A DNA stretch of 64,000 bases, taken from positions 372,001 through 436,000 of the forward strand of contig JAICWS010000002.1 of the NCBI GenBank assembly GCA_025934695.1, read 5' to 3'. Source of the DNA: Alphaproteobacteria bacterium (lineage in GTDB: Bacteria; Pseudomonadota; Alphaproteobacteria; Micavibrionales; UBA2020). The notes under the pieces are model-generated. The model saw nothing but the letters and a program-made list of their open reading frames with translations. It was not told where the DNA came from and searched no databases. Both the position numbers and the translations under genes were made by a program. Below, piece after piece: positions 1-64,000 of the stretch; within the stretch, counting starts at the first letter, position 1; the number at the start of each line of letters is the position of its first letter.

Positions 1-2
1 CG

Positions 3-698
3 GGCGGCGCACCGCTGCCCGCGGACGTCAAGCGCGTCTATGAGCAGCGCACAAAAGCGAAACTGGTGGCAGAGGGATATGGTTTGACTGAATGCTCGCC
101 GGTCGTCACCTGCAACCCGATTTCGTCGAAAGCGCGCGCAGGCTCGATCGGCCTGCCAATCCCCGGCTGCCTGGTCGAGATCGTCAGCCTCGAAGACGGC
201 AAAACTGTTTTAGCGACCGGGGAAAAGGGCGAAATCTGCATCTCCGGCCCCCAGGTCATGAAGGGCTATTACAAGAACCCGGTCGAAACCGCGAACGTCC
301 TGCGCGACGGCCGCTGCCATACCGGCGACGTCGGCTATATGGACGAGGACGGTTTCGTCTATATCGTCGACCGCGTGAAGGATCTCATCCTTGTCGGCGG
401 CTATAACGTCTATCCGCGCCATGTCGAAGAAGTCATCTATGCCCATCCGGCGGTCGAAGAATGCATCGTGGCGGGCGTGTCCGATAAGCTGCGCGGTGAG
501 GCGGTGCATGCCTGGGTCAAGCTCAAGGCGGGCGAATCCGTCAGCGTCGATACGTTGCGCGCCTGGCTGCACGACAAGCTGTCGCCCATCGAACTGCCGA
601 AGAAAATCCACATCCGCAACGAGCCGCTGCCTAAAACGGCGGTCGGCAAACTGTCGAAACGCGACCTGCTGGTGCAGGAAGGGATTCAGAAGCGGTAA
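3..698 (+). CDS. AMP-forming acyl-CoA synthetase, C-terminal part
   Basis: The gene enters the window in frame, so only the last 231 residues are visible. They carry the hallmarks of the ANL adenylating superfamily: the EGYGLTE motif near residue 24-30, the TGD of motif A7, the DRVKDLILVGGYNVYP stretch of motif A8, and a C-terminal PKTAVGKLSKR containing the catalytic lysine. Such enzymes activate a carboxylic acid to an acyl-adenylate and transfer it to CoA. The spacing and motifs fit a long- or medium-chain fatty-acid CoA ligase, but substrate choice lies mostly in the missing N-terminal part. A long repeat-bearing gap follows, so it probably ends its transcription unit. Confidence 0.9.
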   Translation, partial: GGAPLPADVKRVYEQRTKAKLVAEGYGLTECSPVVTCNPISSKARAGSIGLPIPGCLVEIVSLEDGKTVLATGEKGEICISGPQVMKGYYKNPVETANVLRDGRCHTGDVGYMDEDGFVYIVDRVKDLILVGGYNVYPRHVEEVIYAHPAVEECIVAGVSDKLRGEAVHAWVKLKAGESVSVDTLRAWLHDKLSPIELPKKIHIRNEPLPKTAVGKLSKRDLLVQEGIQKR

Positions 699-784
699 GC
701 CGTTCGTTTCTTTTTTGAAAATCTTTATTTATGAAGTCGTGCCGTTATCTGACGCGCCGAAGCCCGACTGTTTTGCGTTATGTT

Positions 785-949
785 CCCTCTCCCGCGCTAG
801 CGGGAGAGGGTTAGGGTGAGGGGCTTAACCGAGATTCTTCTGCTCCTCGCGCCTACAACGAGGGGTCAAATCTTTCTCCTCGTCGCTGCCTGCTGAATGA
901 CTACCGCTAAGCCCCTCACCTCCACCTCTCCCGCTAGCGCGGGAGAGGG
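785..949. repeat. Long inverted repeat in the 699-1139 gap
   Basis: Two GC-rich palindromes of the type CCCTCTCCCGC-loop-GCGGGAGAGGG face each other at 785-810 and 925-949. Inside them the flanks (GGTGAGGGGCTT and AAGCCCCTCACC) are also inverted, so the whole block can fold back on itself. It looks like a paired REP-type element, and similar ones lie near 2051 and 58411. I see no gene in the rest of the 699-1139 gap. Confidence 0.75.
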
Positions 950-1139
950 ACCCTGGCGCACCATTTGCGTTGCCAACTTTCGGAAGATCCGCGTCGACGC
1001 GCTTTGATATCGAGGGAAGTTTCGAAATTATCTATATTTTTCAAAAGCTTGCAAAAACCCCGGTTATCATTTCCATATAAATATGATACTATATGGCAGA
1101 GCCTGAAAAATCAGGCGTCGCAAAAAGGCGGAGGTTGGT

Positions 1140-2018
1140 GTGGCGGGTGCATTGAAAAAAGGCATGTTGTGCGTCGCGTTTGCGGCGGCGGTCGGCGGTC
1201 TTGCGGGCTGCGATAATAAACCGGCGCAACCCAAAGTGAACTTCGATGGGCTTCCGGTCGTTTCCCAGCATGTGAAGGCCCAGGCATCGCAGGCCGCGCT
1301 TCTCGAAATGCGCACCGAGGGCGAAGCCAAGATGCTCAAAACTCACCAGGTCACGCAAAAAGAATATGACGAAGACAAGAAGGACGGCGATTCCCGCATC
1401 GCCCTCATGCGTAGCGAATTCGTCGGCGCAGACCAGGCCGCCTTCGACGCGTACTTTCGCAGCGAACTAAAGCAGCGCGGCTTCCCCGGCCCCGGCGACA
1501 AAATGCCGGGCGAGGCGGCGGCGCCCGCGCTCAGCGCGTCAGCCCAGGCACAAGCCGGGACCATGCAGCCCGCCGTCAAGATGCTTCTCGCCAACAGCAA
1601 CCATGTCATCGGGCCCGGTGGCACCGAGAAACCGCTCGCTGGCACGACCACGCGCGAAGCGATCTTCCCCGGCGGTCCGCAGGAAAACGTCACGCGCATC
1701 GACGCGGGCGCCTTGCAGCCGGGCCAGAAATATTTCTTCGAGGGCAAGCTGTTCGTCGACGGCACCATGAAATCCGGCGTGACGCTGAACGTGGCCGGCA
1801 AAGTGGTGCTCAACGGCACCGCGCCCCAGAACACCACCATCAACGTCGTCCAGCCGACCAAGAGCGTGGGCGGCAAGGACGTGCTGCTTTACAACGATCC
1901 CGACCCCGCCATCCGCATCAATGGCGGCGTCGCCCCCAACGTGACGCTGCATACCAACGGCGGCAAGACCGTCTTTGGCACGCCGTTGCAGCCCGCGCCG
2001 AAAGCGCCGGGGCGGTAA
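1140..2018 (+). CDS. Hypothetical lipoprotein with beta-rich C-terminal part
   Basis: The 292-residue protein starts at a GTG preceded by GGCGGAGG. It opens with a lipoprotein signal ending in the lipobox LAGC (Cys at residue 24), so it should be a membrane-anchored periplasmic or outer-membrane lipoprotein. Residues about 60-130 are charged and probably helical. From about residue 190 onward the sequence alternates short hydrophobic strands with Gly/Asn turns (VDGTMKSGVTLNVAGKVVLNG), the look of a beta-solenoid or bactofilin-like segment. I do not recognise the family and assign no function. It stands alone between two repeat blocks. Confidence 0.75.
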   Translation: MAGALKKGMLCVAFAAAVGGLAGCDNKPAQPKVNFDGLPVVSQHVKAQASQAALLEMRTEGEAKMLKTHQVTQKEYDEDKKDGDSRIALMRSEFVGADQAAFDAYFRSELKQRGFPGPGDKMPGEAAAPALSASAQAQAGTMQPAVKMLLANSNHVIGPGGTEKPLAGTTTREAIFPGGPQENVTRIDAGALQPGQKYFFEGKLFVDGTMKSGVTLNVAGKVVLNGTAPQNTTINVVQPTKSVGGKDVLLYNDPDPAIRINGGVAPNVTLHTNGGKTVFGTPLQPAPKAPGR

Positions 2019-2050
2019 TTCTCAGCGGCGGTTTCGCTACCACCCGTTTA

Positions 2051-2229
2051 TATTTTCGCGCGCAAGCGCGGCTTCCGCAATTCCCTCTCCCTCTGGGAGA
2101 GGGCAGGGAGAGGGGAGCGGTGGCATGGCCGGAAACCCCAATTATTTTTGAAGCACGGTAGCGGGTCCTCTCCCCCCTTCTCCCATGGGGAGAGGGGCTA
2201 TAAGGCCGCGCTTCGCGCGGAAATAAAAA
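2051..2229. repeat. Composite inverted repeat upstream of the serpin cluster
   Basis: Outer arms (CGCGCGCAAGCGCGG near 2058 and CCGCGCTTCGCGCGG near 2206) and inner CCCTCTCC/GGAGAGG palindromes nest inside each other. The design matches the blocks at 785-949 and 58411-58595. Together with the promoter-like site at 2306 it fills the 2019-2382 gap, which holds no gene. Confidence 0.65.
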
Positions 2230-2305
2230 AGCTCAATTGTGCGCCGATCCGCTTCGGCAATCCGCCCATCCGTTCAAGAAAATTATGTAATCAAAAATAC
2301 CTTTC

Positions 2306-2333
2306 TTGACATAACTCGTCCTTATGCTAAACA
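2306..2333 (+). promoter_or_regulatory. Possible promoter of the serpin operon
   Basis: A perfect TTGACA sits at 2306-2311, about 70 bases before the first serpin start, in a locally AT-rich stretch. The best -10 candidate at 16-base spacing is TAAACA (2328-2333), which is weak. No operator is evident. Confidence 0.3.
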
Positions 2334-2382
2334 CACCATGCTTTGATTTTACCCTAATCATTTTTCAATGGAGAAACGGCAA

Positions 2383-3696
2383 ATGGCTAAAGACGGTGTG
2401 GAGCAGGAAATTGACCATGGTCAGTACCTGAAACCTGAAGTTCAAAACGCGATCAAGCTGACGCTGGCCTTCGCGAAGGCGGTGGGCGCGCATCAGGCGG
2501 ATAAAGGCGACAACCTCGTCGTCTCGCCCTATAACGCGCAGGCATGTTTGTCGATGGTCGCCAAGGGCGCTGATTCGCTCACCCGGGATGAAATGGCGAA
2601 GACGCTGTTCGGCACCGACGGCGCGGGCCTCGATGCGGCCGTGGCCGATTACGCCAAGCTGAACGATGAAATCCTGAAAGCCAACAAGGGCCAGGTCGAA
2701 CTCACCACCGCCAACGGCATCTGGACGAACCAGAATCTCGTCACGCTGAAACAGGCTTTCGCGGACGACATGAAGAAAAACTTCGGCGCCGAAATCTCGG
2801 CTGAAGACTATGGCAACCCGGCGACACTCGACAAGATCAATGACTGGGCGGCGAAGAACACCAACAATCTGATTACCAAGGTTCTCGAAGAGCTGAACGC
2901 CGACGATGCGGCGGTGCTGGCTTCTGCGCTCTACTTCAAGGGCAAATGGACGAGCCAATTCGACGCGAAGCTGACGGAAGAGAAAACCTTCACGCTCGAG
3001 CAGGGTAAACAGGCGCTCACGCCGACGATGCACCAGGACGTCTCCGATGACGGCGTCATGCAGTATGCGAAAGGCAAGGACTATGAAGCCGTCACGCTCA
3101 CCTACGGCGAAAAGAACTGGCAGGAAAACAAATATCCCTCGATGCGCCTCGTCATGGTGCGCCCGACCGACGAAACGGTCAGCGCCCGCGACTGGCTGTC
3201 GTCGCAGGCGAACGGCAAGGTTCCGGCCTGGCTCGATCCCTACGCCTACCGCGACGCCGTCGGTTCCATCGAGCTGCCGCGCCTCGATATCAAGCAAAAG
3301 CACGACCTGATCCCGCCGATGCAGGATATGGGCGTCAAACAAGCGTTTGAAAAAGGCGCCGCCGATTTCACACGCATGATCGAAAAAGACGGCAAGCATC
3401 TTTTTGTCAGCCAGGTCTCGCATGACGTCGTGTTCAAGACCGACGAAAAAGGCTCCGAAGCCGCGGCAGTCACGACGGCTGTCATGACGCTGGAATGCTG
3501 CCATGCGCCGCCCCAGCAGGTCGACATCAAGCTCGATCGCTCGTTCGTCTTCGCGCTGCAGGATGTGCGCACCAACGCCGTCCTGTTCATCGGCGCGGTG
3601 TCGAAGCCCAACGAAGAGATGAAGCCGCTGGCGCCGCACGCGTCGAACGGCGCCCAGAAGCGCAAGCAGCACTTCGAAGGCCAACGCGGTCTCTAA
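2383..3696 (+). CDS. Serpin 1 (serine/cysteine protease inhibitor family)
   Basis: The 437-residue protein shows the serpin scaffold: NLVVSPYNAQACLSMVAKGA near the N terminus, the strand VELTTANGIWTNQN, the shutter-region segment LASALYFKGKW, LPRLDIKQKHDL, and the C-terminal barrel strands SFVFALQD and VLFIGAVSKP. The reactive-centre hinge (about residues 353-362, DEKGSEAAAVTT) has the small residues needed for loop insertion, as in inhibitory serpins. Counting from the hinge puts P1 near the LECC segment, so Glu or Leu. There is no signal peptide. The ATG at 2383 is preferred because GGAGAAA lies six bases before it; an in-frame ATG at 2368 lacks a site. It is the first gene of a three-serpin operon. 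The target protease is unknown. Confidence 0.93.
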   Translation: MAKDGVEQEIDHGQYLKPEVQNAIKLTLAFAKAVGAHQADKGDNLVVSPYNAQACLSMVAKGADSLTRDEMAKTLFGTDGAGLDAAVADYAKLNDEILKANKGQVELTTANGIWTNQNLVTLKQAFADDMKKNFGAEISAEDYGNPATLDKINDWAAKNTNNLITKVLEELNADDAAVLASALYFKGKWTSQFDAKLTEEKTFTLEQGKQALTPTMHQDVSDDGVMQYAKGKDYEAVTLTYGEKNWQENKYPSMRLVMVRPTDETVSARDWLSSQANGKVPAWLDPYAYRDAVGSIELPRLDIKQKHDLIPPMQDMGVKQAFEKGAADFTRMIEKDGKHLFVSQVSHDVVFKTDEKGSEAAAVTTAVMTLECCHAPPQQVDIKLDRSFVFALQDVRTNAVLFIGAVSKPNEEMKPLAPHASNGAQKRKQHFEGQRGL

Positions 3697-3743
3697 GAAG
3701 CGTTGATTTCAACCCATAACCTTATTCAAGGGAAGCATTACCC

Positions 3744-5069
3744 ATGTCTAACTCCCATCAACGTCCCGCGCCCGGTCTCCAAGGCGAGGAATTCCCCGCA
3801 CCCCAGCCCGGCGCGCAGTTTTCGCCGGAAGTAAAGAATGTTATCAGCCTCACGCTCGCCTTCACCAAGGCGGTCGCGGCCAACCAGGACGACAAGTCCG
3901 ACAACCTCGTCATCTCGCCTTACAATGCGCTTGCCGCCCTTTCGATGGCAAGCCAGGGCGCGGAAGGCACGACGCGCGAGGAACTCGCCAAAGCGCTTTA
4001 CGGTGCCGGCGGCAAGGGCCTCGAAACCGCGTCGCAGGCCTACGCCGACCTGAACGAGAAAGTCCTGGCCGCGAATAAAGGCCAGGTCGAACTGACCACC
4101 GCCAACGGCATCTGGACCAACCAGAACCTCGTCGAGCTGAAAGACGATTTCGCCGCGAACATGAAGAAGGTTTTCGGCGCCGAAATCTCGGGCGAAAACT
4201 TCGCGGATCCCGCGACGGTCAAGAAAATCAACGACTGGGCGGCACAGCACACCAACAACCTGATCGACAATGTGCTGGAACGCCTGGAGCCGCAGGACGC
4301 CGCCATCCTTGCCAGCGCCCTCTACTTCAAGGGCCAGTGGACCGAGAAGTTCGACAAGAAAAAGACCAAGGAAGAAAGCTTCACGCTCGACGGCGGCGAC
4401 CAGGCGACCACGCCCACGATGCACCAGAACTTCTGGGGCAGCAAAGGCGATGTCCAGTACATGAACGGCAAGGACGCCGACGCGGTCGCGCTGACCTACG
4501 GCCAGAAGGACGAAGAGGCCGGCAAGCTGCCAACCATGCGCATCATCCTCGCGCGCCCGAAAGACGGCGCAGAAACCGCCCGCGACTGGCTGTCCAAACA
4601 GGCGGGCCAGGGCGTTCCCGCCTGGCTCGATCCCGCGCAGTTCGAGGAAGCCACTGGCTCCGTCGCGCTGCCGCGCCTCGACATCAAGCAGCGCTTCGAC
4701 CTCATTCCCGCGATGAAGGACATGGGCGTCAAGCTGGCGTTCAAACACGCTACGCTCACTGAGCCCGGCGCCGATTTCAGCCGCATGGTCACTGAAGGCG
4801 GCGAAGCCCTCGCGATTTCGAAAGTACAGCACGACATCGTTTTCAAGACCGACGAAGAAGGCTCCGAAGCCGCGGCCGTGACAACCATCGGCATGAGCTT
4901 CGCGACCTCGATCGGCCCCATGAAGCCGCATATCGACCTCAAGCTCGACCGTTCGTTCGCCTTTGCTCTTCAGGATATCGAAACGGGCGCGGTGCTGTTC
5001 GTCGGCGCGGTCAACAAGCCCAACGACGAGATGAAGCCCGTGCAAAAAGCGCAAGGCCCCAAGCCGTAA
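3744..5069 (+). CDS. Serpin 2
   Basis: This 441-residue protein is a clear paralogue of the genes on either side. It has the same blocks (NLVISPYNALAALSMASQGA, LASALYFKGQW, LPRLDIKQRFDLIPAMKDMG) and an inhibitory-type hinge DEEGSEAAAVTT at about residues 370-381. The loop then reads IGMSFATSIGPMKP, so the predicted P1 is Ala or Phe, unlike its neighbours; this would favour a chymotrypsin- or elastase-like target, but that is inference from loop counting. No signal peptide or membrane anchor is visible. It starts 47 bases after serpin 1, with AAGGGA before the ATG. The N-terminal 30 residues and the short tail after the last strand lie outside the serpin fold. Confidence 0.93.
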   Translation: MSNSHQRPAPGLQGEEFPAPQPGAQFSPEVKNVISLTLAFTKAVAANQDDKSDNLVISPYNALAALSMASQGAEGTTREELAKALYGAGGKGLETASQAYADLNEKVLAANKGQVELTTANGIWTNQNLVELKDDFAANMKKVFGAEISGENFADPATVKKINDWAAQHTNNLIDNVLERLEPQDAAILASALYFKGQWTEKFDKKKTKEESFTLDGGDQATTPTMHQNFWGSKGDVQYMNGKDADAVALTYGQKDEEAGKLPTMRIILARPKDGAETARDWLSKQAGQGVPAWLDPAQFEEATGSVALPRLDIKQRFDLIPAMKDMGVKLAFKHATLTEPGADFSRMVTEGGEALAISKVQHDIVFKTDEEGSEAAAVTTIGMSFATSIGPMKPHIDLKLDRSFAFALQDIETGAVLFVGAVNKPNDEMKPVQKAQGPKP

Positions 5070-5093
5070 ATCACTTCTAGAAGGAGATAAGCA

Positions 5094-6413
5094 ATGCCCA
5101 GAAGAACTCCCCAGGTCCTGCGCGGCCAAGGCAACCCCGGTGTGGAATTCGATCCGTCGAAAGGCCACGGCCAGCACCTCGGCCCCGCGGCGCAAAATAC
5201 CATCAAGCTGACCCTCGCTTTCGCCAAGGCGGTCGCCTGCCACCAGGATGACAAGGCCGACAACCTTGTCGTTTCGCCCTATAACGCCATGGCCGCCCTG
5301 TCGATGGTGGCCAAGGGCGCCGAAGGCCGGACGCGCGATGAAATGGCGAAGACGCTGTTCGGCGTTGATGGCAAGCAACTCGATGCGTCCGTGACGGATT
5401 ACGCGGCGCTCAACGGTCGGATCCTGGCCGCTAACAACGGACAGGTCGAACTGACCACCGCCAACGGCGTCTGGACGAACAATAAGCTGGTCGAGCTGAA
5501 AGACAGCTTCGCGGAAGGGCTGCGCCAGGAATTCAGCGCCGAAATCTCGGGCGAAAATTTCTCGCCTGCGACGGTGAAGAAGATCAATGCCTGGGCGTCG
5601 AAAAACACCAAGGGCCTGATCAACGAAGTTCTCGATCAGCTCAATCCCGACGACGCAGCGGTCCTCGCGTCGGCCCTTTACTTCAAGGGTCAGTGGACGC
5701 ACAAGTTCGATAAATTGCTGACGGAAGACAAAGACTTCACGCAAGACGGCCAGACACCTGTCCATACGCCGACCATGCACCAGGACTATGGCCGCAGGGA
5801 CGATCTGACCTTCGTGCGCGGGACCGATTACGACGCGGTCGCGCTGACCTACGGCGAGAAAAACGCCGCTGCCGGAAAAAGCCCGACGATGCGCATCGTG
5901 CTGGTCCGCCCGACGGACGATGGCCAGAGCGCACGCGACTGGCTGCGCGGTCAGGGCAAGGGCATTCCGCAGTGGCTCGACCCCGCGTCCTTCGTCCAGG
6001 CGACGGGCTCGGTCGAACTGCCGCGCCTCGACATCAAGCAAAAGCATGACCTCATCCCCTCGCTCAAGGACATGGGCATCAACGCCGCTTTCACCGGCCA
6101 GGCCGATTTCGGCGGCATGGTGAAAGAGGGCGGGAAGGAACTGTCCATCAGCAAGGTCACCCACGACGTTGTGTTCAAGACGGACGAGGAAGGCTCCGAA
6201 GCCGCGGCGGTCACCTTCGTCGGCATGCGGCGGTCGATGACCGCGATGCCGCCGCCGATGCCGCATATCGACCTCAAGCTTGACCGTTCCTTCGTCTTCG
6301 CGTTGCAGGATGTGGAAACCGGCGCGGTGCTCTTCATGGGCGCCGTCAACAAGCCCAACAACGACATGAAGGCCGGCCCTGCCGCGCCGAAGGCGCCGCA
6401 ACGCGGACGCTAA
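5094..6413 (+). CDS. Serpin 3
   Basis: The 439-residue third member of the cluster has a strong ribosome site (AAGGAGAT) before its ATG and begins 24 bases after serpin 2. The scaffold blocks match the other two. The hinge DEEGSEAAAVT (about residues 364-374) is again of inhibitory type, but the loop continues FVGMRRSMTAMPPPMP. The two arginines near P1 would suit a trypsin-like or Arg-specific protease. The loop is longer on the P' side than in alpha-1-antitrypsin. No export signal is seen. A terminator follows, so this ends the operon. Confidence 0.93.
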   Translation: MPRRTPQVLRGQGNPGVEFDPSKGHGQHLGPAAQNTIKLTLAFAKAVACHQDDKADNLVVSPYNAMAALSMVAKGAEGRTRDEMAKTLFGVDGKQLDASVTDYAALNGRILAANNGQVELTTANGVWTNNKLVELKDSFAEGLRQEFSAEISGENFSPATVKKINAWASKNTKGLINEVLDQLNPDDAAVLASALYFKGQWTHKFDKLLTEDKDFTQDGQTPVHTPTMHQDYGRRDDLTFVRGTDYDAVALTYGEKNAAAGKSPTMRIVLVRPTDDGQSARDWLRGQGKGIPQWLDPASFVQATGSVELPRLDIKQKHDLIPSLKDMGINAAFTGQADFGGMVKEGGKELSISKVTHDVVFKTDEEGSEAAAVTFVGMRRSMTAMPPPMPHIDLKLDRSFVFALQDVETGAVLFMGAVNKPNNDMKAGPAAPKAPQRGR

Positions 6414-6434
6414 TATAAAGTTGTGTAAGCAAGG

Positions 6435-6474
6435 AACCCGGCATCGTTGCAAAGCGCTGCCGGGTTTCTGCTTT
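6435..6474 (+). terminator. Rho-independent terminator after the serpins
   Basis: A nine-base stem AACCCGGCA / TGCCGGGTT encloses a 14-base loop and is followed by TTCTGCTTTT. It lies 21 bases beyond the serpin 3 stop and may also serve the convergent cti gene. Confidence 0.8.
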
Positions 6475-6491
6475 TAAACCAGCCGGAACCG

Positions 6492-8864
6492 TCAGTGCCA
6501 GTCGCCGTCTTCGGTCCAGATGCCGTAGCGCGTGTAATCCAGGATGCCGAAAGCGACGGGATCCTGCCGGCGCAGCCAGGCATGCAACCGGTCCGAAACC
6601 GCCCAGAACTGCGGACTGGTTTTCAGCACCGCCCAGTTGTTTATAAAGGCGCGGGCGGAGGCGGGGTCATGGACCGCCTCCAGCTGGCGCCGGAAGTCCG
6701 GCAGCTTATTCTCCGGAACCTCGAAGAAAAGATTGGGGTAGCTCGTGGCCAGGCCGGTCACGACGGCGAGGCGGTCCTGTGCCGGGCGCATCGCCGTGGA
6801 TTCCATGAGGAACCGGCCCAGCGCGGTATGCATCCGGTCCCGCACGACCGTCACGACGTCCTTGATCCTGCCGTTCGCTTCCACGAGCAGCAGCGACGAA
6901 TCCGGGAATAAATTCACGAAAGGCGCCGTTTTCGCCGCGCGCCCGGCGATGGATTCCAGCGGCGCGTATTCGGATGCTAAAGTGCCGTCATGCGGCCCGC
7001 GGATGGGCGAGCTCATGTGGTCCCAGATCTGACCGACCAGTTCCCTGTCGGTGTGCGTGGGATCGCGGTAAGCGATCTGCGTGGGGAACCGGCTATCGTC
7101 CGGATTGATGAAAATCTTTTCGCCCAGTTTCGCGACCGCGCCCTGATACCATTGCGCCCGCAGGCGCTGGCGTTCGGTCGGCGGCAGGAAGATCAGGAAA
7201 TTATTCTCGGCCTCGCGCCGGATCATGCCCATATAGACCCGCGTGTGGATTTGATGATCGAGGTTGCCGAAAACGTCGTATCCCACGACCAGGTTGTACA
7301 CAAGGCGTTCGAATAGCCCGTAATCCAGCACGAAATAGCTGGTGGCCGGCCCGCCGCGCAGTCCCTGCAGCACATAGGAATGATCGTCATGGCGGAACAC
7401 CGTGAGAATGGCGTTGGGGTTGGTTCCGTCGCCATTCCAAAGGTCGGAGAGCTGGTATCCTTTGGCAAAATCGGTCTTGCGATGCGCATCTTTCATCCGC
7501 ACATATTGATTGCGGGCGCTGATATACATGTCGCCCAGAATATGCCCGTCGGTGAAGGCGGTCCGCTCCACGATCGATTCCCGCAGTTGCTTGAGCGAAA
7601 GCTTGCCGATGAGCGAGCTGTCGTTCTCGTTCAGGTAGGGGAGCACCAGCAAGTTCTCGCTCTCCTTTGCGAAACCGGGGTCGACGACCATCAGCTCGGA
7701 CTTCGGGTCCATGAAAAAGACGAAGAAATGCTCGTCGATCGAATTGACCGCGCCCCTGCCATAGCAAACCGGCCCCTTGATGAAGGTCGCGACATGATAC
7801 TGCGCGTCCTCGAGCAGGAAACGGTAGCGCGCCTCCACCGGCACATCCTGGTAGACGACGAAGGGATTGGTCTTATCGGGCGTCGTGTACGCAGGCGGGT
7901 GCGAGACTTTCCATGGATGCTGCGGGTCGAAGAACAGGCCGGCGATGCGCTTCAGCCGCGCCCGGTCCATGAGGTAGGGAAGATGCGTCTTCTCGACCAC
8001 CGTTTCCTGTTGCGGCTGGAAACAGTAATGGAACGGGCCGCCGGGATCATCCGACGGACGGCGCGTCGCAATTTCATCCAGCGGACGCTCGCAGCTGGTG
8101 CGGCTGCGCAACAGCCGGTAGAACTTCAGCGAATCCTTGTCGAAATGCAGGCTCGCCAGGAACAGGTGTTCGTACAGGTAACGCGCCACCAGCCGATGTT
8201 CGGGGTCATCCTTATTTAGGAAGTCCTGCCAGGAATTTTTCGCTTCGGCTTGCGCAGGGGGAAGATCGTCAACGATTGGCGGCGGCGGCTTTTGGCCGTT
8301 GGCGAACCAGCCCGCCAGCACTCCCTGCTCGGCCTTGGTCAGGGGCGGGAGGCCATAAGGCATCAGTTTGTCCGGATTGCTTGCCGCGAACGACTTGAAT
8401 TCCTTGTCATTGGCGGGGCAGGTATGCGAATCCTCGACGATATCCTTGGGCGAATGCTGTTTCCCGCGGTTCAGCATCTGGAGCAGCAGGTTGGTCTGCC
8501 CGTCGGCCACGGGGAAGAAGCCCTTGTCCTTGTGCCATTCCGCGGACGTCCGCGCGTCGATGCCAAGCCGCGTGGGTGCGATGCTTTCGAGGCGCGTCGG
8601 GTGAATGAGTTCGATCTTGCTGGCTCCGCGTTCGAGGCCTTCGTATGAGGTCAGCTTGAGCTGGCAGGGCGCGTTGTTGCAGCTGTGGCAGGTCACGCAG
8701 CGGTTATCGAAGATGCGTTGCGCCGCCGCGTAAGGAACTTCTTCCCCGGCCGCCACCGGAACGGGTGCGGCTTTCGGCGCGGCGGATTTTCCATGAATCG
8801 CGGCAACGGCGCTGCCGCCGAGCAGCAGCAGGAGGGTGAGAAACAGAAAGGGGCGATGTGTCAA
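6492..8864 (-). CDS. cti: Fatty acid cis/trans isomerase (periplasmic haem protein)
   Basis: Cti converts cis-unsaturated acyl chains of membrane lipids to trans forms, which stiffens the membrane during solvent or heat stress. The protein (about 790 residues) has an N-terminal Sec signal (FLFLTLLLLLGG), then the c-type haem motif CVTCH at residues 56-60 and the diagnostic CNNAPCQLKLTSYEGLERG, followed by the long CTI domain. I prefer the TTG at 8864 because AGGG lies six bases before it and it gives a clean signal peptide. An in-frame ATG at 8909 overlaps the upstream lipoprotein gene. The stop codon of that lipoprotein gene ends one base before this TTG, so the two are probably translationally coupled. 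Confidence 0.9.
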   Translation of the reverse strand: MTHRPFLFLTLLLLLGGSAVAAIHGKSAAPKAAPVPVAAGEEVPYAAAQRIFDNRCVTCHSCNNAPCQLKLTSYEGLERGASKIELIHPTRLESIAPTRLGIDARTSAEWHKDKGFFPVADGQTNLLLQMLNRGKQHSPKDIVEDSHTCPANDKEFKSFAASNPDKLMPYGLPPLTKAEQGVLAGWFANGQKPPPPIVDDLPPAQAEAKNSWQDFLNKDDPEHRLVARYLYEHLFLASLHFDKDSLKFYRLLRSRTSCERPLDEIATRRPSDDPGGPFHYCFQPQQETVVEKTHLPYLMDRARLKRIAGLFFDPQHPWKVSHPPAYTTPDKTNPFVVYQDVPVEARYRFLLEDAQYHVATFIKGPVCYGRGAVNSIDEHFFVFFMDPKSELMVVDPGFAKESENLLVLPYLNENDSSLIGKLSLKQLRESIVERTAFTDGHILGDMYISARNQYVRMKDAHRKTDFAKGYQLSDLWNGDGTNPNAILTVFRHDDHSYVLQGLRGGPATSYFVLDYGLFERLVYNLVVGYDVFGNLDHQIHTRVYMGMIRREAENNFLIFLPPTERQRLRAQWYQGAVAKLGEKIFINPDDSRFPTQIAYRDPTHTDRELVGQIWDHMSSPIRGPHDGTLASEYAPLESIAGRAAKTAPFVNLFPDSSLLLVEANGRIKDVVTVVRDRMHTALGRFLMESTAMRPAQDRLAVVTGLATSYPNLFFEVPENKLPDFRRQLEAVHDPASARAFINNWAVLKTSPQFWAVSDRLHAWLRRQDPVAFGILDYTRYGIWTEDGDWH

Positions 8865-8865
8865 A

Positions 8866-9249
8866 TTAAGCCCTGCAATTATTTCCCTTATGACCCCAGC
8901 GAACGACATGCCCGTTCTGGATCGTGAAGATCGTCTCGCAGTGATAGGTCTCCGCGCTCGGCGGAATCTGCGGCGGGCAGCTCGTCAGCACGCCGCGGCG
9001 GTCGACGGCCGCGGCGCAGGGCTCGAAACTGCCGGGATAGACGACGGTCTGGTGCGAGACGTAGGAGATCATCTTGGTATTCGCATCCAGCTGGTATTGC
9101 TTGTCGGGAATGCCCCAGCTCGTCACCAGCTCTTTCTCGCTCTTGCCGATCCAGGTGTTCAACTTGGCATCATAGGCTTCCGTGGTCGTGCAGGCCGACA
9201 GGAAGCCCAGCGACAGGACGACAAACAGGGACAGGGCGATGCGCAGCAT
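8866..9249 (-). CDS. Small lipoprotein of unknown function
   Basis: The 127-residue protein has a lipoprotein signal with LSAC, lipidated Cys at residue 20. The mature part contains WIGKSEKELVTSWGIPDKQY, which recalls the short helical repeat of SmpA/OmlA-type outer-membrane lipoproteins. It also has four further cysteines (two in the middle, two near the C terminus) that could form disulfides in the periplasm. It precedes cti on the same strand with almost no gap, so it may work with that periplasmic enzyme; this is context only. Confidence 0.75.
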   Translation of the reverse strand: MLRIALSLFVVLSLGFLSACTTTEAYDAKLNTWIGKSEKELVTSWGIPDKQYQLDANTKMISYVSHQTVVYPGSFEPCAAAVDRRGVLTSCPPQIPPSAETYHCETIFTIQNGHVVRWGHKGNNCRA

Positions 9250-9272
9250 GGATTAAGCCTCCGGTGGATGAT

Positions 9273-11672
9273 TTACGAACGCAGCACGCCGCCCGTCTGT
9301 TTCGTCACGGCCTCGACGATCTTCTGGCTGATGGCGGCGATTTCCTCGTCGGTCAGCGTCTTTTCGACCGGCTGGAGGGTCACGCCGATCGCGACTGACT
9401 TTTTGCCGGGTTCCACGCCCTTGCCGGTATAGACGTCGAAGATATCGACATGGGTGATCAGCGCCTTGTCCGCGCCCTTGACCGCGCGGATCAGCTTTTC
9501 CGCCTCGACCTTGTCGTCGAGCACGAAGGCGAAATCGCGCCGCAGTGGCTGGAAGGCCGAGGGGTTCAGCAATTCTTTACGGGGGCCCTTCTTCTTCGGC
9601 GCCGGGATATTCGGCAGGAAGACTTCGAAGCCCGCGTATTTTTCCTCGCGCTTCATGGCGGCCAGCACGCTCGGGTGCAGCTCGCCGAAATGGGCCAGAA
9701 CGGTGGGGCCGAGGCGCAGGCTGCCGGAGCGGCCCGGGTGGTACCATTCCGGCGCTTCCGCCGCGATCTGCAGGCTCGCGGTATTCACGCCGCAGCTGTC
9801 GAGCACGGCCAGCGCATCGGCTTTCGCGTCGAACGCGTCGACATCGCGCGGGCTTTGCGCCCAGTGGCGCTGCACCGCCGCGCCCGAGCGCAGGCCCGTC
9901 GCCGTCATGATCTGCCCGGCGGCATCGGTCGCGCGATAGATATTGCCGATTTCGAACAGGCAGGCATTGGGATAGCCGCGGTCGGCATTGCGTCCCGCCG
10001 CCTCGATGAGGTTCGGCAGGGCGGAGGGTCGCATGACCGACAGGTCGGCGGAAATCGGGTTGGTGAGCGTCAGCGCCTTCTTGTTCTGCTGCATGTTTGC
10101 GCCGAACAGGTCCGAGGTCTTGTCGCTCATGAAGGCCCAGGTCACGGTCTCCAGCATGCCGCGAGAGGCGAGCGCATAGCGCGCCGATACGGCGCGTTTC
10201 GAAACGGGGTTCAGCCCCTGCCGCTTTTCGCCGGGCGGCGCGCGCACAACGACCGCTGGAATATTGTCGTAGCCCTCGATGCGCAGCACCTCCTCGACGA
10301 TATCGGCCGGGCCTTCGACGTCGTGACGCCACGAGGGTACGCTGACGGTCCAGGATTTGCCGTTGTCATTCACGGTAAAGCCGAGAGAAGAAAGAATCTC
10401 TTTTTGCCGCGCCGCCGGCAGCTCCATGCCGCCCAGCAGCTTCAAACGTTCCGGTGCATAAGTGATGGTGCGCGGGCTGGTAGGCGCGTGCCCCGCGATG
10501 AACAATTCGCTCGCCTCGCCGCCGCACAGGTCGAGGATCAGACGCGTGGCGATCTCCGCCCCGTCTTTGACGAAACCGGGGTCGATGCCGCGCTCAAAAC
10601 GGTAACGCGCGTCACTGTCGATCTGCAGCTTCTGGCCCGTGATGGCCGTGCGCACCGGGTCGAACCAGGCGACTTCCAGGTACACGCTGGTGGTTTGTTC
10701 CGAGACGGACGAAGGCACGCCGCCGATGATTCCCCCTAAGCCCAGCACGCCGGAATCGTCGCAGACGACCGTCATGCCGTCATCGAGCTCATAGGTCTTG
10801 TCGTTGAGCGCTTCCAGCTTCTCGCCCTTCTTCGACAGGCGCACATGGATATTGCCTTTCAGCTTGTCGGCGTCGAAAACGTGCAGCGGGCGGTTGAGCG
10901 CGACGGTCAGGAAATTGGTGATATCGACCAGCGCCGAGATTGGACGCAGGCCGATGCCTTTCAGCCGGTCCTGCAGCCATTGCGGCGAGGGGCCGTTCCT
11001 GACCTTGTGAACGGTGCGGCCGATGAACAGCGGGCAGGCTTTTTCGTCTTTGAGCGTAACGGAAATGCCGTTGGGAAACTTCCCCGGCACCGGCGCGGCG
11101 GAAGGCGGCTTCAATTTGCCGAGCCCTGCGGCGGCGAGATCGCGCGCGATGCCAAAGATGCCGGCGCAGTCACCGCGGTTGGGCGTCAGGTTGATCTCGA
11201 TGACGGGATCGTCCGCGCCCAGGGCAGCGGCGGCGGGGGAACCGGTCACGGCGCTATCCGGCAGTTCGATGATGCCCGTATGCTCGGTGGACAAGAGCAA
11301 CTCGCGCTCCGAGCACATCATGCCGTTGCTTTCCTGGCCGCGGATCAGGGATTTTTTCAAGGTCATGTCGCTGCCGGGGATATAGCTTCCGGCGGGGGCG
11401 AAGACGCCCTTCATGCCCGCGCGCGCATTCGGCGCGCCGCAGACGACTTTCAGCTGTTCTTTTCCATTGTCGACAATAAGACAGCGCAACTTGTCGGCAT
11501 CCGGGTGTTTCTCGGCGGAAACGACATGGCCGACGACGAACCCCTGCAGCATCTTCGCCCGGTCTTCGATGCCCTCGACCTCGAGGCCGATGGCCGTCAG
11601 CTTCGCCGAGATCTCGTCCAGCGACGCGTTCGTGTCGAGATATTCCTTGAGCCAGGACAGGGTGAATTTCAT
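9273..11672 (-). CDS. pheT: Phenylalanyl-tRNA synthetase beta subunit
   Basis: This is the 799-residue beta chain of the alpha2-beta2 enzyme that charges tRNA-Phe. In order it has the EMAP/tRNA-binding domain (about 40-150, VVGHVVSAEKHPDADKLR), the B3/B4 editing domain (about 210-370), B5 (about 400-470), the catalytic-like core, and the C-terminal ferredoxin-fold anticodon-binding domain (about 705-799). Length and order are normal for bacteria. The start ATG at 11672 gives the usual MKFTLSWLKEYLDT. Unusually, it does not adjoin pheS: an opposite-strand gene at 11831-12379 lies between them. Confidence 0.97.
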   Translation of the reverse strand: MKFTLSWLKEYLDTNASLDEISAKLTAIGLEVEGIEDRAKMLQGFVVGHVVSAEKHPDADKLRCLIVDNGKEQLKVVCGAPNARAGMKGVFAPAGSYIPGSDMTLKKSLIRGQESNGMMCSERELLLSTEHTGIIELPDSAVTGSPAAAALGADDPVIEINLTPNRGDCAGIFGIARDLAAAGLGKLKPPSAAPVPGKFPNGISVTLKDEKACPLFIGRTVHKVRNGPSPQWLQDRLKGIGLRPISALVDITNFLTVALNRPLHVFDADKLKGNIHVRLSKKGEKLEALNDKTYELDDGMTVVCDDSGVLGLGGIIGGVPSSVSEQTTSVYLEVAWFDPVRTAITGQKLQIDSDARYRFERGIDPGFVKDGAEIATRLILDLCGGEASELFIAGHAPTSPRTITYAPERLKLLGGMELPAARQKEILSSLGFTVNDNGKSWTVSVPSWRHDVEGPADIVEEVLRIEGYDNIPAVVVRAPPGEKRQGLNPVSKRAVSARYALASRGMLETVTWAFMSDKTSDLFGANMQQNKKALTLTNPISADLSVMRPSALPNLIEAAGRNADRGYPNACLFEIGNIYRATDAAGQIMTATGLRSGAAVQRHWAQSPRDVDAFDAKADALAVLDSCGVNTASLQIAAEAPEWYHPGRSGSLRLGPTVLAHFGELHPSVLAAMKREEKYAGFEVFLPNIPAPKKKGPRKELLNPSAFQPLRRDFAFVLDDKVEAEKLIRAVKGADKALITHVDIFDVYTGKGVEPGKKSVAIGVTLQPVEKTLTDEEIAAISQKIVEAVTKQTGGVLRS

Positions 11673-11771
11673 AGCTTTGCCTTTTGTAGAACCCGTTTCC
11701 CGCGTGGAAACGCATTAGAGAATATAAAGTAGATCAATGCTTTGGAAAATATGAGGTTTATGAGATTTGAG

Positions 11772-11800
11772 TTGACATAATATATGGTTTTACCTAATAT
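11772..11800 (+). promoter_or_regulatory. Sigma-70 type promoter
   Basis: TTGACA (11772-11777) and TAATAT (11795-11800) are separated by exactly 17 bases, a near-consensus housekeeping promoter. It reads into the gene starting at 11831. It lies in the AT-rich gap upstream of pheT and points away from it. Confidence 0.75.
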
Positions 11801-11830
11801 CACCGCCCAGCGATATGAAGGAGTGAAATC

Positions 11831-12379
11831 ATGGCCGAGTCCGCGAATAAATCTTCCGCCGAAGCTGAAACGGCACACCGCAGTGCCAAAGGCGCGGAAA
11901 AATTCCTGGCAGGCGCGGTTATGGCCGGCGCCATTGTGCTCTCGCCGCTCGCCGCCGCCTTTACGATGAGCAACGGCGTCTTTTACCTCGGCCGCGATCA
12001 ATATGCCGAACTCGACAAAGGCGGTTCCCAGCCCGAACGCGTGACGGGCCAAGGCATCCATTTCTCCAATCCCTGGAAGACCTACAGCGTCGCGAAATGG
12101 AACGTCGGCAAAGAGACGATTACGCTGACCGAGCCGGAAGCGACCGTCGATATGGACGTGGCTTTCTCCGCACCCGAAAAGCTCGAACCGTTCTTCGGCT
12201 CCGCGATGGGCCTCGCCGAAGTTCACCTCCAGGACGCCTTCCGGAAGAACGCCTGGACATACGCCAATACCAAACAGGTTTGCACCGTCCTGGCGCAGGG
12301 CGTCGAGGAAGGGCTGGACGGTTACTTACGCGCGCCCAAAGTCACGGGCTGCCGCATCAAAGTGACGCCTTCAGCATAA
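11831..12379 (+). CDS. Membrane-anchored protein, weakly SPFH-like
   Basis: The 182-residue protein has a polar N terminus, one hydrophobic segment (about 27-50) and a soluble domain. GKGSQPERVTGQGIHFSNPWKT-like wording around residues 63-80 recalls the start of SPFH/band-7 domains (a G-x-G-hydrophobic-H-F turn), but the domain is far shorter than a full SPFH protein, so the resemblance is tentative. Two cysteines lie near the C terminus. It has its own strong promoter and GAAGGAG before the ATG. It sits between pheS and pheT on the opposite strand, its stop eight bases from the pheS stop. Confidence 0.75.
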   Translation: MAESANKSSAEAETAHRSAKGAEKFLAGAVMAGAIVLSPLAAAFTMSNGVFYLGRDQYAELDKGGSQPERVTGQGIHFSNPWKTYSVAKWNVGKETITLTEPEATVDMDVAFSAPEKLEPFFGSAMGLAEVHLQDAFRKNAWTYANTKQVCTVLAQGVEEGLDGYLRAPKVTGCRIKVTPSA

Positions 12380-12387
12380 TCAAATAA

Positions 12388-13467
12388 TCAGGACAGCGCC
12401 GGATTCGGCTGGTCGAGTGGGCCGAAGCCGTAATGGCGCAGCCAGCGCAGGTCGGATTCGAAAAAGGTGCGCAAATCCGGAATGCCGTATTTCAGCATCG
12501 CCACGCGCTCGACGCCCATGCCGAAGGCGAAGCCCTGGTATTCATCGGGGTCGATGCCGCAGTTCTTCAGCACGTTCGGGTGCACCATGCCGCAGCCCAA
12601 AATCTCCAGCCAGTCTTTCCCCGCGCCGATCTTCAGTTCCCCGCCGTCGCGCGAGCAGCCGATATCCATCTCCGCCGAGGGTTCGGTGAAGGGGAAGAAG
12701 CTGGGGCGGAAGCGCGTCGGCAGCTCGTCGACCTCGAAGAATTTCTTGCAGAATTCGATCAGGCAGCCTTTCAGATGGCCCATATGCGTCGCCTTGTCGA
12801 TCAGCAGGCCCTCGACCTGGTGGAACATCGGCGTGTGGGTCATGTCATAGTCGGACCGGAAGGTGCGGCCCGGGATGATGACGCGGATCGGCGGCTTTTG
12901 CTCCTGCATCACGTGCACCTGCACGGTGGATGTATGCGTGCGCAGCAGGCGACGGGCATCGAGCCCGTTCTTGCCCGCCGCGTCGGGAAGGTAGAACGTA
13001 TCATGCATCTGGCGCGCCGGGTGCTCAGGCGGGAAGTTGAGCGCGGTGAAATTGTGGAAGTCGTCCTCGATCTCGGGCCCTTCGGCGACGCTGAAGCCCA
13101 TTTCCGCGAAGATGGTGATGATCTCCTCGATCGTCTGGCTGATTGGGTGGATTGCGCCTTTTGGCTGTGGGCGCGGCGACAGCGTCACGTCGACCCTTTC
13201 ATTTTGCAGCCGCTCGTTCAGCGCGGCTGATTTCAGCAAGGCGGCGCGGGTCTCGATCTCGGCGGTGATCTCGTCCTTCAGGCGGTTGAGCGCCTGGCCC
13301 ATTTCCTTGCGCTGCTCGGGTGACAGCTGGCCCAGCGTCTGCATCAGGCTCGTGACCTTGCCTTTTTTGCCGAGCGCCGAGACGCGCACTTCCTCGAGCG
13401 CCGCGATATCGTTGGCGGCCTGCACCGTATCCACGATTTCTTTCTTGAGGGCGTCGATGTTGCTCAT
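12388..13467 (-). CDS. pheS: Phenylalanyl-tRNA synthetase alpha subunit
   Basis: The 359-residue catalytic chain of the enzyme. It begins with the tRNA-binding coiled-coil arm (about 1-90) and continues into the class II core with TPMFHQVEG, the Phe-binding [14 protein letters not shown] region and motif 3 ([17 protein letters not shown]) near the C terminus. I start at ATG 13467 because AAAGGA lies eight bases upstream; the ATG nine bases earlier would overlap that site. It should pair with PheT encoded at 9273-11672 although the genes are split. Confidence 0.97.
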
Positions 13468-13479
13468 GTCTCTCATCCT

Positions 13480-13815
13480 TTAAGGTTCGGTTCCGGGAGC
13501 GATGGTCACTTTCAGCCCGTCGAGCTTGTCGCTCATCAAAATCTGACACGACAGGCGCGAATTGTCTTCAAGTTCGAAGGCGCTCTCGGCCAGGCGGTCG
13601 GTTTCTTCGTCTGTCGGCGGCGCCAGTTTCGGCAACCAGGCCGGGTCGACATAGACATGGCAGGTGCCGCAGGACAAGGATCCGCCGCATTCCGCCTTGA
13701 TGGCGAGGCTCGCATCGGTCATCGCGTAATCGCGGATGATCTCCATTACGCGCCAGCCCTCGATCGCCTCGAGGTCATGTTCCTTGCCGTCGCGGTCGAT
13801 GACATGCAACATCAT
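13480..13815 (-). CDS. Adrenodoxin-type [2Fe-2S] ferredoxin
   Basis: The 111-residue protein has cluster ligands at Cys43, Cys49, Cys52 and Cys90 (C-x5-C-x2-C with a distant fourth Cys), the vertebrate/Isc-type ferredoxin pattern. It would shuttle single electrons from an NAD(P)H-dependent reductase to an acceptor such as an Fe-S assembly machine or a P450. A reductase gene lies nearby at 14647-15687. Its ATG overlaps the TGA of the membrane-protein gene upstream by four bases, implying coupling, and pheS follows 12 bases after its stop. Confidence 0.9.
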   Translation of the reverse strand: MMLHVIDRDGKEHDLEAIEGWRVMEIIRDYAMTDASLAIKAECGGSLSCGTCHVYVDPAWLPKLAPPTDEETDRLAESAFELEDNSRLSCQILMSDKLDGLKVTIAPGTEP

Positions 13816-14606
13816 GCCACTCTCTCCTGTTGCGGGCGGCCCAGCACTTCCTTCAGGGCATAACAGAAGGTCGCGGTCGACAGGACGCAGGTGATGATAT
13901 CCGTGACCGATAACAGCGTCAGCAGCGCGATTGCCGTATTCTGCGGCAGGTGCAGCAGCGTCTTCATGTCGATCATCATGTCTTTCTGCTCGCCCGCGAG
14001 GATCATCGATGTCAGCCCCTGTTCCAGCACCCAGATGGGCAGGCAGGTCAGGATATAAAGACCGGCGAGGCGCAGCGAAATGCCGATGCCATTGACCTGG
14101 AAGATGTAACGGCGGATGGGATAGCCCACGCCAGCCAGGATATTCGCGACCCAGAACCGCACGCCCCAGATGCCGCCGCCCAACAGGACCAGCGCCGCGA
14201 ACTTGACGAGCGGCGTATCCTTGTCGAGGCTCCAGACCAGATAGCTGATGATCGTGGCGCGCGCCATGTTGAAGAGGATCCAGACCAGCACGCTGGCCGA
14301 CAGCGCCCGGCGGCGCTCGTGAAGAAATTCGGGGTCGCTGGACAGGTGGGGCGGGCGCTCGCCCGTCAGCAGAAGGCGCGCCTGCACGAACATCAGCCAG
14401 CCCGACAGCGCGATGGACGGCAGACTGTAAAGGAAATCCTCGAGAAAGGTAATCGTGTCGACCTTCTGGAAGTAGATGACGAGGTCGGTGATCAGGTCGA
14501 CGCCGAAGGGCAGCAGGGCGAGGCGCGCAAGATAGGCCCATTCGCGGCCCACGAACAAATAGCCGCTCTTTATCGCCGCCTGGATACTGAATTTGCTGCC
14601 GCTCAT
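13812..14606 (-). CDS. Multi-pass membrane protein of unknown function
   Basis: The 264-residue protein has about six hydrophobic segments, beginning near residues 24-45, 60-80, 105-125, 132-155, 175-195 and 230-250. Short polar loops separate them, with no recognisable catalytic motif. It overlaps the ferredoxin start by four bases, so the two are co-translated. That may point to a membrane partner of the electron-transfer protein, but nothing in the sequence proves it. Confidence 0.8.
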   Translation of the reverse strand: MSGSKFSIQAAIKSGYLFVGREWAYLARLALLPFGVDLITDLVIYFQKVDTITFLEDFLYSLPSIALSGWLMFVQARLLLTGERPPHLSSDPEFLHERRRALSASVLVWILFNMARATIISYLVWSLDKDTPLVKFAALVLLGGGIWGVRFWVANILAGVGYPIRRYIFQVNGIGISLRLAGLYILTCLPIWVLEQGLTSMILAGEQKDMMIDMKTLLHLPQNTAIALLTLLSVTDIITCVLSTATFCYALKEVLGRPQQERVA

Positions 14607-14646
14607 CGACCGCCCGAAAAAAAATTTCCCTATTACACCACCGGAA

Positions 14647-15771
<1,125 letters not shown>

Positions 15772-16272
15772 CTAGCCGGGTGGAAACATGAAAGGCTGCG
15801 GATTATCGGGCATCCAGCGGGTCAGGAAACGGCGGAATTTGCCGAACTTGCCGCTCTCGCTGTGCGGCTCGGGCTGTTCGCCGCGGCAGGCCTTTTGCAG
15901 CTGCTCACGTCCGATATGGGACAGCACCTTGGTGATTTCCCAGCGGCTGTCGAGCCGCTCGGGATGATTGTCGAATTCCAGGCTGCGGACTTCATACAGG
16001 TTTTCGCCCACTTTCACCGCGTTCATTTCGGTTTTGTAAGCCGCGCCGCCGTAAATAGTTGTCGCTTTCAGCGAGATACCTTTGTCGGTTTTGACCAGCT
16101 CGGCGTGATAGCTGTCGCCCACCGCCACTTTCGTATCGAAGTTCAGCGGCACCGTCAGCGGCTTTTCGCCGGCATAGGGTTGCGGGCACAGGAAATCGCG
16201 CAGTTCTTCTTCATAGAACTGGTTGGGTCCGCGGTTGTAATAATTGAAGACCGGGGTAATCGGCTGCGACAC
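15772..16272 (-). CDS. Hypothetical soluble protein
   Basis: The 166-residue protein shows no signal peptide, membrane segment or known motif. A middle part with alternating strands (TVPLNFDTKVAVGDSYHAELVK, GISLKATTIYGGAAYKTEM) suggests a small beta-domain, followed by a basic helical tail (GKFGKFRRFLTRW). It lies upstream of the FNR gene on the same strand with an 84-base gap. No function can be inferred. Confidence 0.65.
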   Translation of the reverse strand: MSQPITPVFNYYNRGPNQFYEEELRDFLCPQPYAGEKPLTVPLNFDTKVAVGDSYHAELVKTDKGISLKATTIYGGAAYKTEMNAVKVGENLYEVRSLEFDNHPERLDSRWEITKVLSHIGREQLQKACRGEQPEPHSESGKFGKFRRFLTRWMPDNPQPFMFPPG

Positions 16273-16417
16273 GGTATGGAGGTCCTTTCGGCAAGTAATA
16301 CTTTGTTTTTCAAAGGTTCTTGAAGTTACCCTTCCAGCGCCGTATGGTCAATATGAAAAACGGTAAGAAAAATCAAAGAGTTTAAGAGTTTAGCTAAAAG
16401 TTGCTAGAGTAAGCCGA

Positions 16418-17248
16418 ATGAAAAAACACCACCTGCACCTGATTTCCGATTCCACGGGCGGCACGCTGAACAGCGTCGTGAAGGCCTGCCTCGCCCAGTT
16501 CGAAGGCGTGGAGGCCGAGCAGCATTTCTGGCCGCTGGTGCGTACGCAGAAACAATTGCTTTCCGTGCTCGAAGGCATAAGGCGTCATCCCGGGATCGCC
16601 TTCTATACGCTCGTCGACGAGAGCCTGTCCAAGGCGCTGGAAAAACACTGCCAGATGCTCGAGGTGCCGGCGGTCTCGATCCTCAGCCCGGTCATCGACG
16701 TCATGAGCCAGCGCTTCAAGATGGAATCGCTGGCCGAGCCGGGATTGCAGCATAAGCTCAACGAAGAATATTTCGCGCGCATGGATGCGGTCGATTACGC
16801 GCTGCATCACGATGATGGGCAGAAGGGCGAGCGCGAACTCGCCAAGGCCGACGTCATCCTGGTCGGCGTGTCGCGCACCTCGAAGACGCCGACCTGTATT
16901 TATCTCGCCAACCGCGGCGTCAAGGCGGCGAATGTGCCCTACGTGCCGGGCATCCCATTCCCTGAGAAAGTTCTCGACCTGACCAAGCCTTTGTTCGTGG
17001 CGCTCACCGCCTCGCCCGACCGCCTTATCGATATCCGCCGCAACCGCCTGCAGCAGCTGGGGGAAGTGCGCGCGACCGATTATCTCGACCAGGACCGCGT
17101 GCAGGAAGAGGTCAAGGAAGCGCGCCGCTTCTATTCCAAGATGGGCTGGCCCGTGATCGACGTCACGCGCCGCTCGATCGAGGAAACCGCGGCCGAAATC
17201 ATGTCGCTGCTCGAGGAGCACCGCGTGAATAAGGAGCAGCGCGCATGA
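16418..17248 (+). CDS. ppsR: PPDK/PEP synthase regulatory kinase-pyrophosphorylase
   Basis: The 276-residue protein is of the DUF299 family. These proteins switch pyruvate phosphate dikinase or PEP synthase off with ADP and on by phosphorolysis. Seen here are the start HLHLISDSTGGTLNSVVKA, the P-loop GVSRTSKTPTCIYLA near residues 145-160 and NVPYVPGIPFP. No target dikinase gene is in the window. Its stop overlaps the aroE start by four bases, so it leads the aroE-coaE-coaE operon, as in many alphaproteobacteria. Confidence 0.93.
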   Translation: MKKHHLHLISDSTGGTLNSVVKACLAQFEGVEAEQHFWPLVRTQKQLLSVLEGIRRHPGIAFYTLVDESLSKALEKHCQMLEVPAVSILSPVIDVMSQRFKMESLAEPGLQHKLNEEYFARMDAVDYALHHDDGQKGERELAKADVILVGVSRTSKTPTCIYLANRGVKAANVPYVPGIPFPEKVLDLTKPLFVALTASPDRLIDIRRNRLQQLGEVRATDYLDQDRVQEEVKEARRFYSKMGWPVIDVTRRSIEETAAEIMSLLEEHRVNKEQRA

Positions 17249-18075
17249 GCGAGGACGTGAAGCGCGCCTGCGTCATGGGCTGGCCGGTCTCGCATTCGCT
17301 GTCGCCCAAGTTGCATGGCTTCTGGCTCGACAAATACGGCATCAAGGGCGCCTATTCGACCATGGCCATCACGCCCGAAGCGCTCAAAGATGCGCTGAAG
17401 CTCGTGGCCGACCGCGGCTATGCTGGCTGTAACCTCACCATCCCGCTGAAAGAGGCAGCGTTGCCGCTGATGGACGTGCACGACGAAAGCTGCCTGATGT
17501 CCGGCGCGGTGAATACGGTCGTGGTGAAGGACGGCAAGATCCACGGTTTCAACAGCGACGGCTTCGGCTTTGTCGAAAACCTGAAGACGCATAACCCGAA
17601 ATGGAATGGCGAGCGCGTCGTGATTTTGGGCACCGGCGGCGCCTCGCGCGGCGTCATCGCCAGTTTGCGCGCCGCGGGCGCGAAGCATTTCGTCCTGGTC
17701 AACCGGACGCCCGAAAAGGCCGAGCGTATCGTCAAGCAGTTCAAGCTCGACGGCGAGGTCCATGCGTGGGAGCGCCGCCACGCCGCGCTCGCGGACGCGA
17801 CGCTGCTCGTCAACTGCACCAGCCTCGGCATGACCGGCCAGTCTCCGCTCGATCTCGATCTCGCGCAGCTGCCGAAGGAGGCGACGGTCTGCGACCTCGT
17901 CTACCGGCCGCTGGTCACGCCGCTGCTGCACGCGGCGCATGCGCGGGGCAACACGGTCGTCGAAGGCCTCGGCATGCTGATGCACCAGGGGCGCCTCGGC
18001 TTCGAGCACTGGTTCGGCCGCGACCCGGAAGTGACCAAGGAGTTGTACGAATATATGGGGAAACTCGCCGCATGA
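17245..18075 (+). CDS. aroE: Shikimate dehydrogenase
   Basis: This 276-residue enzyme reduces 3-dehydroshikimate with NADPH in aromatic amino-acid synthesis. The substrate loop SHSLSPKLH lies near residues 15-23, the catalytic lysine is in NLTIPLKEAA near residue 68, and the NADP glycine-rich turn ILGTGGASRG is near residue 128. The C terminus has the usual GLGMLMHQG. Start and stop codons overlap the neighbouring genes by four bases each, so translation is coupled. Confidence 0.96.
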   Translation: MSEDVKRACVMGWPVSHSLSPKLHGFWLDKYGIKGAYSTMAITPEALKDALKLVADRGYAGCNLTIPLKEAALPLMDVHDESCLMSGAVNTVVVKDGKIHGFNSDGFGFVENLKTHNPKWNGERVVILGTGGASRGVIASLRAAGAKHFVLVNRTPEKAERIVKQFKLDGEVHAWERRHAALADATLLVNCTSLGMTGQSPLDLDLAQLPKEATVCDLVYRPLVTPLLHAAHARGNTVVEGLGMLMHQGRLGFEHWFGRDPEVTKELYEYMGKLAA

Positions 18076-18719
18076 TCGTCGCCGGCCTCACAGGTTCCAT
18101 CGGCATGGGCAAGACGACAGCCGCCAATATGCTGCGCGAGATGGGTATTCCCATTCACGACGCGGATGCGACCGTGCATGTGCTTATGGGGCCAAACGGG
18201 CAGGCGGTCGATGCCGTGGCAGCCCTCTGTCCTGAAGCGCTGGCGGCAGATAATAAGGGCTGCCCGATGATCGACCGCAAGGTGCTGGGCCGCCATATCT
18301 TCGCCGACCCGGAGCTGAAAGCCGCGGTCGAAGGCGTGCTCTATCCGATGGTGCAGGCGTCCGAAGAGGCCTTCATCGCTGAGAAAGAGAAGGAAGGCTG
18401 CCGCCTCGTCGTACTCGACGTGCCCTTGCTGTTCGAGACGGGATGGGACGCGCGGGTGGACAAGAAGATCGTCGTTTCTGCGCCCTCTGATGTGCAGAAG
18501 GCCCGCGTCATGGCGCGGCCCGGCATGACCGAGGAACGTTTCAACGCGGTCCTGAAGGCGCAACTGCCCGACGCCGACAAGCGCGCCCGGGCCGATTATG
18601 TGATCGACACGGGCACCGGGCTCGAGGAAACGCGCAAACAACTGGCGGCCGTCGTGGCCGAGCTCGCGCCGCCCATTAAGACCGAGCTCAACCACCGTCC
18701 GCCGGGAATGCGTCCATGA
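18072..18719 (+). CDS. coaE: Dephospho-CoA kinase, copy 1
   Basis: The 215-residue kinase phosphorylates dephospho-CoA in the last step of CoA synthesis. It has the P-loop GSIGMGKTT (residues 8-16), the HDADATVH acid pair, the DVPLLFETG motif and the lid-region RPGMTEERF. It starts at an ATGA overlapping aroE and ends in an ATGA shared with a second coaE. All active-site blocks are intact. It has a short C-terminal extension (about residues 200-215) that copy 2 lacks. Whether both are active kinases cannot be told by eye. Confidence 0.92.
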   Translation: MIVAGLTGSIGMGKTTAANMLREMGIPIHDADATVHVLMGPNGQAVDAVAALCPEALAADNKGCPMIDRKVLGRHIFADPELKAAVEGVLYPMVQASEEAFIAEKEKEGCRLVVLDVPLLFETGWDARVDKKIVVSAPSDVQKARVMARPGMTEERFNAVLKAQLPDADKRARADYVIDTGTGLEETRKQLAAVVAELAPPIKTELNHRPPGMRP

Positions 18720-19333
18720 TCACCATCGGCATTACCGGCTCCATCGGCATGGGCAAGACGACCGCCGCCAACATGCTGCGCGAATTGGGCATCCCCGTCC
18801 ATGATTCGGACGCCAGCGTGCACAAGCTCTTGGGCCCGGACGGCGCGGCGGTGCCGCTCGTCGCGAAGCAATTCCCCGAGGTCGTGCAAAAAGACGCGGC
18901 GGGCCGCGACTATGTCGACCGCCAGGCGCTGGGGCGCATCGTTTTCGGCGATCGCAAGAAAAAGCGTGCGCTGGAAGAGATACTGCACCCGATGGTGCGC
19001 GCGGAAAGCGACGCCTTCAAGGAAGAGATGCGCAAGAAGGCCCATCGCATGATCGCGCTCGATATCCCGCTGCTGTTCGAAACGGGAGGCGAAAAGCGCG
19101 TCGACGTCACCATCTGCGTCTCCGCGCCGACCGACGTGCAGCGCGAACGCGTGCTGGCGCGCCCCGGCATGACCTCGGAAAAATTCGACCGCATCGTGGC
19201 GGGCCAGCTTCCCGACGCCGAAAAGCGCAAGCGCGCGGATTACGTGGTGGAAACCGATAAGGGCTTCGACGACATGCGCAAGCAGCTTCAAAAGATCATC
19301 GACACCATCGGCGCGCAGCGCCGGCGACGCTGA
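18716..19333 (+). CDS. coaE: Dephospho-CoA kinase, copy 2
   Basis: The 205-residue protein is a paralogue of the gene just upstream. The first 25 residues are nearly identical (GSIGMGKTTAANMLRE-L/M-GIP), and DIPLLFETGGEKRVDV and RPGMTSEKFDRI are conserved. The P-loop, acid pair and lid arginine are present, so nothing marks it as a pseudogene. It shares a four-base overlap with copy 1. A tandem pair of full-length coaE genes is unusual because bacteria normally keep one. Confidence 0.92.
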   Translation: MITIGITGSIGMGKTTAANMLRELGIPVHDSDASVHKLLGPDGAAVPLVAKQFPEVVQKDAAGRDYVDRQALGRIVFGDRKKKRALEEILHPMVRAESDAFKEEMRKKAHRMIALDIPLLFETGGEKRVDVTICVSAPTDVQRERVLARPGMTSEKFDRIVAGQLPDAEKRKRADYVVETDKGFDDMRKQLQKIIDTIGAQRRRR

Positions 19334-19348
19334 CGAGGAATGAACGGA

Positions 19349-20122
19349 ATGAAAAACGGCATCTATATGCTTGTCCTCGCGCTCCTGCTGCCGGCCGTGG
19401 CGCTGGCGTCCGGAAAGCCCAGCAGCGTGACCGCGACCCTCAGCGTCGCGAAGGACCGGGATGCGGTGGTGGCTGAACTGTTCACCTCGCAGTCCTGCGC
19501 GACCTGCCCGGCGGCGCAGTCTTTCCTGGGCGATCTTGCCAAGCGCACGGATGTCATCGCGCTGGAAATGCACGTGGACTACTGGGACGCCCACCAGGCG
19601 CTGTCCAAGGGCAGCTGGAAAGATCCGTTCTCCAGCCCGGTCTGGACGCAGCGCCAGTCCGACTACGACAAGCTGATCATGGGCAACGGCGACATCTATA
19701 CGCCGCAGATCATCATCGACGGGCGCATGCAGGAGGCGGGCGGCCGCCGTGCCTCCATCAACATTATGATCGAACAGGCCAAGACCCTGCGCCGCACGCA
19801 CTATACGGTGTCCCCGCAGGTGTCCGAAGATGGCGCCGCCGCCGTCACCGTCGACGGTCCCGGCATTCCCAAGCCCGCGCGCGTCGTGCTTGCCCTGCTG
19901 CAGAAGGATGCGGAGACGAACGTCACCTCGGGCGAGAACAAGGGCAACAAGATGGTCGACCACAATGTGGTCAAGGAAATGATCGTCATCGGCACCTGGG
20001 ACGGCGGCAAGCAGTCCTACAAGGTCACCGTGCCCCCGCTCTCCGCCAACGAAAGCTGCGCGGTGTTGCTGCAAGACCCTGAAACCCTGCACATTTTATC
20101 CGGCGGCGTCTGCGGACTTTAA
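19349..20122 (+). CDS. Secreted thioredoxin-like protein, DUF1223 family
   Basis: The 257-residue protein opens with a cleavable signal (LVLALLLPAVALAS). The mature part begins with a thioredoxin-like segment: AELFTSQSCATCPAAQSFL holds a Cys-x2-Cys pair, and HVDYWD and TPQIIIDGR follow as in DUF1223 proteins. It is probably a periplasmic redox or chaperone protein, but the family has no firm function. The ATG at 19349 is chosen because GAGGA lies nine bases upstream; the ATG at 19340 is too close to it. It follows coaE copy 2 by 15 bases. Confidence 0.85.
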   Translation: MKNGIYMLVLALLLPAVALASGKPSSVTATLSVAKDRDAVVAELFTSQSCATCPAAQSFLGDLAKRTDVIALEMHVDYWDAHQALSKGSWKDPFSSPVWTQRQSDYDKLIMGNGDIYTPQIIIDGRMQEAGGRRASINIMIEQAKTLRRTHYTVSPQVSEDGAAAVTVDGPGIPKPARVVLALLQKDAETNVTSGENKGNKMVDHNVVKEMIVIGTWDGGKQSYKVTVPPLSANESCAVLLQDPETLHILSGGVCGL

Positions 20123-20203
20123 CTTCTTCTCTTCCCCCTCTGGAAGAACGGCAAACCTTCGTCACCTTGTCACGAATCCAAAGCTCTGCTATCTCTCTAA
20201 AGC

Positions 20204-20914
20204 ATGCGTGAAATCATTCTTGATACTGAAACCACCGGCATGGAGCCGGGCGAGGGGCACCGGCTGGTCGAAATCGGCTGCCTGGAGCTCGAAAACCATT
20301 TACCGACTGGCCGGTCGTTCCACAGCTATCTGAACCCGCAGCGCGACGTCCCGCCCGACGCGGCGCGCGTCCACGGGCTGACGACGGAATTCCTCAAGGA
20401 CAAGCCGCTGTTCACCGAAAAGGTCGAAGAGTTCATCGCCTTCATCGGCGACGCGGTGCTCGTCATCCACAACGCCGAATTCGATATGAAGTTCATCAAC
20501 GCGGAACTGAAAGCCGCAGGCTTCAAGACGCTGACGATGAGCCGCGTCGTCGACACGCTGCCCATGGCGCGCCAGAAGTTTCCGGGTCAGCCCGCGAACC
20601 TCGACGCCCTGTGCCGCCGCTTCAAGGTCGACAATTCCGGCCGCAAGTTCCACGGCGCGCTGCTTGACGCCGAGCTGCTGTCGGAAGTTTACCTGGAGCT
20701 CATGGGCGGCCGCCAGCACGGCCTCGGCCTCGCGTCCGAAGCCGCCGTCGTGGGCTCCGCGCAGCTCAACGCCAAGATCCGCCGCCAGAAGCGGCCGTAC
20801 CGCAGCTTCCCCGCCTCGAACGACGAGGTGAAGGCGCACGATGATTTCGTGGGCAAGATCAAGAACAGCCTGTGGTCGGTGTTTGCCGCGAAAAAGACCG
20901 GCACCGACGGTTAA
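20204..20914 (+). CDS. dnaQ: DNA polymerase III epsilon subunit (proofreading exonuclease)
   Basis: The 236-residue protein is a DEDDh 3'-5' exonuclease. ExoI is DTETTGM (Asp7, Glu9), ExoII/III is HNAEFDMKF, and the final block FHGALLDAELLSEVY supplies the catalytic His and Asp. The exonuclease domain fills residues 1-170. The C-terminal tail, which in other species contacts the alpha subunit, is basic and ends in a probable helix. The gene sits in the expected aroE-coaE-dnaQ-secB order. Confidence 0.95.
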   Translation: MREIILDTETTGMEPGEGHRLVEIGCLELENHLPTGRSFHSYLNPQRDVPPDAARVHGLTTEFLKDKPLFTEKVEEFIAFIGDAVLVIHNAEFDMKFINAELKAAGFKTLTMSRVVDTLPMARQKFPGQPANLDALCRRFKVDNSGRKFHGALLDAELLSEVYLELMGGRQHGLGLASEAAVVGSAQLNAKIRRQKRPYRSFPASNDEVKAHDDFVGKIKNSLWSVFAAKKTGTDG

Positions 20915-20940
20915 CCTGCCCTCTTTAAAACCAAAACGAA

Positions 20941-21023
20941 ACCCCGGCGAAAGCCGGGGTCTACGATATTTCAACAAGAAGACAGGTTGAGGGAAGAGAG
21001 GCCCCGGCTTTCGCCGGGGTTAC
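20941..21023. repeat. Paired REP-type palindromes (CCCCGGC family)
   Basis: ACCCCGGCGAAAGCCGGGGT at 20941-20960 and its inverted partner around 21002-21023 flank about 40 bases. They lie between the convergent dnaQ and secB genes and could act as a bidirectional terminator. Confidence 0.8.
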
Positions 21024-21033
21024 ATCCTGTTTT

Positions 21034-21594
21034 TTACCCGCCCGCCGCGCGCTGCTGGTCCATCTGGCGCTTCACTTCGTTCATGTAGATCTGCTCGAAG
21101 CTGATCGGCGTCAGGTAGAGCGGCGGGAAGCCGCCCTGGGCGGTCGCGTTGGCGATGATTTCGCGCGCGAAGGGGAAGAGCAGCTTGGGCACTTCGACCA
21201 TGACGACCGGCGCGTGGTTTTCTTTCGGGACGTTCTTGAGCAGCACGAGCGCGCCATAAGAAAGATCGACGAGGAAGGAAACCTTGCTGTCTTCGCCGGG
21301 CTTCTTGGCCTCGATGCGGAAGTTCACTGTGCACTCGTAGGCATCTTCGCGGATCTGGGCATGGCGCAGGAAGATCTGCACGTTCGTTTCCGGCTGCGGC
21401 CAGCCCGCGACGAGGCTCTCCGGCGCGTTCGGATTCTCGAACGACAGATCCTTGATGTACTGGGCGATGACCTGGATGCCCGGCGCCGGCGCATTCTGGC
21501 CTTGCGCCTGTATCGACGCGGCTTCCGGCGCGGCAATCTCGGATGTTTCCGCCTTTTTCGGCGCTTTGTGTTCGGGGGTTTTGTCTTTGGCCAT
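21034..21594 (-). CDS. secB: Protein-export chaperone SecB
   Basis: The 186-residue protein has the SecB core from about residue 38 (IQVIAQYIKDLSFENPNAPES) to LYLTPISFEQIYMNEV. SecB binds unfolded preproteins and hands them to SecA. An N-terminal, low-complexity Lys/Glu/Ala/Gln extension of about 35 residues precedes the core, longer than in E. coli. The ATG at 21594 has AAAGGATG upstream; the longer reading frame to 21654 lacks a ribosome site. Confidence 0.95.
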   Translation of the reverse strand: MAKDKTPEHKAPKKAETSEIAAPEAASIQAQGQNAPAPGIQVIAQYIKDLSFENPNAPESLVAGWPQPETNVQIFLRHAQIREDAYECTVNFRIEAKKPGEDSKVSFLVDLSYGALVLLKNVPKENHAPVVMVEVPKLLFPFAREIIANATAQGGFPPLYLTPISFEQIYMNEVKRQMDQQRAAGG

Positions 21595-21689
21595 ATGTTC
21601 GCATCCTTTGTTGAATGTATTCAAAGCCGTAGCATGAGGAATCCGGCGCGGCAAGCGCTAACAGCGCGATGTGTTATGACATAGTTGCG

Positions 21690-22151
21690 CTACTTCGGCA
21701 ATTGGCGGTTCTCGTCGACCTGCGTGTATTCGCCGTCGATGACGGTGTGAGTCTTGCCGTCCTTGGCGGTATAGGTCCACTGGCGGTAACTGCGGCGCAT
21801 GAAGCCGTCAGGATTATTTTTGGCGCGGCCCCACAGCCAGTGGCGGAACGGCGCGAGCATAAAAGGCACGGCGATGAAATCGCTGATGAATCCCGGGAAG
21901 ATCAGCAGCAGCGCCGCGATCACCAGGCACAGGCTGTCAAAAGCGTCCTCGAGTTGGAAAACATCCTCACCGCCCATGCGCGCGCGTCGCAAAGCGCCGG
22001 AACCGGCGGCGCGCAGCAGGTAAAATCCGAGCGTCGTCGACCCGCACAGCCATGCCAATGTCCACAGCAGGCCGATGTGCACGCCGATGGTTAAAAACCC
22101 AATGATCTCGATCAGCGGCAGGAGCAGCAAAGGCATAAAAAAGATATACAT
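21690..22151 (-). CDS. fxsA: FxsA family membrane protein
   Basis: The 153-residue protein has hydrophobic segments at about 4-22, 26-46 and 72-96, with the family glycine/aromatic pattern (LLLPLIEIIGFLTIG, LLIFPGFISDFIAVP). FxsA in E. coli alters phage T7 exclusion by F; its cellular role is unknown. Next to secB and a Tim44-domain gene this is the standard alphaproteobacterial arrangement. A polar tail follows the last membrane segment. Confidence 0.88.
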   Translation of the reverse strand: MYIFFMPLLLLPLIEIIGFLTIGVHIGLLWTLAWLCGSTTLGFYLLRAAGSGALRRARMGGEDVFQLEDAFDSLCLVIAALLLIFPGFISDFIAVPFMLAPFRHWLWGRAKNNPDGFMRRSYRQWTYTAKDGKTHTVIDGEYTQVDENRQLPK

Positions 22152-22337
22152 TTCAGCCTGTTGTTTGATAAATACGTATCATATCGTCCGCGCCGGAACT
22201 ATCTTGCCAATGCTCTGTAAACTAGATGAATCCCCAAAAATAAGATACAATTTAATATAGGGGCTGTTTCGGTTGACTTTTACCACGTCTGAAGCATTTG
22301 TAACGAGGCAAGCCACTTAAAAGAGGGGCAAATCCAG

Positions 22338-23033
22338 GTGGATATACTCATTTTCGCGGTCATCGCGGCATTTCTCGTCTACCGGCTGAATTCGGTCCTC
22401 GGAACGCGCCATGGCAGCGAACGCCAGCGCCCCAACCCCTTCGCGCAGGGCGAGCCCCTGCCGCCTCAAGCGGTGAAAGCCGCCGTGCGCAAGGTGACGC
22501 CGGTCGCGGCGCCGCGCCCCGTGGTCCAGCCCCAGAGTTTCGACCAGCTCGTCGACCTCAGCGCGAATACGGACGGCCGCATCGAAAATGGCCTGGGTGA
22601 AATCGCCGCGGCGGACTCCAGCTTCGAAGTGAATTCCTTCATGCAGGGCGCGCGCTACGCGTTCGAGATCATCGTGACCGCTTATAACCGCGGCGACGCC
22701 GATACGCTCAAGCCGCTGCTCAGCCCGAAACTCTATGGTGATTTCGTGGCCGGCATCCGCGCGCGCGAAGCGGCCGGGCATACCTCCGAAGTGATCATCC
22801 ACCGCATCAAGTCCGCCCGCATCACCGAGGCGCACCTGGGCGGCACCATGGCCTATGTCACTGTCTCTTTCGAGGTAGAGGAAACCGCCGTGACGCGCGA
22901 CGCCGCGGGCCAGGTCGTTTCCGGCAATCCCGACCATATCCTCACGCTTCTCGACGTCTGGACGCTGACGCGCGACACCCGCCATCACGATCCCAACTGG
23001 ATTCTTATTGAGACTCGCACGGCGGAGAAGTAA
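22338..23033 (+). CDS. Tim44-domain protein (TimA-like)
   Basis: The 231-residue protein has an N-terminal membrane anchor (DILIFAVIAAFLVYRL), a proline-rich linker and a C-terminal Tim44 domain from about residue 80 (FMQGARYAFEIIVTAYNRGD through LLDVWTLTRD). Mitochondrial Tim44 tethers the import motor, and the bacterial relatives are inner-membrane proteins of less clear function. The start is a GTG with AGAGGGG upstream. It diverges from fxsA and precedes mltA. Confidence 0.9.
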   Translation: MDILIFAVIAAFLVYRLNSVLGTRHGSERQRPNPFAQGEPLPPQAVKAAVRKVTPVAAPRPVVQPQSFDQLVDLSANTDGRIENGLGEIAAADSSFEVNSFMQGARYAFEIIVTAYNRGDADTLKPLLSPKLYGDFVAGIRAREAAGHTSEVIIHRIKSARITEAHLGGTMAYVTVSFEVEETAVTRDAAGQVVSGNPDHILTLLDVWTLTRDTRHHDPNWILIETRTAEK

Positions 23034-23053
23034 TATCCCCTCCTGCTACTGCA

Positions 23054-23136
23054 CGTCATCCCCGCGAAAGCGGGGATCTCATTGTTTCGTGGCGCGCTTT
23101 TTCCTGCCCGGGATTCCCGCTTGCGCGGGAATGACG
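23054..23136. repeat. Paired REP-type palindromes (CCCCGCGAAAGCGGGG family)
   Basis: CGTCATCCCCGCGAAAGCGGGGAT is followed about 35 bases later by the inverted, slightly altered copy ending in GGGAATGACG. It is one of several such pairs in the window, here between tim44 and mltA. Confidence 0.85.
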
Positions 23137-23155
23137 CCAAGTTGAAGGGATATTC

Positions 23156-24412
23156 ATGCGCTGCCTGCGTCTTCTGCCGGTCTTCTGCATCCTGTTGCTG
23201 GCGTCCTGCGCCTCCCAGACGGCGACGAAGAAGGCCGAGCCGTTCTTCCTGAAAGAAACGCAGTTCAGCGCGCTGCCGGGCTGGGCGGGCGACGATACTG
23301 CGGCCGCGCTTGCGCCGCTGAAGCGGTCCTGCGTGGCGCTCGCGCCCGGCAATCCCGCGACTGCCGTCGGCCCCTTGCCTTATGCGGGGACTTACGCCGA
23401 CTGGCACGGCGTCTGCAAGGAGATGCCCGAAGCAGCGGATGCGGCATCCGCGCGCAAATATTTCGAAAGTAATTTCAGGCCCTATGAAGTCTCGAACGGC
23501 CAGAGCCGCGACGGGCTGTTCACCGGCTATTACGAGCCGGTGCTGCATGGCTCGCTCGTGCGCAAAAAACCGTACCTCATTCCGATCTACGCGCGGCCCG
23601 CGAACCTCGTGCAGGTCAACCTCGGCGACTTCAAGCCTGAAATGAAGGGCGAAAGCCTCATGGGCCGCGTCAGCGGCCAGCGTCTCGTGCCTTATTATAC
23701 CCGCGCCGAAATCGACAAGGGCGCGCTGAAGAAAAGCAAAAAAATCGTCTGGGTCGACAATGCGGTCGATGCCTTTTTCCTCCATATCCAGGGCTCGGGC
23801 GAAATTATTCTGCCGCACGGAAAAGTTTTGCAGGTCGGTTATGCCGCCGCGAACGGTCGAACCTATACGGCAATCGGGCGCGAACTGGTGAAGCGCGGCG
23901 CGCTGAATAAGGGTGATGTTTCGATGCAATCCATTCGGGCCTGGCTCGCGGCGCACCCGAAAGAAGCGGCGCAGGTGATGGATGTCGATGAATCATTTGT
24001 CTTCTTCCGCAAGCTCGAAACGCAGCAGCCCTTGGGCGCCGAAGGCGTCGAACTCACGCCGGGCCGCAGCCTCGCCGTCGACCGGCATCTTATCCCTTAC
24101 GGCGCGCCCGTCTTCCTCGACGCCGAAGCCCCCGACAAACAGGGACGCCTGCAACGCCTCATGATCGCGCAGGACACCGGGGGCGCCATTACCGGCGCGG
24201 TGCGCGGCGATTTCTTCTGGGGCGCCGGTCCCGAAGCCGCCGCGAACGCCGGAATCATGAAAAGCAAGGGGCAGGATTATATTTTGCTGCCGAAGTCCGT
24301 GACGGTTCCGGACAAGTACGGAACCCAGTCCTGGTGGAAGCAGCCGTTCGCGCACTTCGGCGGCCTGTCCGGTCTTAAAGTGACGCCGGGACAATACGCG
24401 TACAATCATTAA
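23156..24412 (+). CDS. mltA: Membrane-bound lytic murein transglycosylase A
   Basis: The 418-residue lipoprotein (lipobox LASC, Cys18) cleaves the glycan strands of peptidoglycan to 1,6-anhydro products. The MltA barrel runs from about residue 100 (GLFTGYYEPVLHGS), with KKIVWVDNAVDAFFLHIQGSG in the middle. The C-terminal 3D domain contains IAQDTGGAITGAVRGD with its conserved aspartates. Length and order are normal. It acts at the outer membrane facing the periplasm. Confidence 0.95.
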   Translation: MRCLRLLPVFCILLLASCASQTATKKAEPFFLKETQFSALPGWAGDDTAAALAPLKRSCVALAPGNPATAVGPLPYAGTYADWHGVCKEMPEAADAASARKYFESNFRPYEVSNGQSRDGLFTGYYEPVLHGSLVRKKPYLIPIYARPANLVQVNLGDFKPEMKGESLMGRVSGQRLVPYYTRAEIDKGALKKSKKIVWVDNAVDAFFLHIQGSGEIILPHGKVLQVGYAAANGRTYTAIGRELVKRGALNKGDVSMQSIRAWLAAHPKEAAQVMDVDESFVFFRKLETQQPLGAEGVELTPGRSLAVDRHLIPYGAPVFLDAEAPDKQGRLQRLMIAQDTGGAITGAVRGDFFWGAGPEAAANAGIMKSKGQDYILLPKSVTVPDKYGTQSWWKQPFAHFGGLSGLKVTPGQYAYNH

Positions 24413-24437
24413 CCCCTGAATTTCACCGGATATCTTC

Positions 24438-24646
24438 AGCTCATTCGTGCGAAGTTATGAAGTTACGGAGGTTTTAGCTGAACCACCCCGACGAAAGTCG
24501 GGGTCCCGTCTATAAACTACTACCTCAAACTGATGCGCGCTGCGCGCGCAATTGACGAGATAGAAGTTATAAACTTGGATCCCGGCTTTCGCCGGGATGG
24601 GCAGATAGTGATTCTTCGTAACTTCGTTACTTCGCGCGAATAAGCT
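24438..24646. repeat. Nested long inverted repeat downstream of mltA
   Basis: Outer arms of about 30 bases (24438-24467 and 24617-24646, a few mismatches) enclose a paired-palindrome element (ACCCCGACGAAAGTCGGGGT at 24485 and ATCCCGGCTTTCGCCGGGAT at 24579). The 24413-24698 gap holds nothing else. It resembles a small non-autonomous mobile element. Confidence 0.7.
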
Positions 24647-24698
24647 TAAAGACAAATGCTGGGCAAACTCCTGCTCTCCGGGTCTCCGCGCAAAAACC

Positions 24699-25628
24699 TC
24701 ACCCGATCTTCTGCGCCTGCTGCAGGCGCGAGAGGTGCGCGTCGATGTCGTCCTTGGCGGGAGCGCTGTCCTGGGCGCCCAGGGCCATGCAGGAGAGGCC
24801 CGCGCCCACGCTTGCGCGATGCAGGGCGATAAGGGAGCTTTGGCCGGCCAAAATCGCCGCTGCGAAGATGCCGCAGAAAGTGTCGCCCGCGCCGGTCGTG
24901 TCGACCACTTCGACGTCGAGCGCGCCGATGCTGAACACGCCGTTCTTGTTCGCGGCGATCGCGCCCTTGGCGGCCAAGGTAATGATGCAGGAGTGTTGCC
25001 CCGCGTCCGAAATTTTCCGCGCGATGGCGCGCGGGTCGGTGTCCTCAATGCCGACGCCCCGGGCGAGTTGCAGCGCCTCGATCTCGTTCACGATCAGGTA
25101 GTCGATGTTCGGCAGCGCCTCTTTCGGGATATGCCCCGCGGGCGAGGCATTGAGGATCGTCACGCAGCCCTTGGCCTCCGCGCGCGCGAGGACGGAAAAA
25201 GTCTCTTTCGGCGCGCATTCCAGCTGCGTCAGCACGACGTTTTTCGACACCAGCACTTCGTCCGGCACTTGATCCGACGTTGCCTCCAGATTGGCGCCGG
25301 GCGCCACGACGATGGTGTTTTCGCCCTGCGCGTTGACCGCGATGGTCGCGCAGCCCGTGGGCCGCGTGTCGGAAATCCCGATTCCGGTGGTCCAGATGCC
25401 CTGGTTTTTGAGGTTATTGACGCTACGCCGTCCGAAGGCGTCATCGCCCACTTTGCCGACCATGACCGTCTTGGCGCCGGCGCGCATGGCGGCGACCGCC
25501 TGGTTTGCGCCCTTGCCCCCCGACCGGCTGACATAGTCGGAGGTGCAGAGCACCGTTTCGCCGGGGTGCGGAAAGTCCTTCACCGGGGTAATAAGGTCGA
25601 CGTTCATAGAGCCGAAAACGATAATCAT
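24699..25628 (-). CDS. rbsK: Ribokinase (PfkB family)
   Basis: The 309-residue sugar kinase has the first PfkB signature SRSGGKGANQAVAA near residues 34-47 and the second, VDTTGAGDTFCGIFAAA, with the catalytic Asp near residue 245. The N-terminal VFGSMNVDL is typical of ribokinases. It would convert ribose to ribose 5-phosphate. No ribose transporter or rbsD is adjacent, so the physiological sugar is inferred from family resemblance only. Confidence 0.88.
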   Translation of the reverse strand: MIIVFGSMNVDLITPVKDFPHPGETVLCTSDYVSRSGGKGANQAVAAMRAGAKTVMVGKVGDDAFGRRSVNNLKNQGIWTTGIGISDTRPTGCATIAVNAQGENTIVVAPGANLEATSDQVPDEVLVSKNVVLTQLECAPKETFSVLARAEAKGCVTILNASPAGHIPKEALPNIDYLIVNEIEALQLARGVGIEDTDPRAIARKISDAGQHSCIITLAAKGAIAANKNGVFSIGALDVEVVDTTGAGDTFCGIFAAAILAGQSSLIALHRASVGAGLSCMALGAQDSAPAKDDIDAHLSRLQQAQKIG

Positions 25629-25789
25629 CGTTTTAAAAAATCCTTTTGATTCAGCTTAGTGCGAAGAACCAAGGCGGTCTAGAAAAAGAAGCGCGGCGCT
25701 TTATGTCAAGACCATAACTATTGCATGCCGGCCCGATGGGGTTTAAATATGTCACAGCGTTAAAAAAAAGAAAAATCACAGAAAAATCC

Positions 25790-27088
25790 ATGTCCATTTC
25801 CCCCCTGCCCAAAGCCCAAAACCCGAAAAACGCCTCCATGGGGTTTTACGAAACGTTCTTCCAGGGACGTCTTGCTGACCTGCATAAAGAAGGCCGTTAC
25901 CGCGTCTTCGCGGACCTCGAGCGCGTCGTGGGCAAATTCCCCAAGGCCGTCTACCGCGCCGAGGGAACGGAAAAGGAAATCACCATCTGGTGCTCCAACG
26001 ACTATCTCGGCATGGGCCAGCACCCCAAAGTCATCGCCGCCATGTGCGATGCGGCGCAGAGCTGCGGCGCGGGCGCGGGCGGCACGCGCAATATCTCAGG
26101 CACCACGCACCATCACGTCATGCTGGAAAATTCGCTCGCCGACCTGCACGGCAAGGAAGCGGCGCTGCTCTTCACCTCGGGCTATGTCTCGAACGAGGCC
26201 GCGCTGTCCACCATCGCGAAACTCCTGCCCGACTGCGTGATTTTCTCGGATGAACTCAACCACGCCTCGATGATCGCGGGCATCCGCGGCTCCGGCTGCG
26301 AAAAGTTCATCTTCCGCCATAACGACGTGCAGCATCTTGAATCGCTGCTGCAGTCGGTGGAACGCTGCCGCCCCAAAATCATCGCCTTTGAATCGGTCTA
26401 CTCGATGGACGGCGACATATCTCCCATCAAGGAAATCGCCGACCTCGCCGAAAAATACGGCGCGCTCACCTATCTCGACGAAGTCCATGCCGTCGGCATG
26501 TACGGCAATCGCGGCGGCGGCGTGGCCGAACGCGACGGGCAGATGCACCGCATCGATATCGTCGAAGGCACGCTCGGCAAGGCCTTCGGCGTCATGGGTG
26601 GTTATATCGCCTCGACCCGCGCCATCGTCGACGTTGTGCGCTCCTATGCGTCGAGCTTCATCTTCACGACCGCACTGCCGCCCGCGCTGCTGGCCGGCGC
26701 GCGCGCGAGCGTGGAACATCTGAAATCATCGCAGGTCGAACGCGCCCGCCACCAGGAACGCGCGGCGACCCTGAAAACCATGCTGGCCGAAGCCGGTCTG
26801 CCCGTCATGTCCTCCGTCAGCCATATCGTCCCCGTCATGGTGGGCGACGCGCGCCTGTGCAAAAAGGCCAGCGACGAGCTGATGCAAAAGCACAATATCT
26901 ACGCCCAGCCCATCAACTATCCGACGGTGCCGCGCGGCACAGAGCGCCTGCGTCTCACGCCGACGCCGTTCCACACCGATGCCGACATGCGCCAACTGGT
27001 CGGCGCGCTGTGTGATGTGTGGGAGAGCCTGTCGTTAAGAAGGTCGGCGCAGATCCTGCAGATCAGCAAGCTTCAGGCGGCCGAGTAA
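25790..27088 (+). CDS. hemA: 5-aminolevulinate synthase
   Basis: This PLP enzyme condenses glycine and succinyl-CoA to make the haem precursor ALA (Shemin pathway), a marker of alphaproteobacteria. Seen are [32 protein letters not shown], the GTRNISGT loop, [12 protein letters not shown] and the Schiff-base lysine in [14 protein letters not shown]. The ATG at 25790 is the best placed start. An internal ATG at 25838 (MGFYETFFQ) matches the usual family N terminus and could be the true one. Confidence 0.95.
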
Positions 27089-27089
27089 G

Positions 27090-27632
27090 TCAGTTCCCGA
27101 ACATTCTGTCCATGAAGCTGCCGGACTTGTCCTTGGGCTCGGCAGCGAGCTTTTTTCGGATTTTTTCGATCTCTTCGGATGTGGCGGGGTCGGCGATATT
27201 CTTCGTGCCGCCGCATAATCCGCCGACGTCATAGGTTCCCGACGGCATGTTGTAGAGTGACCAGGGCGCATAGGTCTGGTCGCTGCGCTGATAAGCGAAG
27301 ACCAGGTACTGCTTGTCCTTTTCGAAGGGGTGGCCGGTGCAGGTGTCTTTTGTCAGGCTGGTCCAGAGTTCGAAGGCATGGCCCTTGCTGGCCGGCCCTT
27401 TGAAGCTTTCATCGACGCGCAGCAGCACGGTGACCGGCAGGTCGTTGGCATTGCCCTTGCGGATGTATTTGGTCTGTTCCTTGATCTCGACGACGGTCGC
27501 GGTGAAAACGGCATCGGCCGCACCCCAGCGCTTTTCGAACGGGTCGGGCGAGCAGCTGCAGCCTTCCGCATGCGCCTCGGCGGCGGAAAGGATAAGGGCG
27601 AAGAGAACGGATATTGCGGCGATAAAGCGCAT
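27090..27632 (-). CDS. Secreted NTR/TIMP-like protein
   Basis: The 180-residue protein has a signal peptide ending AEAHA. The mature chain begins EGCSCSPDPFEKRWGAADAVFTATVVEI, a Cys-x-Cys start followed by the strand pattern of netrin-like (NTR/TIMP) domains. Further cysteines (DTCTGHPF, GGLCGG) could pair with the first two. Animal TIMPs inhibit metalloproteases through that N-terminal Cys, whereas bacterial relatives are uncharacterised, so inhibition is only a possibility. The start at ATG 27632 is chosen for the clean signal peptide; a GTG at 27662 is in frame. Confidence 0.7.
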   Translation of the reverse strand: MRFIAAISVLFALILSAAEAHAEGCSCSPDPFEKRWGAADAVFTATVVEIKEQTKYIRKGNANDLPVTVLLRVDESFKGPASKGHAFELWTSLTKDTCTGHPFEKDKQYLVFAYQRSDQTYAPWSLYNMPSGTYDVGGLCGGTKNIADPATSEEIEKIRKKLAAEPKDKSGSFMDRMFGN

Positions 27633-27707
27633 GTGCGTGCTGTAACTCCCTTTGCTTTTCACGCTCCATCGGTATTATGGGGCACAAAAGCATAAGTTCA
27701 AAAAACT

Positions 27708-28652
27708 ATGATGCAATTACATAATAATATAAAAAATCTTCCTGCCGAAGCGCGTGGCGCGGCCGTCGCGATCGGCAATTTCGACGGCGTGCACCTGGGG
27801 CATCGCGTGCTGCTGTCGGCCGCCGCGGAAATAGCCGAAAAGCAGGGCAGTTCCTCGGGCGTGCTCACTTTCGAGCCGCATCCGCGCGAATTCTTCCAGC
27901 CGGGCGGCGAACCCTTCCGCCTGACGCTGCTGCCCGAAAAGCAGCGGTTGATGGGTGCGCTGGGCCTGCGGCATCTCGTCGCGCTGCCCTTCGACGCGGC
28001 CTTGGCATCGCTGACGGCGGAGCAGTTCATCAATGATATCCTGGTGCGCGATCTTGGCGTCGGGCATGTGATCGTCGGCGATGATTTCGCCTTCGGCAAG
28101 GGCCGCGGCGGTACGGCGGAGACGCTGCGAAATGCCGCCGATAAAGGGCTTTTTGATCTCACCGTCATTTCGCCCGTGTGCTGCGGCGAAGCGGAAGTTT
28201 ATTCCTCCAGCCGCATTCGCGCGCTCTTGAAGGAAGGTAACTTCGCGCAGGCCGCCGAACTCCTCGGCCGGCCGTGGGAGATCGAGGCCGAGGTCGTCCA
28301 TGGGGACAAGCGCGGGCGGCAGATCGGTTTTCCTACCGCGAACCAGCGCGTGGCGCGCTACCTGCGCCCGCCCTTCGGCGTCTATGCGGTGCGCGTGCTG
28401 ATCGAGGGTGAGGCGGAATACCGGGCCGGGGCCGCGAACTTTGGCGTCCGCCCCATGTTCCGCATCGAGGAGCCGATTTTCGAAACTTACATCTTCGATT
28501 TCTCAGGCGACATTTATGGAAAGACGATGCGCGTGCAACCGGTCGCGCATTTGCGCCCCGAAATGGCCTTCGAGGGGCTCGACGCCCTGAAAGAACGGAT
28601 CAAACAGGATTGCCTTGCGGCGCAGGCTGTGCTGGAATCCCCCGGATTATAA
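27708..28652 (+). CDS. ribF: Bifunctional riboflavin kinase / FMN adenylyltransferase
   Basis: The 314-residue enzyme makes FMN and then FAD from riboflavin. The N-terminal nucleotidyltransferase half has AIGNFDGVHLGHRVLL and YSSSRIRALLKEG. The C-terminal flavokinase half has GRQIGFPTANQ and FGVYAVRVLIEG. Both domains are complete. It is followed 18 bases later by lspA, an order common in alphaproteobacteria. No FMN riboswitch is visible in the short upstream gap. Confidence 0.95.
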   Translation: MMQLHNNIKNLPAEARGAAVAIGNFDGVHLGHRVLLSAAAEIAEKQGSSSGVLTFEPHPREFFQPGGEPFRLTLLPEKQRLMGALGLRHLVALPFDAALASLTAEQFINDILVRDLGVGHVIVGDDFAFGKGRGGTAETLRNAADKGLFDLTVISPVCCGEAEVYSSSRIRALLKEGNFAQAAELLGRPWEIEAEVVHGDKRGRQIGFPTANQRVARYLRPPFGVYAVRVLIEGEAEYRAGAANFGVRPMFRIEEPIFETYIFDFSGDIYGKTMRVQPVAHLRPEMAFEGLDALKERIKQDCLAAQAVLESPGL

Positions 28653-28670
28653 AAAATTAAGAAGCAGGAA

Positions 28671-29267
28671 ATGCAGCAACCCCAGCTCCGGCTCGGCCGG
28701 CTCCTTATCGTCGCTTTCGCCGTCGCCGCCGTGACTATCCTGGCCGATCAGTACAGCAAGTGGTTCGTGCTGGAAACGGTGCTGCGCAGCCACGGGGGGG
28801 CCAGCTTTTCCGACTGGTTCATGACCGAACGCCCGCTGTCATATTTCGCCGCCCAGCAGGACCAGTATGCGCCCGACACGCTGGCGCCGTTCCTGAACCT
28901 TGTCATGGTCTGGAACAAGGGCATCAGCTTCGGGATGTTCGACGTCAACAGCGCCAGCCTGCCCTATATCTTCATGGCGGTGTCGCTCGCAATCTCGGGC
29001 CTGCTTCTCGGGTGGATGATTCACATGCGCCGCGCTATTATCACTGTGGCGACGGCGCTGATCATCGGCGGCGCGCTGGCGAATACCATCGACCGCCTCC
29101 GTTTTCGCGCGGTCGCCGATTTCATCGACTTCCACATCGGCGACCGGCACTGGCCGGCCTTTAACGTGGCGGACAGCTGCATCGTGGTCGGAGCCGTGCT
29201 GCTGATGGCGGACTCGCTGCTCTCCCGGCATGAAAAGGCGCCGGCAGAGGTCAAGAACGGGGTTTGA
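28671..29267 (+). CDS. lspA: Lipoprotein signal peptidase II
   Basis: The 198-residue membrane protease cleaves lipidated prolipoproteins. It has four hydrophobic segments, and the catalytic aspartates lie in NTIDRLRFRAVADFIDFHIG and FNVADSCIVVG. LNLVMVWNKGISFGMF is the usual family block. It carries a longer periplasmic stretch after the first membrane segment (about residues 35-65) than E. coli LspA. Several likely substrates with lipoboxes are encoded in this window. Confidence 0.93.
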   Translation: MQQPQLRLGRLLIVAFAVAAVTILADQYSKWFVLETVLRSHGGASFSDWFMTERPLSYFAAQQDQYAPDTLAPFLNLVMVWNKGISFGMFDVNSASLPYIFMAVSLAISGLLLGWMIHMRRAIITVATALIIGGALANTIDRLRFRAVADFIDFHIGDRHWPAFNVADSCIVVGAVLLMADSLLSRHEKAPAEVKNGV

Positions 29268-29283
29268 GGAAAGAGGATTTGAT

Positions 29284-29841
29284 ATGAACAGGAAATTCAT
29301 TGTTTTGGCGTCGGCTCTCGCCATGCTGTCTCTGTCCGCCTGCTCGGACCTGAAGCAGGAAATGGGCATCGGCCGCAATTCGCCCGACGAATTCACCGTG
29401 GTCAAGCGCGCGCCGCTGACGCTGCCGCCCGACTACGACCTGCGCCCGCCGATGCAGGGCGCGCCGCCGGCCGCCGCCCAAGCGACGACCCAGGCGAAAA
29501 CCGAGCTGATGGGCGCCGATACGGCAGCCGCGCAGCCTGCGAAAGGCACGGCCGAGGATGCGTTCCTCAAGCGCGCCGGCGCCGACAAGGCCAACCCCGG
29601 CATCCGCACCATAATCAGCCAGGACAACGGTTATCTCGCGCTTAAGAACGAGCGCGTGGTCGACAAGCTGATCTTCTGGAACGACGCGCCGCCGCCCGAC
29701 GCCACCATCCCCGCGTCCGTCGTCGACGCGAAGAAGGAAGCCGAGCGCCTCAAGAAAAACCAGGAAGAAGGCAAGCCCGTCAATGCGGGCGACGTGCCGG
29801 TGATCGAGCACAAGAGCAGCACGTTCGACAAGCTTTTCTGA
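29284..29841 (+). CDS. DUF3035 lipoprotein (BamF-like)
   Basis: The 185-residue lipoprotein (LSAC lipobox, Cys near residue 20) has the N-terminal mature block PDEFTVVKRAPLTLPPDYDLRPP typical of DUF3035. In Caulobacter such a protein, BamF, belongs to the outer-membrane beta-barrel assembly complex. The rest is Ala/Lys/Glu-rich and poorly ordered. The ATG at 29284 has AAGAGGA upstream. It follows lspA, the peptidase needed for its maturation, in the same operon. Confidence 0.85.
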   Translation: MNRKFIVLASALAMLSLSACSDLKQEMGIGRNSPDEFTVVKRAPLTLPPDYDLRPPMQGAPPAAAQATTQAKTELMGADTAAAQPAKGTAEDAFLKRAGADKANPGIRTIISQDNGYLALKNERVVDKLIFWNDAPPPDATIPASVVDAKKEAERLKKNQEEGKPVNAGDVPVIEHKSSTFDKLF

Positions 29842-29854
29842 CGCATCGACATCA

Positions 29855-29898
29855 GAAATAAAAAAACGCCCGCCGGTCGAAAGACGCGGCGGGCGTTT
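29855..29898 (-). terminator. Bidirectional terminator hairpin
   Basis: A 12-base stem (AAACGCCCGCCG / CGGCGGGCGTTT) lies between convergent genes. On the minus strand it is followed by a run of seven T, making a strong terminator for the gene at 29918-30760; on the plus strand only three T follow. Confidence 0.8.
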
Positions 29899-29917
29899 AG
29901 CTGAGAGCTTAGAAGTA

Positions 29918-30760
29918 TCAGGGGGTCGTCTTCGGCGCAGCAGGAGCCGCAGCGGCGGCGGCCGCGACAGGCTGAGGCTGGTTCTGGTTCGCCGCGGCAA
30001 CCTGGTCGAATTTCTCTTTCAGGTTGTCGAAGATCTGCTTCTGGTGTTCGTCGGTCAGGTTGCGGATCTTGTAAGAGACTTCGCTATAAGTCTTGCGCTC
30101 GTTGCGCGCGTAGAGCGAATTCTGCGTGATCTCGCGTTCTTCTTCCTTGCCGTCGTAATCGACGCCCTTGATGCCGCGCAGGCGGTCGAGGGAGCGCAGC
30201 AGGCCGGTCTTCAGGTTGAAGGCGGCGGGGACGACCGACAGCGTGCCGATGATGGCAGCGCCGGCGAGCGCCGCAGCCGCGGTGCCGATCATGAGGGCGG
30301 GCGGAACAACCGCGAAGCCCGTCAGAACAGTCGTGGCGGCAACGGTCGCGACTTTGGCGACCGAGGCGATGACGCCCGTTTGAGTTGCGAGGGTCGAGAG
30401 GACCGGCACATGCGTCATGGCCCAGCCATAGGCCGCTTTGCCGCCGAACCACCAGGCCGCGCCGGAACCGACGACGCCGGTGACGACACCGGGGGCTTTC
30501 TTCTCGGCAACCCAGTTCGCCGAACGCGCCGAGTTGCGCAGGATGATGCCGAGCGGCAGGGTCACGGCCGCCTGGATGCCCGTGCGCATGCGCTTGTTGA
30601 CGGCGACGGTATCGACACCGCGCGCGAGTTTCTGCATCCACTCGATCGGCTTGTCGAAGGTCGCGGTGACATAGGCCTTGTAAAGTTCGCGGAGGCGGAT
30701 CGGGATGATGACTTCTTTACGCGCTTCAAGGGCGCGTTCGTCGAGTTTTTTATCGGACAT
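29918..30760 (-). CDS. Membrane protein with Ala-rich tail, unknown
   Basis: The 280-residue protein has a basic, helical N terminus (KLDERALEARKEV, IRLRELYKAYV), a run of Ala/Gly/Val-rich hydrophobic segments between about 60 and 190, a charged helical region with KTYSEVSYKIRNLTDEHQKQ, and a low-complexity Pro/Ala/Gln tail. No known domain is recognised. The ATG at 30760 has AAAGG upstream; an ATG six codons earlier lacks a site. A strong terminator follows the gene. Confidence 0.75.
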   Translation of the reverse strand: MSDKKLDERALEARKEVIIPIRLRELYKAYVTATFDKPIEWMQKLARGVDTVAVNKRMRTGIQAAVTLPLGIILRNSARSANWVAEKKAPGVVTGVVGSGAAWWFGGKAAYGWAMTHVPVLSTLATQTGVIASVAKVATVAATTVLTGFAVVPPALMIGTAAAALAGAAIIGTLSVVPAAFNLKTGLLRSLDRLRGIKGVDYDGKEEEREITQNSLYARNERKTYSEVSYKIRNLTDEHQKQIFDNLKEKFDQVAAANQNQPQPVAAAAAAAPAAPKTTP

Positions 30761-31002
30761 GCTAATGTTGCCTTTCACAGTCGTATGGATTGATGAATTC
30801 GAAAAATCTTTTTCCCTCTATCCGGCGGCGGCGTTTTTTATCCGTTTTCTCGGCGCCCGTTCGCCTGGTGATTCGTCTTTCGAAACAGGGCGGACTTTAT
30901 TTATGAAATCTGGTTATGTCCAGACGCTAAATTTTGGACGGGTGCTTAAGATAGTTATGGATAAATTATATTTTCATAAGGCATGAACAATGACCCACAG
31001 AA

Positions 31003-31140
31003 CGTCCTCCCCGCGAAAGCGGGGATTCCGTGAAATCCTGGTGCTCTTCAGTAACAAGGGGATTCCCGCTTGCGCGGGAATGACGCATGTGGAGAGGAAG
31101 AAAAATGACTACGAGATCCCCGCTTGCGCGGGGATGACGT
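31003..31140. repeat. Triple REP-type palindrome array
   Basis: Three CCCCGC-type palindromes lie in a row (31009, 31062 and 31116), the second and third inverted relative to the first. With an AT-rich stretch upstream they fill the 30761-31162 gap. No gene is seen there. Confidence 0.8.
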
Positions 31141-31162
31141 TGGAGTGGAGAAGAGAGAAGTG

Positions 31163-34039
31163 TTACGCCGCCTTCGACCGTACCAGCAGCGGCTTCAGGT
31201 AGTGGCCGGTGTAGCTGCGCTTTTCGCGGGCGACTTTTTCAGGCGTGTCCTGGATGATGATTTCGCCGCCTTTGACGCCGCCTTCGGGACCGATGTCGAC
31301 GATCCAGTCGGCGGTCTTGATGACTTCGAGGTTATGCTCGATGACGACGACGGTATTGCCTTGGTCGACGAGGCGATGCAACACTTCGAGCAGCTTGCGC
31401 ACATCCTCGAAATGCAGGCCGGTGGTAGGCTCGTCGAGGATGTAGAGTGTGCGGCCCGTGGAGCGCTTGGCGAGTTCCTTCGCCAGTTTCACACGCTGGG
31501 CCTCGCCGCCCGACAGCGTCGTGGCGCGCTGGCCGATGTGGATGTAACCCAAGCCCACTTCCTTGAGCGTTTCCATCTTCTCGCGGATCGAGGGCACGGC
31601 CTTGAAGAAGTCCGCGCCTTCCTCGACCGTCATGTCGAGCACTTCGGCGATGGACTTGTCCTTATATTTGATCTCCAGCGTTTCGCGGTTGTAGCGCTGG
31701 CCCTTGCAGGCGTCGCAGGTCACATGCACGTCGGGCAGGAAGTGCATTTCGATCTTGATGACGCCGTCGCCCTGGCAGGCTTCGCAGCGCCCGCCCTTGA
31801 CGTTGAACGAAAAGCGCCCGGGGCCGTAGCCGCGCGCCTTCGCTTCCGGCAACCCCGCGAACCAGTCGCGGATCGGCGTGAAGGCTCCGGTATAGGTGGC
31901 CGGGTTCGACCGCGGCGTGCGGCCGATGGGCGACTGGTCGATGTCGATGACCTTGTCGATATATTCGAGCCCGCGGATCTCGTCATGCGCGCCCGGATGC
32001 GTGCGCGCCTTCATCAGGCGCTTGGCCGTCGCGGCATAGAGCGTATCGATGACCAGCGACGATTTGCCTGAGCCCGAAACGCCGGTCACGCAGGTAAAGG
32101 TGCCGACCGGGATCTGCGCATGAACGTTCTTGAGGTTGTTCTCGCGCGCGCCGACGACTTCAATCATCTGCGTGGCCTGCCCCTGCTTGGTCTGCACGGG
32201 CTTGCCTTTGCGGCGCTGCGCCGGGATTTTGATTTCCTTCGCGCCCGTCAGGTACTGGGCGGTCAGGCTGTTCTTGTTGCGCATGACTTCGGCGGGGGTG
32301 CCGGTCGCCACCACTTCGCCGCCATGGATGCCCGCGCCGGGGCCCATGTCGATCAGGTAATCGGCGGTGCGGATCGCGTCTTCGTCATGCTCGACGACGA
32401 GGACGGTGTTGCCGAGATCGCGCAAGCGCTTCAGCGTTTCAAGCAGCCGGTTGTTGTCGCGCTGGTGCAAGCCGATCGAGGGCTCGTCCAGGACATACAG
32501 GACGCCCGTCAGGCCCGAACCGATCTGGGAGGCCAGGCGGATGCGCTGGCTCTCGCCGCCCGACAAGGTGCCGGATTTGCGGCTGAGCGTCAGGTATTCG
32601 AGACCCACGTTCAGGAGGAACGACAGGCGCTCGTTGATCTCTTTCAGGATGCGCGAGGCGATTTCCTTGTCTTTCCTGCCGAACTTGTTGCCGAGCGCGC
32701 CGAACCAGCCATGCGCTTCCTCGATCGACATCAGCGACACCTCGCCGACATGCCTGCCGTCGATCTTCACGCAAAGGGCTTCGGGTTTGAGGCGATAGCC
32801 GTTGCAGGCGTCGCAGACATGTTCGGTTTTATATTGATCGAGGTCTTCGCGGATCTGGAAGCTGTCGCTCTCCATGTACTTGCGGTACATGTTCGGGATG
32901 ACGCCCTCGAACTTGTTCGTGGTTTGATAATCCCGGTGCCCGTCCCAGTATTTGAAGACGAGCTTTTCGTCGCCGGAACCGTAGAGAATGACATCCTGCA
33001 GTTTCTTGGGCAGTTTCTCCCACGGCGTGCTCATATTGCCTTTATAGGCGCGGCACAGGCTTTCCAGCGTCTGTTCGTAATAGCCGGAGGACGAGTTCGC
33101 CCAGGGCGCGACCGCGCCGTCTTTCAGGCTGATCGTCATGTCGGGCACGATCATGTCGGGATCGAAAGTCATCTTGCTGCCCAACCCGTCGCATTTGGGG
33201 CAGGCGCCGAAGGGGTTGTTAAAGGAGAACAGGCGCGGCTCGATCTCGGGAATTGTAAATCCTGACACTGGACAGGCGAATTTGGCCGAGAAGATGCTTT
33301 CCGCCTTCGTGTCCGCGTTTTCGACGATAACGAGGCCTTCCGACAGTTTGAGCGCCGTCTCGACGGAATCCGCCAGGCGGTTGCCGAGGTCTTTCTTGAC
33401 CACGATACGGTCGACCACGACATAGATATCGTGCTTGATTTGTTTATCGAGCGCCGGCACCGCGTCGAGTTCATAGAACTTGCCGTCCACCTTGACGCGC
33501 TGGAAGCCTTTTTTCTTGAGGTCCTGGAATTCCTTGCGGTACTCGCCCTTGCGACCGCGGGCGATGGGCGACATAAGATACAACTTTGTACCCTCTCCCA
33601 TGGCCAAAATCTGGTCGACCATTTCGCTGGCGGTCTGGCTGGTGATGGGCTTGCCGGTCGCCGGCGAATAGGGCACGCCGACGCGCGCCCACAGAAGGCG
33701 CATATAATCGTGAATCTCGGTCACGGTGCCGACGGTCGAGCGCGGGTTTTTTGAGGTCGTCTTCTGCTCGATGGAAATCGCGGGCGAGAGGCCCTCGATG
33801 GAATCCACGTCCGGCTTCTGCATCAGCTCCAGGAACTGGCGCGCATAGGCCGAGAGACTCTCGACATAGCGGCGCTGTCCCTCGGCGTAGATCGTGTCGA
33901 AGGCGAGCGAGGATTTGCCCGACCCCGACAGGCCGGTGATGACGACGAGTTCATCGCGTGGAATTTCCACGTCGATGCTCTTCAGGTTGTGTTCCCGCGC
34001 GCCGCGAATACGAATGGATTTATTATAGGCTTCTGCCAT
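31163..34039 (-). CDS. uvrA: Excinuclease ABC subunit A
   Basis: The 958-residue damage-recognition ATPase of nucleotide excision repair. Two ABC modules are present: Walker [11 protein letters not shown] near residue 36 and [10 protein letters not shown] in the second half, with signature motifs [12 protein letters not shown] and [12 protein letters not shown]. Zinc-binding cysteine clusters CDACNGYR and CEACQGDG...CDACKGQR are intact. A LexA box lies just upstream, so it is probably SOS-induced. Length is normal. Confidence 0.97.
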
Positions 34040-34056
34040 GACTGAAACTCCCGCAG

Positions 34057-34071
34057 GAACAAATATAGAAC
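34057..34071 (-). promoter_or_regulatory. LexA (SOS) box upstream of uvrA
   Basis: Read on the minus strand the site is GTTC-TATATTT-GTTC, a perfect GTTC-N7-GTTC direct repeat, the alphaproteobacterial LexA operator. It ends 18 bases before the uvrA start, where a repressor would block transcription. Confidence 0.85.
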
Positions 34072-34198
34072 AATGGGCAGATTCCTGCCACTTAAGAATG
34101 ACCCCCTTGATTTAAATAGCGGGTGCGGTTTGTCAACCGTTATCCATAAAATACTAACGGTAAAACCGCGAAAAATGCGGATGCTTAAGCGAAACCGG

Positions 34199-34420
34199 CT
34201 ACTTTTGCTGCGTCTTCACAATAATGCGTTTGGCCATATCGGGCGGCAGGGTCTGAAGCGCCCGCTGCACGCCCTCGCGCATGGCGGCCGCGTCCGGCCA
34301 GCCGTGTTTTTTGGCCAGATCGTCCGACGCCGCGACATCCACGGTGATCTGCATGCTGGGATGCTGCTCGCAGGCGCTGCGGATTTCGCGCAGCAGGCGC
34401 TCCTCGGCGTCGGACGCCAT
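34199..34420 (-). CDS. Small hypothetical protein
   Basis: The 73-residue soluble protein is mostly charged helix (ASDAEERLLREIRSACEQHP, DDLAKKHGWPDAAAMREGVQ). It starts six bases after the stop of the FMN reductase gene on the same strand, which supports it as a real co-transcribed gene. No family is recognised. Confidence 0.6.
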   Translation of the reverse strand: MASDAEERLLREIRSACEQHPSMQITVDVAASDDLAKKHGWPDAAAMREGVQRALQTLPPDMAKRIIVKTQQK

Positions 34421-34425
34421 GGGCT

Positions 34426-35016
34426 TTAGCCCGCGGCGCGCTTGGCTTCGGCGGCAATCGCGCTGCCGATATGGCGCTCTGACCAGCCGGCGAACTTGTC
34501 GGTAAACTTCTGCAGGAATTTCTTCGTGTCCTCGTTGCCGATGTTGCCGTCGGCATCGATCAGCCCTTCCTTGAACTGGACATAGACTTCCGGCTGGCCC
34601 ATGAGCAGCACGTCGAGATACGAGAGGACCGACTTGAAGTTATGCTGCGCGCAGGCGCTGCCGATGGAACCCGGCGACGCGCCGCAGATGGCGGTCGGCT
34701 TGCCGGCCAGCGAGTTCTTGCCGTAGGGGCGGCTCATCCAGTCGATGGCGTTTTTCAACACGCCAGGAATTCCGCGGTTGTATTCCGGCGTCACCAGGAG
34801 CACAGCGTCGGCCTTTTCGATCTCGCCTTTCACGCGCGTCACCGGAGCGGGCACATTCGCCTCGAGATCCTGGCTGAACAGCGGCAGGTCGCCGATCTGG
34901 ACGAAGGTCGCATCGAACCGCTCCTTGCCCAGCTTCGCGATCGCCTTCGCGAGCTTCAGGTTGTAGGATTCTTTACGCAAGGAACCGACGATGATGGCGG
35001 CTTTGAACTTGGCCAT
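34426..35016 (-). CDS. NADPH-dependent FMN reductase
   Basis: The 196-residue flavodoxin-like protein has the FMN phosphate loop GSLRKESYNLKLA near residues 11-23 and TPEYNRGIPGVLKNAIDW, the signature of the NAD(P)H:FMN/quinone reductase family (ChrR, YieF, azoreductase). It would reduce quinones, FMN or metal ions in the cytoplasm. The ATG at 35016 has GGAGGG upstream; the longer frame to 35139 crosses a structured region and has no site. Confidence 0.9.
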   Translation of the reverse strand: MAKFKAAIIVGSLRKESYNLKLAKAIAKLGKERFDATFVQIGDLPLFSQDLEANVPAPVTRVKGEIEKADAVLLVTPEYNRGIPGVLKNAIDWMSRPYGKNSLAGKPTAICGASPGSIGSACAQHNFKSVLSYLDVLLMGQPEVYVQFKEGLIDADGNIGNEDTKKFLQKFTDKFAGWSERHIGSAIAAEAKRAAG

Positions 35017-35090
35017 GATTACCCTCCATTTTTTGACGTGAAAATTAATGCCGGGAAAGCATAGCCCTTTGCACCCCCTTAAACAAGTGA

Positions 35091-35178
35091 ACAGCCGGCG
35101 CTGGTTTCGCCGGCTGTCACGATGGAGAGTTTCCCTCATTCATAATTTCCGGACTCCGGGGGGGACAGTCCGGAAGTT
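35091..35178. repeat. Two strong hairpins in the 35017-35455 gap
   Basis: ACAGCCGGCG-CTGGTTT-CGCCGGCTGT (35091-35117) is a perfect ten-base stem. AATTTCCGGACT / AGTCCGGAAGTT (35144-35178) is a twelve-base stem with one G-T pair. Neither has a clear T-run on the plus strand; read on the minus strand the first is followed by TCACTTGTTT. Confidence 0.6.
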
Positions 35179-35189
35179 ATTGGCGTGCA

Positions 35190-35328
35190 GGAGGCAGCGA
35201 GTCTTTGTGGGGTGCCTCTTTTCAGAAGAGAGCGGTCATTTTGTGAACGACGCCGGTTGTGGATGCCGGCTGTTCGTGGGTGCTGAATGCGTTCAAAAGA
35301 AACACCCGGACAAAGACTCAGAACCTCC
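35190..35328. ncRNA. Candidate structured RNA element, class unknown
   Basis: The ends of this 139-base stretch pair over a long rod: GGAGG with CCTCC, GAGTCTTTGT with ACAAAGACTC (ten perfect pairs) and GGGTG with CACCC, separated by small internal loops of 4x4 and 1x2. Inside lie the hairpin CTCTT-TTCAG-AAGAG, a stem TTTTG-t-GAACG / CGTTCAAAA and an inner GCCGG/CCGGC hairpin. Such nesting without a convincing reading frame suggests a folded RNA, but I cannot name the class or settle the strand. It could also be a decayed inverted-repeat element. The rest of the 35017-35455 gap holds no gene. Confidence 0.35.
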
Positions 35329-35455
35329 TACTCACCCTTTCATCATCTCATAAAAGGGTGTGATTCCAGTAAATTATGCTGTCCATTTGGCTAAAATTTT
35401 AACCGCAATTTCTACGCGCTGAAAAACCGGGTGAATTCGGGCTCCATCAAAAGGA

Positions 35456-36055
35456 TCAGGCGGCGGCGCTGTCCTGCTCGGCGAGCGAGACGAGTTCGTT
35501 GAAGCGCTCGACGAACTCGCGCTTCGCTTCGTTAGGGGACATGGGCGTGATAACCCAGTCCTGCACGGTGAGCGGCGGCGGCCCGAAGAACTTGCGGCTT
35601 TCCTCGTGCGAGAAGCCGGCGATCTGCGTGGCTTCCAGGTAGGCGGAGATTTTATCCGCGCGCTTGATGAATTTCTTGAGCTGCGGCAAAATGACGGCGG
35701 GCAGGCCGAAGCGGATATGGATCGCCTGCATCAGCTTGTCCTCGAACGAGCGGTAATCGACGCCGAGCGCGTTCTTGAAGGGCGAGATCATGTCGCCCAC
35801 CACATATTCCGACGCGTCATGGACGAGGGCGGCCAGCAGCCACTGGCGGTCCGCCTCGGGCTGCAGGGTGCGGGCGATCTTCTCGACCATGACCGAATGC
35901 TGCGCGACTGAGAAAGCATGGTCGCCGACCGTCTGGCCGTTCCAGCGAGCGACTCTGGAAAGTCCGTGCGCGATATCCTCCACCTCGATGTCCATCGCCG
36001 AGGGGTTGATCAGGTCGAGCCTGCGGCCCGAAAGCATCCGTTGCCATGCGCGCAT
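35456..36055 (-). CDS. HD-domain phosphohydrolase, YfbR-like
   Basis: The 199-residue protein has the metal-binding HD pattern: VGDHAFSVAQHS (first His), ALVHDASEYVVGD (the HD pair near residue 78) and a later acidic residue in IKRADKISAYLEATQ. It opens with RMLSGRRLDLINPSAMDIEVEDIAHGLSR, a layout shared by YfbR-type 5'-deoxynucleotidases. It probably hydrolyses nucleoside monophosphates, though the substrate is not proven by sequence. Confidence 0.85.
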   Translation of the reverse strand: MRAWQRMLSGRRLDLINPSAMDIEVEDIAHGLSRVARWNGQTVGDHAFSVAQHSVMVEKIARTLQPEADRQWLLAALVHDASEYVVGDMISPFKNALGVDYRSFEDKLMQAIHIRFGLPAVILPQLKKFIKRADKISAYLEATQIAGFSHEESRKFFGPPPLTVQDWVITPMSPNEAKREFVERFNELVSLAEQDSAAA

Positions 36056-36257
36056 CTTCGGCTTCCTTGTTCTGCTTTTGTGCCTTGTCAGTCCTGATCG
36101 CCCGTGTTAAACATAAGGCGTTTCAAGGCTTGGCAATGGCGTCAAACAATCTAACTGGATTGTGCCAATCGTAATTCAGATCGGCAGATTCGCCTAGCTC
36201 TTTTGGGGCAAAGCCTTATAAGTGTCCGGGACTTCGTTTTTTGAAAGGATGAGAATC

Positions 36258-36743
36258 GTGGCTGGCAGCGTGAACAAGGTGATTTTGGTGGGCAACCTGG
36301 GCAAAGATCCCGAGGTGCGGACTTTCGCAAATGGCGGCCGCGTATGCAACTTCTCCATCGCCACCTCCGAAAGCTGGAAAGACAAGGCCTCGGGCGAGCG
36401 CAAGGAGCGCACCGAGTGGCACCGCATTTCCATCCTCAACGACGCCCTCGTCGGCATCGCCGAAAAATACCTCAAAAAAGGCTCCAAGGTTTATATCGAA
36501 GGCCAGCTTGAGACCCGCAAATGGCAGGACAAGGACGGCCAGGAAAAATACACGACCGAAGTCGTGCTGCGCCCCTTCCGCGGCGAGCTGACCATGCTCG
36601 ATACCAAGGGCGGCTCGGGCGGCATGTCCGAAGCGGCCAACGATTACGACGCGGGCGGCTCTTCCGCCGGCGGCGCGTCCTCGGGCGGCGGCTCCTTCGC
36701 CGCGTCCGGCAAAGGCGACATGGACGACGAGATTCCGTTCTAA
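36258..36743 (+). CDS. ssb: Single-stranded DNA-binding protein
   Basis: The 161-residue SSB has an N-terminal OB-fold ([18 protein letters not shown] to about residue 110), a Gly/Ser-rich linker and the acidic tip DMDDEIPF that recruits partner proteins. The start is a GTG at 36258, eight bases after AAAGGA; an in-frame ATG at 36249 would overlap the site. In many proteobacteria ssb sits back to back with uvrA. Here about 2.2 kb with three other genes separates them. Confidence 0.96.
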
Positions 36744-36780
36744 GCCATCAGGAAATTTGAGCGACTTTCTTCTTGCGTGT

Positions 36781-36816
36781 GCCGCCCCGGCTTTTGCCGG
36801 GGTGGCATGGTTTTTT
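36781..36816 (+). terminator. REP-like hairpin with T-run after ssb
   Basis: GCCGCCCCGGC-TTTT-GCCGGGGTGGC is followed closely by GTTTTTTC. The same palindrome type is scattered through the window, but here it could end ssb transcription. Confidence 0.6.
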
Positions 36817-36907
36817 CGGCGGGGCTTCACACCAGCGGGTTTGTTATTGCTGAAAGCCCTATTCTCCTTCTAAAATTCTTCTGAGAAAGTATTTTGGGGA
36901 ACTTGCT

Positions 36908-37531
36908 TTGGCCTTTACCGACATCGTCAAAAAATCGCTGACGCCGCTGCTGTATATCAATATGGCGGCGATGGGCTTTAGCGGCCTGTCGCTGGTCTGG
37001 TGGGGCTTCCTGGGCTCGGCGGGGCCCGGCTTCATCGGATTGTTCACCTCGCCCATCGTGTTCCCGCTCCTGCTACTGCCCGCCGCCATCCTGTCAGGCA
37101 TGCTGCGCCTCGCCATGAATTCCCAAGTGCATCCGGCGATCGAAAAGGGGCTGACGTTCCTCAGCGTCATTTACCTCGTCTCGGTGCTGTCGGGTTATAC
37201 GGTGATGTGTTTTTATTTCCTCGTCGGCGCGCCGGAGATCCCGGCCGCGACCTATGCGGTGAGTTCTGCCGTCCTGCCTTGGCTGATCTTCGCGTCGAAA
37301 GACCGCGAGAATGCCTTCTTCACCGGCCTTGTCATCATGATGCAGATATCGGCGCTGCTGCTGGTGGCGCTGAACGTGATCCTGCGCCTCGACGATTTCG
37401 AGCGCAAGTTCTGGATCATCTGGGGCATCATGATGACCTGCGTGGGCGTCGAAGCGATGGTCGAAAAGATATCCATGGACCTGAAGAAGCGCCGCGAAGG
37501 CGGCGGCGGCAGCGTCACTCCCGCTTCGTAA
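36908..37531 (+). CDS. Multi-pass membrane protein, unknown
   Basis: The 207-residue protein has about five or six hydrophobic segments, starting near residues 14, 46, 80, 115, 140 and 165. A basic, Gly-rich tail (KKRREGGGGS) probably faces the cytoplasm. No motif is recognised. It uses a TTG start preceded by GGGGA at seven bases. Its 3' end overlaps the convergent xseA stop by 17 bases. Confidence 0.75.
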   Translation: MAFTDIVKKSLTPLLYINMAAMGFSGLSLVWWGFLGSAGPGFIGLFTSPIVFPLLLLPAAILSGMLRLAMNSQVHPAIEKGLTFLSVIYLVSVLSGYTVMCFYFLVGAPEIPAATYAVSSAVLPWLIFASKDRENAFFTGLVIMMQISALLLVALNVILRLDDFERKFWIIWGIMMTCVGVEAMVEKISMDLKKRREGGGGSVTPAS

Positions 37532-39059
37532 CGTTCGCCCGCACCTTCCCGTCCCTGAATTCGACGGTGATGTCCTTGCGGGCCAGCGCATCTTCCGCGC
37601 CCGACACGAGATTGTCCGACGCGTCGCGCACGACGGCATAGCCGCGCGCCAGCACCTTTTTGAATGACATGCTTTCCAGCAGGGCGCCCAGGTTGTCGAG
37701 GCGCTGCTGGCGCTCCTTGAAGATCTTCGCTTCCGTATTGCTCAGGCGTTCGAGCGAATTATGAAGCTGCCGCGCGCCTTCCCAGATCTTGCGCTGGATG
37801 GCATGAACCGACATTTTGGCGGCGGTTTCGCCGAGGCGCGCGGCCTGCTTGTCCACCCAGGACTGCAGTCCGCGGTCGAGCCGCGCCGAAAAATTCCCGA
37901 GCTGCTGGTGGCCGTTGTCCAGCTTGCTGCGCACGGCGCCGAGGGAAATTTTCGCCGCCAGCTCCTTCACGCGCGACACGCGCTTGTCGAACCAGCTTTG
38001 CAGCCCGGTGTCGAGCCGGCCCGACAGGTTGTCGAGACGCTGCGTGGAGGTTTCCAGCAGACGGCGCGGGTCGCCCAAGCCCCGGCCCAGTCCCTGCAGA
38101 TGCGTCCGGTGCTGCTGAAACAGGCGCTGCACCGACACGAACAGGCGCTTGTGATGCTCCATGACGGCGCCGATCAGCTCGCTGCGCACCGGCACGGCTT
38201 TTTCGGCGGCCGCGGTGGGGGTGGGCGCGCGCAGGTCCGAGGCGAAATCGATCAGCGTCGTGTCGGTTTCGTGGCCGACCGCCGAAATGAGCGGAATTTT
38301 GCTGGCTGCCGCCGCGCGGACGACGATCTCATCGTTGAAGGGCATCAGGTCTTCCAGCGAGCCGCCGCCGCGCGCGACGATCAGCACGTCGGGCCGGTCG
38401 GGCGAGCCTTCCGGGATAGCATTGAAGCCCGCGATGGCCGCCGCCACCTGCGCCGCCGCACTCTGGCCCTGCACGATCACGGGCCACAGCAGCACACGGC
38501 GAGGGAAACGCTCGGACAGGCGGTGCATGATATCGCGGATCACCGCGCCCGTGGGCGAGGTCACGACGCCGATCACGTTCGGCAGGAAGGGAATTTTCTT
38601 TTTGCGCGCCTGATCGAACAGGCCTTCGGCGGCGAGCTTTTTTTTGCGCTCTTCCAGCATTTTGAGGAGCGCGCCTTGCCCGGCCAGTTCCATGGTCTCG
38701 ATGATGAGCTGGTAGTTCGAACGCCCGGGATAGGTCGTCAGGCGCCCGGTGCAGACGACTTCCATGCCTTCTTCGGGTTTCAAGCCTAAGCGGCTCAGGT
38801 TGCCTTTCCAGCAGATGGCATCCAGGCAGGCGTCGGCGTCTTTGAGCGCAGTGTAAAGATGGCCGGATTTGGCGACTGTGACCTTCGAAATCTCGCCGCG
38901 CACGCGCACGAAGGAAAAACCTTCCTCGATGGTGCGCTTCAGGCGTTGCGACAGCTCGCTGACCGTCCACTCCGGCGGCCCGTTGGGCGCCGGCTTGGCT
39001 TTTTCCGGCGCGGGCGGCAGGCCGAAAGGATCTTCGTCGAAAAGCGTCGTTTTGGTCAT
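37515..39059 (-). CDS. xseA: Exodeoxyribonuclease VII large subunit
   Basis: The 514-residue catalytic subunit of ExoVII, which degrades single-stranded DNA from both ends. The N-terminal OB-fold (about 30-125) includes VRGEISKVTVAKSGHLYTALKD. The catalytic domain shows VVTSPTGAVIRDI, VARGGGSLEDLMPFNDE and GHETDTTLIDFASDLRAPTPTAAAE. A long coiled coil follows, containing two repeats with the pattern LDRGLQSWVDKQAARL. The small subunit gene xseB is not in the window. Confidence 0.95.
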   Translation of the reverse strand: MTKTTLFDEDPFGLPPAPEKAKPAPNGPPEWTVSELSQRLKRTIEEGFSFVRVRGEISKVTVAKSGHLYTALKDADACLDAICWKGNLSRLGLKPEEGMEVVCTGRLTTYPGRSNYQLIIETMELAGQGALLKMLEERKKKLAAEGLFDQARKKKIPFLPNVIGVVTSPTGAVIRDIMHRLSERFPRRVLLWPVIVQGQSAAAQVAAAIAGFNAIPEGSPDRPDVLIVARGGGSLEDLMPFNDEIVVRAAAASKIPLISAVGHETDTTLIDFASDLRAPTPTAAAEKAVPVRSELIGAVMEHHKRLFVSVQRLFQQHRTHLQGLGRGLGDPRRLLETSTQRLDNLSGRLDTGLQSWFDKRVSRVKELAAKISLGAVRSKLDNGHQQLGNFSARLDRGLQSWVDKQAARLGETAAKMSVHAIQRKIWEGARQLHNSLERLSNTEAKIFKERQQRLDNLGALLESMSFKKVLARGYAVVRDASDNLVSGAEDALARKDITVEFRDGKVRANVTKRE

Positions 39060-39140
39060 GGATTAAGACATAGTATAACAGCGTCCGGTTCGCCACAAAT
39101 CTCGGATTTGAATTTAATCCGGGTCTGAAATCCATCCATG

Positions 39141-39180
39141 CATATGGCGGATATCGCTGAAAAACGATATCCGCCATATG
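39141..39180. repeat. Perfect 16-bp inverted repeat
   Basis: CATATGGCGGATATCG and its exact complement CGATATCCGCCATATG are separated by eight bases (CTGAAAAA). The sequence differs from the REP families in the window. It lies between xseA and the gene at 39224, beside a CCCCGGC-type palindrome at 39194-39217. Confidence 0.8.
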
Positions 39181-39223
39181 TGCTTAAGGGTGCTGAGACC
39201 CCGGCTTGCACCGGGGTTACATG

Positions 39224-39526
39224 TCAGGGACGTGGCCCCATTGGCTTCGATGGACGGGCCGGGGGACCCAGGACGGTGATATCCGCCACGCTGTCGATCA
39301 TGATGAAGGGCAGGCCCGACCCGGGGACGCCTTCGACCGAGATGCGCTTGCCCACGAAGGCGTCGAGCGCGGGATCGTGGAACGGGTTGCCGTTCGCAAT
39401 GCGCAGCTTCAGGTGCGGGCCCTTGCCGGTATCCAGCACGACGGCTTCATGTTCGCTCTTCGAGCCGGCATTGACGGTTTCACGTTTCACGACGCCGGTA
39501 AATTTTAGCTTATGGCCAAGGCCCAT
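39224..39526 (-). CDS. Small hypothetical protein
   Basis: The 100-residue soluble protein is rich in short strands (HKLKFTGVVKRETV, HEAVVLDTG, HLKLRIANGNPF, KRISVEGVPGSG, SVADITVLG), suggesting a small beta-barrel or OB-like fold. No family is recognised. ATG 39526 has GGAG nine bases upstream; a TTG at 39541 is also in frame. It follows tadA on the same strand after a 77-base gap. Confidence 0.6.
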   Translation of the reverse strand: MGLGHKLKFTGVVKRETVNAGSKSEHEAVVLDTGKGPHLKLRIANGNPFHDPALDAFVGKRISVEGVPGSGLPFIMIDSVADITVLGPPARPSKPMGPRP

Positions 39527-39603
39527 GATGAAAATCTCCAAATGTATGTGAACTGGCGGCGATTATGAAAGCCGCCGTCCAATGAGTCAACTGGCCTCCG
39601 TAA

Positions 39604-40059
39604 CTATCTCTTATCCTTGAAAAAATCGGAAATGATCGCGCCGCACTCGCGTTCGTGGATGCCGCCATAGACTTCCGGCGTGTGGTGCAGCGCGGCATGG
39701 CTGTACAGGCGCGGGCCATGTTCGACGCCGCCGCTCTTGGGATCATAAGCGCCAAAATACAGGCGCCGGATGCGCGCGAAGGAAATCGCTGCGGCGCACA
39801 TGGGGCAGGGCTCCAGCGTCACGTAAAGGTCGCAGTCGACCAGCCGCGGCGCGCCCAAAATCTTGCCGCCCTGGCGCAGGGCGAGGATTTCAGCATGGGC
39901 GGTCACATCATTGGCCTGCTCGGTCGCGTTGAAGCCGCGGGCGATGATCTCGCCGGTCAATCCATTCACAAGCACTGCGCCCACCGGGATCTCGCCCTGG
40001 GCGGCGGCCATCTTGGCGCCCTGCAACGCTTCAATCATGTATTTGTTTTGACCCGCCAT
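39604..40059 (-). CDS. tadA: tRNA-specific adenosine deaminase
   Basis: The 151-residue zinc deaminase converts A34 to inosine in tRNA-Arg(ACG). The HAE motif (VTAHAEILALR, with the proton-shuttling Glu) and PCPMCAAAISFARI (zinc cysteines) are intact. Its only usual bacterial substrate, tRNA-Arg with anticodon ACG, is encoded in this same window at 45158. A divergent rRNA pseudouridine synthase gene starts 20 bases away, so the two share a promoter region. Confidence 0.95.
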   Translation of the reverse strand: MAGQNKYMIEALQGAKMAAAQGEIPVGAVLVNGLTGEIIARGFNATEQANDVTAHAEILALRQGGKILGAPRLVDCDLYVTLEPCPMCAAAISFARIRRLYFGAYDPKSGGVEHGPRLYSHAALHHTPEVYGGIHERECGAIISDFFKDKR

Positions 40060-40078
40060 GTCGTTAAACTAACAGAAA

Positions 40079-40816
40079 ATGAGCACCGAACCACAAAAAG
40101 GCGAACGCATCGCAAAACGGCTGGCACGGGCGGGAGTCTGTTCCCGCCGCGACGCCGAGCGGCTCATTGCCGACGGTCGCGTAAAATTGAATGGCGAGAT
40201 TCTGGCAAGCCCCGCCATTAATGTGACCGAGGCCGACAAGATCGAGGTCGACGGTAATCCAGTCGGCGAAAAAGAGCCGACACGCCTCTGGCGTTACCAT
40301 AAGCCAAAAGGCCTCGTGACGACGCACCGCGACGAAAAAGGCCGCGCCACGATTTTCGACAGGCTGCCCGGCAACCTTCCGCGCGTCATCTCGGTCGGGC
40401 GGCTCGACCTGACGTCCGAAGGCTTGTTGCTGCTCACCAATAATGGCGAACTGGCGCGGCACCTCGAACTGCCCGCGACCGGCTGGACGCGCAAATACCG
40501 CGTACGCGCCTTTGGCCGCATCACGCAGGAGCGGCTGGACAGTTTGAAGAACGGCATCAAGATCGACGGCGTCCTCTATGCCGGCATCGAGGCGAAGCTC
40601 GAGCGCGAACAGGGCGCGAATATGTGGCTGGAAATGAGCCTGCGCGAAGGCAAAAACCGCGAGATCCGCAAAGTTCTGGAATTCCTGGGGCTTCAGGTGA
40701 ACCGGCTGATCCGCGTGTCGTACGGTCCGTTCCATCTCGGCCAGTTAGGCGAGGGCGCGGTCGAGGAAGTCTCGCCCAAGGCCATCGATGCGGCGCTGGG
40801 AAACAAGTTTTCTTGA
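40079..40816 (+). CDS. rluB: rRNA pseudouridine synthase, RsuA/RluB family
   Basis: The 245-residue enzyme has an N-terminal S4 RNA-binding domain (ERIAKRLARAGVCSRRDAERLI) and a catalytic domain with the family signature SVGRLDLTSEGLLLLTNNGE (catalytic Asp) and REGKNREIRKVLEFLGL. It isomerises a uridine in ribosomal RNA. RluB is the likeliest member because of the length and S4 domain, but RluE/F or RsuA cannot be excluded from sequence alone. Confidence 0.92.
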   Translation: MSTEPQKGERIAKRLARAGVCSRRDAERLIADGRVKLNGEILASPAINVTEADKIEVDGNPVGEKEPTRLWRYHKPKGLVTTHRDEKGRATIFDRLPGNLPRVISVGRLDLTSEGLLLLTNNGELARHLELPATGWTRKYRVRAFGRITQERLDSLKNGIKIDGVLYAGIEAKLEREQGANMWLEMSLREGKNREIRKVLEFLGLQVNRLIRVSYGPFHLGQLGEGAVEEVSPKAIDAALGNKFS

Positions 40817-40908
40817 TATTTGTCATGCTTCCGCGCTGTGAGAACGGGGCTTTCCCCGCATGGGCGGTTGGATTATCTTTAATCTCACCATTTTAAATGA
40901 GGTGTTTT

Positions 40909-42135
40909 ATGCCCGCCCAGCCGCAGCAGCAGCAGAATTTTGCGACGGAATTCGCCGCGCTTGAAAAGAAATTCAACGCGATGAAACCCGAGGTGGAAGT
41001 CACGCTCAAAGACGACACTCAGGGCGTCGAAGGCTATCTCGTGGTCTGGAACACCGGCATCAGCGTCGGCGGGCCGTTGGAAAAATCCGGGAAGGGCGGC
41101 ACGCGCATCACGCCGACCGTGACGCTCGAGGAAGTCAAAATGCTCGCCCGCACCATGGCGCTCAAGAATGCGGCGGCGGGCCTGCCGTTGGGCGGCGCCA
41201 AGTCGGGCATGAAGGCGAATCCCGACGCGCCCGGCTTCGAGAAGAAATACCGGCGCTTTGCCCAACTGATGAAACCCCACCTGCATGAATTTGGCGGCTC
41301 CTACGGCGGCTTCGGCTTCGACATCGGCGCGCGGCCCATCCACCCGGCGTGGATCTGCGACGAGCTCAAATCCACCCGCAGCTTCACCGGCAAACCGGTC
41401 GACATGGGGGGCACCGACTACGACAAGGAAGGCATCGCGGGCCTCGGCGTCGCGACGGCCGCGGCCGCGCTGTTGAAAGTGAAATACAAGCCCGTCAAGG
41501 GCGCGACTTTTGCGGTGCAGGGGCTGGGCGCCATGGGGGCAGCGGTCATCCGCTACTTTACCGAACAGGGCGCGATCCTCAAAGCCATCTCGGACCCGAA
41601 ATACGGCGGCACCTATGTCTTCAAGGACGGGCCGAAGCCCGAACTTCTCAAGGCGCTCATCGAGATGGACAGCAAAAAAACCAACGAGCTGCTGGTGACG
41701 GGCGCCGACCTGCCGACCGAGGCCGAAGACGTGCTGTACCAGGCGGTCGACGTGCTCTTCCCCTGCGCGGTACACAACGTCATCCGCGACGACAATGTCG
41801 AGAAGATCAAGGCCAAGAACGTGGTCGAGGGCGCCAACGGCCCCTGCACCGACAGCGCGCGCGCGAAACTGAACGCGAAGGGCATTACCGTCATCCCCGA
41901 TTTCATCGCCAACCCGGGCGGCATCATCGCGGCCTATGTGGAACTCACGTCCAAGGTCACGCCCGAGGAAAACGCCAAGACCCGCGCCAAGGTGAACGAG
42001 GCTAAGCAGATCACGATCAGCCGCATCACCGCGAACGTCGAAAAGCTCATGAAGCTCGTGACCGACTATAATATCGACACGGTGAAGGCGGGCCGGTATA
42101 TGGCCTATAAGAATATCTTTGAAGGCGTGAAGTAA
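40909..42135 (+). CDS. gdhA: Glutamate dehydrogenase (Glu/Leu/Phe/Val family)
   Basis: The 408-residue enzyme interconverts glutamate with 2-oxoglutarate and ammonia. The substrate lysines lie in LPLGGAKSGMKANP and KKYRRFAQLMKPH. The nucleotide fold has FAVQGLGAMGAAV, and EGANGPCTDSARAKL near residue 310 is typical of the family. The GSYGGFGFDIGARP block differs from the common PAPDVGT wording, so cofactor and substrate preference are uncertain. ATG 40909 has GAGG six bases upstream. Confidence 0.88.
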   Translation: MPAQPQQQQNFATEFAALEKKFNAMKPEVEVTLKDDTQGVEGYLVVWNTGISVGGPLEKSGKGGTRITPTVTLEEVKMLARTMALKNAAAGLPLGGAKSGMKANPDAPGFEKKYRRFAQLMKPHLHEFGGSYGGFGFDIGARPIHPAWICDELKSTRSFTGKPVDMGGTDYDKEGIAGLGVATAAAALLKVKYKPVKGATFAVQGLGAMGAAVIRYFTEQGAILKAISDPKYGGTYVFKDGPKPELLKALIEMDSKKTNELLVTGADLPTEAEDVLYQAVDVLFPCAVHNVIRDDNVEKIKAKNVVEGANGPCTDSARAKLNAKGITVIPDFIANPGGIIAAYVELTSKVTPEENAKTRAKVNEAKQITISRITANVEKLMKLVTDYNIDTVKAGRYMAYKNIFEGVK

Positions 42136-42147
42136 CGCGGCTCTGTC

Positions 42148-42230
42148 CGTCATCCCCGCGAAAGCGGGGATCCCATGACAGTCGAGAGGCTGAAGGCCTC
42201 ACGGGATTCCCGCTTTCGCGGGGATGACGA
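42148..42230. repeat. Paired REP-type palindromes (CCCCGCGAAAGCGGGG family)
   Basis: CGTCATCCCCGCGAAAGCGGGGAT and its inverted partner, ending GGGGATGACG, lie between the convergent gdhA and antiporter genes, where they could end both transcripts. Confidence 0.85.
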
Positions 42231-42238
42231 ATATGGGG

Positions 42239-43453
42239 TTAAAATTCTTCTTCCTGCCCGATAAAGCTCGCACCCAGCGTCTTCAGCGCGACCTCATGCA
42301 GACGCCGCGCGACCGCCAGCCACATGGGGCTGATCAGCAGGCTTAGGGCGATGACCGAAATCATCAGCTGATACGCGTCGGGCGCGATCACCTTTGCGGC
42401 GAGGCCGACGGCGAGGAGGATGAAGGAAAATTCCCCCATCTGCGCCATGACGACGCCGGAATGAAAGGCGCGCTGCCAGGGCTCGCCCAGCAGGTGCAAA
42501 ATGCCGACGTTGACGATGGTCTTCAGGATCGTCACCAGCGCCAGAACGGTCAGCACCGATTGCCAGTTCGATGCGATATAATGCAGGTCGATCAGGAGTC
42601 CGATGGACAGGAAGAACACCATCAGCAATATCGTCTGGATCGGCTCCGCCGCGCGGTGCAGCAGCGCGCGCACGTTCGAATTGCCGATGATAAGGCCGGC
42701 CAGGAACGCGCCGTAAGCAGTGGACAGGCCGATGACGCCCGACAGCGTCGCCCAGGTAAAGCAAAAGGCGGTGGCTGCGAGCGGAATGACCTCGGGCCGC
42801 GACGAAATCCAGCCCGACAGCGGCAGGGTGATGCGGTCGCGCTTCGCGAGGAACCAGCTGATTCCGGCGAGCAACCCGATGGACAGGACAAGCTTGAGCG
42901 CGACCGCGATGCTGACGGCGCCGCCCGTCTTGCCGCCGAAGGCATCGATGATCAGCAGCATCGGTATGACAGCGAGATCCTGCGCGACGAGGACCGAAAC
43001 GGTCGTGCGTCCGACCGGCGTGCGCAGGTCGTCGGTTTCTTCGAGGATCTTGATGGCGACGGCGGTCGAGGACAGCGCAGTCGCGAAGGCGAAGACGATG
43101 GCCCGCTGCATCGGCCAGCCCAGGAAATGGCTCAAGCCCCAGAAGGCGAGGAGCGCGATGACGATCTGCAGCAGCGTCGCGCCGAGCGCGGTCTTGTAGA
43201 TGGATTTGAAGCTGCGCAGGCTCAGCTCCATGCCCGTCAGGAACAAGAGCATGATCACGCCCAGTTCCGCCAGCAGCTGCACGGTTTCGGTGTTGGAGAC
43301 GAGCCTCAATCCCGTCGGTCCCAGCACCACGCCCGCCAGGATATAACCCACCACCGCCGGCTGGCGCAGGCGGATCAGCACCAGCCCGCACAGCAGCGCC
43401 GCCGTCGTCACAAGGGCGATGCTGGTCAGCGTGTCGAGGTGGGAGGTTTCCAT
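42239..43453 (-). CDS. Kef-type cation:proton antiporter (CPA2 family)
   Basis: The 404-residue inner-membrane protein has about 12 hydrophobic segments. The N-terminal VVGYILAGVVLGPTGL, LFLTGMELSL, ATALSSTAVAIKIL and LVAQDLAVIPML blocks are the CPA2 signature, with the exchange-site Gln-Asp in VAQDLA. No TrkA-N nucleotide-binding domain follows, unlike KefB/C, so gating by glutathione adducts is unlikely. It would exchange K+ or Na+ for protons. Confidence 0.92.
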   Translation of the reverse strand: METSHLDTLTSIALVTTAALLCGLVLIRLRQPAVVGYILAGVVLGPTGLRLVSNTETVQLLAELGVIMLLFLTGMELSLRSFKSIYKTALGATLLQIVIALLAFWGLSHFLGWPMQRAIVFAFATALSSTAVAIKILEETDDLRTPVGRTTVSVLVAQDLAVIPMLLIIDAFGGKTGGAVSIAVALKLVLSIGLLAGISWFLAKRDRITLPLSGWISSRPEVIPLAATAFCFTWATLSGVIGLSTAYGAFLAGLIIGNSNVRALLHRAAEPIQTILLMVFFLSIGLLIDLHYIASNWQSVLTVLALVTILKTIVNVGILHLLGEPWQRAFHSGVVMAQMGEFSFILLAVGLAAKVIAPDAYQLMISVIALSLLISPMWLAVARRLHEVALKTLGASFIGQEEEF

Positions 43454-43490
43454 GGCGGAAGTTTATCAGAACTAACTGCGCAATAATACC

Positions 43491-43607
43491 GTAACCCCGG
43501 CGAAAGCCGGGGTCTGGCAACTCACAGCTTGCGCGGGGGAAGCCGTCTTAGGGCGATGCATATAGCATAGCGGATAGATCCGAGACCCCGGCTTTCGCCG
43601 GGGTTAC
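43491..43607. repeat. Paired REP-type palindromes (CCCCGGC family)
   Basis: GTAACCCCGGCGAAAGCCGGGGTC and its inverted copy ending GGGGTTAC bound the block between the antiporter gene and the lipoprotein gene. Confidence 0.85.
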
Positions 43608-43620
43608 GAGGAACTGATGG

Positions 43621-44787
43621 CTACTCGAGATACAAGTGCACTTCCGAGTTCCGCACTTCGGCGCTATTGGCGGCGTCCATGCGGATGCGTTCGACGGGCA
43701 GGCCCATCTGCGTCAGCGAGCGCATGACGGCTTCGCCGTTCTTGCGCGCTTCGGAAGAGGCCAGCGCCATCTCGGCCGGGTTCCCCTTGGCGGGGCTCAC
43801 CGCGACGAGGTCGAAGCGGGCGGTGGGATATTTTTCCAGCGCCTGGCTGACCGCGTTGTAGAGGGCTTCCTCATAGTTCACGTTCGGGCGGTCGAAGCGG
43901 ATGATGACGAGCGGCCGGTGCTGCATCATCGGCGGCTGTTCGCCGGGCGTCATGCCGGCGCCTGCTTCGGTCGCATGCGTGAACAGCTTGTTGGTCATGT
44001 TCTGGCCGTAGAGTTCGCCGTTGTTGATGGCGAGCGACAGCGTCTGCATGTTCAGGTGCTCGGTGCGCAGGTACGCGGTGCGGCGCGAAATCTCGTCGTT
44101 GACGGAAGTGAGCAGGCGGTTGAGGTAGACGATCTGCTGGTTCACGCCGTCTTCGACTTCGCGCAGGCGCTCATGGTCTTCCTTGACCGCGCCCGAGAGG
44201 CCGTAAGCCGCGCGCACGTTTTCCTGCAGGTATGAAGCCTTGGACGCCTCGTTCGCGAGATCGGTTGCCAGCTGGTTCAGGTAGCCCGCGCTTTCGCTGA
44301 GGCTGTCCAGCTTGCTCTGCGCTGTGTTCCATTTTTCGACCAGCACCGGGTTGCCCGCGGTCGTGCCGGATTGCAGTTCGGTGTTGATGGTCGCCACGAT
44401 CTCGTAATACTGCGCGGCGTCGGTGTCGCTCTTGGCCTGCAGCGAGTTCAGGCGGTCCTGATAGGTCGAGGTTGAATGCTTGAGCGCGTCGAGTTCCTTA
44501 TTCAGGTCATCGACTTTGCGCGTGACAAGCGTTTCGACATGCGAGTTGTAAAAGGGTTCGGTATGCATGGCCTGGGCGGTGTCGCTGCTGGCCAGCACAG
44601 TGTCGCGCGAGCCGCGGCGATAAATAACATCGGGAGCCGGCGTCGCGGTGGTGACCAGCGAAGGCCCGCGCTGCACGACCGTCGTGGTGGTCTCGCCCGT
44701 CGTGACGGTGTTGGGATTCGCGCATCCGCTCAGGACAAAAGCGAGCGCGCAGGCGGAGACCAGGTACCGGAAAGAGACGTGCGGCAA
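43621..44787 (-). CDS. Lipoprotein with coiled coil and OmpA-like C terminus
   Basis: The 388-residue lipoprotein has the lipobox LSGC near residue 20, long heptad-rich helices between about 85 and 270, and a C-terminal segment (from VIIRFDRPNVNYEEALYNAV) whose strands, SSEARKNGEAVMRSL and final VHLYLE resemble OmpA/MotB-like domains. It may span the periplasm from a membrane anchor to peptidoglycan. I choose the TTG at 44787 because GAGG lies seven bases before it and a clean signal peptide follows; longer frames upstream have no site. Confidence 0.75.
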   Translation of the reverse strand: MPHVSFRYLVSACALAFVLSGCANPNTVTTGETTTTVVQRGPSLVTTATPAPDVIYRRGSRDTVLASSDTAQAMHTEPFYNSHVETLVTRKVDDLNKELDALKHSTSTYQDRLNSLQAKSDTDAAQYYEIVATINTELQSGTTAGNPVLVEKWNTAQSKLDSLSESAGYLNQLATDLANEASKASYLQENVRAAYGLSGAVKEDHERLREVEDGVNQQIVYLNRLLTSVNDEISRRTAYLRTEHLNMQTLSLAINNGELYGQNMTNKLFTHATEAGAGMTPGEQPPMMQHRPLVIIRFDRPNVNYEEALYNAVSQALEKYPTARFDLVAVSPAKGNPAEMALASSEARKNGEAVMRSLTQMGLPVERIRMDAANSAEVRNSEVHLYLE

Positions 44788-45157
44788 GGTGTTACCTCGT
44801 TTATACAAATTCGGCGGCAGCGCTGTGACGCGCCGCGGACCTCGATGGATCATTGTCTCTTTTAGACTACAAATCCAAGGACTTGCAATATTGAATCGGC
44901 AAAAGTTCCCCGTTATCTGCGCTATTTTTTGCAGACAGGCAGGATTGTCATTTTCATAAGGGCTCGGGAGTTGCAGCAACGCCGCCGGAAGCGGATTTTT
45001 TCGCCGCCTGCCCAAGGAAAGCGGCGGCTGTTCGCCGACTAACGCCATGAAATCTTTACCCTTCGGTACTGCCTGCCGCTGAATTCGCTTGCCCTTTGGA
45101 GGAGAATCTTATAGAAACCATAAATCCTCCGGCCTATCTTTCAAGGCTGGATGCCAT
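44788..45157. other. Intergenic region between lipoprotein gene and tRNA-Arg
   Basis: This 370-base stretch carries the start region of the minus-strand lipoprotein gene and the promoter region of the tRNA. I see no convincing gene, repeat or consensus promoter in it. Confidence 0.5.
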
Positions 45158-45234
45158 GCGCCCGTAGCTCAACTGGATAGAGCATCTGACTACGGATCAG
45201 AAGGTTAGGAGTTCGAATCTCTTCGGGCGCGCCA
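45158..45234 (+). tRNA. tRNA-Arg (anticodon ACG), CCA encoded
   Basis: The acceptor arms GCGCCCG / CGGGCGC, D arm GCTC-GAGC, anticodon stem TCTGA-CTACGGA-TCAGA and T arm AGGAG-TTCGAAT-CTCTT fold canonically, and CCA follows the discriminator G. The anticodon is ACG, whose first base TadA (encoded at 39604) converts to inosine. The 3' half serves as the integration site of the island that follows. Confidence 0.96.
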
Positions 45235-45237
45235 TTT
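45198..45237 (+). repeat. Left attachment repeat (attL) within tRNA-Arg
   Basis: These 40 bases, from the anticodon stem through CCATTT, recur at 50570-50609 with a single mismatch (G at 45215 versus A at 50587). A tRNA 3' end copied in direct orientation is the classic footprint of a tyrosine integrase. Confidence 0.9.
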
Positions 45238-45476
45238 ATCCCCCTGTAAAAGTTTACTCAATGCCCGTCCCGCCGTTATTCTGGCCGGGTCTGAGCCATT
45301 TTAAGAAAGTGTATTGTGATGTCGCGCGGTGTAGGCAAACGAAGTGGGATGAAGAGAGTGTCTGCGAACCGGACGCGAACACGCTCCGGGAAAAGGAAGA
45401 AATCCCGATCCAAACCGACAAACGCCAAATTGATGGACCCGAGTAGCCCGAGTTTCACCAAACTTAGAAAGAGCCC

Positions 45477-46322
45477 ATGAAAGACGCCATCACCGATATT
45501 CAGAAGAAGTTGTCAAAAATCACGTTGCAGCAACAAGGGCTCCTCAAAGCCTTCTCCGACGCGCTGGCGGCAGGCGATATCGCAAAGCAAGCCGAAATTC
45601 AAAGGAAGCTTGCGCGTCTTGTCGCCGAGATGCAGAGGCTGGGTGACGAGCAGCGGTTCGCACAGCTCCACGACGGGGCTCCCTTAAGCAGAACGCGCGC
45701 GCGGATCACAGGTAAGACCTTGCGAGAGCAGGTCTTGGATGCCCTCGATGAGCTAGGCGTTCCCGTCCCTCCCTCGACTTTGAGCGAATTCACCCAAGCC
45801 ATCATGGGCGTTGAAATTGCGCCGTCGAGATTCGCTAGCCTGCGGCGTGACGAGCAGAACGCCGCCAAACGAAATATTGCTGCCAAGCCTGCATGGGTGG
45901 TCCCAGCGATCAGCGCCAGTCATTTAAACGCCATCCCCCGACTTCTCACAAGTTCAGTTTGGCCGCTGGAACGCCGGATCATCGGGGCGCGCACCCTGCG
46001 TGCAAATCATCTTTATGTCACACTCGCCTTCCTCACACGCTATGAGCGTCTTAAGGCAATCAATGCCCCGCAGACCGGAGCTACCGAAACGATGGTTCTT
46101 CGCTACGCGCGCGGGATTCCCGGCGCGGTCAAATCAGGATCGCCGATAAACCCTGACGACATCCGGCGGGCCGCGAAATCTGAACTGTCTTCCATCGAGG
46201 CGGAAGACCAGAATGAGCGCCGCGAGGCTGCGCAGAAGCTGAATGGCCGCTCCGAACATCAAAAGCTTTGGGGAATGCCGTCGTTGATAGATGGCGCAAT
46301 CCGTGAAGAGAGGGTTGGATGA
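45477..46322 (+). CDS. Island operon protein 1: coiled coil plus winged-helix-like region
   Basis: The 281-residue protein starts with an amphipathic coiled coil (about residues 1-62). A segment follows that looks like a helix-turn-helix (KTLREQVLDALDELGVPVPPSTLSEF, then FASLRRDEQNAAKRN). Basic residues are frequent, so it may bind DNA or act as an adaptor. I do not recognise the family. Its stop overlaps the next start by four bases, so it is translated together with the nuclease-like gene. Confidence 0.75.
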   Translation: MKDAITDIQKKLSKITLQQQGLLKAFSDALAAGDIAKQAEIQRKLARLVAEMQRLGDEQRFAQLHDGAPLSRTRARITGKTLREQVLDALDELGVPVPPSTLSEFTQAIMGVEIAPSRFASLRRDEQNAAKRNIAAKPAWVVPAISASHLNAIPRLLTSSVWPLERRIIGARTLRANHLYVTLAFLTRYERLKAINAPQTGATETMVLRYARGIPGAVKSGSPINPDDIRRAAKSELSSIEAEDQNERREAAQKLNGRSEHQKLWGMPSLIDGAIREERVG

Positions 46323-47428
46323 GCTCGGCGGACGCCAGAGTCGAACGCCTGCGCGGTTCCTGCAAAAACGAGGAACCGGGCGCGCGGGGCATCGAAAGGG
46401 TTGCACGCAACCCTGGTTGCCTTCGGCTGTGGGCCCTGACGATGGCGGGTGTCAAGCCTGCGACTGCGGCAAAAATTCTGGGAGGAGAGGACAACGAGGG
46501 TCAGTCCCCCTTCGCGTTGGCCCTTGGTCAGCGGTTTGATAAACACCTTCTCGACCATAGCGCGGCAAACCTCTTCGCGCTCTACCGCGAAAAGGGAATT
46601 TTAAATGATACCGAGGCAAAGATTGTCGATATTAACAACTTTGCGCCGGGCACGACCGCTGCTGACTTGGCGAAACGCCAAGCTGAAACGCGTCGGGCGC
46701 TGTTGTCCAAGCTGAGAGGTGAGGCCACCGCTCCGAACCTGATCATAAAGCCGCGCTTGGTCGTTAACTTGGTGGGCATTCCCCATCCTATCGAACCGGA
46801 CTATTTGGTCGCCGGCGATGCTGACCCCTTCTATGAGGTAGGCGAGCTCAAGTCCTATCCGGATCGCGGCGGCAAGACGGATGAGGCTGACATTCGCGGT
46901 GCTTGCCGGCAAGCGGCGGTGGGAGTCGTCGCACTCCGCCAATTCTTGGCGCTTCATACTCATTATCCGGAGAACCTAGCGAGCGCTCGAGCGCACATCA
47001 TTCTCAAAGTGACTGGTCTTTTTCTGGCTTCGCTCAATCGCATGGACATTGTTGGCGAAGTCGACTCTGTATTGCGCGCTTTGGCGGATGCGCCGGCAAA
47101 CCTCGACGAGCTGGAGGCGATGTTGCCAGCGGCTGGAACCCTCGATAATCCGCACGTGTTAAGCGCTATCCCGCACCACTATCGGTCGAGCTGTAAAGAA
47201 CACTGCGCGCTTTTTGAGCGCTGCCGCGCACAAGCGCGCGCTGAAAGCCAGCCTGCTGTTCTTGGCGACTTCGCCAAGGAGAAGCTTCTGGCTGCGGGGT
47301 CGGTCAACCGGGCCATCGAGCTTATGACCGGCACAGGGGCTCCGCCACGGACTCCGGCAGAAACGGCGCTGGCAAATGAACTGCGGGTTGCGAATGCCGC
47401 ATTCAGAAGGGGTGGTGGCAATGTCTGA
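46319..47428 (+). CDS. Island operon protein 2: Cas4-like PD-(D/E)XK nuclease with Fe-S cysteines
   Basis: The 369-residue protein has the nuclease core EPDYLV (Asp161), then GELKSY (Glu176, Lys178), then CRQAAVGVVAL (Gln198), the D...ExK...Q order of the Cas4/AddB/Dna2 nuclease group. One cysteine upstream (Cys34) and three near the C terminus (Cys292, Cys296, Cys302) match the ligand layout of the 4Fe-4S cluster in those nucleases. It would cut single-stranded DNA ends. There is no CRISPR array or Cas1 nearby. It overlaps protein 1 by four bases and protein 3 by eight. Confidence 0.75.
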   Translation: MSSADARVERLRGSCKNEEPGARGIERVARNPGCLRLWALTMAGVKPATAAKILGGEDNEGQSPFALALGQRFDKHLLDHSAANLFALYREKGILNDTEAKIVDINNFAPGTTAADLAKRQAETRRALLSKLRGEATAPNLIIKPRLVVNLVGIPHPIEPDYLVAGDADPFYEVGELKSYPDRGGKTDEADIRGACRQAAVGVVALRQFLALHTHYPENLASARAHIILKVTGLFLASLNRMDIVGEVDSVLRALADAPANLDELEAMLPAAGTLDNPHVLSAIPHHYRSSCKEHCALFERCRAQARAESQPAVLGDFAKEKLLAAGSVNRAIELMTGTGAPPRTPAETALANELRVANAAFRRGGGNV

Positions 47429-48866
47429 TCTTTTAAATCTCGTCGGACGTCTTCACGCACATCGTATAGGCCAGGCAGTTAGGGCGGCATCTCATCTGCA
47501 AACATCGATCCAGCCCCATGCGCTGGTTGTATGCCCGCTTGCGATGGCTGGTGAAGATACGGCGGTCCACGCTATCGCGGTTGGTCCTATCGGACAACCG
47601 CCGGAAGTCTATGTAATTCCTGATCCTCGCGTTCGCGATAAGCAGTACGAGTTAATTGCATGGTTCGGTGAAAAACTCGAAGTCTACTACGCGGAATGCC
47701 GCGCGCGGGGCGTGTTTCCGCAGTTCTGGGTATCATCGTCGGGGGCTGCAGGCCATTTGGATATCCTTGCCGACCGCCTGCGTTTCACGCGTGACGCACC
47801 TCACATCAAGCGCACAGGAGAATTGCTAACCTACGCGACCGAGAGGCTCCCCGTTGCTGGTCAGCAGGCGCTTTTTACCGCGACCGGCGCTTTACGTGCG
47901 CATTATTGCACGGGGCAGCAGGAATCCGAGGATGAACATCTCGGCGCTCTCCTCACCTGGATTCAACCGCCTTCAGGTATTGATATATATCAAGCTGTTC
48001 AGCGCGCGGAACAGCAGGTGATGGGCGTAAAGACGGATCCACAGTTCGATACCGACCACCTCCAGCCGATGCTGGCGGCCTATCATAAAGCCATCAAGGC
48101 GGGGGCATCGGAGCGCGAGATGGCGCTGCGTGAAGCTAGAATTCGTGAAGCGCTTACGCCCATAGTTACCAATATCTATGTCGCGGTGCAGCGGGCCTTG
48201 GAATTGTTGCGGGGGCAGTTCACGGCAGCTCCCATTCTCGACGAACTCGTGAGGACAGAACAACAGACCTTTGAAGGTTTCATGGTCGCGCGCGATGAAG
48301 GTCAGGCACTGCCCTATAGGGACCGCCCACGCGGTGCCGCGTTTAAGATCGCTGAACGCGAACTTGCGATTCAGAGCATCGAGAAGGGTTCTATCTTCGG
48401 GGATACGATGTCTCAGGCGCGCGCGCGCATCGAGGGGCGCATACTGAGCGGAATTGTGGCTGGAAAAACCTCCACGAAGGTACCTCGTAAGACGGAACAT
48501 CGTTTCGAGCTGCAAACGGAGCAGACCAATCTTCACATGCGGGCGGGCGATGAACTCGCGGCGCTGCATAACCCCAAGCTGCGGTGCGAGATCGAACATG
48601 TCGAGCGTACCGGGGCTACTACGCGTGTACGAGTTCTTGTCACCGCCGGCATGAGAATTCCGGGCTTGTTGCCCGACAACGGCGCGCATCTCGAACTCGC
48701 GGCACCGCCACCCGACTGGTACTTTTTGGTTGTTACAAGGAAAAAGATGTCGTCCCGGTTGGCAGAGACGCCTTGGACGCACGGCGAAGCCGGGCTGCCG
48801 CCGCAGGGCGGGGCCGCTGAGGGCCGCCCTAATGATCTGCTAGCAGCTGTTGAGGCCTTGCGATGA
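47421..48866 (+). CDS. Island operon protein 3, unknown
   Basis: The 481-residue protein has no recognised domain. The N-terminal 120 residues alternate strands and helices (HALVVCPLAMAGEDTAVHAIAVG, PEVYVIPDP), the middle is helical (about 170-300), and a C-terminal part (about 370-450) is strand-rich with FELQTEQTNLHMRAGDELA. There is no signal peptide. Its ATG at 47421 has AAGGGGTGG upstream and sits inside the end of the nuclease gene, while its stop overlaps the helicase start, so it belongs to the same complex or pathway by context. Confidence 0.7.
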   Translation: MSDLLNLVGRLHAHRIGQAVRAASHLQTSIQPHALVVCPLAMAGEDTAVHAIAVGPIGQPPEVYVIPDPRVRDKQYELIAWFGEKLEVYYAECRARGVFPQFWVSSSGAAGHLDILADRLRFTRDAPHIKRTGELLTYATERLPVAGQQALFTATGALRAHYCTGQQESEDEHLGALLTWIQPPSGIDIYQAVQRAEQQVMGVKTDPQFDTDHLQPMLAAYHKAIKAGASEREMALREARIREALTPIVTNIYVAVQRALELLRGQFTAAPILDELVRTEQQTFEGFMVARDEGQALPYRDRPRGAAFKIAERELAIQSIEKGSIFGDTMSQARARIEGRILSGIVAGKTSTKVPRKTEHRFELQTEQTNLHMRAGDELAALHNPKLRCEIEHVERTGATTRVRVLVTAGMRIPGLLPDNGAHLELAAPPPDWYFLVVTRKKMSSRLAETPWTHGEAGLPPQGGAAEGRPNDLLAAVEALR

Positions 48867-49609
48867 CAAGACCCGCTCAATCCCCTTCCGATGCCGCAGA
48901 CCAGACACTGAGAGACATTCTAAAGACTCAATGGGACCGAGTGCCTGCAGTGGTTTTGGATTCTCCGCCGGGGGCAGGAAAAACTGGCGTTGCTGAGCGG
49001 CTGGCTGCGCAGAGCCTTGGCCGCTTGCGGGAGCGAGTGATGATTACGACCCAGACGAACGAGCAGGCCTTCGATTTGGTGCGCCGACTCTGCCTCGGAT
49101 TCCCCCGCCTTCAATTTTATATGATGACGAGTGAACAGCTGGCGATTCCGCGAGAAATCCGTTTTGGCAACCTTCAGATCATTCATCGAGCCGCCGGTAT
49201 TCCAGACGGGCCGTGCGTAGTAATTGCCAACGCGGCCAAGTGGTCATTCCTCGATGCTGACCATCAGCTTTTTGACCTCCAAATCATCGACGAGGCTTAT
49301 CAGCTTGCCGACTATCGCTTTCATCAACTCGCCGGATTGGCGTCACGCCAATTTCTGATTGGAGATCCAGGCCAAATAGCTCCCGTCATTCAGTCTGAAC
49401 TCGAGAGATGGCGCTGCGATCCCACCGGTCCGCACGTGCCAGCCCCTAAGGCATTAATTCAACGTCATCGAGGCGTGCACCGTCTATGTCTTCCTGTGTC
49501 ACGGCGCTTGGTACAGGACACGGTGAATTTCGTGCAGCCTGCCTTTTATCCGGGCATGCCATTCGTGGCCCTCGATGCGGAGCGATCGCTGCGGTTTGAG
49601 ACGCGGGGT
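48863..49609 (+). pseudogene. Island operon gene 4: SF1 (Dna2/Upf1-like) helicase, truncated
   Basis: About 249 coherent residues remain: Walker A SPPGAGKTG (35-42), Walker B IIDEAYQ (141-147) and motif III LIGDPGQIAP (165-174), the first motor lobe of an SF1 helicase. Motifs IV-VI are missing. After about residue 249 (FETRG, base 49609) the frame continues to 49774 only through sequence antisense to a dGTPase gene, so that tail is not native. An intact homologue would be expected to unwind DNA or RNA for the nuclease encoded upstream. This copy is probably inactive. Confidence 0.8.
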
Positions 49610-49639
49610 TCTGCAGCTGCTTCGGACGCCATGTTGACC

Positions 49640-50364
49640 ATTCCGGCAGCCGCGAATAGCGGTCCGTCTACATCGTCAGGGAAAATGTTCTGGAACATGT
49701 CGACGATAATCAGTATTGCATCTTCGCCGGTAAAAGTTTTTCGATCTTTGATATCGTATTCCGGGCGTTCCTGAATCTTTTTCTCAACGTCAGCGGCGAT
49801 TTCACTGTAGAAATCCCCGCCAAAGGAAATGAGTTTGAGCGGGTGCAAAAATTTGGCTTTGAACGCGTCCTCGATATCATAAGTGGAATAGGCGATATCG
49901 TCGGCGATATCCATGATCTGGCATTCGACCGTCTTGAACTTTTTGCCTTCAGGGAGAACCCGTCCGGCCAAAGTCGAGCGTTTGATAAATTCGACGAGAC
50001 CGCCTTCTGAATCGTAATATCCCTTTGGCGCGCGCTTTTTAAATTTTTCAATCCGATCTTCCGCCTTTATGGGGATCCTGTAATCGTACTTCAAGACGGC
50101 AGCTAATACGCGAGCGGTAAGGTTCAAACCATACCTCTGATCCTTCCCCTCGCGTACCAACGTAAGTTTTTTTCCTGTAGCGCCATCGGTTGACGCAACC
50201 TTCTTCTCGAGCTTGGAGAGAATTCTCAATGTTTGAGCGTTCCCTTCAAAGCCTCCGTTACTACGCATACATTCATCCAGGGCCTCTTCGCCGTTATGCC
50301 CGAACGGCGGGTGACCTAGGTCATGCGCGAGTCCTGCCACCTCTACGATGTCTTCATCCACCAT
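49640..50364 (-). pseudogene. dGTP triphosphohydrolase remnant
   Basis: The fragment encodes AGLAHDLGHPPFGHNGEEALDE, the HD metal site of the Dgt family, and continues through MDIADDIAYSTYDIEDAFK, a later conserved block. The first 50-100 residues usual for the family are absent, including the RLTHSLEV histidine motif. The C-terminal end runs into the reverse complement of the helicase gene. Frames open to 49546, but the tail is not dGTPase. It is likely a broken gene; some dGTPases act against phage by draining dGTP. Confidence 0.8.
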
Positions 50365-50455
50365 AAAGGTAAAAACCCCTTAGAAAATTTTTTGGTTAAA
50401 CAGCGCGGGCCAACTGATGGGAGTGATTTTACTCGGCTTTTCGAAATATCTAAAG

Positions 50456-50471
50456 GCTTGTCCGGACAAGC
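50456..50471. promoter_or_regulatory. Perfect 16-bp palindrome, possible operator
   Basis: GCTTGTCCGGACAAGC is a perfect dyad within the gene-free 50365-50569 stretch at the right end of the island. The shape suits a dimeric repressor or a recombination accessory protein, but the binding protein is unknown. Confidence 0.4.
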
Positions 50472-50569
50472 AAACGCGGCGCAAACGTAAGTTTAGGGAA
50501 AATGATTGCATCTAGAAAAGCGCTTTGCTATAAGGACTTCGACGCGGCTGATAAACTTTGAATTTCTGC

Positions 50570-50609
50570 CAGAAGGTTAGGAGTTCAAATCTCTTCGGGC
50601 GCGCCATTT
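50570..50609 (+). repeat. Right attachment repeat (attR), tRNA-Arg 3' fragment
   Basis: A 40-base direct copy of 45198-45237 with one mismatch inside the T loop (GTTCAAAT for GTTCGAAT). The 5' half of a tRNA is absent, so it is not a tRNA gene. The bases just beyond both copies (ATCCC...AAAA.TT.ACT) also look related. Confidence 0.9.
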
Positions 50610-50634
50610 CCATCCCGCCGGCAAAAATTCACTG

Positions 50635-51072
50635 ATGATCGTCCGCTACGAACCCCGTTACAAAGACGACGCCATGCGGCTGGGGCGCGCGATCCACGAA
50701 GAATCCCGCTTCAGCGCGCAATTCACCTACTCCGAGGCGAAGATCCTCCGGTTGCTGGCGAACCCCGACGTGTTTTGCGCGCTGTCCATCGTGAATGGCG
50801 AAGCGGTCGGCTTCTTTCTCGGCATCGTGCAGCAGATGTGGTTCTCGGAAACGAAGATAGGATTTGACCTGGGGCTGTATATTTTGCCTAAATACAGGGG
50901 CGGCACCTATGCCGTGCGTCTGATCCGGGAATTCGAAAAATTCTGTCGCGAAAAAGGCTGCGCCGAGATTACCCTCTCGTCGACCGCGGAGATTTCGACA
51001 GACCTGGCTGAGCGCCTGTACAAAAAACTTGGATATAAAAAAAGCGGCTTTATCGCCCGGAAGGACATCTAG
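50635..51072 (+). CDS. GNAT family N-acetyltransferase
   Basis: The 145-residue protein has the GNAT core: IGFDLGLYILPKYRGGTYAVRLIREFE contains the acetyl-CoA loop (R/Q-x-x-G-x-G/A, here KYRGGTYA), and the C-terminal AERLYKKLGYKKSGFI is the usual end. The acceptor is unknown. It begins 26 bases beyond attR and ends two bases before the barrel gene, whose ATG follows almost directly. Similar short GNATs occur in phages, so it may be an island remnant. Confidence 0.85.
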   Translation: MIVRYEPRYKDDAMRLGRAIHEESRFSAQFTYSEAKILRLLANPDVFCALSIVNGEAVGFFLGIVQQMWFSETKIGFDLGLYILPKYRGGTYAVRLIREFEKFCREKGCAEITLSSTAEISTDLAERLYKKLGYKKSGFIARKDI

Positions 51073-51074
51073 AT

Positions 51075-52052
51075 ATGTGCGGCCCGAACCTGCTCGATAC
51101 CGGTACATCGCTGGCCATCCAGAACGTGGCGCTCCACGATCTGTACAACCTGAAAGCGTCGCAAATCGTTTCGGCGCTCAACGCCGACTGCACGGCCTTC
51201 GACAAGAATAACGCCTGCCTCACCGCATCGGGAACCTACACCCGCGTCGGGCACGACCAGTCGAGCGAGGCGATGGGAACGCTCATTGGCGGTTACCGCG
51301 TCAATTCCAACCTGCGCATCGGCGGACTGATCGCCCAAGGCGCGGGCACGGGCGGCCAGAATATCGAGCTCAGCGACATCCCGATGATCGGTGTCTACGG
51401 CGACTGGCAGCAGAATGCCGACGGCACGGGTTTTGCCGCGCATGTGTCGGCGGGTTTCCAGGAGAGCGACGTGAATATCCAGCGCCAGGTCGTTTCTCAA
51501 ACCTTCGCGGTCCCCTTTCCGCCTTTCGTCATTACTGTCCCCGGCTCCGAAGCCGGCGCCGGCGACGCGGAATTATATACGCGCGGATCGGCCGCCATCC
51601 TCAGCTACGGCGTGCGCCTCGACGAGGGGCTGCTGACGCCTTACGCGGGCCTCATGGAGACCGATATCACCCGCGGCGGCTATGCGGAAACCGCGCGCCC
51701 CGGCGTCACCGATCCGCTGACTTTCAAATCGCTGACCGACCGGCAGACGACCGGCGTCGCGGGGCTGCACCTCGACCGCAAGGTCGCTCCGCATACGGTG
51801 CTTAAGCTCACGGGCGGATTCGAGCATGATTTCGGCCACGATATCGGCAAGAACATCGCCACCAGCGCGCTCGGCACCTCGACCGCGACTTTCGGCGCGA
51901 CCTATCGCCGCACGCGCGGCGTCGCCTCCGCGGCGGCGGCTTTCGAAGTGGCGCCGCTCCGTACGGTGACGGTCGGCATCGGCCTGCGCCAGGAAGCGCT
52001 GGGCGCCACGACATCGATGACGGCGGGCGTCGCCTACCAGATCGGCTTCTGA
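51075..52052 (+). CDS. Autotransporter-type beta-barrel domain without passenger
   Basis: The 325-residue protein consists of alternating strands and ends VAYQIGF, a C-terminal aromatic as in outer-membrane barrels. LITPYAGL-like wording (GLLTPYAGLMETDITRGGY) and the C-terminal third match autotransporter barrel domains. There is no signal peptide and no passenger domain; the start MCGPNLLDTG is not an export signal. It is probably the 3' end of a larger gene cut off near the island, or a very reduced protein that cannot be exported as annotated. Confidence 0.7.
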   Translation: MCGPNLLDTGTSLAIQNVALHDLYNLKASQIVSALNADCTAFDKNNACLTASGTYTRVGHDQSSEAMGTLIGGYRVNSNLRIGGLIAQGAGTGGQNIELSDIPMIGVYGDWQQNADGTGFAAHVSAGFQESDVNIQRQVVSQTFAVPFPPFVITVPGSEAGAGDAELYTRGSAAILSYGVRLDEGLLTPYAGLMETDITRGGYAETARPGVTDPLTFKSLTDRQTTGVAGLHLDRKVAPHTVLKLTGGFEHDFGHDIGKNIATSALGTSTATFGATYRRTRGVASAAAAFEVAPLRTVTVGIGLRQEALGATTSMTAGVAYQIGF

Positions 52053-52056
52053 TTTC

Positions 52057-52389
52057 TTAATCGTCGGTTTTGGATTTTTTCTTCTGCTCGGCCAGCTTGC
52101 GGCTTTCGTTACGCAAGGGGCGGGCGAAGGGGCAGACTTCTTGCACGAAGCCGTTCAGCGTGTTGACGAGATTGTCGCGCACGAGGCTGTAGTGGATATA
52201 TTGCCCGCGCTTGTCGCCTTTCACCAGTCCCGCGTTCTCCAGGATGCTCAAGTGCTTGGAAAGCGAAGGCTTCGAGATGTCGAATCGCTCCGCGATCTCG
52301 CCCGCTGTCAGGCTGGTGGCCGACAGGTACGCAAGAATGTTGCGGCGGATGGGGGACGAAAGCGCTTCGAATATCTTTTCTGTCAGCAT
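52057..52389 (-). CDS. ArsR-family transcriptional repressor
   Basis: The 110-residue winged-helix protein starts FEALSSPIRRNILAYLSATSLTAGEIAERF, with the recognition helix KPSLSKHLSILENAGLV and wing DKRGQYIHYSLV. It lacks the CVC metal site of ArsR/SmtB, so it belongs with the metal-independent SdpR-like members. Two palindromic sites in the divergent promoter region at 52403 and 52444 are likely operators. It probably represses itself and the DUF4166-epimerase operon. Confidence 0.9.
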   Translation of the reverse strand: MLTEKIFEALSSPIRRNILAYLSATSLTAGEIAERFDISKPSLSKHLSILENAGLVKGDKRGQYIHYSLVRDNLVNTLNGFVQEVCPFARPLRNESRKLAEQKKKSKTDD

Positions 52390-52402
52390 TTTTGACCGGT
52401 AA

Positions 52403-52459
52403 TTAGTCCGTTGACTAAATAACTAATTCATGAGAATATATAATTAGCTATTTAACTAA
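52403..52459. promoter_or_regulatory. Divergent operator region with two TTAG...CTAA dyads
   Basis: TTAGTC-CGTT-GACTAA (52403-52418) is a perfect dyad, and TTAG-CTATTTAA-CTAA (52444-52459) repeats its ends at the same 16-base length. Centres are 41 bases apart, about four helical turns, so two dimers would sit on the same face. A TATAAT lies at 52439-52444. Confidence 0.6.
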
Positions 52460-52500
52460 ATATAACATGTCAGCCGCGTGATTTCAAGGGGGTGAGCCCC

Positions 52501-53187
52501 ATGCCGGCCCGCACCGTCAGAAAATCCGAACGCCTTCAGCGCCTTGACCATCCAACGGGATTCGACGTCATCGGCGATGTTCCGGCGCACAACATCCTCA
52601 AACATCAACTCGGCCCGGAGTGGGCGAAACTGCATCCTAGCGTGCAGGCGCGTTTCGAGCGCGAGCCCGAGGTGGGCGAGACCATCGTCTACGAGGGCGC
52701 GATGCTGGAAATGCGCCGCTCGCGCATGGGCTGGCTCTTCGCGACTCTGACACGACCCGTCGGAAACCCGCTCACGCCCTTCGCGGGCCGCGACATTCCG
52801 ATGGAAGTCGCGCTCTATCGGAAAGAGAGTGGCGACGGCGTCTATTGGCGGCGCACCTACTTCCGCCGCGGCGCGAAACCCTATGTCGTCGTGTCCTCCA
52901 AGGAAGAAAGCGAAACAGGCGAAATGCTGGAAGTCGTGGGCGGCGGCTTCGGCATGAAGCTGAAAGTCAGCGTGCATGACGGCGACATGCATTTCGAAAG
53001 CTACCGGTATTTCTGGAAGATTTTTGGCTATCGCCTGCCGCTGCCGCACTGGCTCTCGCCAGGCAAGGCGCATGTCATCCACCACGACATGGGGCAGGGC
53101 CGGTTCATGTACACGATCTCGATGGTTCACCGCCAGCTCGGCGAAACTTTTTATCAGCGGGGTGTATTCCACAAGAAAGGAGAATGA
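52501..53187 (+). CDS. DUF4166 domain protein
   Basis: The 228-residue soluble protein contains LGPEWAKLHPSVQARFE near the start and the strand-rich DUF4166 body (WRRTYFRRG, LEVVGGGFGMKLKVSVHDG, YRYFWKIFGYRLPLPHWLSPG). The domain is often fused or adjacent to SDR epimerases and membrane domains, as here; its reaction is unknown. ATG 52501 follows AAGGGGGTG; a GTG at 52492 is also in frame. The next gene starts three bases after its stop. Confidence 0.85.
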   Translation: MPARTVRKSERLQRLDHPTGFDVIGDVPAHNILKHQLGPEWAKLHPSVQARFEREPEVGETIVYEGAMLEMRRSRMGWLFATLTRPVGNPLTPFAGRDIPMEVALYRKESGDGVYWRRTYFRRGAKPYVVVSSKEESETGEMLEVVGGGFGMKLKVSVHDGDMHFESYRYFWKIFGYRLPLPHWLSPGKAHVIHHDMGQGRFMYTISMVHRQLGETFYQRGVFHKKGE

Positions 53188-53189
53188 CC

Positions 53190-54644
53190 ATGGTTCTTAT
53201 TTTATGGCTGCTCGCCGTGCAGGGCATCATGGGTGTTTTCGATCTTGTCTATCACCACGAAATGACCGAAAAGCTGACCTGGAAACCGGCGGCTGCGCGC
53301 GAAATGTATCTGCACGGGCTACGCAATGGGCTTTATGCTGTCATTTTCGCCTCGCTCGGCTGGCTGCACTGGCATGGCTGGCTGATGTGGGTTTTCGCCG
53401 GCATTCTGCTCGCCGAAATCACCATCACGCTGACGGACTTCGTCGTCGAGGACATGACGCGCCGCCTGCCCGCGACCGAGCGCGTGACGCATACTGTGCT
53501 TGCCATCAATTATGGCGCGACCATCGGCCTGTTGCTGCCGCAGCTTGGCGATTGGGCGCGCCAGCCGGCGGGTTTCGCGCCCGTCTATTACGGCTTCCTG
53601 TCCTGGGTGATGGGCATTTACGCGCTGGGCGTGCTGGTCTGGTTCTTCCGCGACTTCCTGCGCTCCTATCGGCTCAACCGCATGGCGCGGCAGGGCGACA
53701 CCATTATGATCGACAAATCGCTGGCCGGGAAATCCGTGCTGGTGACGGGCGGCACCGGCTTTATCGGCCGCGCCCTGTGCCGTGATCTGATCGCCTCGGG
53801 CGCCAAGGTGACGGTGTTGACGCGCGATATCGCCAAAGCCGCCGAAAGGATCAGCGGACGCGTAACGCTGATCGACGGGCTCGACCGGATGGATGAGGAC
53901 GATCATTTCGACATCGTCATCAATCTCGCGGGAGAACCCGTGGCCCAACGCTGGACGAAAAAGACCATGACCCGCATCGTGGACAGCCGCGTCGATATCA
54001 CACAGGCGCTTGTTCATTTCATGTCGCGCATGGAATGCAAGCCCTATGTCTTCATCAGCGGCTCTGCCATCGGCGTCTATGGATTTGACGAGGGCGAAAC
54101 CTTCACCGAGCGCAGCGCGCCGACGCGGCGGAACCCGCACAGCGCCTTCGCGCGCAACTGCTGCAGCGCCTGGGAAGACGTCGCCTGGCAGGCGCAGGAG
54201 TTCGGCGTGCGCACAGTCTTGTTGCGCATCGGCATGGTACTGGAGAAAGACGGCGGCCCCTTGTCGGAACTGCTGTTCCCCTTCGACTTCTGCCTGGGCG
54301 GGCCCATCGGCAGCGGCCGGCAATGGTTCTCGTGGATCCACCGCGACGATATTATCGGCCTCATTTTCCATGCCATCCGCCGCCCGGATGTGTCGGGCCC
54401 GCTCAATGCGACCGCGCCGCTGCCCGTCACGAACGGCGAATTTTCGAAGCAGCTCGGCCGCGCGATGAAACGCCCGTCCTTTTTGCCGCTGCCGGCCTTC
54501 CTATTGCGCCTGATCTTCGGTGACATGGCCGACGGCGTCATGCTGAACGGGCAGAAGGTCATGCCGGCAAAGGCGGGGCTGACGGGCTATGCTTTCCGCT
54601 ATCCGGATATCCAGTCGGCGCTCGGCGCGATCTTTGCAGTCTAG
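53190..54644 (+). CDS. Membrane domain fused to TIGR01777-type epimerase
   Basis: The 484-residue protein joins an N-terminal part with about four membrane segments (residues 1-165) to a C-terminal NAD(P)-binding SDR domain that starts SVLVTGGTGFIGRALC near residue 187 and contains NLAGEPVAQRWTKK, FISGSAIGVYG and WIHRDDIIGLI, the pattern of YfcH/TIGR01777 proteins. The usual catalytic Tyr is in IGVYG. It probably modifies a membrane-linked or lipid substrate. AAGGAG lies seven bases before ATG 53190; an ATG at 53184 is too close to it. Confidence 0.85.
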   Translation: MVLILWLLAVQGIMGVFDLVYHHEMTEKLTWKPAAAREMYLHGLRNGLYAVIFASLGWLHWHGWLMWVFAGILLAEITITLTDFVVEDMTRRLPATERVTHTVLAINYGATIGLLLPQLGDWARQPAGFAPVYYGFLSWVMGIYALGVLVWFFRDFLRSYRLNRMARQGDTIMIDKSLAGKSVLVTGGTGFIGRALCRDLIASGAKVTVLTRDIAKAAERISGRVTLIDGLDRMDEDDHFDIVINLAGEPVAQRWTKKTMTRIVDSRVDITQALVHFMSRMECKPYVFISGSAIGVYGFDEGETFTERSAPTRRNPHSAFARNCCSAWEDVAWQAQEFGVRTVLLRIGMVLEKDGGPLSELLFPFDFCLGGPIGSGRQWFSWIHRDDIIGLIFHAIRRPDVSGPLNATAPLPVTNGEFSKQLGRAMKRPSFLPLPAFLLRLIFGDMADGVMLNGQKVMPAKAGLTGYAFRYPDIQSALGAIFAV

Positions 54645-54663
54645 ACAGTTGCGCCACCTCGGC

Positions 54664-54692
54664 GCTCTCCTCCCCAAGAGGGTGAGGAGAGC
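54664..54692 (+). terminator. Hairpin after the DUF4166-epimerase operon
   Basis: A perfect nine-base stem GCTCTCCTC / GAGGAGAGC with an 11-base loop lies 20 bases beyond the stop. No T-run follows directly, so termination is only likely. Confidence 0.45.
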
Positions 54693-54816
54693 GAACCTCC
54701 GCCAGTGTGGTCGAACTTTTTGCGTCTTTTCAGCCTCTTGCAATCCCCATTGCCCAAAGCATATCCATTATGGTAACACTCTAATCCTCAACACAAGCAT
54801 AAGAGAGGCCATTCGC

Positions 54817-55698
54817 ATGACCGACGATCTCAAGCCCTGGGGACCGGAAGAAAGACAGGCCTGGCGCGACCGCCAGACGATCCAGCGTTCCTACCAGGAC
54901 GATGTCGTCACGCGCATCAAGGCGCTGCCGAAGGGCGAGTTCGACGTCGAACAGTACGGCGCGCTCTCACATGATCCGGAACGTTATCCGCTCTTCTGCG
55001 TGAAATCGAAAGACTGGAACGCCGATGCGCCCGTCGTCGTCGTCACCGGCGGCGTGCACGGTTATGAAGACTCCGGCGTCACCGGCTGCCTGCGCTTCAT
55101 GGAAGAAGAAGCGCCGGCCTATCACGGCAAGGTGAATTTCGTCTTCTTCCCCTGCGTCAGCCCCTTCGCCTATGAAATTAACCACCGCTGGAACGCCAAG
55201 GCCGACGACCCGAACCGCCATTTCCACGACAAGGGCACGGCGGAAGAAGCGCAATTGCTCATGGCCAAGGTGAAATCTCTGAAACTGCATTTCAACGCCG
55301 CCGTCGACCTGCATGAAACGAACAACCGCGATATCGGCCTCACCATCGAGCGCCGCGCGCGTGACGGCCAGAGGGTCGAGCCCGGCGACGATTACATCCC
55401 CGAAGGCTATTACCTCGTCCTGCCCTCCAGGGCCGACCTGCCGCTCGCCCACAAGGTGATCGAGGAAGTGCGCAAGGTCACGCCCATCTGCGCGGACAAG
55501 GAAATCCTGGGCTACCCGGCCGAAAACGGCATCATCGTCCTCGACGACCTCAAGACCCTGTGCCAGGACTTCATGCGCCAGTACGCCGACGTCGGCATGA
55601 CGACCGAAATCTATCCCGAAAAATGCAGTCGTGACGAATGCGAACGCGCCCAGATCGCGACGATCCGCACCGCGGTGAAATGGACGATGGGGAAGTAA
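54817..55698 (+). CDS. Zinc carboxypeptidase-like deacylase (M14 / AstE-ASPA family)
   Basis: The 293-residue protein has TGGVHGYEDSG (zinc ligands His81 and Glu84) and AAVDLHETNN (third ligand His166), plus TTEIYPEK near the C terminus, which could supply the catalytic Glu. The layout fits the succinylglutamate desuccinylase/aspartoacylase-like M14 branch, enzymes that remove acyl groups from amino acids or trim peptides. No signal peptide is present, so it is cytoplasmic. The substrate is not evident. Confidence 0.82.
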   Translation: MTDDLKPWGPEERQAWRDRQTIQRSYQDDVVTRIKALPKGEFDVEQYGALSHDPERYPLFCVKSKDWNADAPVVVVTGGVHGYEDSGVTGCLRFMEEEAPAYHGKVNFVFFPCVSPFAYEINHRWNAKADDPNRHFHDKGTAEEAQLLMAKVKSLKLHFNAAVDLHETNNRDIGLTIERRARDGQRVEPGDDYIPEGYYLVLPSRADLPLAHKVIEEVRKVTPICADKEILGYPAENGIIVLDDLKTLCQDFMRQYADVGMTTEIYPEKCSRDECERAQIATIRTAVKWTMGK

Positions 55699-55847
55699 TC
55701 CGGACGCAAGCGCTTATTCCGCGATTCCATCAGGATATGGCGCGAATTGCGGAAAATGAATTTCATTCTTTAACGTTTCTTTAGCAGTGGCTACGCTAGT
55801 ATCCAGTGAGCCTGCCGCAATTTTTTTAATTATTTGTTCGAAAAAAT

Positions 55848-57722
55848 ATGCCCAAACAATCCAACCTCATCATTATCCTGCTGGCCATCATTGCGGCCGG
55901 CGTCATCGGCTGCCTTGTCCTGCTGCTAAAGGGCGGAATGCCGCTCCAGACTAGCCCCACGCCGCAGGCGGCGCAGGTGAGCGCTCCCGCCAAGGATACC
56001 ATCGTCGAGGGCATTAACGCCCGGGTCGCGCAGCTTGTCGGCAAACCGCGCACCATCGAACTCACCTCCGAAAAGGCCGTCCGGGCGCGCAACGCCATCA
56101 AGCAGGGCGATTTCGCGACGGCGGGAAAAATAATCTCGGACGTCCTGGCTCAGAGCAAGATGGAGAATTGGCATTTCTATCCCTTCAATATTTTCATGCC
56201 GGCTGTCGATGATCCAAATGACCCGGCTTTCACCAAGCAGCTGGATGACTGGGTGTCGCGCGAGCCGGCAAGCGCCATTCCCCGTCTGGCGCGCGCGCGC
56301 AATCTGCTCGACATTGGCTGGGCCAAGCGCGGCGAGCGCACGGCCGATAAAACCCAAGATCAGGATTTCATGCTCTTCGACCGGTATTTGAACGCCGCAG
56401 TGGCGGACATCGACGAGGCGATCCGGCTGGATCCGAAAGATCCCTATGCCTTCTGGCTCAAGCTCAGGATACTCACGGGCGACGGCAATACCCCCGAAGC
56501 CGCGGCGGCATTTCAGCAGGCAATCGCGGCCTTTCCCGATTATTACTCCGTTTATGAAACGCGCCTCGATAATCTTGTGCCCAAGTGGGGTGGCTCCATC
56601 GATGAAATGTACGATTTCGTCGACAAATATGCCGCTTCGGCGCCGCAGTATTCACCGATGAAAATCCTCTACCTCGACTTGTATAACCAGCTGATCGATA
56701 CCGCGCGGTTCGCTTGCAGCGAAATCGGGGGCGAAGCCTGGAAGGGCTGTTATGTCGCGACGATGGGCAGGCTTGAGCGGCCCGCCCTCGACAAGGGTAT
56801 CCGCGAGGCGCTCGACCTGTACAAGCATGTCGATGATTACCAGTACAACAAAATGCTGGAAGAAAACCTTATCTCCGTGGAAGGGTCCGCGCCGATCGAC
56901 AATCATGCGGCGGCCATCCTGCAGATGGCGGCTGAAAAAACGGGGAGCGACAACCAGATGATCGAAACGAACCCCGGCCATAACAACTATGTCATGGATT
57001 TCCTCACGGCGCTCGAATGGCAGAACAAGGGCGACTATGACGATTCAGAAAAGAAATACAAGGAGACCTTGCAGGATATCGCCTCGGCCCCATTCCCTGG
57101 GGAAGAAGAAAAAGACCAGACACTTGCGCACATATACGGGGATTTCGCCGCGCTCTATATGTCGAAAGCGCAATACGTCGACGCCATCGTCTATCAGAGC
57201 GCGGCGGAAGCCTTAAGCGGCGGCACCGGCTATTCCCACCTTGTCTGCTATAACTATTATCTGCTCACCGATTATCCGGCGGCGATCAACGAATGCACGA
57301 AGGTGATCGACAAGACGAACGAGATGGAAGCGCGGTACTGGCGGGGCATGTCGTATCTGCGCATGGGCAACAAGGAAGCGGCGGAGAAGGATTTGGGCGC
57401 CGTCGCGGATTCGGACTGGCAGGGCCGGATACGCTCCAGCGCGGCAATCCAGCTGACGGTCCTCTATGGCGAGCGCAAGGATCTCGCGGGCGAGCTGGCG
57501 TTCATGGACAAGCACGCCTATCTTTTCGATGAAAAGGGCCAGGCCAAGGACGATCTTGCGGTCGCGTTCAACAACCGCTGCTGGGTCTATATGCAGCAGG
57601 GAGAATTGCAGAAGGCGCTGGATGATTGCAATACGTCGCTGCGGTATGGCAACGTTCCCGACGCCATCATCAAGCGCAAGCAATTGATCGAGCGCCTCGG
57701 CGCCCATGAAAAGGGCATATAG
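55848..57722 (+). CDS. Membrane-anchored TPR-repeat protein
   Basis: The 624-residue protein has an N-terminal membrane anchor (LIIILLAIIAAGVIGCLVLLL) and then helical repeats for most of its length. TPR-like units are clear around AVADIDEAIRLDPKDPYAFWLKLRIL, at TDYPAAINECTKVIDKTNEMEARYWRGM and at QQGELQKALDDCNTSLRYG. It should face the periplasm and hold partner proteins. It stands alone, with no neighbour that suggests the complex. Confidence 0.8.
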   Translation: MPKQSNLIIILLAIIAAGVIGCLVLLLKGGMPLQTSPTPQAAQVSAPAKDTIVEGINARVAQLVGKPRTIELTSEKAVRARNAIKQGDFATAGKIISDVLAQSKMENWHFYPFNIFMPAVDDPNDPAFTKQLDDWVSREPASAIPRLARARNLLDIGWAKRGERTADKTQDQDFMLFDRYLNAAVADIDEAIRLDPKDPYAFWLKLRILTGDGNTPEAAAAFQQAIAAFPDYYSVYETRLDNLVPKWGGSIDEMYDFVDKYAASAPQYSPMKILYLDLYNQLIDTARFACSEIGGEAWKGCYVATMGRLERPALDKGIREALDLYKHVDDYQYNKMLEENLISVEGSAPIDNHAAAILQMAAEKTGSDNQMIETNPGHNNYVMDFLTALEWQNKGDYDDSEKKYKETLQDIASAPFPGEEEKDQTLAHIYGDFAALYMSKAQYVDAIVYQSAAEALSGGTGYSHLVCYNYYLLTDYPAAINECTKVIDKTNEMEARYWRGMSYLRMGNKEAAEKDLGAVADSDWQGRIRSSAAIQLTVLYGERKDLAGELAFMDKHAYLFDEKGQAKDDLAVAFNNRCWVYMQQGELQKALDDCNTSLRYGNVPDAIIKRKQLIERLGAHEKGI

Positions 57723-57857
57723 GCGCCGGTGGCGCATTAATATGTTCTTAACCAGCCTTTCGAAAAAAGTCCTCCCGTAAGCCTTTCCTCTTCTGGGCCG
57801 TTTCATCTGTATACGCCCTCAACTGAACATCCGGGGATTTTCAGAGGAGTTGAAATC

Positions 57858-58313
57858 ATGGGGAAATTTGCTTTAGCCGCCGCCATTGCTTTAATCGCCT
57901 TAACCGTAGGGTTCGAGGGGGCAGAGGCGCTGGCGGCGCAGGTACGTTCGGCGCTGCCGCCGCCGGGTTTTCACCCGCCGATGCCTGGCATGGGCGGCGG
58001 GCAGGGCGGTTTCCATCCGCCGCTGCAAATGTCGGGAACGCAAGGCCAGCAGGGTTCCAACCCGCAGTGCCAGAATGGCCAGATGAGCGGCGGTGCAAGT
58101 ACATCGACGCCGGTTGCGCCGACGCCGGTGTCGACAGCGGGCGCATCCACCGGCACATCGACCAGTACAGCGGCAGGCTCAAGCTCTGCGTCTGCTTCGT
58201 CCGGCAACAACGGCAACAGTTGTGGCACAGCTCATAGCATCGCGCACACGGGCGGCCATGACAACGGCTGCGGCAACAACTATCAGAACAACGGCACGGG
58301 CAACGGAGGATAA
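57858..58313 (+). CDS. Secreted low-complexity Ser/Gly/Asn-rich protein
   Basis: The 151-residue protein has a signal peptide (LAAAIALIALTVG...EALA), a Pro/Gly/His stretch (PPPGFHPPMPGMGGGQGG), a Ser/Thr/Ala-rich middle and an Asn/Gly-rich end with four cysteines in all. It is probably unstructured in the periplasm or outside the cell. AGAGGAG lies before the ATG, which supports expression. No family is recognised. Confidence 0.65.
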   Translation: MGKFALAAAIALIALTVGFEGAEALAAQVRSALPPPGFHPPMPGMGGGQGGFHPPLQMSGTQGQQGSNPQCQNGQMSGGASTSTPVAPTPVSTAGASTGTSTSTAAGSSSASASSGNNGNSCGTAHSIAHTGGHDNGCGNNYQNNGTGNGG

Positions 58314-58410
58314 AAATTTCAAACCGATTCCGCGCGAGTTCTCCTTGCGCGGTTGACTACCCCCTGAAGACCGGCCACCGCCACCTGCCCGTGACGGCGG
58401 CCGGATTTTT

Positions 58411-58595
58411 CTCCTCCCCATTGGGGGAGGAAGGGGCCCATCCGGAGCATGGAAAGGTGAGGGAACTTCGTGCAACAACAGCTTCATCAGGTTCATGTCA
58501 CATGCGTTGCACCAAGTACCCTCACCTTCCGTCGCACGCATGCTTTGCATGCGCATATAAAGCGACGGGCCCCTTCCTCTCCCAAAGGAGAGGAG
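58411..58595. repeat. Long inverted repeat in the 58314-58716 gap
   Basis: Arms of the form CTCCTCCCC...GGGGGAGGAAGGGGCCC and GGGCCCCTTCCTCTCC...GGAGAGGAG, with inner GGTGAGGG / CCCTCACC repeats, fold back over about 185 bases. It belongs to the family seen at 785 and 2051. I see no gene in the gap. Confidence 0.7.
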
Positions 58596-58716
58596 AAGGG
58601 CGCGCGACGTCCCCCTCGTGTCCGCATCAAAAAAGCCGAACGCCCGAAGGGAATTTCTCCCCTCCAGGCGCGGCGCTTGTGACTCCCTCTCCTCAAAAGG
58701 GTTCTGGACTAAAACT

Positions 58717-60357
58717 TTATTTAACGACCGTCAGCTTCGGCGCGGGCTTGGGCAGCTTCAGCGACGGCTCTACCTTCGGGATCAGGGGCACCAGGGGCGC
58801 TTCCGCCGTGTGCGGCTTGTCGTCCGCGCGCCACTTGCCGTTCTTCACCGTGATGATCGCCCGCTTGCCGTTCGGGTAGGTGATGACGTGGCTGTGGCTC
58901 CAGCTACTCGGTCCCTTGTTGTACTCCATGTCGAGTTTGCCTGAGACGCCTGCGGTATAGACGCCGTCGATGATGCCGGCGGTGTGGGTGTGGCCCGTGT
59001 TCGCCTTGGTGGCGAGCTGGGTGAAGCCTTTGGGCGAGCCGCGTGCCCCGTTCGGGCCCGAGTGGCCGTGCAGCGCGCATTCGATGCCTTGGCCGTCTTC
59101 GGAGTTCTTGCCGATGATGAAGCTGTCGTTTTCGCGCAGGAACACCGCGTTGGGAAGATCCGCCGCGCGGCGCACTGCCCACTCGAAGATATTCGCGTCG
59201 CCCTGGCCGCTTTCGATTTGCTTGTAGCGTTCGGCGGAAGCTTCGTGCCAGAAGCGCGCGTTCTCGGGGTCGAAGCGGACGTCCTGCTCCTTCAGCCAGC
59301 GGTCGAAAGCCTCGTCGTGGTTGCTCTCGACGATGATGTCCTGGCGCCCCTTTTGCTCGTGGCGTTTCAGCCAGGCGGCGACGGTGCCGAAGCCTCCCTC
59401 GACGGTATTGCCTTTCTGCTTCTGCTCGGCCCAGAAGAACGGATCCTTCATGTTGTGGTGGTTGCGGGCGGTGAAGTCCATGATGTCCTGCAGGAAGGAA
59501 TATTTGGGCTTCAGCGTTTCCATGATGCCGCCCTTGCCGAAGGTCACGCTGTCCTGCACGGGGTCGGTCTTCTCGACGTGGATGTCGCCCAGCGTGATCG
59601 CCTCGATCGGCTGGTTGCGCTCGATCTTGCCGTCGGGCAGGTACTTGTTCGTCAGGTCCTGGAACATGCCCGAATTGTCGGCCGCGAGCTGGCGGACGAA
59701 AGCGTGGCCGTTTTCGTCGACCTCGACCACCAGCGCACCGTAGTTATGATGGAATTCGGCGTTCTGGCCGGCCTTCTTCTGGATGTAGTTGCGCTCGGTC
59801 ACAGCGCCCGTGGTGTAGAGGAAGCGCGCATTGTCTTCGCCCAATCCGGGAAGCGACTTCATCGCTACGCGCGGGTTCGGCACGACGCCCGACTTGCCCT
59901 GGAAGTAGTTGTCAAAGCCGGACAGCGGGTTCGAGGCCGTGGGGCTGATGTCGAGTTCGCCGCCGAAGACCAGGTCCTTGCCGATCTGCATCGGCTTGTC
60001 GCAGATGTATTTCGACAGTTTCGGGTCGTACCAAAGCTCGCCGTCCTTCTGACCGCTGTTGTCGAAGCCGCCCTTGTTATAGGTGAAGCGGCTGACAAGC
60101 AGCTCCGCGCCATTGTCCTTGCAGTAGCTCTCGAGCGCTTTGAGGAAGCCGGCGTTCACTTCGGTATTGTTCTGCGCGGCGGTGAGAACATAGCGCTTGC
60201 CGGGCAGAAGCGTCCGCTTGGCGTTGGGCGCCAGGATTTCGCCGGCGGAAACCGGCTTGGCGGCCTTTTTATTGAATTCTGCTTTGAGCTTCACGCTAGG
60301 CTTGAGAACAGCTTCCGTCTCGTTTGCGTGATGACCAGACGACGTACCTTTTTTCAT
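58717..60357 (-). CDS. Metallophosphoesterase resembling phage T5 A1 protein
   Basis: The 546-residue protein has the two-metal phosphoesterase ligands in order: LGDIHVEKTD (Asp258, His260), ESNHDEAFDRWL (Asn346, His347), LHGHSGPNGARGS (His430, His432) and TGHTHTAG (His456, His458). The GPNGARGS stretch and the N-terminal 250-residue region match my memory of the A1 pre-early proteins of T5-like phages, which drive host DNA degradation. Homology should be checked. A strong AGGAGG precedes the ATG. No other phage gene adjoins it, so it may be a captured gene. Confidence 0.75.
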   Translation of the reverse strand: MKKGTSSGHHANETEAVLKPSVKLKAEFNKKAAKPVSAGEILAPNAKRTLLPGKRYVLTAAQNNTEVNAGFLKALESYCKDNGAELLVSRFTYNKGGFDNSGQKDGELWYDPKLSKYICDKPMQIGKDLVFGGELDISPTASNPLSGFDNYFQGKSGVVPNPRVAMKSLPGLGEDNARFLYTTGAVTERNYIQKKAGQNAEFHHNYGALVVEVDENGHAFVRQLAADNSGMFQDLTNKYLPDGKIERNQPIEAITLGDIHVEKTDPVQDSVTFGKGGIMETLKPKYSFLQDIMDFTARNHHNMKDPFFWAEQKQKGNTVEGGFGTVAAWLKRHEQKGRQDIIVESNHDEAFDRWLKEQDVRFDPENARFWHEASAERYKQIESGQGDANIFEWAVRRAADLPNAVFLRENDSFIIGKNSEDGQGIECALHGHSGPNGARGSPKGFTQLATKANTGHTHTAGIIDGVYTAGVSGKLDMEYNKGPSSWSHSHVITYPNGKRAIITVKNGKWRADDKPHTAEAPLVPLIPKVEPSLKLPKPAPKLTVVK

Positions 60358-60899
60358 CAGGAGTGCCTCCTATCGAAGGTAAAGTCATGAAATTTACAAC
60401 CGTAATGCCGTTCACACCCTTGGTTCATAAACTTGATCTGGTGCTCCTTTCCTGGCGATTCGCCGTTTTTGTTTTCTGCGTTGCTTGCAACTTAAGAGTA
60501 TTAATTTATGGCAAAATTGTCGTGGCGATCCGTGTGTTTTATTGCGCAAAAACGGGGAATTTTGTAATTTTGCACCGAATTCATGAGCGAAATCCTGCCA
60601 TTACAAGGGACACCCAAAAGGCGAAATTATTTCCGTATAATTTCCATAGAACTAGTAGGAATTGTTCGCAGCTGCGGCGAAACCGATTATGCGCTTGCGC
60701 GAGTCGCGCCTGCGCATGCAGTAAAATGCTTTAATCGCAGGGTTTTAAGGCGGTTTTGCAATCGCTGAAAAGTTGCTTTCCGACTCCGGCGATTTTACCG
60801 CCGCGCTTTCCGCGCATTTTGGAACAGGCGAATTGTTTTTTAAACATTAAGGCGTACTCTGGTTCATGTACGGGTCAGATTTTCTTGGGGAGGGCCTTT
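60358..60899. other. AT-rich intergenic region
   Basis: This 540-base gap between divergent genes is clearly richer in A and T than its surroundings. I see no reading frame with a ribosome site and no long repeat. It probably holds the promoters of the A1-like and CheX-like genes, but no consensus stands out. Confidence 0.5.
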
Positions 60900-61400
60900 A
60901 TGAAGAAAATCGCCGACATCGCGGGCCGCAACGAGCTTGCCGAAGTCGTCAGCGAGGCCGTCGTCGAAACCTTCACACGCATGTTCGGGCAGGACCTCGC
61001 CGCGGGCGCGGCCAAGGAAACCCCGGGCATGAATCTGCCCAACGAAGTTGTCCTTACCTACGTCAAGCTGTCGCACAACAACGAAGATTTCGCCTTCTGC
61101 TTCAAGTTCGACACGCAGCTGCTGCTCCGCGCGGCGGAGAAGATCTTTTCGCCCGAATACATCCGCGACAATCCTGTCATTCCCGACATTGCCTGCGAGA
61201 TTGCGAACATCGTGGGCGGCAAGGTGAAAGTTTTCTTGAAGAACGAAGGCTATTTCACCGACATGGGCTTTCCCTTCCTCGCCACCAGCGAAGAGGCCGC
61301 GTCTCTCATCGACCGCCGGTCCGTGCCCATGCATTTCTTCTTCACCGAAGGCGGCAGCAAGCCCGGCGTCGGCGTCGCGGTGGATTTCATCGTCAGCTAA
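60900..61400 (+). CDS. CheX-like chemotaxis phosphatase domain protein
   Basis: The 166-residue single-domain protein shows the CheX/CheC-type fold: an N-terminal helix (ELAEVVSEAVVETFTRMFG), a strand pair (EVVLTYVKLSHNNEDFAFCFKF) and the helix PDIACEIANIVGGKVKVFL, where the E-x2-N motif of the phosphatase is EIAN. Such proteins dephosphorylate CheY-like regulators or act as regulatory adaptors. GGGGAGGG lies before ATG 60900; the longer frame has no site. No chemotaxis operon is near. Confidence 0.8.
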   Translation: MKKIADIAGRNELAEVVSEAVVETFTRMFGQDLAAGAAKETPGMNLPNEVVLTYVKLSHNNEDFAFCFKFDTQLLLRAAEKIFSPEYIRDNPVIPDIACEIANIVGGKVKVFLKNEGYFTDMGFPFLATSEEAASLIDRRSVPMHFFFTEGGSKPGVGVAVDFIVS

Positions 61401-61410
61401 AAATTCTACT

Positions 61411-61485
61411 GTCATCCCGAGCGCAGCGAGGGATCCTTTCTCTTTCCGCAATCGGGAAAGATTCCTCGCTGCGCTCGGAATGACA
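61411..61485. repeat. Paired palindromes (GCGCAGCGAG family)
   Basis: GTCATCCCGAGCGCAGCGAGGGATC and its inverted copy ATTCCTCGCTGCGCTCGGAATGAC lie between convergent genes, a third sequence family of paired palindromes. Confidence 0.8.
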
Positions 61486-61499
61486 TAAAATAAGGGCTA

Positions 61500-62711
61500 T
61501 TACGTTTGTCCGGTGACAGGTTCTGTCGGGGGAGAAGCAGGCGCGGCCGCGGGACTTGCAAGGCCTGCTGCCGTGGCGACCTTGTTGCGCCCCGCGTCCT
61601 TCGCGATTTGCAGGGCGGCTTCGGCCGCACGCAGCATGTCGTCGGTGGATTTGTGATTGGGCTGAAGATCGGCCACGCCGATGCTCACGCGCAGCAGCAC
61701 GACCGCGTCCTTGATGCTGAATTGCAGGTTCTCGATCGCGGCGCGCAGCTTTTCGGCCACGAAGGTCGCCCGGTATTCGTCGGTCGAGGGCAGGAAGACG
61801 CCGAACTCCTGGCCGCCGACGCGGCCCATCACGTCGGAGGTGCGCAGCACTTCGTTGAGCGCGAGGCCTACTTTCTTGATCGCGGCGTCGCCCGCCGCGC
61901 GGCCGTATTTGTCGTTGATCATCTTGAAGTCGTCGATATCGACGGCAAGCACCGCCAGCGGCTGCTTATGGCGCTTGGCGCCGCTGATCAGGGTGGAAAC
62001 GACCTTGAACAGCATGGCGCGGTTGTAAAAACCGGTCAGCATATCGGTCGAGCCCATGTGCTCGAGGTGATCGCGCTGCGCCTTGATATGCGCCATCGCG
62101 GGCGCCACCAGCGAGGTCATCTGGTAAAAGACGAGCGCCAGCATGGCGGCATAGAGGCCAAGGCCGATTTTCGACAGCAGGTCGATTTCCTTTTGCGCCT
62201 GCGCGATGTAGCCGTTGACCGCGGACTGCCAGCTGTCGGCGACGTCCTTCAGCGCGAAGTCGGCGACGCCCTGCGCGTCTTCCTTCGCTTCCGCCCCGTC
62301 AGGGTTGCCCGCGAAAGCGAAGGCCAGGTTCACGAGGCCGCGCACCTTTTTGTCCGCGGTGCCCGCTTCCATGCCGGCCTGGTCGGCAAGCCCGTGCGAG
62401 AGGGCGGACAGCACGTAAGGACTGACCTCCTCGTGCTCGGCGAGCGCGGTCGTCGCCGCCTCTTTGAGCGTCGAAATCAAGGCTTCGTCATGCGTGACCT
62501 GGAACTCCGCGGTCAGCAGGGCCACGCGCTGAGTCATCGCAAATTCATGCTGTGCGGCGGCAGCGGTCGTCGACAAGGTTTTTTCCTTGGCCGCAAGGGT
62601 AAAGTGGATGAAACCCGCAGCCGCGATCAGCGCGGCGAGGATGAGCGCGCTTATCATATAGCTGCGCGATGCTTTTTCGTGCGAAAAGCCGCTGGTTGCC
62701 TGATCGCTCAT
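61500..62711 (-). CDS. GGDEF-domain membrane protein with GGQEF site
   Basis: The 403-residue protein has membrane segments at about 19-40 and 183-204 around a helical periplasmic sensor, then a GGDEF domain. GSTDMLTGFYNRAML and AVDIDDFKMINDKYG are standard. The active-site signature reads GGQEF (299-303) instead of GG(D/E)EF, and the usual His before AAGD is Arg271. The inhibitory RxxD site (RTSD, 290-293) is intact. It may be an inactive c-di-GMP receptor rather than a cyclase. Confidence 0.9.
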   Translation of the reverse strand: MSDQATSGFSHEKASRSYMISALILAALIAAAGFIHFTLAAKEKTLSTTAAAAQHEFAMTQRVALLTAEFQVTHDEALISTLKEAATTALAEHEEVSPYVLSALSHGLADQAGMEAGTADKKVRGLVNLAFAFAGNPDGAEAKEDAQGVADFALKDVADSWQSAVNGYIAQAQKEIDLLSKIGLGLYAAMLALVFYQMTSLVAPAMAHIKAQRDHLEHMGSTDMLTGFYNRAMLFKVVSTLISGAKRHKQPLAVLAVDIDDFKMINDKYGRAAGDAAIKKVGLALNEVLRTSDVMGRVGGQEFGVFLPSTDEYRATFVAEKLRAAIENLQFSIKDAVVLLRVSIGVADLQPNHKSTDDMLRAAEAALQIAKDAGRNKVATAAGLASPAAAPASPPTEPVTGQT

Positions 62712-62738
62712 ATGCTGCCCTGACCCATGAAAATGCCT

Positions 62739-63776
62739 TTACCCGATAATCCTGCTGATGATCTGCGACGTGTAATTCACGACGGGAATGACCCGCCCGT
62801 AATTGAGGCGCGTGGGCCCGATGACCCCGATCGCTCCCGCGATGCGCGAATCTTGAGTTTTATACGGCGCGACAATCAGGCTGCAGCCCGAATGGCTGAA
62901 CAGCTTGTTCTCCGCCCCGATGAAAATCTTGACCCCGTCGGCCGCCGTCGTCGCCTGGAGGAGCTTCAACATGGTCTCTTTCGTCTCCAGCGCCTCGAAT
63001 AACAGGCGGATGCGCTCGAGGTCCTCGAGCGCGGTCACGTCTTCAAGCAAATTCGCCTGTCCCTTGACGAACAGATGCCCGCCTGCGTCCTTCGGCGCCA
63101 ACGACGCGATGCCCGAGGCCACGACTTTGGCGGTCAGCGCGTCCAATTGTGTTTTGTCGCGCGCCAGCTCGGCGGTCACGAAATCGGCGGCTTGCGGCAG
63201 GGTCTTTTCGGTGATGCGCGAATTGAGGTAATTGGAGGCGCGCGCCAGCGCCGTCGCGGTCACGCCCGGCGGCACGTCGAGCAGGCGGTTTTCGACCACG
63301 CCCGAGCTGGTGACGAGGACGGCCAGTGCGCGTCCGGGGCCCAGGTGCACGAATTCCACTTGCTTGACCGAATCTTCCGTCTTGGGCGCGAAGACGAGTC
63401 CCGCGCAGGAAGATAATCCCGACAGGAAGGCACTCGTCTGTTCCATGATATCGGTGATCGAATTGCCGCGCACCGCGGCCATTTTTTCGTCGATGGCGCG
63501 GCGCTCATCCGGCGACAGGGCGTCGATTTCCAGCAGCCCGTCCACGAACACGGTCATGCCGCTGTCGGTCGGCAGCCGTCCGGCTGAAGTATGGGGCGAA
63601 TAGAGGAGCCCTAAGTCCTCCAGTTCCGCCATCGCGCTGCGGATGGTGGCGGGCGACAGTTTCATGCCGAGCTTTTGCGAAATCGCCATGGAGCCCACGG
63701 GCTCGCCCGTCTCGACATAGGCATCGACGACGAGCTTTAAGATCCGCCTTGCGCGTTCGTTGAGCTCCCGGATCAT
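62739..63776 (-). CDS. hrcA: Heat-inducible transcription repressor HrcA
   Basis: The 345-residue repressor of the CIRCE regulon has an N-terminal winged helix (RARRILKLVVDAYVETGEPVGS, SPATIRSAMAELEDLGLL) and the family end GAIGVIGPTRLNYGRVIPVVNYTS. It represses groESL and dnaK operons in the absence of heat stress with help from GroEL. ATG 63776 has GGAGAAG upstream and overlaps the esterase stop by four bases. grpE, its common neighbour, is not next to it here. Confidence 0.95.
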   Translation of the reverse strand: MIRELNERARRILKLVVDAYVETGEPVGSMAISQKLGMKLSPATIRSAMAELEDLGLLYSPHTSAGRLPTDSGMTVFVDGLLEIDALSPDERRAIDEKMAAVRGNSITDIMEQTSAFLSGLSSCAGLVFAPKTEDSVKQVEFVHLGPGRALAVLVTSSGVVENRLLDVPPGVTATALARASNYLNSRITEKTLPQAADFVTAELARDKTQLDALTAKVVASGIASLAPKDAGGHLFVKGQANLLEDVTALEDLERIRLLFEALETKETMLKLLQATTAADGVKIFIGAENKLFSHSGCSLIVAPYKTQDSRIAGAIGVIGPTRLNYGRVIPVVNYTSQIISRIIG

Positions 63777-64000
63777 GTCTTCTTCTCCGGCAGGCGGATG
63801 TCGCGGAAGAAATCCCAGATGAAGCTCGAGGCATCGATATCCATGTTCTGCGGGCCCACGGCGTCGCGGTAGGTCTTGCAGATTTTCTTGTCGGGCTCGG
63901 CATCGCACACAGGCGGCCCGCGGTCATGCGCGCCCGCCCACATGTGCCCCGCGCCCGCGATCGAGCACAGTTCGACGGGCGCGTTCTTCGGGCAGCCTTC
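63773..64000 (-). CDS. Esterase, PHB-depolymerase-like, C-terminal part
   Basis: The last 75 residues of a gene that begins beyond the window. GAGHMWAGAHD contains the catalytic His of an alpha/beta hydrolase, and DIDASSFIWDFFRDIRL is the usual C-terminal helix of LpqC/PHB-depolymerase-type esterases. Cysteines (CSIAG, VCDAEPDKKIC) suggest a secreted, disulfide-bonded enzyme. Its TGA overlaps the hrcA ATG, so the two are transcribed together. Confidence 0.75.
   Translation of the reverse strand, partial: EGCPKNAPVELCSIAGAGHMWAGAHDRGPPVCDAEPDKKICKTYRDAVGPQNMDIDASSFIWDFFRDIRLPEKKT

Follow-up and report, generated by a model that had tools for sequence, protein, structure and literature searches.

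Three serpins with one hinge and different bait loops in an operon-like array of an alphaproteobacterium

Three full-length serpins are encoded on the + strand at positions 2383-6413 of the window, by which we mean the whole 64,000-nucleotide stretch of a Micavibrionales contig that was analysed, and they are the sole serpins found in the 4.13 Mb genome. The three proteins share one scaffold and an identical hinge, and differ strongly in their bait loops. We regard it as moderately probable that the array provides three cytosolic suicide inhibitors, in which one scaffold carries three bait loops covering three cleavage preferences, and that the targets are stable and belong, at least in part, to the cell itself.

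The array and its products

Both the family assignment and the operon-like arrangement with a terminator, as claimed by the sequence-only reading, are borne out. All three open reading frames align with PF00079 from position 7 to position 370 of its 370, at 258-267 bits (cut-off 27 bits), the intergenic gaps are 47 bp and then 24 bp, and a terminator-like hairpin follows the last gene. The features are given below, with a slash marking the P1-P1' position.

2383..3696, + strand: serpin 1, 437 aa from ATG 2383 (PF00079 264.6 bits for the ORF from 2368); type 1 loop, P1 Glu, probably cytosolic
3451..3510, + strand: serpin 1 hinge and reactive centre loop, GSEAAAVT-TAVMTLE/CCHAP (sequence, loop alignment)
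3493-3495 and 3496-3501, + strand: serpin 1 P1 Glu codon and vicinal Cys codons (17-residue spacing from P17 Glu)
3744..5069, + strand: serpin 2, 441 aa (266.5 bits); type 2 loop, P1 Ala, probably cytosolic
4860..4919, + strand: serpin 2 hinge and loop, GSEAAAVT-TIGMSFA/TSIGP; P1 Ala codon 4902-4904 (sequence, alignment)
5094..6413, + strand: serpin 3, 439 aa (257.9 bits); type 3 loop, P1 Ser, probably cytosolic
6192..6251, + strand: serpin 3 hinge and loop, GSEAAAVT-FVGMRRS/MTAMP; P1 Ser codon 6234-6236 (sequence, alignment)
~6427..6473, + strand: terminator-like hairpin behind the array (RNA fold of 6414-6482)

Purine-rich, ribosome-site-like stretches precede ATG 2383 (with GGAG on its 5' side), 3744 and 5094; the serpin 1 frame has a second in-frame ATG at 2368, and ATG 2383 is the better start because such a stretch precedes it. 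The hairpin, T-rich on its 3' side, folds at -32.3 kcal/mol versus -15.4 (sd 2.6) for shuffles (z -6.6; 0/200 shuffles folded equally well), and is unlisted by a separate pattern scan with a maximum loop of 8. No convincing sigma-70 promoter was found for the array by pattern scan. The array copies have neither an N-terminal hydrophobic stretch nor a signal-peptide-like start, and all three are probably cytosolic, judging from their sequences.

Hinge, bait loops and shutter

The claimed hinge GSEAAAVT is identical in serpins 1, 2 and 3 and of the inhibitory type in each, and its extended P17-P8 form, E[KE]GSEAAAVT, occurs in all three. It agrees with the consensus for inhibitory serpins that PMC2770083 quotes, with one exception: P9 is Val, a residue permitted by the Drosophilid consensus of the same source. 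Throughout the order-level clade, both GSEAAA[VI]T and P17 Glu are found in 29/29 rows.

With P1 assigned by counting from P17 Glu with the customary 17-residue spacing, the loops fall into type 1 with P1 Glu (MTLE/C or S), type 2 with P1 Ala (FA/TS) and type 3 with P1 Ser or Ala. Tallied by gene position, which involves no circularity, the loop ends are MTLE/[CS] in 5/5 first genes, FA/TS in 5/5 second genes and R[SA] in 4/4 third genes. Between the paralogues of this genome (G000), P7-P1 identity is 0.24 versus 0.62 for the scaffold, at the 3rd percentile among 7-column windows, whereas the three orthologue pairs of G000 and G001 give 0.81 versus 0.74. Ranked among windows by conservation, the loop of gene 1 stands at the 89th percentile and that of gene 2 at the 78th, so both belong to the better conserved portions; the gene 3 loop varies (RS in G000 and G001, RA in G003 and G004), and R-type copies have a loop identity of 0.45, below the 0.64 of their scaffold. 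Additionally, the type 1 loop recurs in three other genera, at unlinked sites (outside the genus this type is defined by the loop, which makes the type 1 identity of 0.81 partly circular). Because the loops are conserved between orthologues and not between paralogues, and the gene 1 loop is also present in three other genera, the sequences suggest that the different loops may have distinct, stable targets. Drosophila serpin gene clusters are similar in their clustering and in having, among inhibitory Drosophilid serpins, loops more conserved between orthologues than the cores; they are however eukaryotic and include some non-inhibitory copies (PMC2770083), whereas none is non-inhibitory here, as judged by the hinge.

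Among the 9 type 1 rows, MTLE/CC is read in gene 1 of this genome alone, the remaining 8 having C and then a different residue (5) or S (3). This Glu-Cys-Cys recalls human SERPINB9, acid-specific and redox-sensitive, in which a Cys pair directly follows P1. In SERPINB9 (PI-9), P1 Glu is accompanied by a loop Cys pair able to oxidise to a vicinal disulfide (PMC11222584). The likeness, treated here as convergence (our tree contained no eukaryotic serpins), differs in the restriction of the pair to one genome among the type 1 rows and in that no caspase was found here.

An AlphaFold model, made for gene 1 only (pLDDT 76.6, alignment 13 sequences deep), has the serpin fold; the 50 PDB matches listed are serpins (best E 9e-32), and the loop is apparently drawn inserted, i.e. 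in a state other than the native one. The shutter residues Ser56, Asn186 and His334 (alpha-1-antitrypsin numbering), which are widely conserved though not strictly defining, are altered: position 56 is Asn and position 186 is Ser, each in 28/29 order-clade rows, His334 is retained in 28/29, and Pro369 is replaced by Ser. Membership of the serpin superfamily (PF00079, MEROPS I4) nevertheless stands, because profile and fold agree with it. Miropin (PDB 5ncs; E 4e-34 for gene 1) and conserpin (5cdx; conserpin-AATRCL, E 4e-37 for gene 2), the latter a designed consensus serpin, are both among the best sequence relatives of solved structure; they share the inhibitory hinge and keep Ser56, Asn186 and Pro369 in the aligned stretches. 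Residues 56 and 186 matter for the stability of serpins, and N186Y in human antitrypsin leads to deficiency (PMC8198886). One more far-reaching combination, which we put forward tentatively and consider doubtful, would join a rewired shutter (a His334-Asn186-Ser56 latch with two partners exchanged into Asn56 and Ser186, and Ser for Pro369) and a division of labour between bait loops in a bacterial cytosol with a gene 1 product that would be a redox-switched, acid-specific inhibitor convergent with SERPINB9.

Distribution and history of the copies

Rather than occurring in many ordinary relatives, the triplet was seen only in one genus, being complete in 4/6 of its genomes, while in a fifth a contig end truncates it; no array match was found in G002 (96% complete), and the triplet is absent from the remaining 136 genomes of the order. 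Any serpin at all is present in 17/142 genomes of the order and, in line with the proposed rarity in the class, in 9/385 genomes of a class sample that includes this one.

The sequence-only reading had also implied local amplification followed by divergence, which holds only in part. The copies are akin, since all 29 of the order-level serpins included group together to the exclusion of the others (support 99/99), making repeated acquisition from outside unlikely. This clade covers 29 of 32 serpin places (G472 and the G027 and G009 fragments left out); the tree omitted G302_a, G302_b and G074, which are divergent, and G555, whose frame was misread, partial hits (G550, G642, the G027 fragment) were unused, and the G009 fragment is partly N. 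The triplet is a genus trait, and there was therefore no recent amplification in this strain; the type 1 loop, found unlinked in three other genera, is older than the array. In addition, the scaffold trees disagree with the loop types, so that the history is not one of plain duplication and then divergence. AU tests reject type 1 (p 0.0008; p 0.0004 without G028) and type 3 (p 7e-5) as single scaffold clades, and reject neither type 2 (p 0.10) nor a clade of all six G000 and G001 copies (p 0.16). Gene conversion, loop transfer or convergence would also be needed for the loop history, and on these trees part of the array may have arisen by local duplication. When the scaffold was split into thirds, the separate trees showed no clear breakpoint, with type 2 forming one group solely in the C-terminal third.

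The GC content of the serpin genes (0.589-0.624 versus 0.600 for the window) and the single order-level clade argue against recent acquisition. A phage origin was rejected as well, none of 83 pattern matches in viral contigs being a relative; of the three serpins only gene 2 was scanned against PHROG, with no match. A literature search on serpin and Micavibrio found no paper.

Possible targets and competing explanations

We infer protease inhibition, a division of labour between the loops and endogenous targets; the identity of those targets is a guess. In the proposed mechanism, P1 Glu, P1 Ala and P1 Ser baits on a shared scaffold would jointly span three cleavage preferences inside the cell. 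A target protease would cleave the loop at P1-P1' and remain attached as an acyl-enzyme, and loop insertion into sheet A would distort the trapped protease. Targets might be proteases made in, leaking into or misfiring in the cell, e.g. exported subtilases or Deg-type enzymes, and they are probably stable and, in part at least, the cell's own because relatives largely keep the loop types while paralogues in the same cell differ. Clostridium thermocellum resembles this genome in having several serpins (three, of which one inhibits subtilisin, and a subtilase of the organism itself has been suggested as a target; Kang et al. 2006, cited via PMC6718151). Two of them are described as predicted cellulosomal proteins and one as a membrane protein (PMC6718151), whereas here all look cytosolic and form an operon-like array with three loop types, the C. 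thermocellum set being compared without its gene order.

The conserved neighbours of the array have housekeeping functions (AMP ligase, small lipoprotein, PheT), and no protease was seen among them. An endogenous caspase as target of the P1 Glu loop finds no support, PF00656 (C14) being matched in 0/17 serpin-bearing versus 2/24 serpin-less genomes. The three trypsin-family matches of this genome have Deg-protease lengths (one was read) and include no evident Glu-specific enzyme. Subtilases (PF00082) occur in 13/17 serpin-bearing versus 52/125 serpin-less genomes of the order (p 0.009, ignoring relatedness), a weaker association over all 142 genomes than in a hand-picked set of 41 (13/17 versus 6/24); G002, G005, G009 and G011 have no match. 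The 22 subtilases read were of mixed kinds, and because five of the seven read from serpin-less genomes were RTX-type and the other two of the G006 kind, we searched for a signal-peptide subtilase type. This type, signal-peptide-like and with a shared C-terminal part of 440 aa, was found in 7/17 serpin-bearing versus 3/125 serpin-less genomes (p 1e-5, ignoring relatedness, with an A2 profile built from serpin-bearing genomes only), and followed serpin presence within genus g3 (2/2 versus 0/6) and family f5 (4/4 versus 0/3). These subtilase associations comprise few independent cases, and the type is missing in 10/17 serpin-bearing genomes, including 5/6 of this genus. As a partner of the serpins it is a lead only, and being exported it could encounter a cytosolic serpin solely while still inside the cell. 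The 440-aa part looks barrel-like by eye; Pfam Autotransporter gave no match in three proteins that have it.

The serpins might instead form a broad-spectrum shield against foreign proteases (of prey, hosts, competitors or phages) entering the cytosol or appearing on lysis, which we consider unlikely. Three P1 classes are what such a shield needs, an endogenous Glu-specific protease or caspase is not evident, and the signal-peptide-like or hydrophobic N termini of the sister x copies (separate serpins of G002-G005) and of three f5 copies suggest that some members of the clade work outside the cytosol. Fast-changing loops are expected for inhibitors of foreign proteases, and gene 3 and R-type loops do vary; those of genes 1 and 2, however, are well conserved, the array copies lack export signals and the viral contigs held no relatives. 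Less probable still is that the paralogues are redundant, reflecting dosage or drift, with loop differences of little meaning: the mixed scaffold and loop histories and the missing array match in G002 would suit this, but loop types follow gene position across the genus, type 1 recurs in other genera and few windows are less similar between the paralogues than the loops. A chaperone or binding role without inhibitory activity is very improbable, for despite the loss of the usual Ser56, Asn186 and Pro369, two of them positions important for stability (PMC8198886), the clade keeps its hinge, P17 Glu and His334, and the loop is conserved around P1.

The role of bacterial serpins has been called enigmatic (PMC8233489), and a genus with three apparently cytosolic serpins, whose separate loops are mostly conserved, makes that role testable, every bait loop pointing to a target. 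Since the set is largely maintained in close relatives, the array points to a small panel of suicide inhibitors that is stable. The shutter exchange, in turn, is a natural double change at positions critical in human antitrypsin, and could be used to probe the working of the serpin latch.

The serpin array and its inheritance

The three genes in a row that the sequence-only reading had called serpins all proved to be full-length serpins by profile, and a genome search returned no further serpin in G000, the genome of this window.

Features in and around the array (window coordinates)
1140-2018 (L047 11140-12018): lipoprotein-like ORF, 292 aa, immediately upstream of the array
2383-3696, +: serpin gene 1, full-length serpin (profile match)
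3744-5069, +: serpin gene 2, full-length serpin (profile match)
5094-6413, +: serpin gene 3, full-length serpin (profile match)
about 6427-6473: terminator-like hairpin, 3' of the array
6492-8909, -: fatty acid cis/trans isomerase (CTI, PF06934; 656 bits), adjoining the array downstream

The short spacers (47 bp between genes 1 and 2, 24 bp between genes 2 and 3), together with the terminator-like hairpin, suggest a putative single transcript; a promoter scan at the array gave nothing convincing. Neither GC (0.589, 0.618 and 0.624 for genes 1-3; 0.600 for the window) nor GC3 (0.78-0.82; 0.78 and 0.81 in two neighbours) sets the serpin genes apart from their surroundings. An open frame of 904 codons (3738-6452, -) occupies the strand opposite serpins 2 and 3, and antisense frames also occur at the serpin genes of G001, G003, G004, G005 and G011, probably as a side effect of codon use with high GC3.

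Serpins are present in 17 of the 142 genomes of the order (G000 counted), in 9 of 385 in an even sample of the class, which bears out their supposed rarity there, in 7 of 398 in the phylum sample, and in all six genomes of the genus (G000-G005). All three array genes are present in G000, G001, G003 and G004, and G005 holds genes 1 and 2 before its contig ends; G002-G005 each carry an additional serpin at another site, its N terminus resembling a signal peptide, and for G002 this separate copy is the sole serpin. The array is inherited, as its flanking genes recur across the genus where the contig extends far enough: one flank holds AMP-ligase genes, the opposite flank small lipoprotein/PheT genes. 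By listed coordinates, no other genome in the order, class or phylum sets has adjacent serpin genes: each of the two matches in G642 covers one part of a single profile, in equally long frames, and those of G302 lie on different contigs. Within a class that seldom has serpins, this is a real, inherited, genus-level array bearing three types of loop.

In G000, an AMP-binding enzyme gene lies upstream of the array. The lipoprotein-like ORF, without a Pfam, NCBIfam or PHROG match, is also found immediately upstream in G001 (L048 7918-9068), seemingly split; in G000 it is flanked by intergenic stretches (780-960 and 2080-2210) of the CCCTCTCCC...GGGAGAGGG kind which, by eye, resemble small dispersed repeats. 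No CTI homologue was found in the relatives' fetched neighbourhoods. Ankyrin-repeat-like genes (by eye) lie close to the serpin genes of G033, G036 and G016 (L063, L064, L061).

Bait loops and scaffold history

The local amplification and divergence implied by the sequence-only reading fared unevenly. In a tree of 38 serpins, whose outgroup branches are long, 29 order-level rows form one clade (99/99) apart from the serpins of other alphaproteobacteria and of the phylum, with which G472, itself from this order, is grouped; loop types and scaffold history disagree. The G000 and G001 copies of genes 2 and 3 cluster together (93/84), and those of G003-G005 cluster with G006 and G011 (99/98).

With P1 placed by the usual count of 17 residues on from the hinge Glu, the gene 1 loop of G000 is TAVMTLE|CC, and eight further type 1 rows read TAVMTLE, VAKMTLE or YARMSLE, followed by C or S, the nine spanning four genera (g1, g3, g14, g19). 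Gene 2 reads TIGMSFA|TS or TVGMVFA|TS in 5/5, and gene 3 FVGMRRS|MT in G000, VVGMTRS|AS in G001 and VVGMVRA|TS in G003 and G004, with similar RATS loops in G006, G011, G033, G036_a and G042_b.

Between paralogues, P7-P1 identity is 0.24 in G000 (scaffold 0.62), 0.29 in G001 (0.67) and 0.38 in both G003 (0.66) and G004 (0.67), against 0.81 (scaffold 0.74) for the three G000-G001 orthologue pairs. Type 1 rows (n=7, near-copies excluded) also reach 0.81 (scaffold 0.62), a partly circular value because the loop itself defines this type outside the genus. Against a reading of distinct, conserved loop types count the R-type loops (gene 3-like, Arg before P1; 0.45, below a scaffold of 0.64) and the 0.71 of the loop shared by genes 2 and 3 in G003 and in G004. 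In scaffold trees without the loop, a single clade is rejected for type 1 (p 0.0008) and type 3 (p 7e-5), and not for type 2 (p 0.10). Such a mismatch suggests that gene conversion, loop transfer or convergence took place; trees on scaffold thirds gave no clean breakpoint.

Human SERPINB9 also has P1 Glu, and its loop Cys pair can oxidise to a vicinal disulfide, inactivating it (PMC11222584); gene 1 of G000 reads Glu-Cys-Cys, which raises the question of a redox switch. Since the other type 1 rows have Cys (5) or Ser (3) at P1' and none has Cys at P2', the pair is confined to one species and may have arisen by chance.

Proposed action and candidate proteases

Hinge and loop are conserved, and the array copies have no signal-peptide-like N terminus (by eye and hydropathy). 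On our best reading, the three serpins would act as suicide inhibitors in the cytosol, each with a separate protease preference, and their targets would mostly be the cell's own proteases. Spence et al. 2021 (PMC8233489) report transport peptides on most prokaryotic serpins, suggest that the hub-like ones do housekeeping inside the cell and describe prokaryotic serpin roles as enigmatic; "tandem", "duplication", "paralog" and "alphaproteobacteria" never occur in the main text. A search of part of the literature returned no paper on alphaproteobacterial serpin arrays, a weak negative; the nearest precedent is C. thermocellum, with three serpins (PMC6718151), and Chloropin is another bacterial serpin that has been studied (PMC10090351).

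Caspases (C14) were found in none of the 17 serpin-bearing genomes. Trypsin-family proteins occur in 41/41 genomes examined, mostly Deg-like by length; G000 has three, the one read ending in PDZ-like repeats (by eye). Subtilases occur in 13/17 serpin-bearing versus 52/125 serpin-less genomes of the order (p 0.009, kinship uncorrected). Judged by eye and motif, they are of several kinds: RTX-type in G000, G001, G003, G028 and G472, signal-peptide-type in G000, G015, G016, G027, G033, G036 and G042, and another kind in G006, those of G004 and G016 being incomplete at contig or fetched ends. G000 has two (L117, L118): the RTX-type one lacks a signal-peptide-like start, and the other has such a start together with a C-terminal part of 440 aa.

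The profile of that part, A2, matches 10/142 genomes, 7/17 with serpins versus 3/125 without (G477, G496, G020; p 1e-5, kinship uncorrected), the profile having been built from serpin-bearing genomes alone and the test picked after the subtilase kinds had been read. Serpin-bearing and serpin-less genomes give 2/2 versus 0/6 within genus g3 and 4/4 versus 0/3 within family f5; within this genus only G000 matches. Pfam did not confirm a transporter barrel in the A2-type C-terminal part. The f5 copies G033, G036_a and G042_b have a signal-peptide-like N terminus if an upstream ATG is taken, and exported serpins of f5 could meet an exported subtilase; the cytosolic array could meet it before export only.

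Shutter residues

In alpha-1-antitrypsin, Asn186 bonds both His334 and Ser56; the three positions (56, 186 and 334) are termed highly conserved (PMC8198886). The order clade has Asn at 56, Ser at 186 and His at 334, each in 28/29 rows. Position 369, Pro in most serpins, is Ser in 29/29. Neither Asn56 nor Ser369 occurs in 12 other serpins (G472 and the class and phylum samples, G555 excluded), five of which have Ser56 with Asn186 and one Ser186 with Gly56. The sole structure model, of moderate confidence, seemingly has its loop inserted. By these counts the order clade carries a reciprocal exchange of two latch residues, which is the least expected point of the finding.

Follow-up and report, generated by a model that had tools for sequence, protein, structure and literature searches.

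A decayed tRNA-island copy of an uncatalogued four-gene set, a candidate split Dna2-like helicase-nuclease

In the 64,000-nucleotide stretch of DNA analysed here (the window), four plus-strand open reading frames, P1 to P4, are packed head to tail at 45477-49609. The reading that we favour, to which an even chance is given, is that these genes are the decayed remains of a four-gene system missing from the catalogues, a split Dna2-like helicase-nuclease whose role would most likely be a restriction-like defence against foreign DNA.

Consecutive genes overlap by 4 bases (P1/P2, 46319-46322), 8 bases (P2/P3, 47421-47428) and 4 bases (P3/P4, 48863-48866), in agreement with the overlaps of 4-8 bases claimed in a first-pass annotation of this DNA. 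The same annotation had placed the genes on a tRNA island, and this was confirmed by the presence of a tRNA-Arg gene and of a 40-bp direct repeat with one mismatch (Table 1). The island measures 5.3 kb and its edges are the duplicated 40 bp of the tRNA-Arg 3' end. P1, P2 and P3 are uninterrupted open frames in the window and P4 is broken.

Table 1. Features of the island, in window coordinates
Feature	Position	Strand	Basis or remark
tRNA-Arg (acg), island integration site	45158..45234	+	ARAGORN
40-bp attachment-site repeat, left copy (tRNA 3' end)	45198..45237	+	partner 50570-50609, one mismatch
P1, 281 aa	45477..46322	+	N-terminal helical/coiled-coil-like region; family without name
P2, 369 aa, predicted Cas4/Exo5/Dna2-like PD-(D/E)XK nuclease	46319..47428	+	model, fold matches, conservation
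P3, 481 aa, predicted DEDD-like fold plus stalk/1B beta-barrel	47421..48866	+	model, fold matches, conservation
P4, truncated: residues 1-249 of a ~448-aa SF1B helicase core	48863..49609	+	homology to complete relatives
dGTPase gene fragment, both ends missing	49610..50364	-	antisense fusion to P4 end
40-bp attachment-site repeat, right copy	50570..50609	+	direct repeat of 45198-45237

The assignment of P4 as an SF1 helicase, already made in the first-pass annotation, is sustained by a family match and by the complete motif set I-VI of the SF1B helicase core in 80 P4 homologues. This core, expected of a Dna2/Bad-type enzyme, is incomplete in the window: motifs I, Ia, II and III are kept, motifs V and VI are gone, and the alignment to complete relatives ends at residue 249 (bases ~48863-49609). 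Past this residue, the P4 frame continues antisense into a dGTPase fragment which covers only positions 82-261 of 425. Because the second half of P4 has been lost, the window copy is, as judged from its sequence, unable to work as a motor. Whatever its intact relatives do, the window copy is probably functionless today, the dead remains of an island that once integrated. The loss of motifs V and VI, the lack of a second P4 in the genome, the fragmentary dGTPase neighbour and the absence of any integrase within the 5.3-kb island all speak for such a remnant; against it, P1-P3 are still open and P2 has kept D161, E176 and K178, so that P2 could act alone or the damage could be recent. The junction between P4 and the dGTPase could also be an assembly join, the true genome having a complete P4, since both genes end at the same base and the estimated contamination of the genome is 4.6%. 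This explanation is improbable: a matching 40-bp repeat closes the island within one contig, and neither a second copy of P4 nor its 3' half was found elsewhere in the genome assembly.

P2 had been described as a Cas4-like Fe-S nuclease, and its computed model (pLDDT 90.3) and four conserved cysteines agree with this description. The model matches Cas4 7mi4 (Z 9.3, rmsd 4.7, 203 aligned) and human Exo5 (Z 8.6), as well as AdnA, AddB and Dna2, the nuclease domain being the part matched in the latter; Foldseek E-values for the P2 and P3 models are all >0.001. The alignments used for fold prediction left out two rows each from plasmid records, and neither P2 nor P3 drew any useful match from the PDB by sequence. 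C292, C296 and C302 are present in 79/79 homologues and C34 in 78/79; among the nuclease residues, K178 is found in 79/79, D161 in 77 and E176 in 74. P2 would therefore be a RecB-family nuclease with the four Fe-S cysteines of Dna2/Bad-type enzymes. In the window, P2 also carries Q198, and a Gly replaces Tyr202. Because the ExK glutamate is changed to Val in all four sphingomonads and the QxxxY tyrosine is missing from alphaproteobacterial P2s, the nuclease activity of these sphingomonad and alphaproteobacterial proteins is doubtful.

P3 had been presented as a 481-residue unknown. The length and the lack of a library family were confirmed, but the predicted model (pLDDT 90.5) displays a DEDD-like domain followed by an Upf1-type stalk and 1B barrel, and these fold matches rule out a wholly new fold. 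Residues 31-280 matched pol B exonuclease domains and RNase T (Z ~10). Residues 298-448, corresponding to the stalk and 1B barrel of Upf1-type SF1B helicases, matched Setx 8ftm (Z 9.9) and Sen1, and the barrel alone aligned with IGHMBP2 4b3g (Z 8.3, rmsd 2.5, 87 aligned). A DEDD exonuclease is recognised by the DxE of motif I and two further acids; in the N-terminal domain of P3, beta-1 carries P39 and K/R/T/A41 in place of the motif I acids and only E170/D171 are conserved, which rules out P3 as an active DEDD nuclease. According to the model, the stalk and 1B barrel that precede the RecA core in Dna2/Bad-type enzymes are encoded in P3, just before P4. Taken together, the Cas4/Exo5/Dna2 fold of P2, the stalk and barrel of P3 and the missing RecA core supplied by P4 make P2-P3-P4 read, on computed models, as a split Dna2-like helicase-nuclease.

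The coiled-coil/winged-helix structure proposed for P1 was not confirmed, as no family was matched and the N-terminus gave only weak coiled-coil-like matches in the PDB sequence search. P1 is also absent from the Streptomycetaceae-type copies of the gene set.

A scan seeded with P4 alone revealed at least 548 relatives, a lower bound, mostly from Actinobacteria; the carriers are hundreds of soil actinobacteria and a few alphaproteobacteria. In the best 80 of these at least 548 loci, counted where enough flanking sequence was available, P3 adjoins P4 in 78/78, P2 in 77/77 and P1 in 57/75. The check proposed in the first-pass annotation, whether proteins 1 and 3 co-occur with the nuclease and the helicase elsewhere, thus came out in favour of a dedicated set. 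The same order recurs throughout the closest 80 loci with hardly an exception, which puts the four-gene set far beyond chance. Pairwise distance correlations reached 0.91-0.95 among P2, P3 and P4, and 0.81-0.85 for P1 versus P2 and P3. Culturable carriers of intact operons exist in Streptomyces and Novosphingobium.

Among the actinobacterial copies, most occupy a chromosomal setting that is conserved, with a recurring set of neighbours particular to Actinomadura, to Nonomuraea and to Streptomyces. Such surroundings are unusual for mobile defence genes. Defence neighbours were seen in alphaproteobacterial loci, in some Micromonosporaceae and on two Streptomyces plasmids. In the sphingomonads, a DNA methylase precedes the gene set in 4/4 loci, accompanied by RES/Xre or PIN/HTH pairs, and a PDC-M01A ATPase was found in one locus (L013). 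In another (L020), GmrSD is inserted between P3 and P4 and followed by HsdM-HsdM-HsdS-HsdR, and in a third (L030) RhuM occupies the same place. The flank scan otherwise returned mostly ordinary families, and its 25 commonest included neither Cas1 nor Cas2. The anti-phage role suggested for this operon is thus no more than plausible: defence genes adjoin some copies, the chromosomal contexts of most actinobacterial ones would suit DNA repair as well, and the window copy is truncated.

The split Dna2-like machine could instead be mainly an actinobacterial repair or fork enzyme (end resection, flap or fork processing), its island and plasmid copies being mobile passengers. The family-level chromosomal synteny in the three actinobacterial genera, the ordinary neighbours, the number of relatives and the fold neighbours Dna2, AddB and AdnA, which are repair enzymes, are compatible with this alternative. 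We hold it to be rather unlikely in view of the patchy spread (1/385 genomes of the window organism's class and 1/398 of its phylum), of GmrSD and RhuM inside the operon, and of the restriction, methylase, toxin-antitoxin and Wadjet genes beside non-syntenic copies. That the gene set is a Wadjet accessory module is very improbable. On two Streptomyces plasmids JetABCD follows it directly, but the other 80 loci had no Jet gene, the window genome lacks a JetD-type DUF3322, and in Nonomuraea the four genes stand without recognisable JetA or JetB alongside; with Jet genes beside two plasmid copies only, this reading is largely refuted.

P1-P3 have no family in PADLOC-DB 2023, Pfam, NCBIfam or PHROGs, which bears out the earlier statement that the set matches no named system. 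In PADLOC-DB 2023, the window, sphingomonad and Streptomyces P1-P3 gave no match save a marginal one of P1 to Specificity_I (E 0.039). Mokosh was discarded, P4 giving just short, weak ATPase-motif matches to MkoA/MkoC. A viral origin was likewise rejected, as IMG/VR scans with P2, P3 and P4 patterns and a phage collection queried for P3 gave no relatives. No description of the four-gene set was found in the literature searched, which covered little of the subscription journals and bioRxiv; in the parts of a paper on BREX-related systems reached by a term search, no Cas4, Upf1, RecB-like or SF1-helicase system appeared.

From these data we infer a complex with nuclease and motor activity, for which a role in defence is plausible. 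P2 would be the iron-sulphur Cas4/Dna2-type nuclease, and P3 would bring the Upf1-type stalk and 1B barrel, joined to a DEDD-like domain that would bind DNA and is probably inactive. The two RecA motor domains would come from P4, and P1 would play an accessory part, possibly in regulation or loading. Once assembled, the complex would load on ssDNA, ends or forks of incoming DNA, translocate with ATP and cut. Host DNA would be spared, in the sphingomonads perhaps through the DNA methylase next to the operon. We tentatively propose that a widespread unnamed defence system is built on a Dna2/Upf1-type helicase split at the 1B barrel/RecA border, which together with a separate Fe-S nuclease and P1 would jointly unwind and cut foreign DNA. 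The at least 548 relatives, mostly Actinobacteria, appear to carry a split-Dna2 operon in which three of the four proteins have no library family. If the complex acts in repair instead, antibiotic producers would carry a resection-type machine that has gone unrecognised.

Among known systems, Wadjet (JetABCD), adjacent on two Streptomyces plasmids, shares no component with P1-P4. UvrD-Cas4 fusions and COG1205 + Cas4 loci also combine a Cas4-like nuclease with a helicase, often in defence contexts, but the helicase is of the UvrD-type SF1A or of SF2 and P1 and P3 are lacking (PMC5704561). In the RecB-like nuclease family TM0106 (TIGR03491), the domain order PDDEXK_1 - RNase_H_2 - AAA_11/12 is the gene order P2-P3-P4 and the helicase is homologous to P4 (hhalign 99.8%, E 2e-29), as expected for any Upf1-like helicase; the protein is however one chain of ~1,100 aa without P1. 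Straight descent from TM0106 is not supported for P2 and P3, which gave hhalign probabilities <1% against its nuclease and RNase_H_2 profiles. Eukaryotic Dna2 shares the Fe-S nuclease, the barrel and stalk and the RecA core, but is a single, essential chain without DEDD-like domain. For the DNA2-like helicase-nuclease Bad of Geobacillus stearothermophilus, which adjoins a DNA methyltransferase, a function as a new restriction enzyme has been proposed (PMC7430649). A restriction enzyme of this kind, driven by an SF1B motor and of which no demonstration was found in the literature searched, is a possible but uncertain identity for the present set, on which the idea of Dna2-like helicase-nucleases as restriction enzymes can be tested directly. 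Bad is a single chain for which 5'-3' motor and nuclease activities have been shown (PMC7430649), whereas here the activities are predicted, P2, P3 and P4 are separate in all loci of the best 80, and P1 is an added protein. By published description (PMC7430649) rather than by sequence, Bad resembles the four-gene set in its four-Cys iron-staple nuclease and SF1B helicase, in an extra central domain absent from eukaryotic DNA2, and in its DNA methyltransferase neighbour, found in Geobacilli for Bad and in sphingomonads for P1-P4.

The four-gene coupled operon proposed by the first-pass annotation was confirmed on the + strand, the genes P1 to P4 overlapping by 4, 8 and 4 bases. Its placement on a tRNA island also holds: the island begins at tRNA-Arg, closes at a second copy of the final 40 bases of the tRNA region and has a G+C content of 56% against 60% for the window. 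This copy of the operon is broken. The alignment of P4 to complete relatives ends at residue 249 of ~448, beyond which the frame continues antisense through a dGTPase fragment; thus the frames of P1, P2 and P3 are intact and only a remnant of P4 is left, which retains motifs I, Ia, II and III and has lost motifs V and VI, (nearly) invariant among relatives. The truncated helicase and the dGTPase fragment seem to have been brought together by a deletion within the island, and no second P4 was found in the 4.13-Mb genome. Between the tRNA and P1 lies a very basic ORF of ~54 codons, whose stop codon runs into the start of P1; nothing equivalent was noticed in the sphingomonad loci, and the ORF may have arisen by chance.

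Coordinates in the window, or in the loci of P4 relatives (L numbers)
Feature	Position	Strand	Remark
P1	45477-46322	+	
P2	46319-47428	+	
P3	47421-48866	+	
P4 remnant	48863-49609	+	
40-base direct repeat	45198-45237 and 50570-50609		one mismatch between copies
Basic ORF	45318-45479		
dGTPase fragment	49610-50364	-	both ends missing; covers positions 82-261 of 425
AGCRTGGTATTGCATGGAAAAGCRTGGAAG-NN-TATATAG element	L012:5301, L013:6591, L014:6582, L015:6562		just upstream of P1 (sphingomonads)
P1-P2-P3-GmrSD-P4-HsdM-HsdM-HsdS-HsdR	L020:7635-18689	single	Micromonospora musae
RhuM-family gene	L030:8875-9921		Micromonospora qiuiae
ResIII/DUF3427 helicase	L030:1457-4519, L050:12337-15462		PLD-like nuclease domain; two Micromonospora

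The gene set is real and conserved. With tblastn against plasmids, P2 and P3 turned up jointly on two Streptomyces plasmids as well as in Nonomuraea, and BLAST recovered all four genes, in order. With P4 as sole seed, at least 548 relatives were obtained across 84,980 species, and P2 and P3 were located by HMMs around P4 in the best 80 loci. Among these 80, P3 adjoins P4 in 78/78 and P2 in 77/77 of the loci having enough flank, and P1 is present in 57/75, so that the co-occurrence put forward as a check is observed. The 18 loci lacking P1 belong to Streptomycetaceae and neighbouring genera (16) and to two divergent metagenome contigs. Adjacent genes overlap, or nearly so, in most cases. The pairwise distances of P2, P3 and P4 correlate with one another at 0.91-0.95, and those of P1 with those of P2 and P3 at 0.81-0.85; shared descent of the hosts contributes to these values. 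Of the best 80 relatives, those nearest to the window are four sphingomonads (45-59% identity). The set is rare in the window's own class: P3 occurs in 1/385 of its genomes, a second, marginal match (E 9.6e-4) spanning 78 residues, and P2 in 1/398 genomes of the phylum.

Family searches placed P4 among the AAA_11/AAA_12 (Upf1/Dna2-like) helicases, in agreement with the SF1 assignment of the first-pass annotation, which had matched the set to no named system. Indeed, no family of Pfam, PADLOC-DB, NCBIfam or PHROGs credibly matched P1, P2 or P3 of the window, nor any of Pfam or PADLOC their sphingomonad and Streptomyces versions. As far as these databases and the searched literature show, the set is undescribed.

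The AlphaFold2 model of P2 (24 homologues, pLDDT 90.3) matched Cas4 7mi4 (Z 9.3, rmsd 4.7, 203 aligned), as well as Exo5, MGME1, lambda exonuclease, AddB, AdnA and Dna2; single Z values are moderate, and the matches point to one consistent superfamily. C34 is conserved in 78/79 homologues and C292-x3-C296-x5-C302 in 79/79, and the residues D161, E176, K178, Q198 and Y202 in 77, 74, 79, 76 and 73 of the 79. This conservation fits an iron-staple RecB nuclease, and the suggested Cas4-like Fe-S nuclease is supported by the fold and the four cysteines. Position 202 is Gly in all five alphaproteobacterial copies. The ExK catalytic glutamate 176, kept in the window, is Val in five homologues (all four sphingomonads and L043) whose operon is otherwise intact. 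Owing to this erosion, nuclease activity in the alphaproteobacterial branch is uncertain.

In the P3 model (48 homologues, pLDDT 90.5), residues 31-280 resemble the DEDD exonuclease domains of family B polymerases and RNase T (Z ~10, rmsd 3.5-4). The motif I acids are absent, the positions being Pro39 and Lys/Arg/Thr/Ala41, so that this domain is probably not catalytic. Residues 298-448 resemble Setx and Sen1 in the region of stalk and 1B barrel (Z 9-10, rmsd ~7, 135 residues). The barrel alone matched IGHMBP2 (Z 8.3, rmsd 2.5, 87 aligned), Sen1 8rao (Z 9.2, rmsd 2.4, 85 aligned) and also riboflavin synthase (8.4-8.6). Because barrels are common, the Upf1-type reading rests on stalk and barrel jointly and on the adjoining helicase, which lacks these parts. 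Upf1-type helicases carry the stalk/1B region ahead of the RecA core, and the genes P3 and P4 follow each other in just this order.

Just before P1, the element AGCRTGGTATTGCATGGAAAAGCRTGGAAG-NN-TATATAG is identical in the four sphingomonad loci, once in each, and sequence farther upstream has diverged; it occurred in none of 100 shuffles and is absent from the window. With TTGCAT, 17 bases and TATATA, it reads as a promoter, perhaps giving a leaderless message. It carries three GCRTGG repeats ~10 bases apart and spans the -35 and -10 boxes, the P1 start codon following within a few bases; the repeats make it a likely operator, which suggests autoregulation.

The role of the set was considered from its neighbours. 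An N6_N4_Mtase DNA methylase lies directly upstream of P1 in 4/4 sphingomonad loci, with RES/Xre or PIN/HTH pairs, and one of them (L013) carries a PDC-M01A-type ATPase. The Micromonospora musae locus is a composite restriction locus, in which a GmrSD-type gene has been inserted after P3 and P4 is directly followed by HsdM-HsdM-HsdS-HsdR; in M. qiuiae, a RhuM-family gene occupies that place. JetABCD directly follows the cassette on two Streptomyces plasmids, and no Jet genes were found in the other 80 loci. A ResIII/DUF3427 helicase was also seen near the cassette in two Micromonospora. The association with defence is described here rather than proved. The main rival is a role in DNA repair. 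The methylase, restriction, toxin-antitoxin-type and Jet neighbours of some copies point to defence; against defence, the Actinomadura, Nonomuraea and Streptomyces copies each have constant, ordinary neighbours, which indicates stable chromosomal inheritance. Restriction-like defence is our leading guess, at about even odds.

The TM0106 family (TIGR03491) carries PDDEXK_1, RNase_H_2, AAA_11 and AAA_12 in a single chain, the domain order that P2-P3-P4 spreads over three genes. In hhalign, P4 matched TM0106 (99.8%, E 2e-29) and P2 and P3 gave no profile match. A common architecture is supported, the sequence link being confined to P4. The most fitting interpretation of the set's anatomy is a split Dna2-like helicase-nuclease, P1 being an accessory. 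The nearest characterised machines are Dna2 and the bacterial DNA2-like enzyme Bad, which has an iron-sulphur nuclease, 5' to 3' movement and an extra central domain; its gene adjoins a DNA methyltransferase in Geobacilli, and the authors of the study put it forward as a novel restriction enzyme (PMC7430649).
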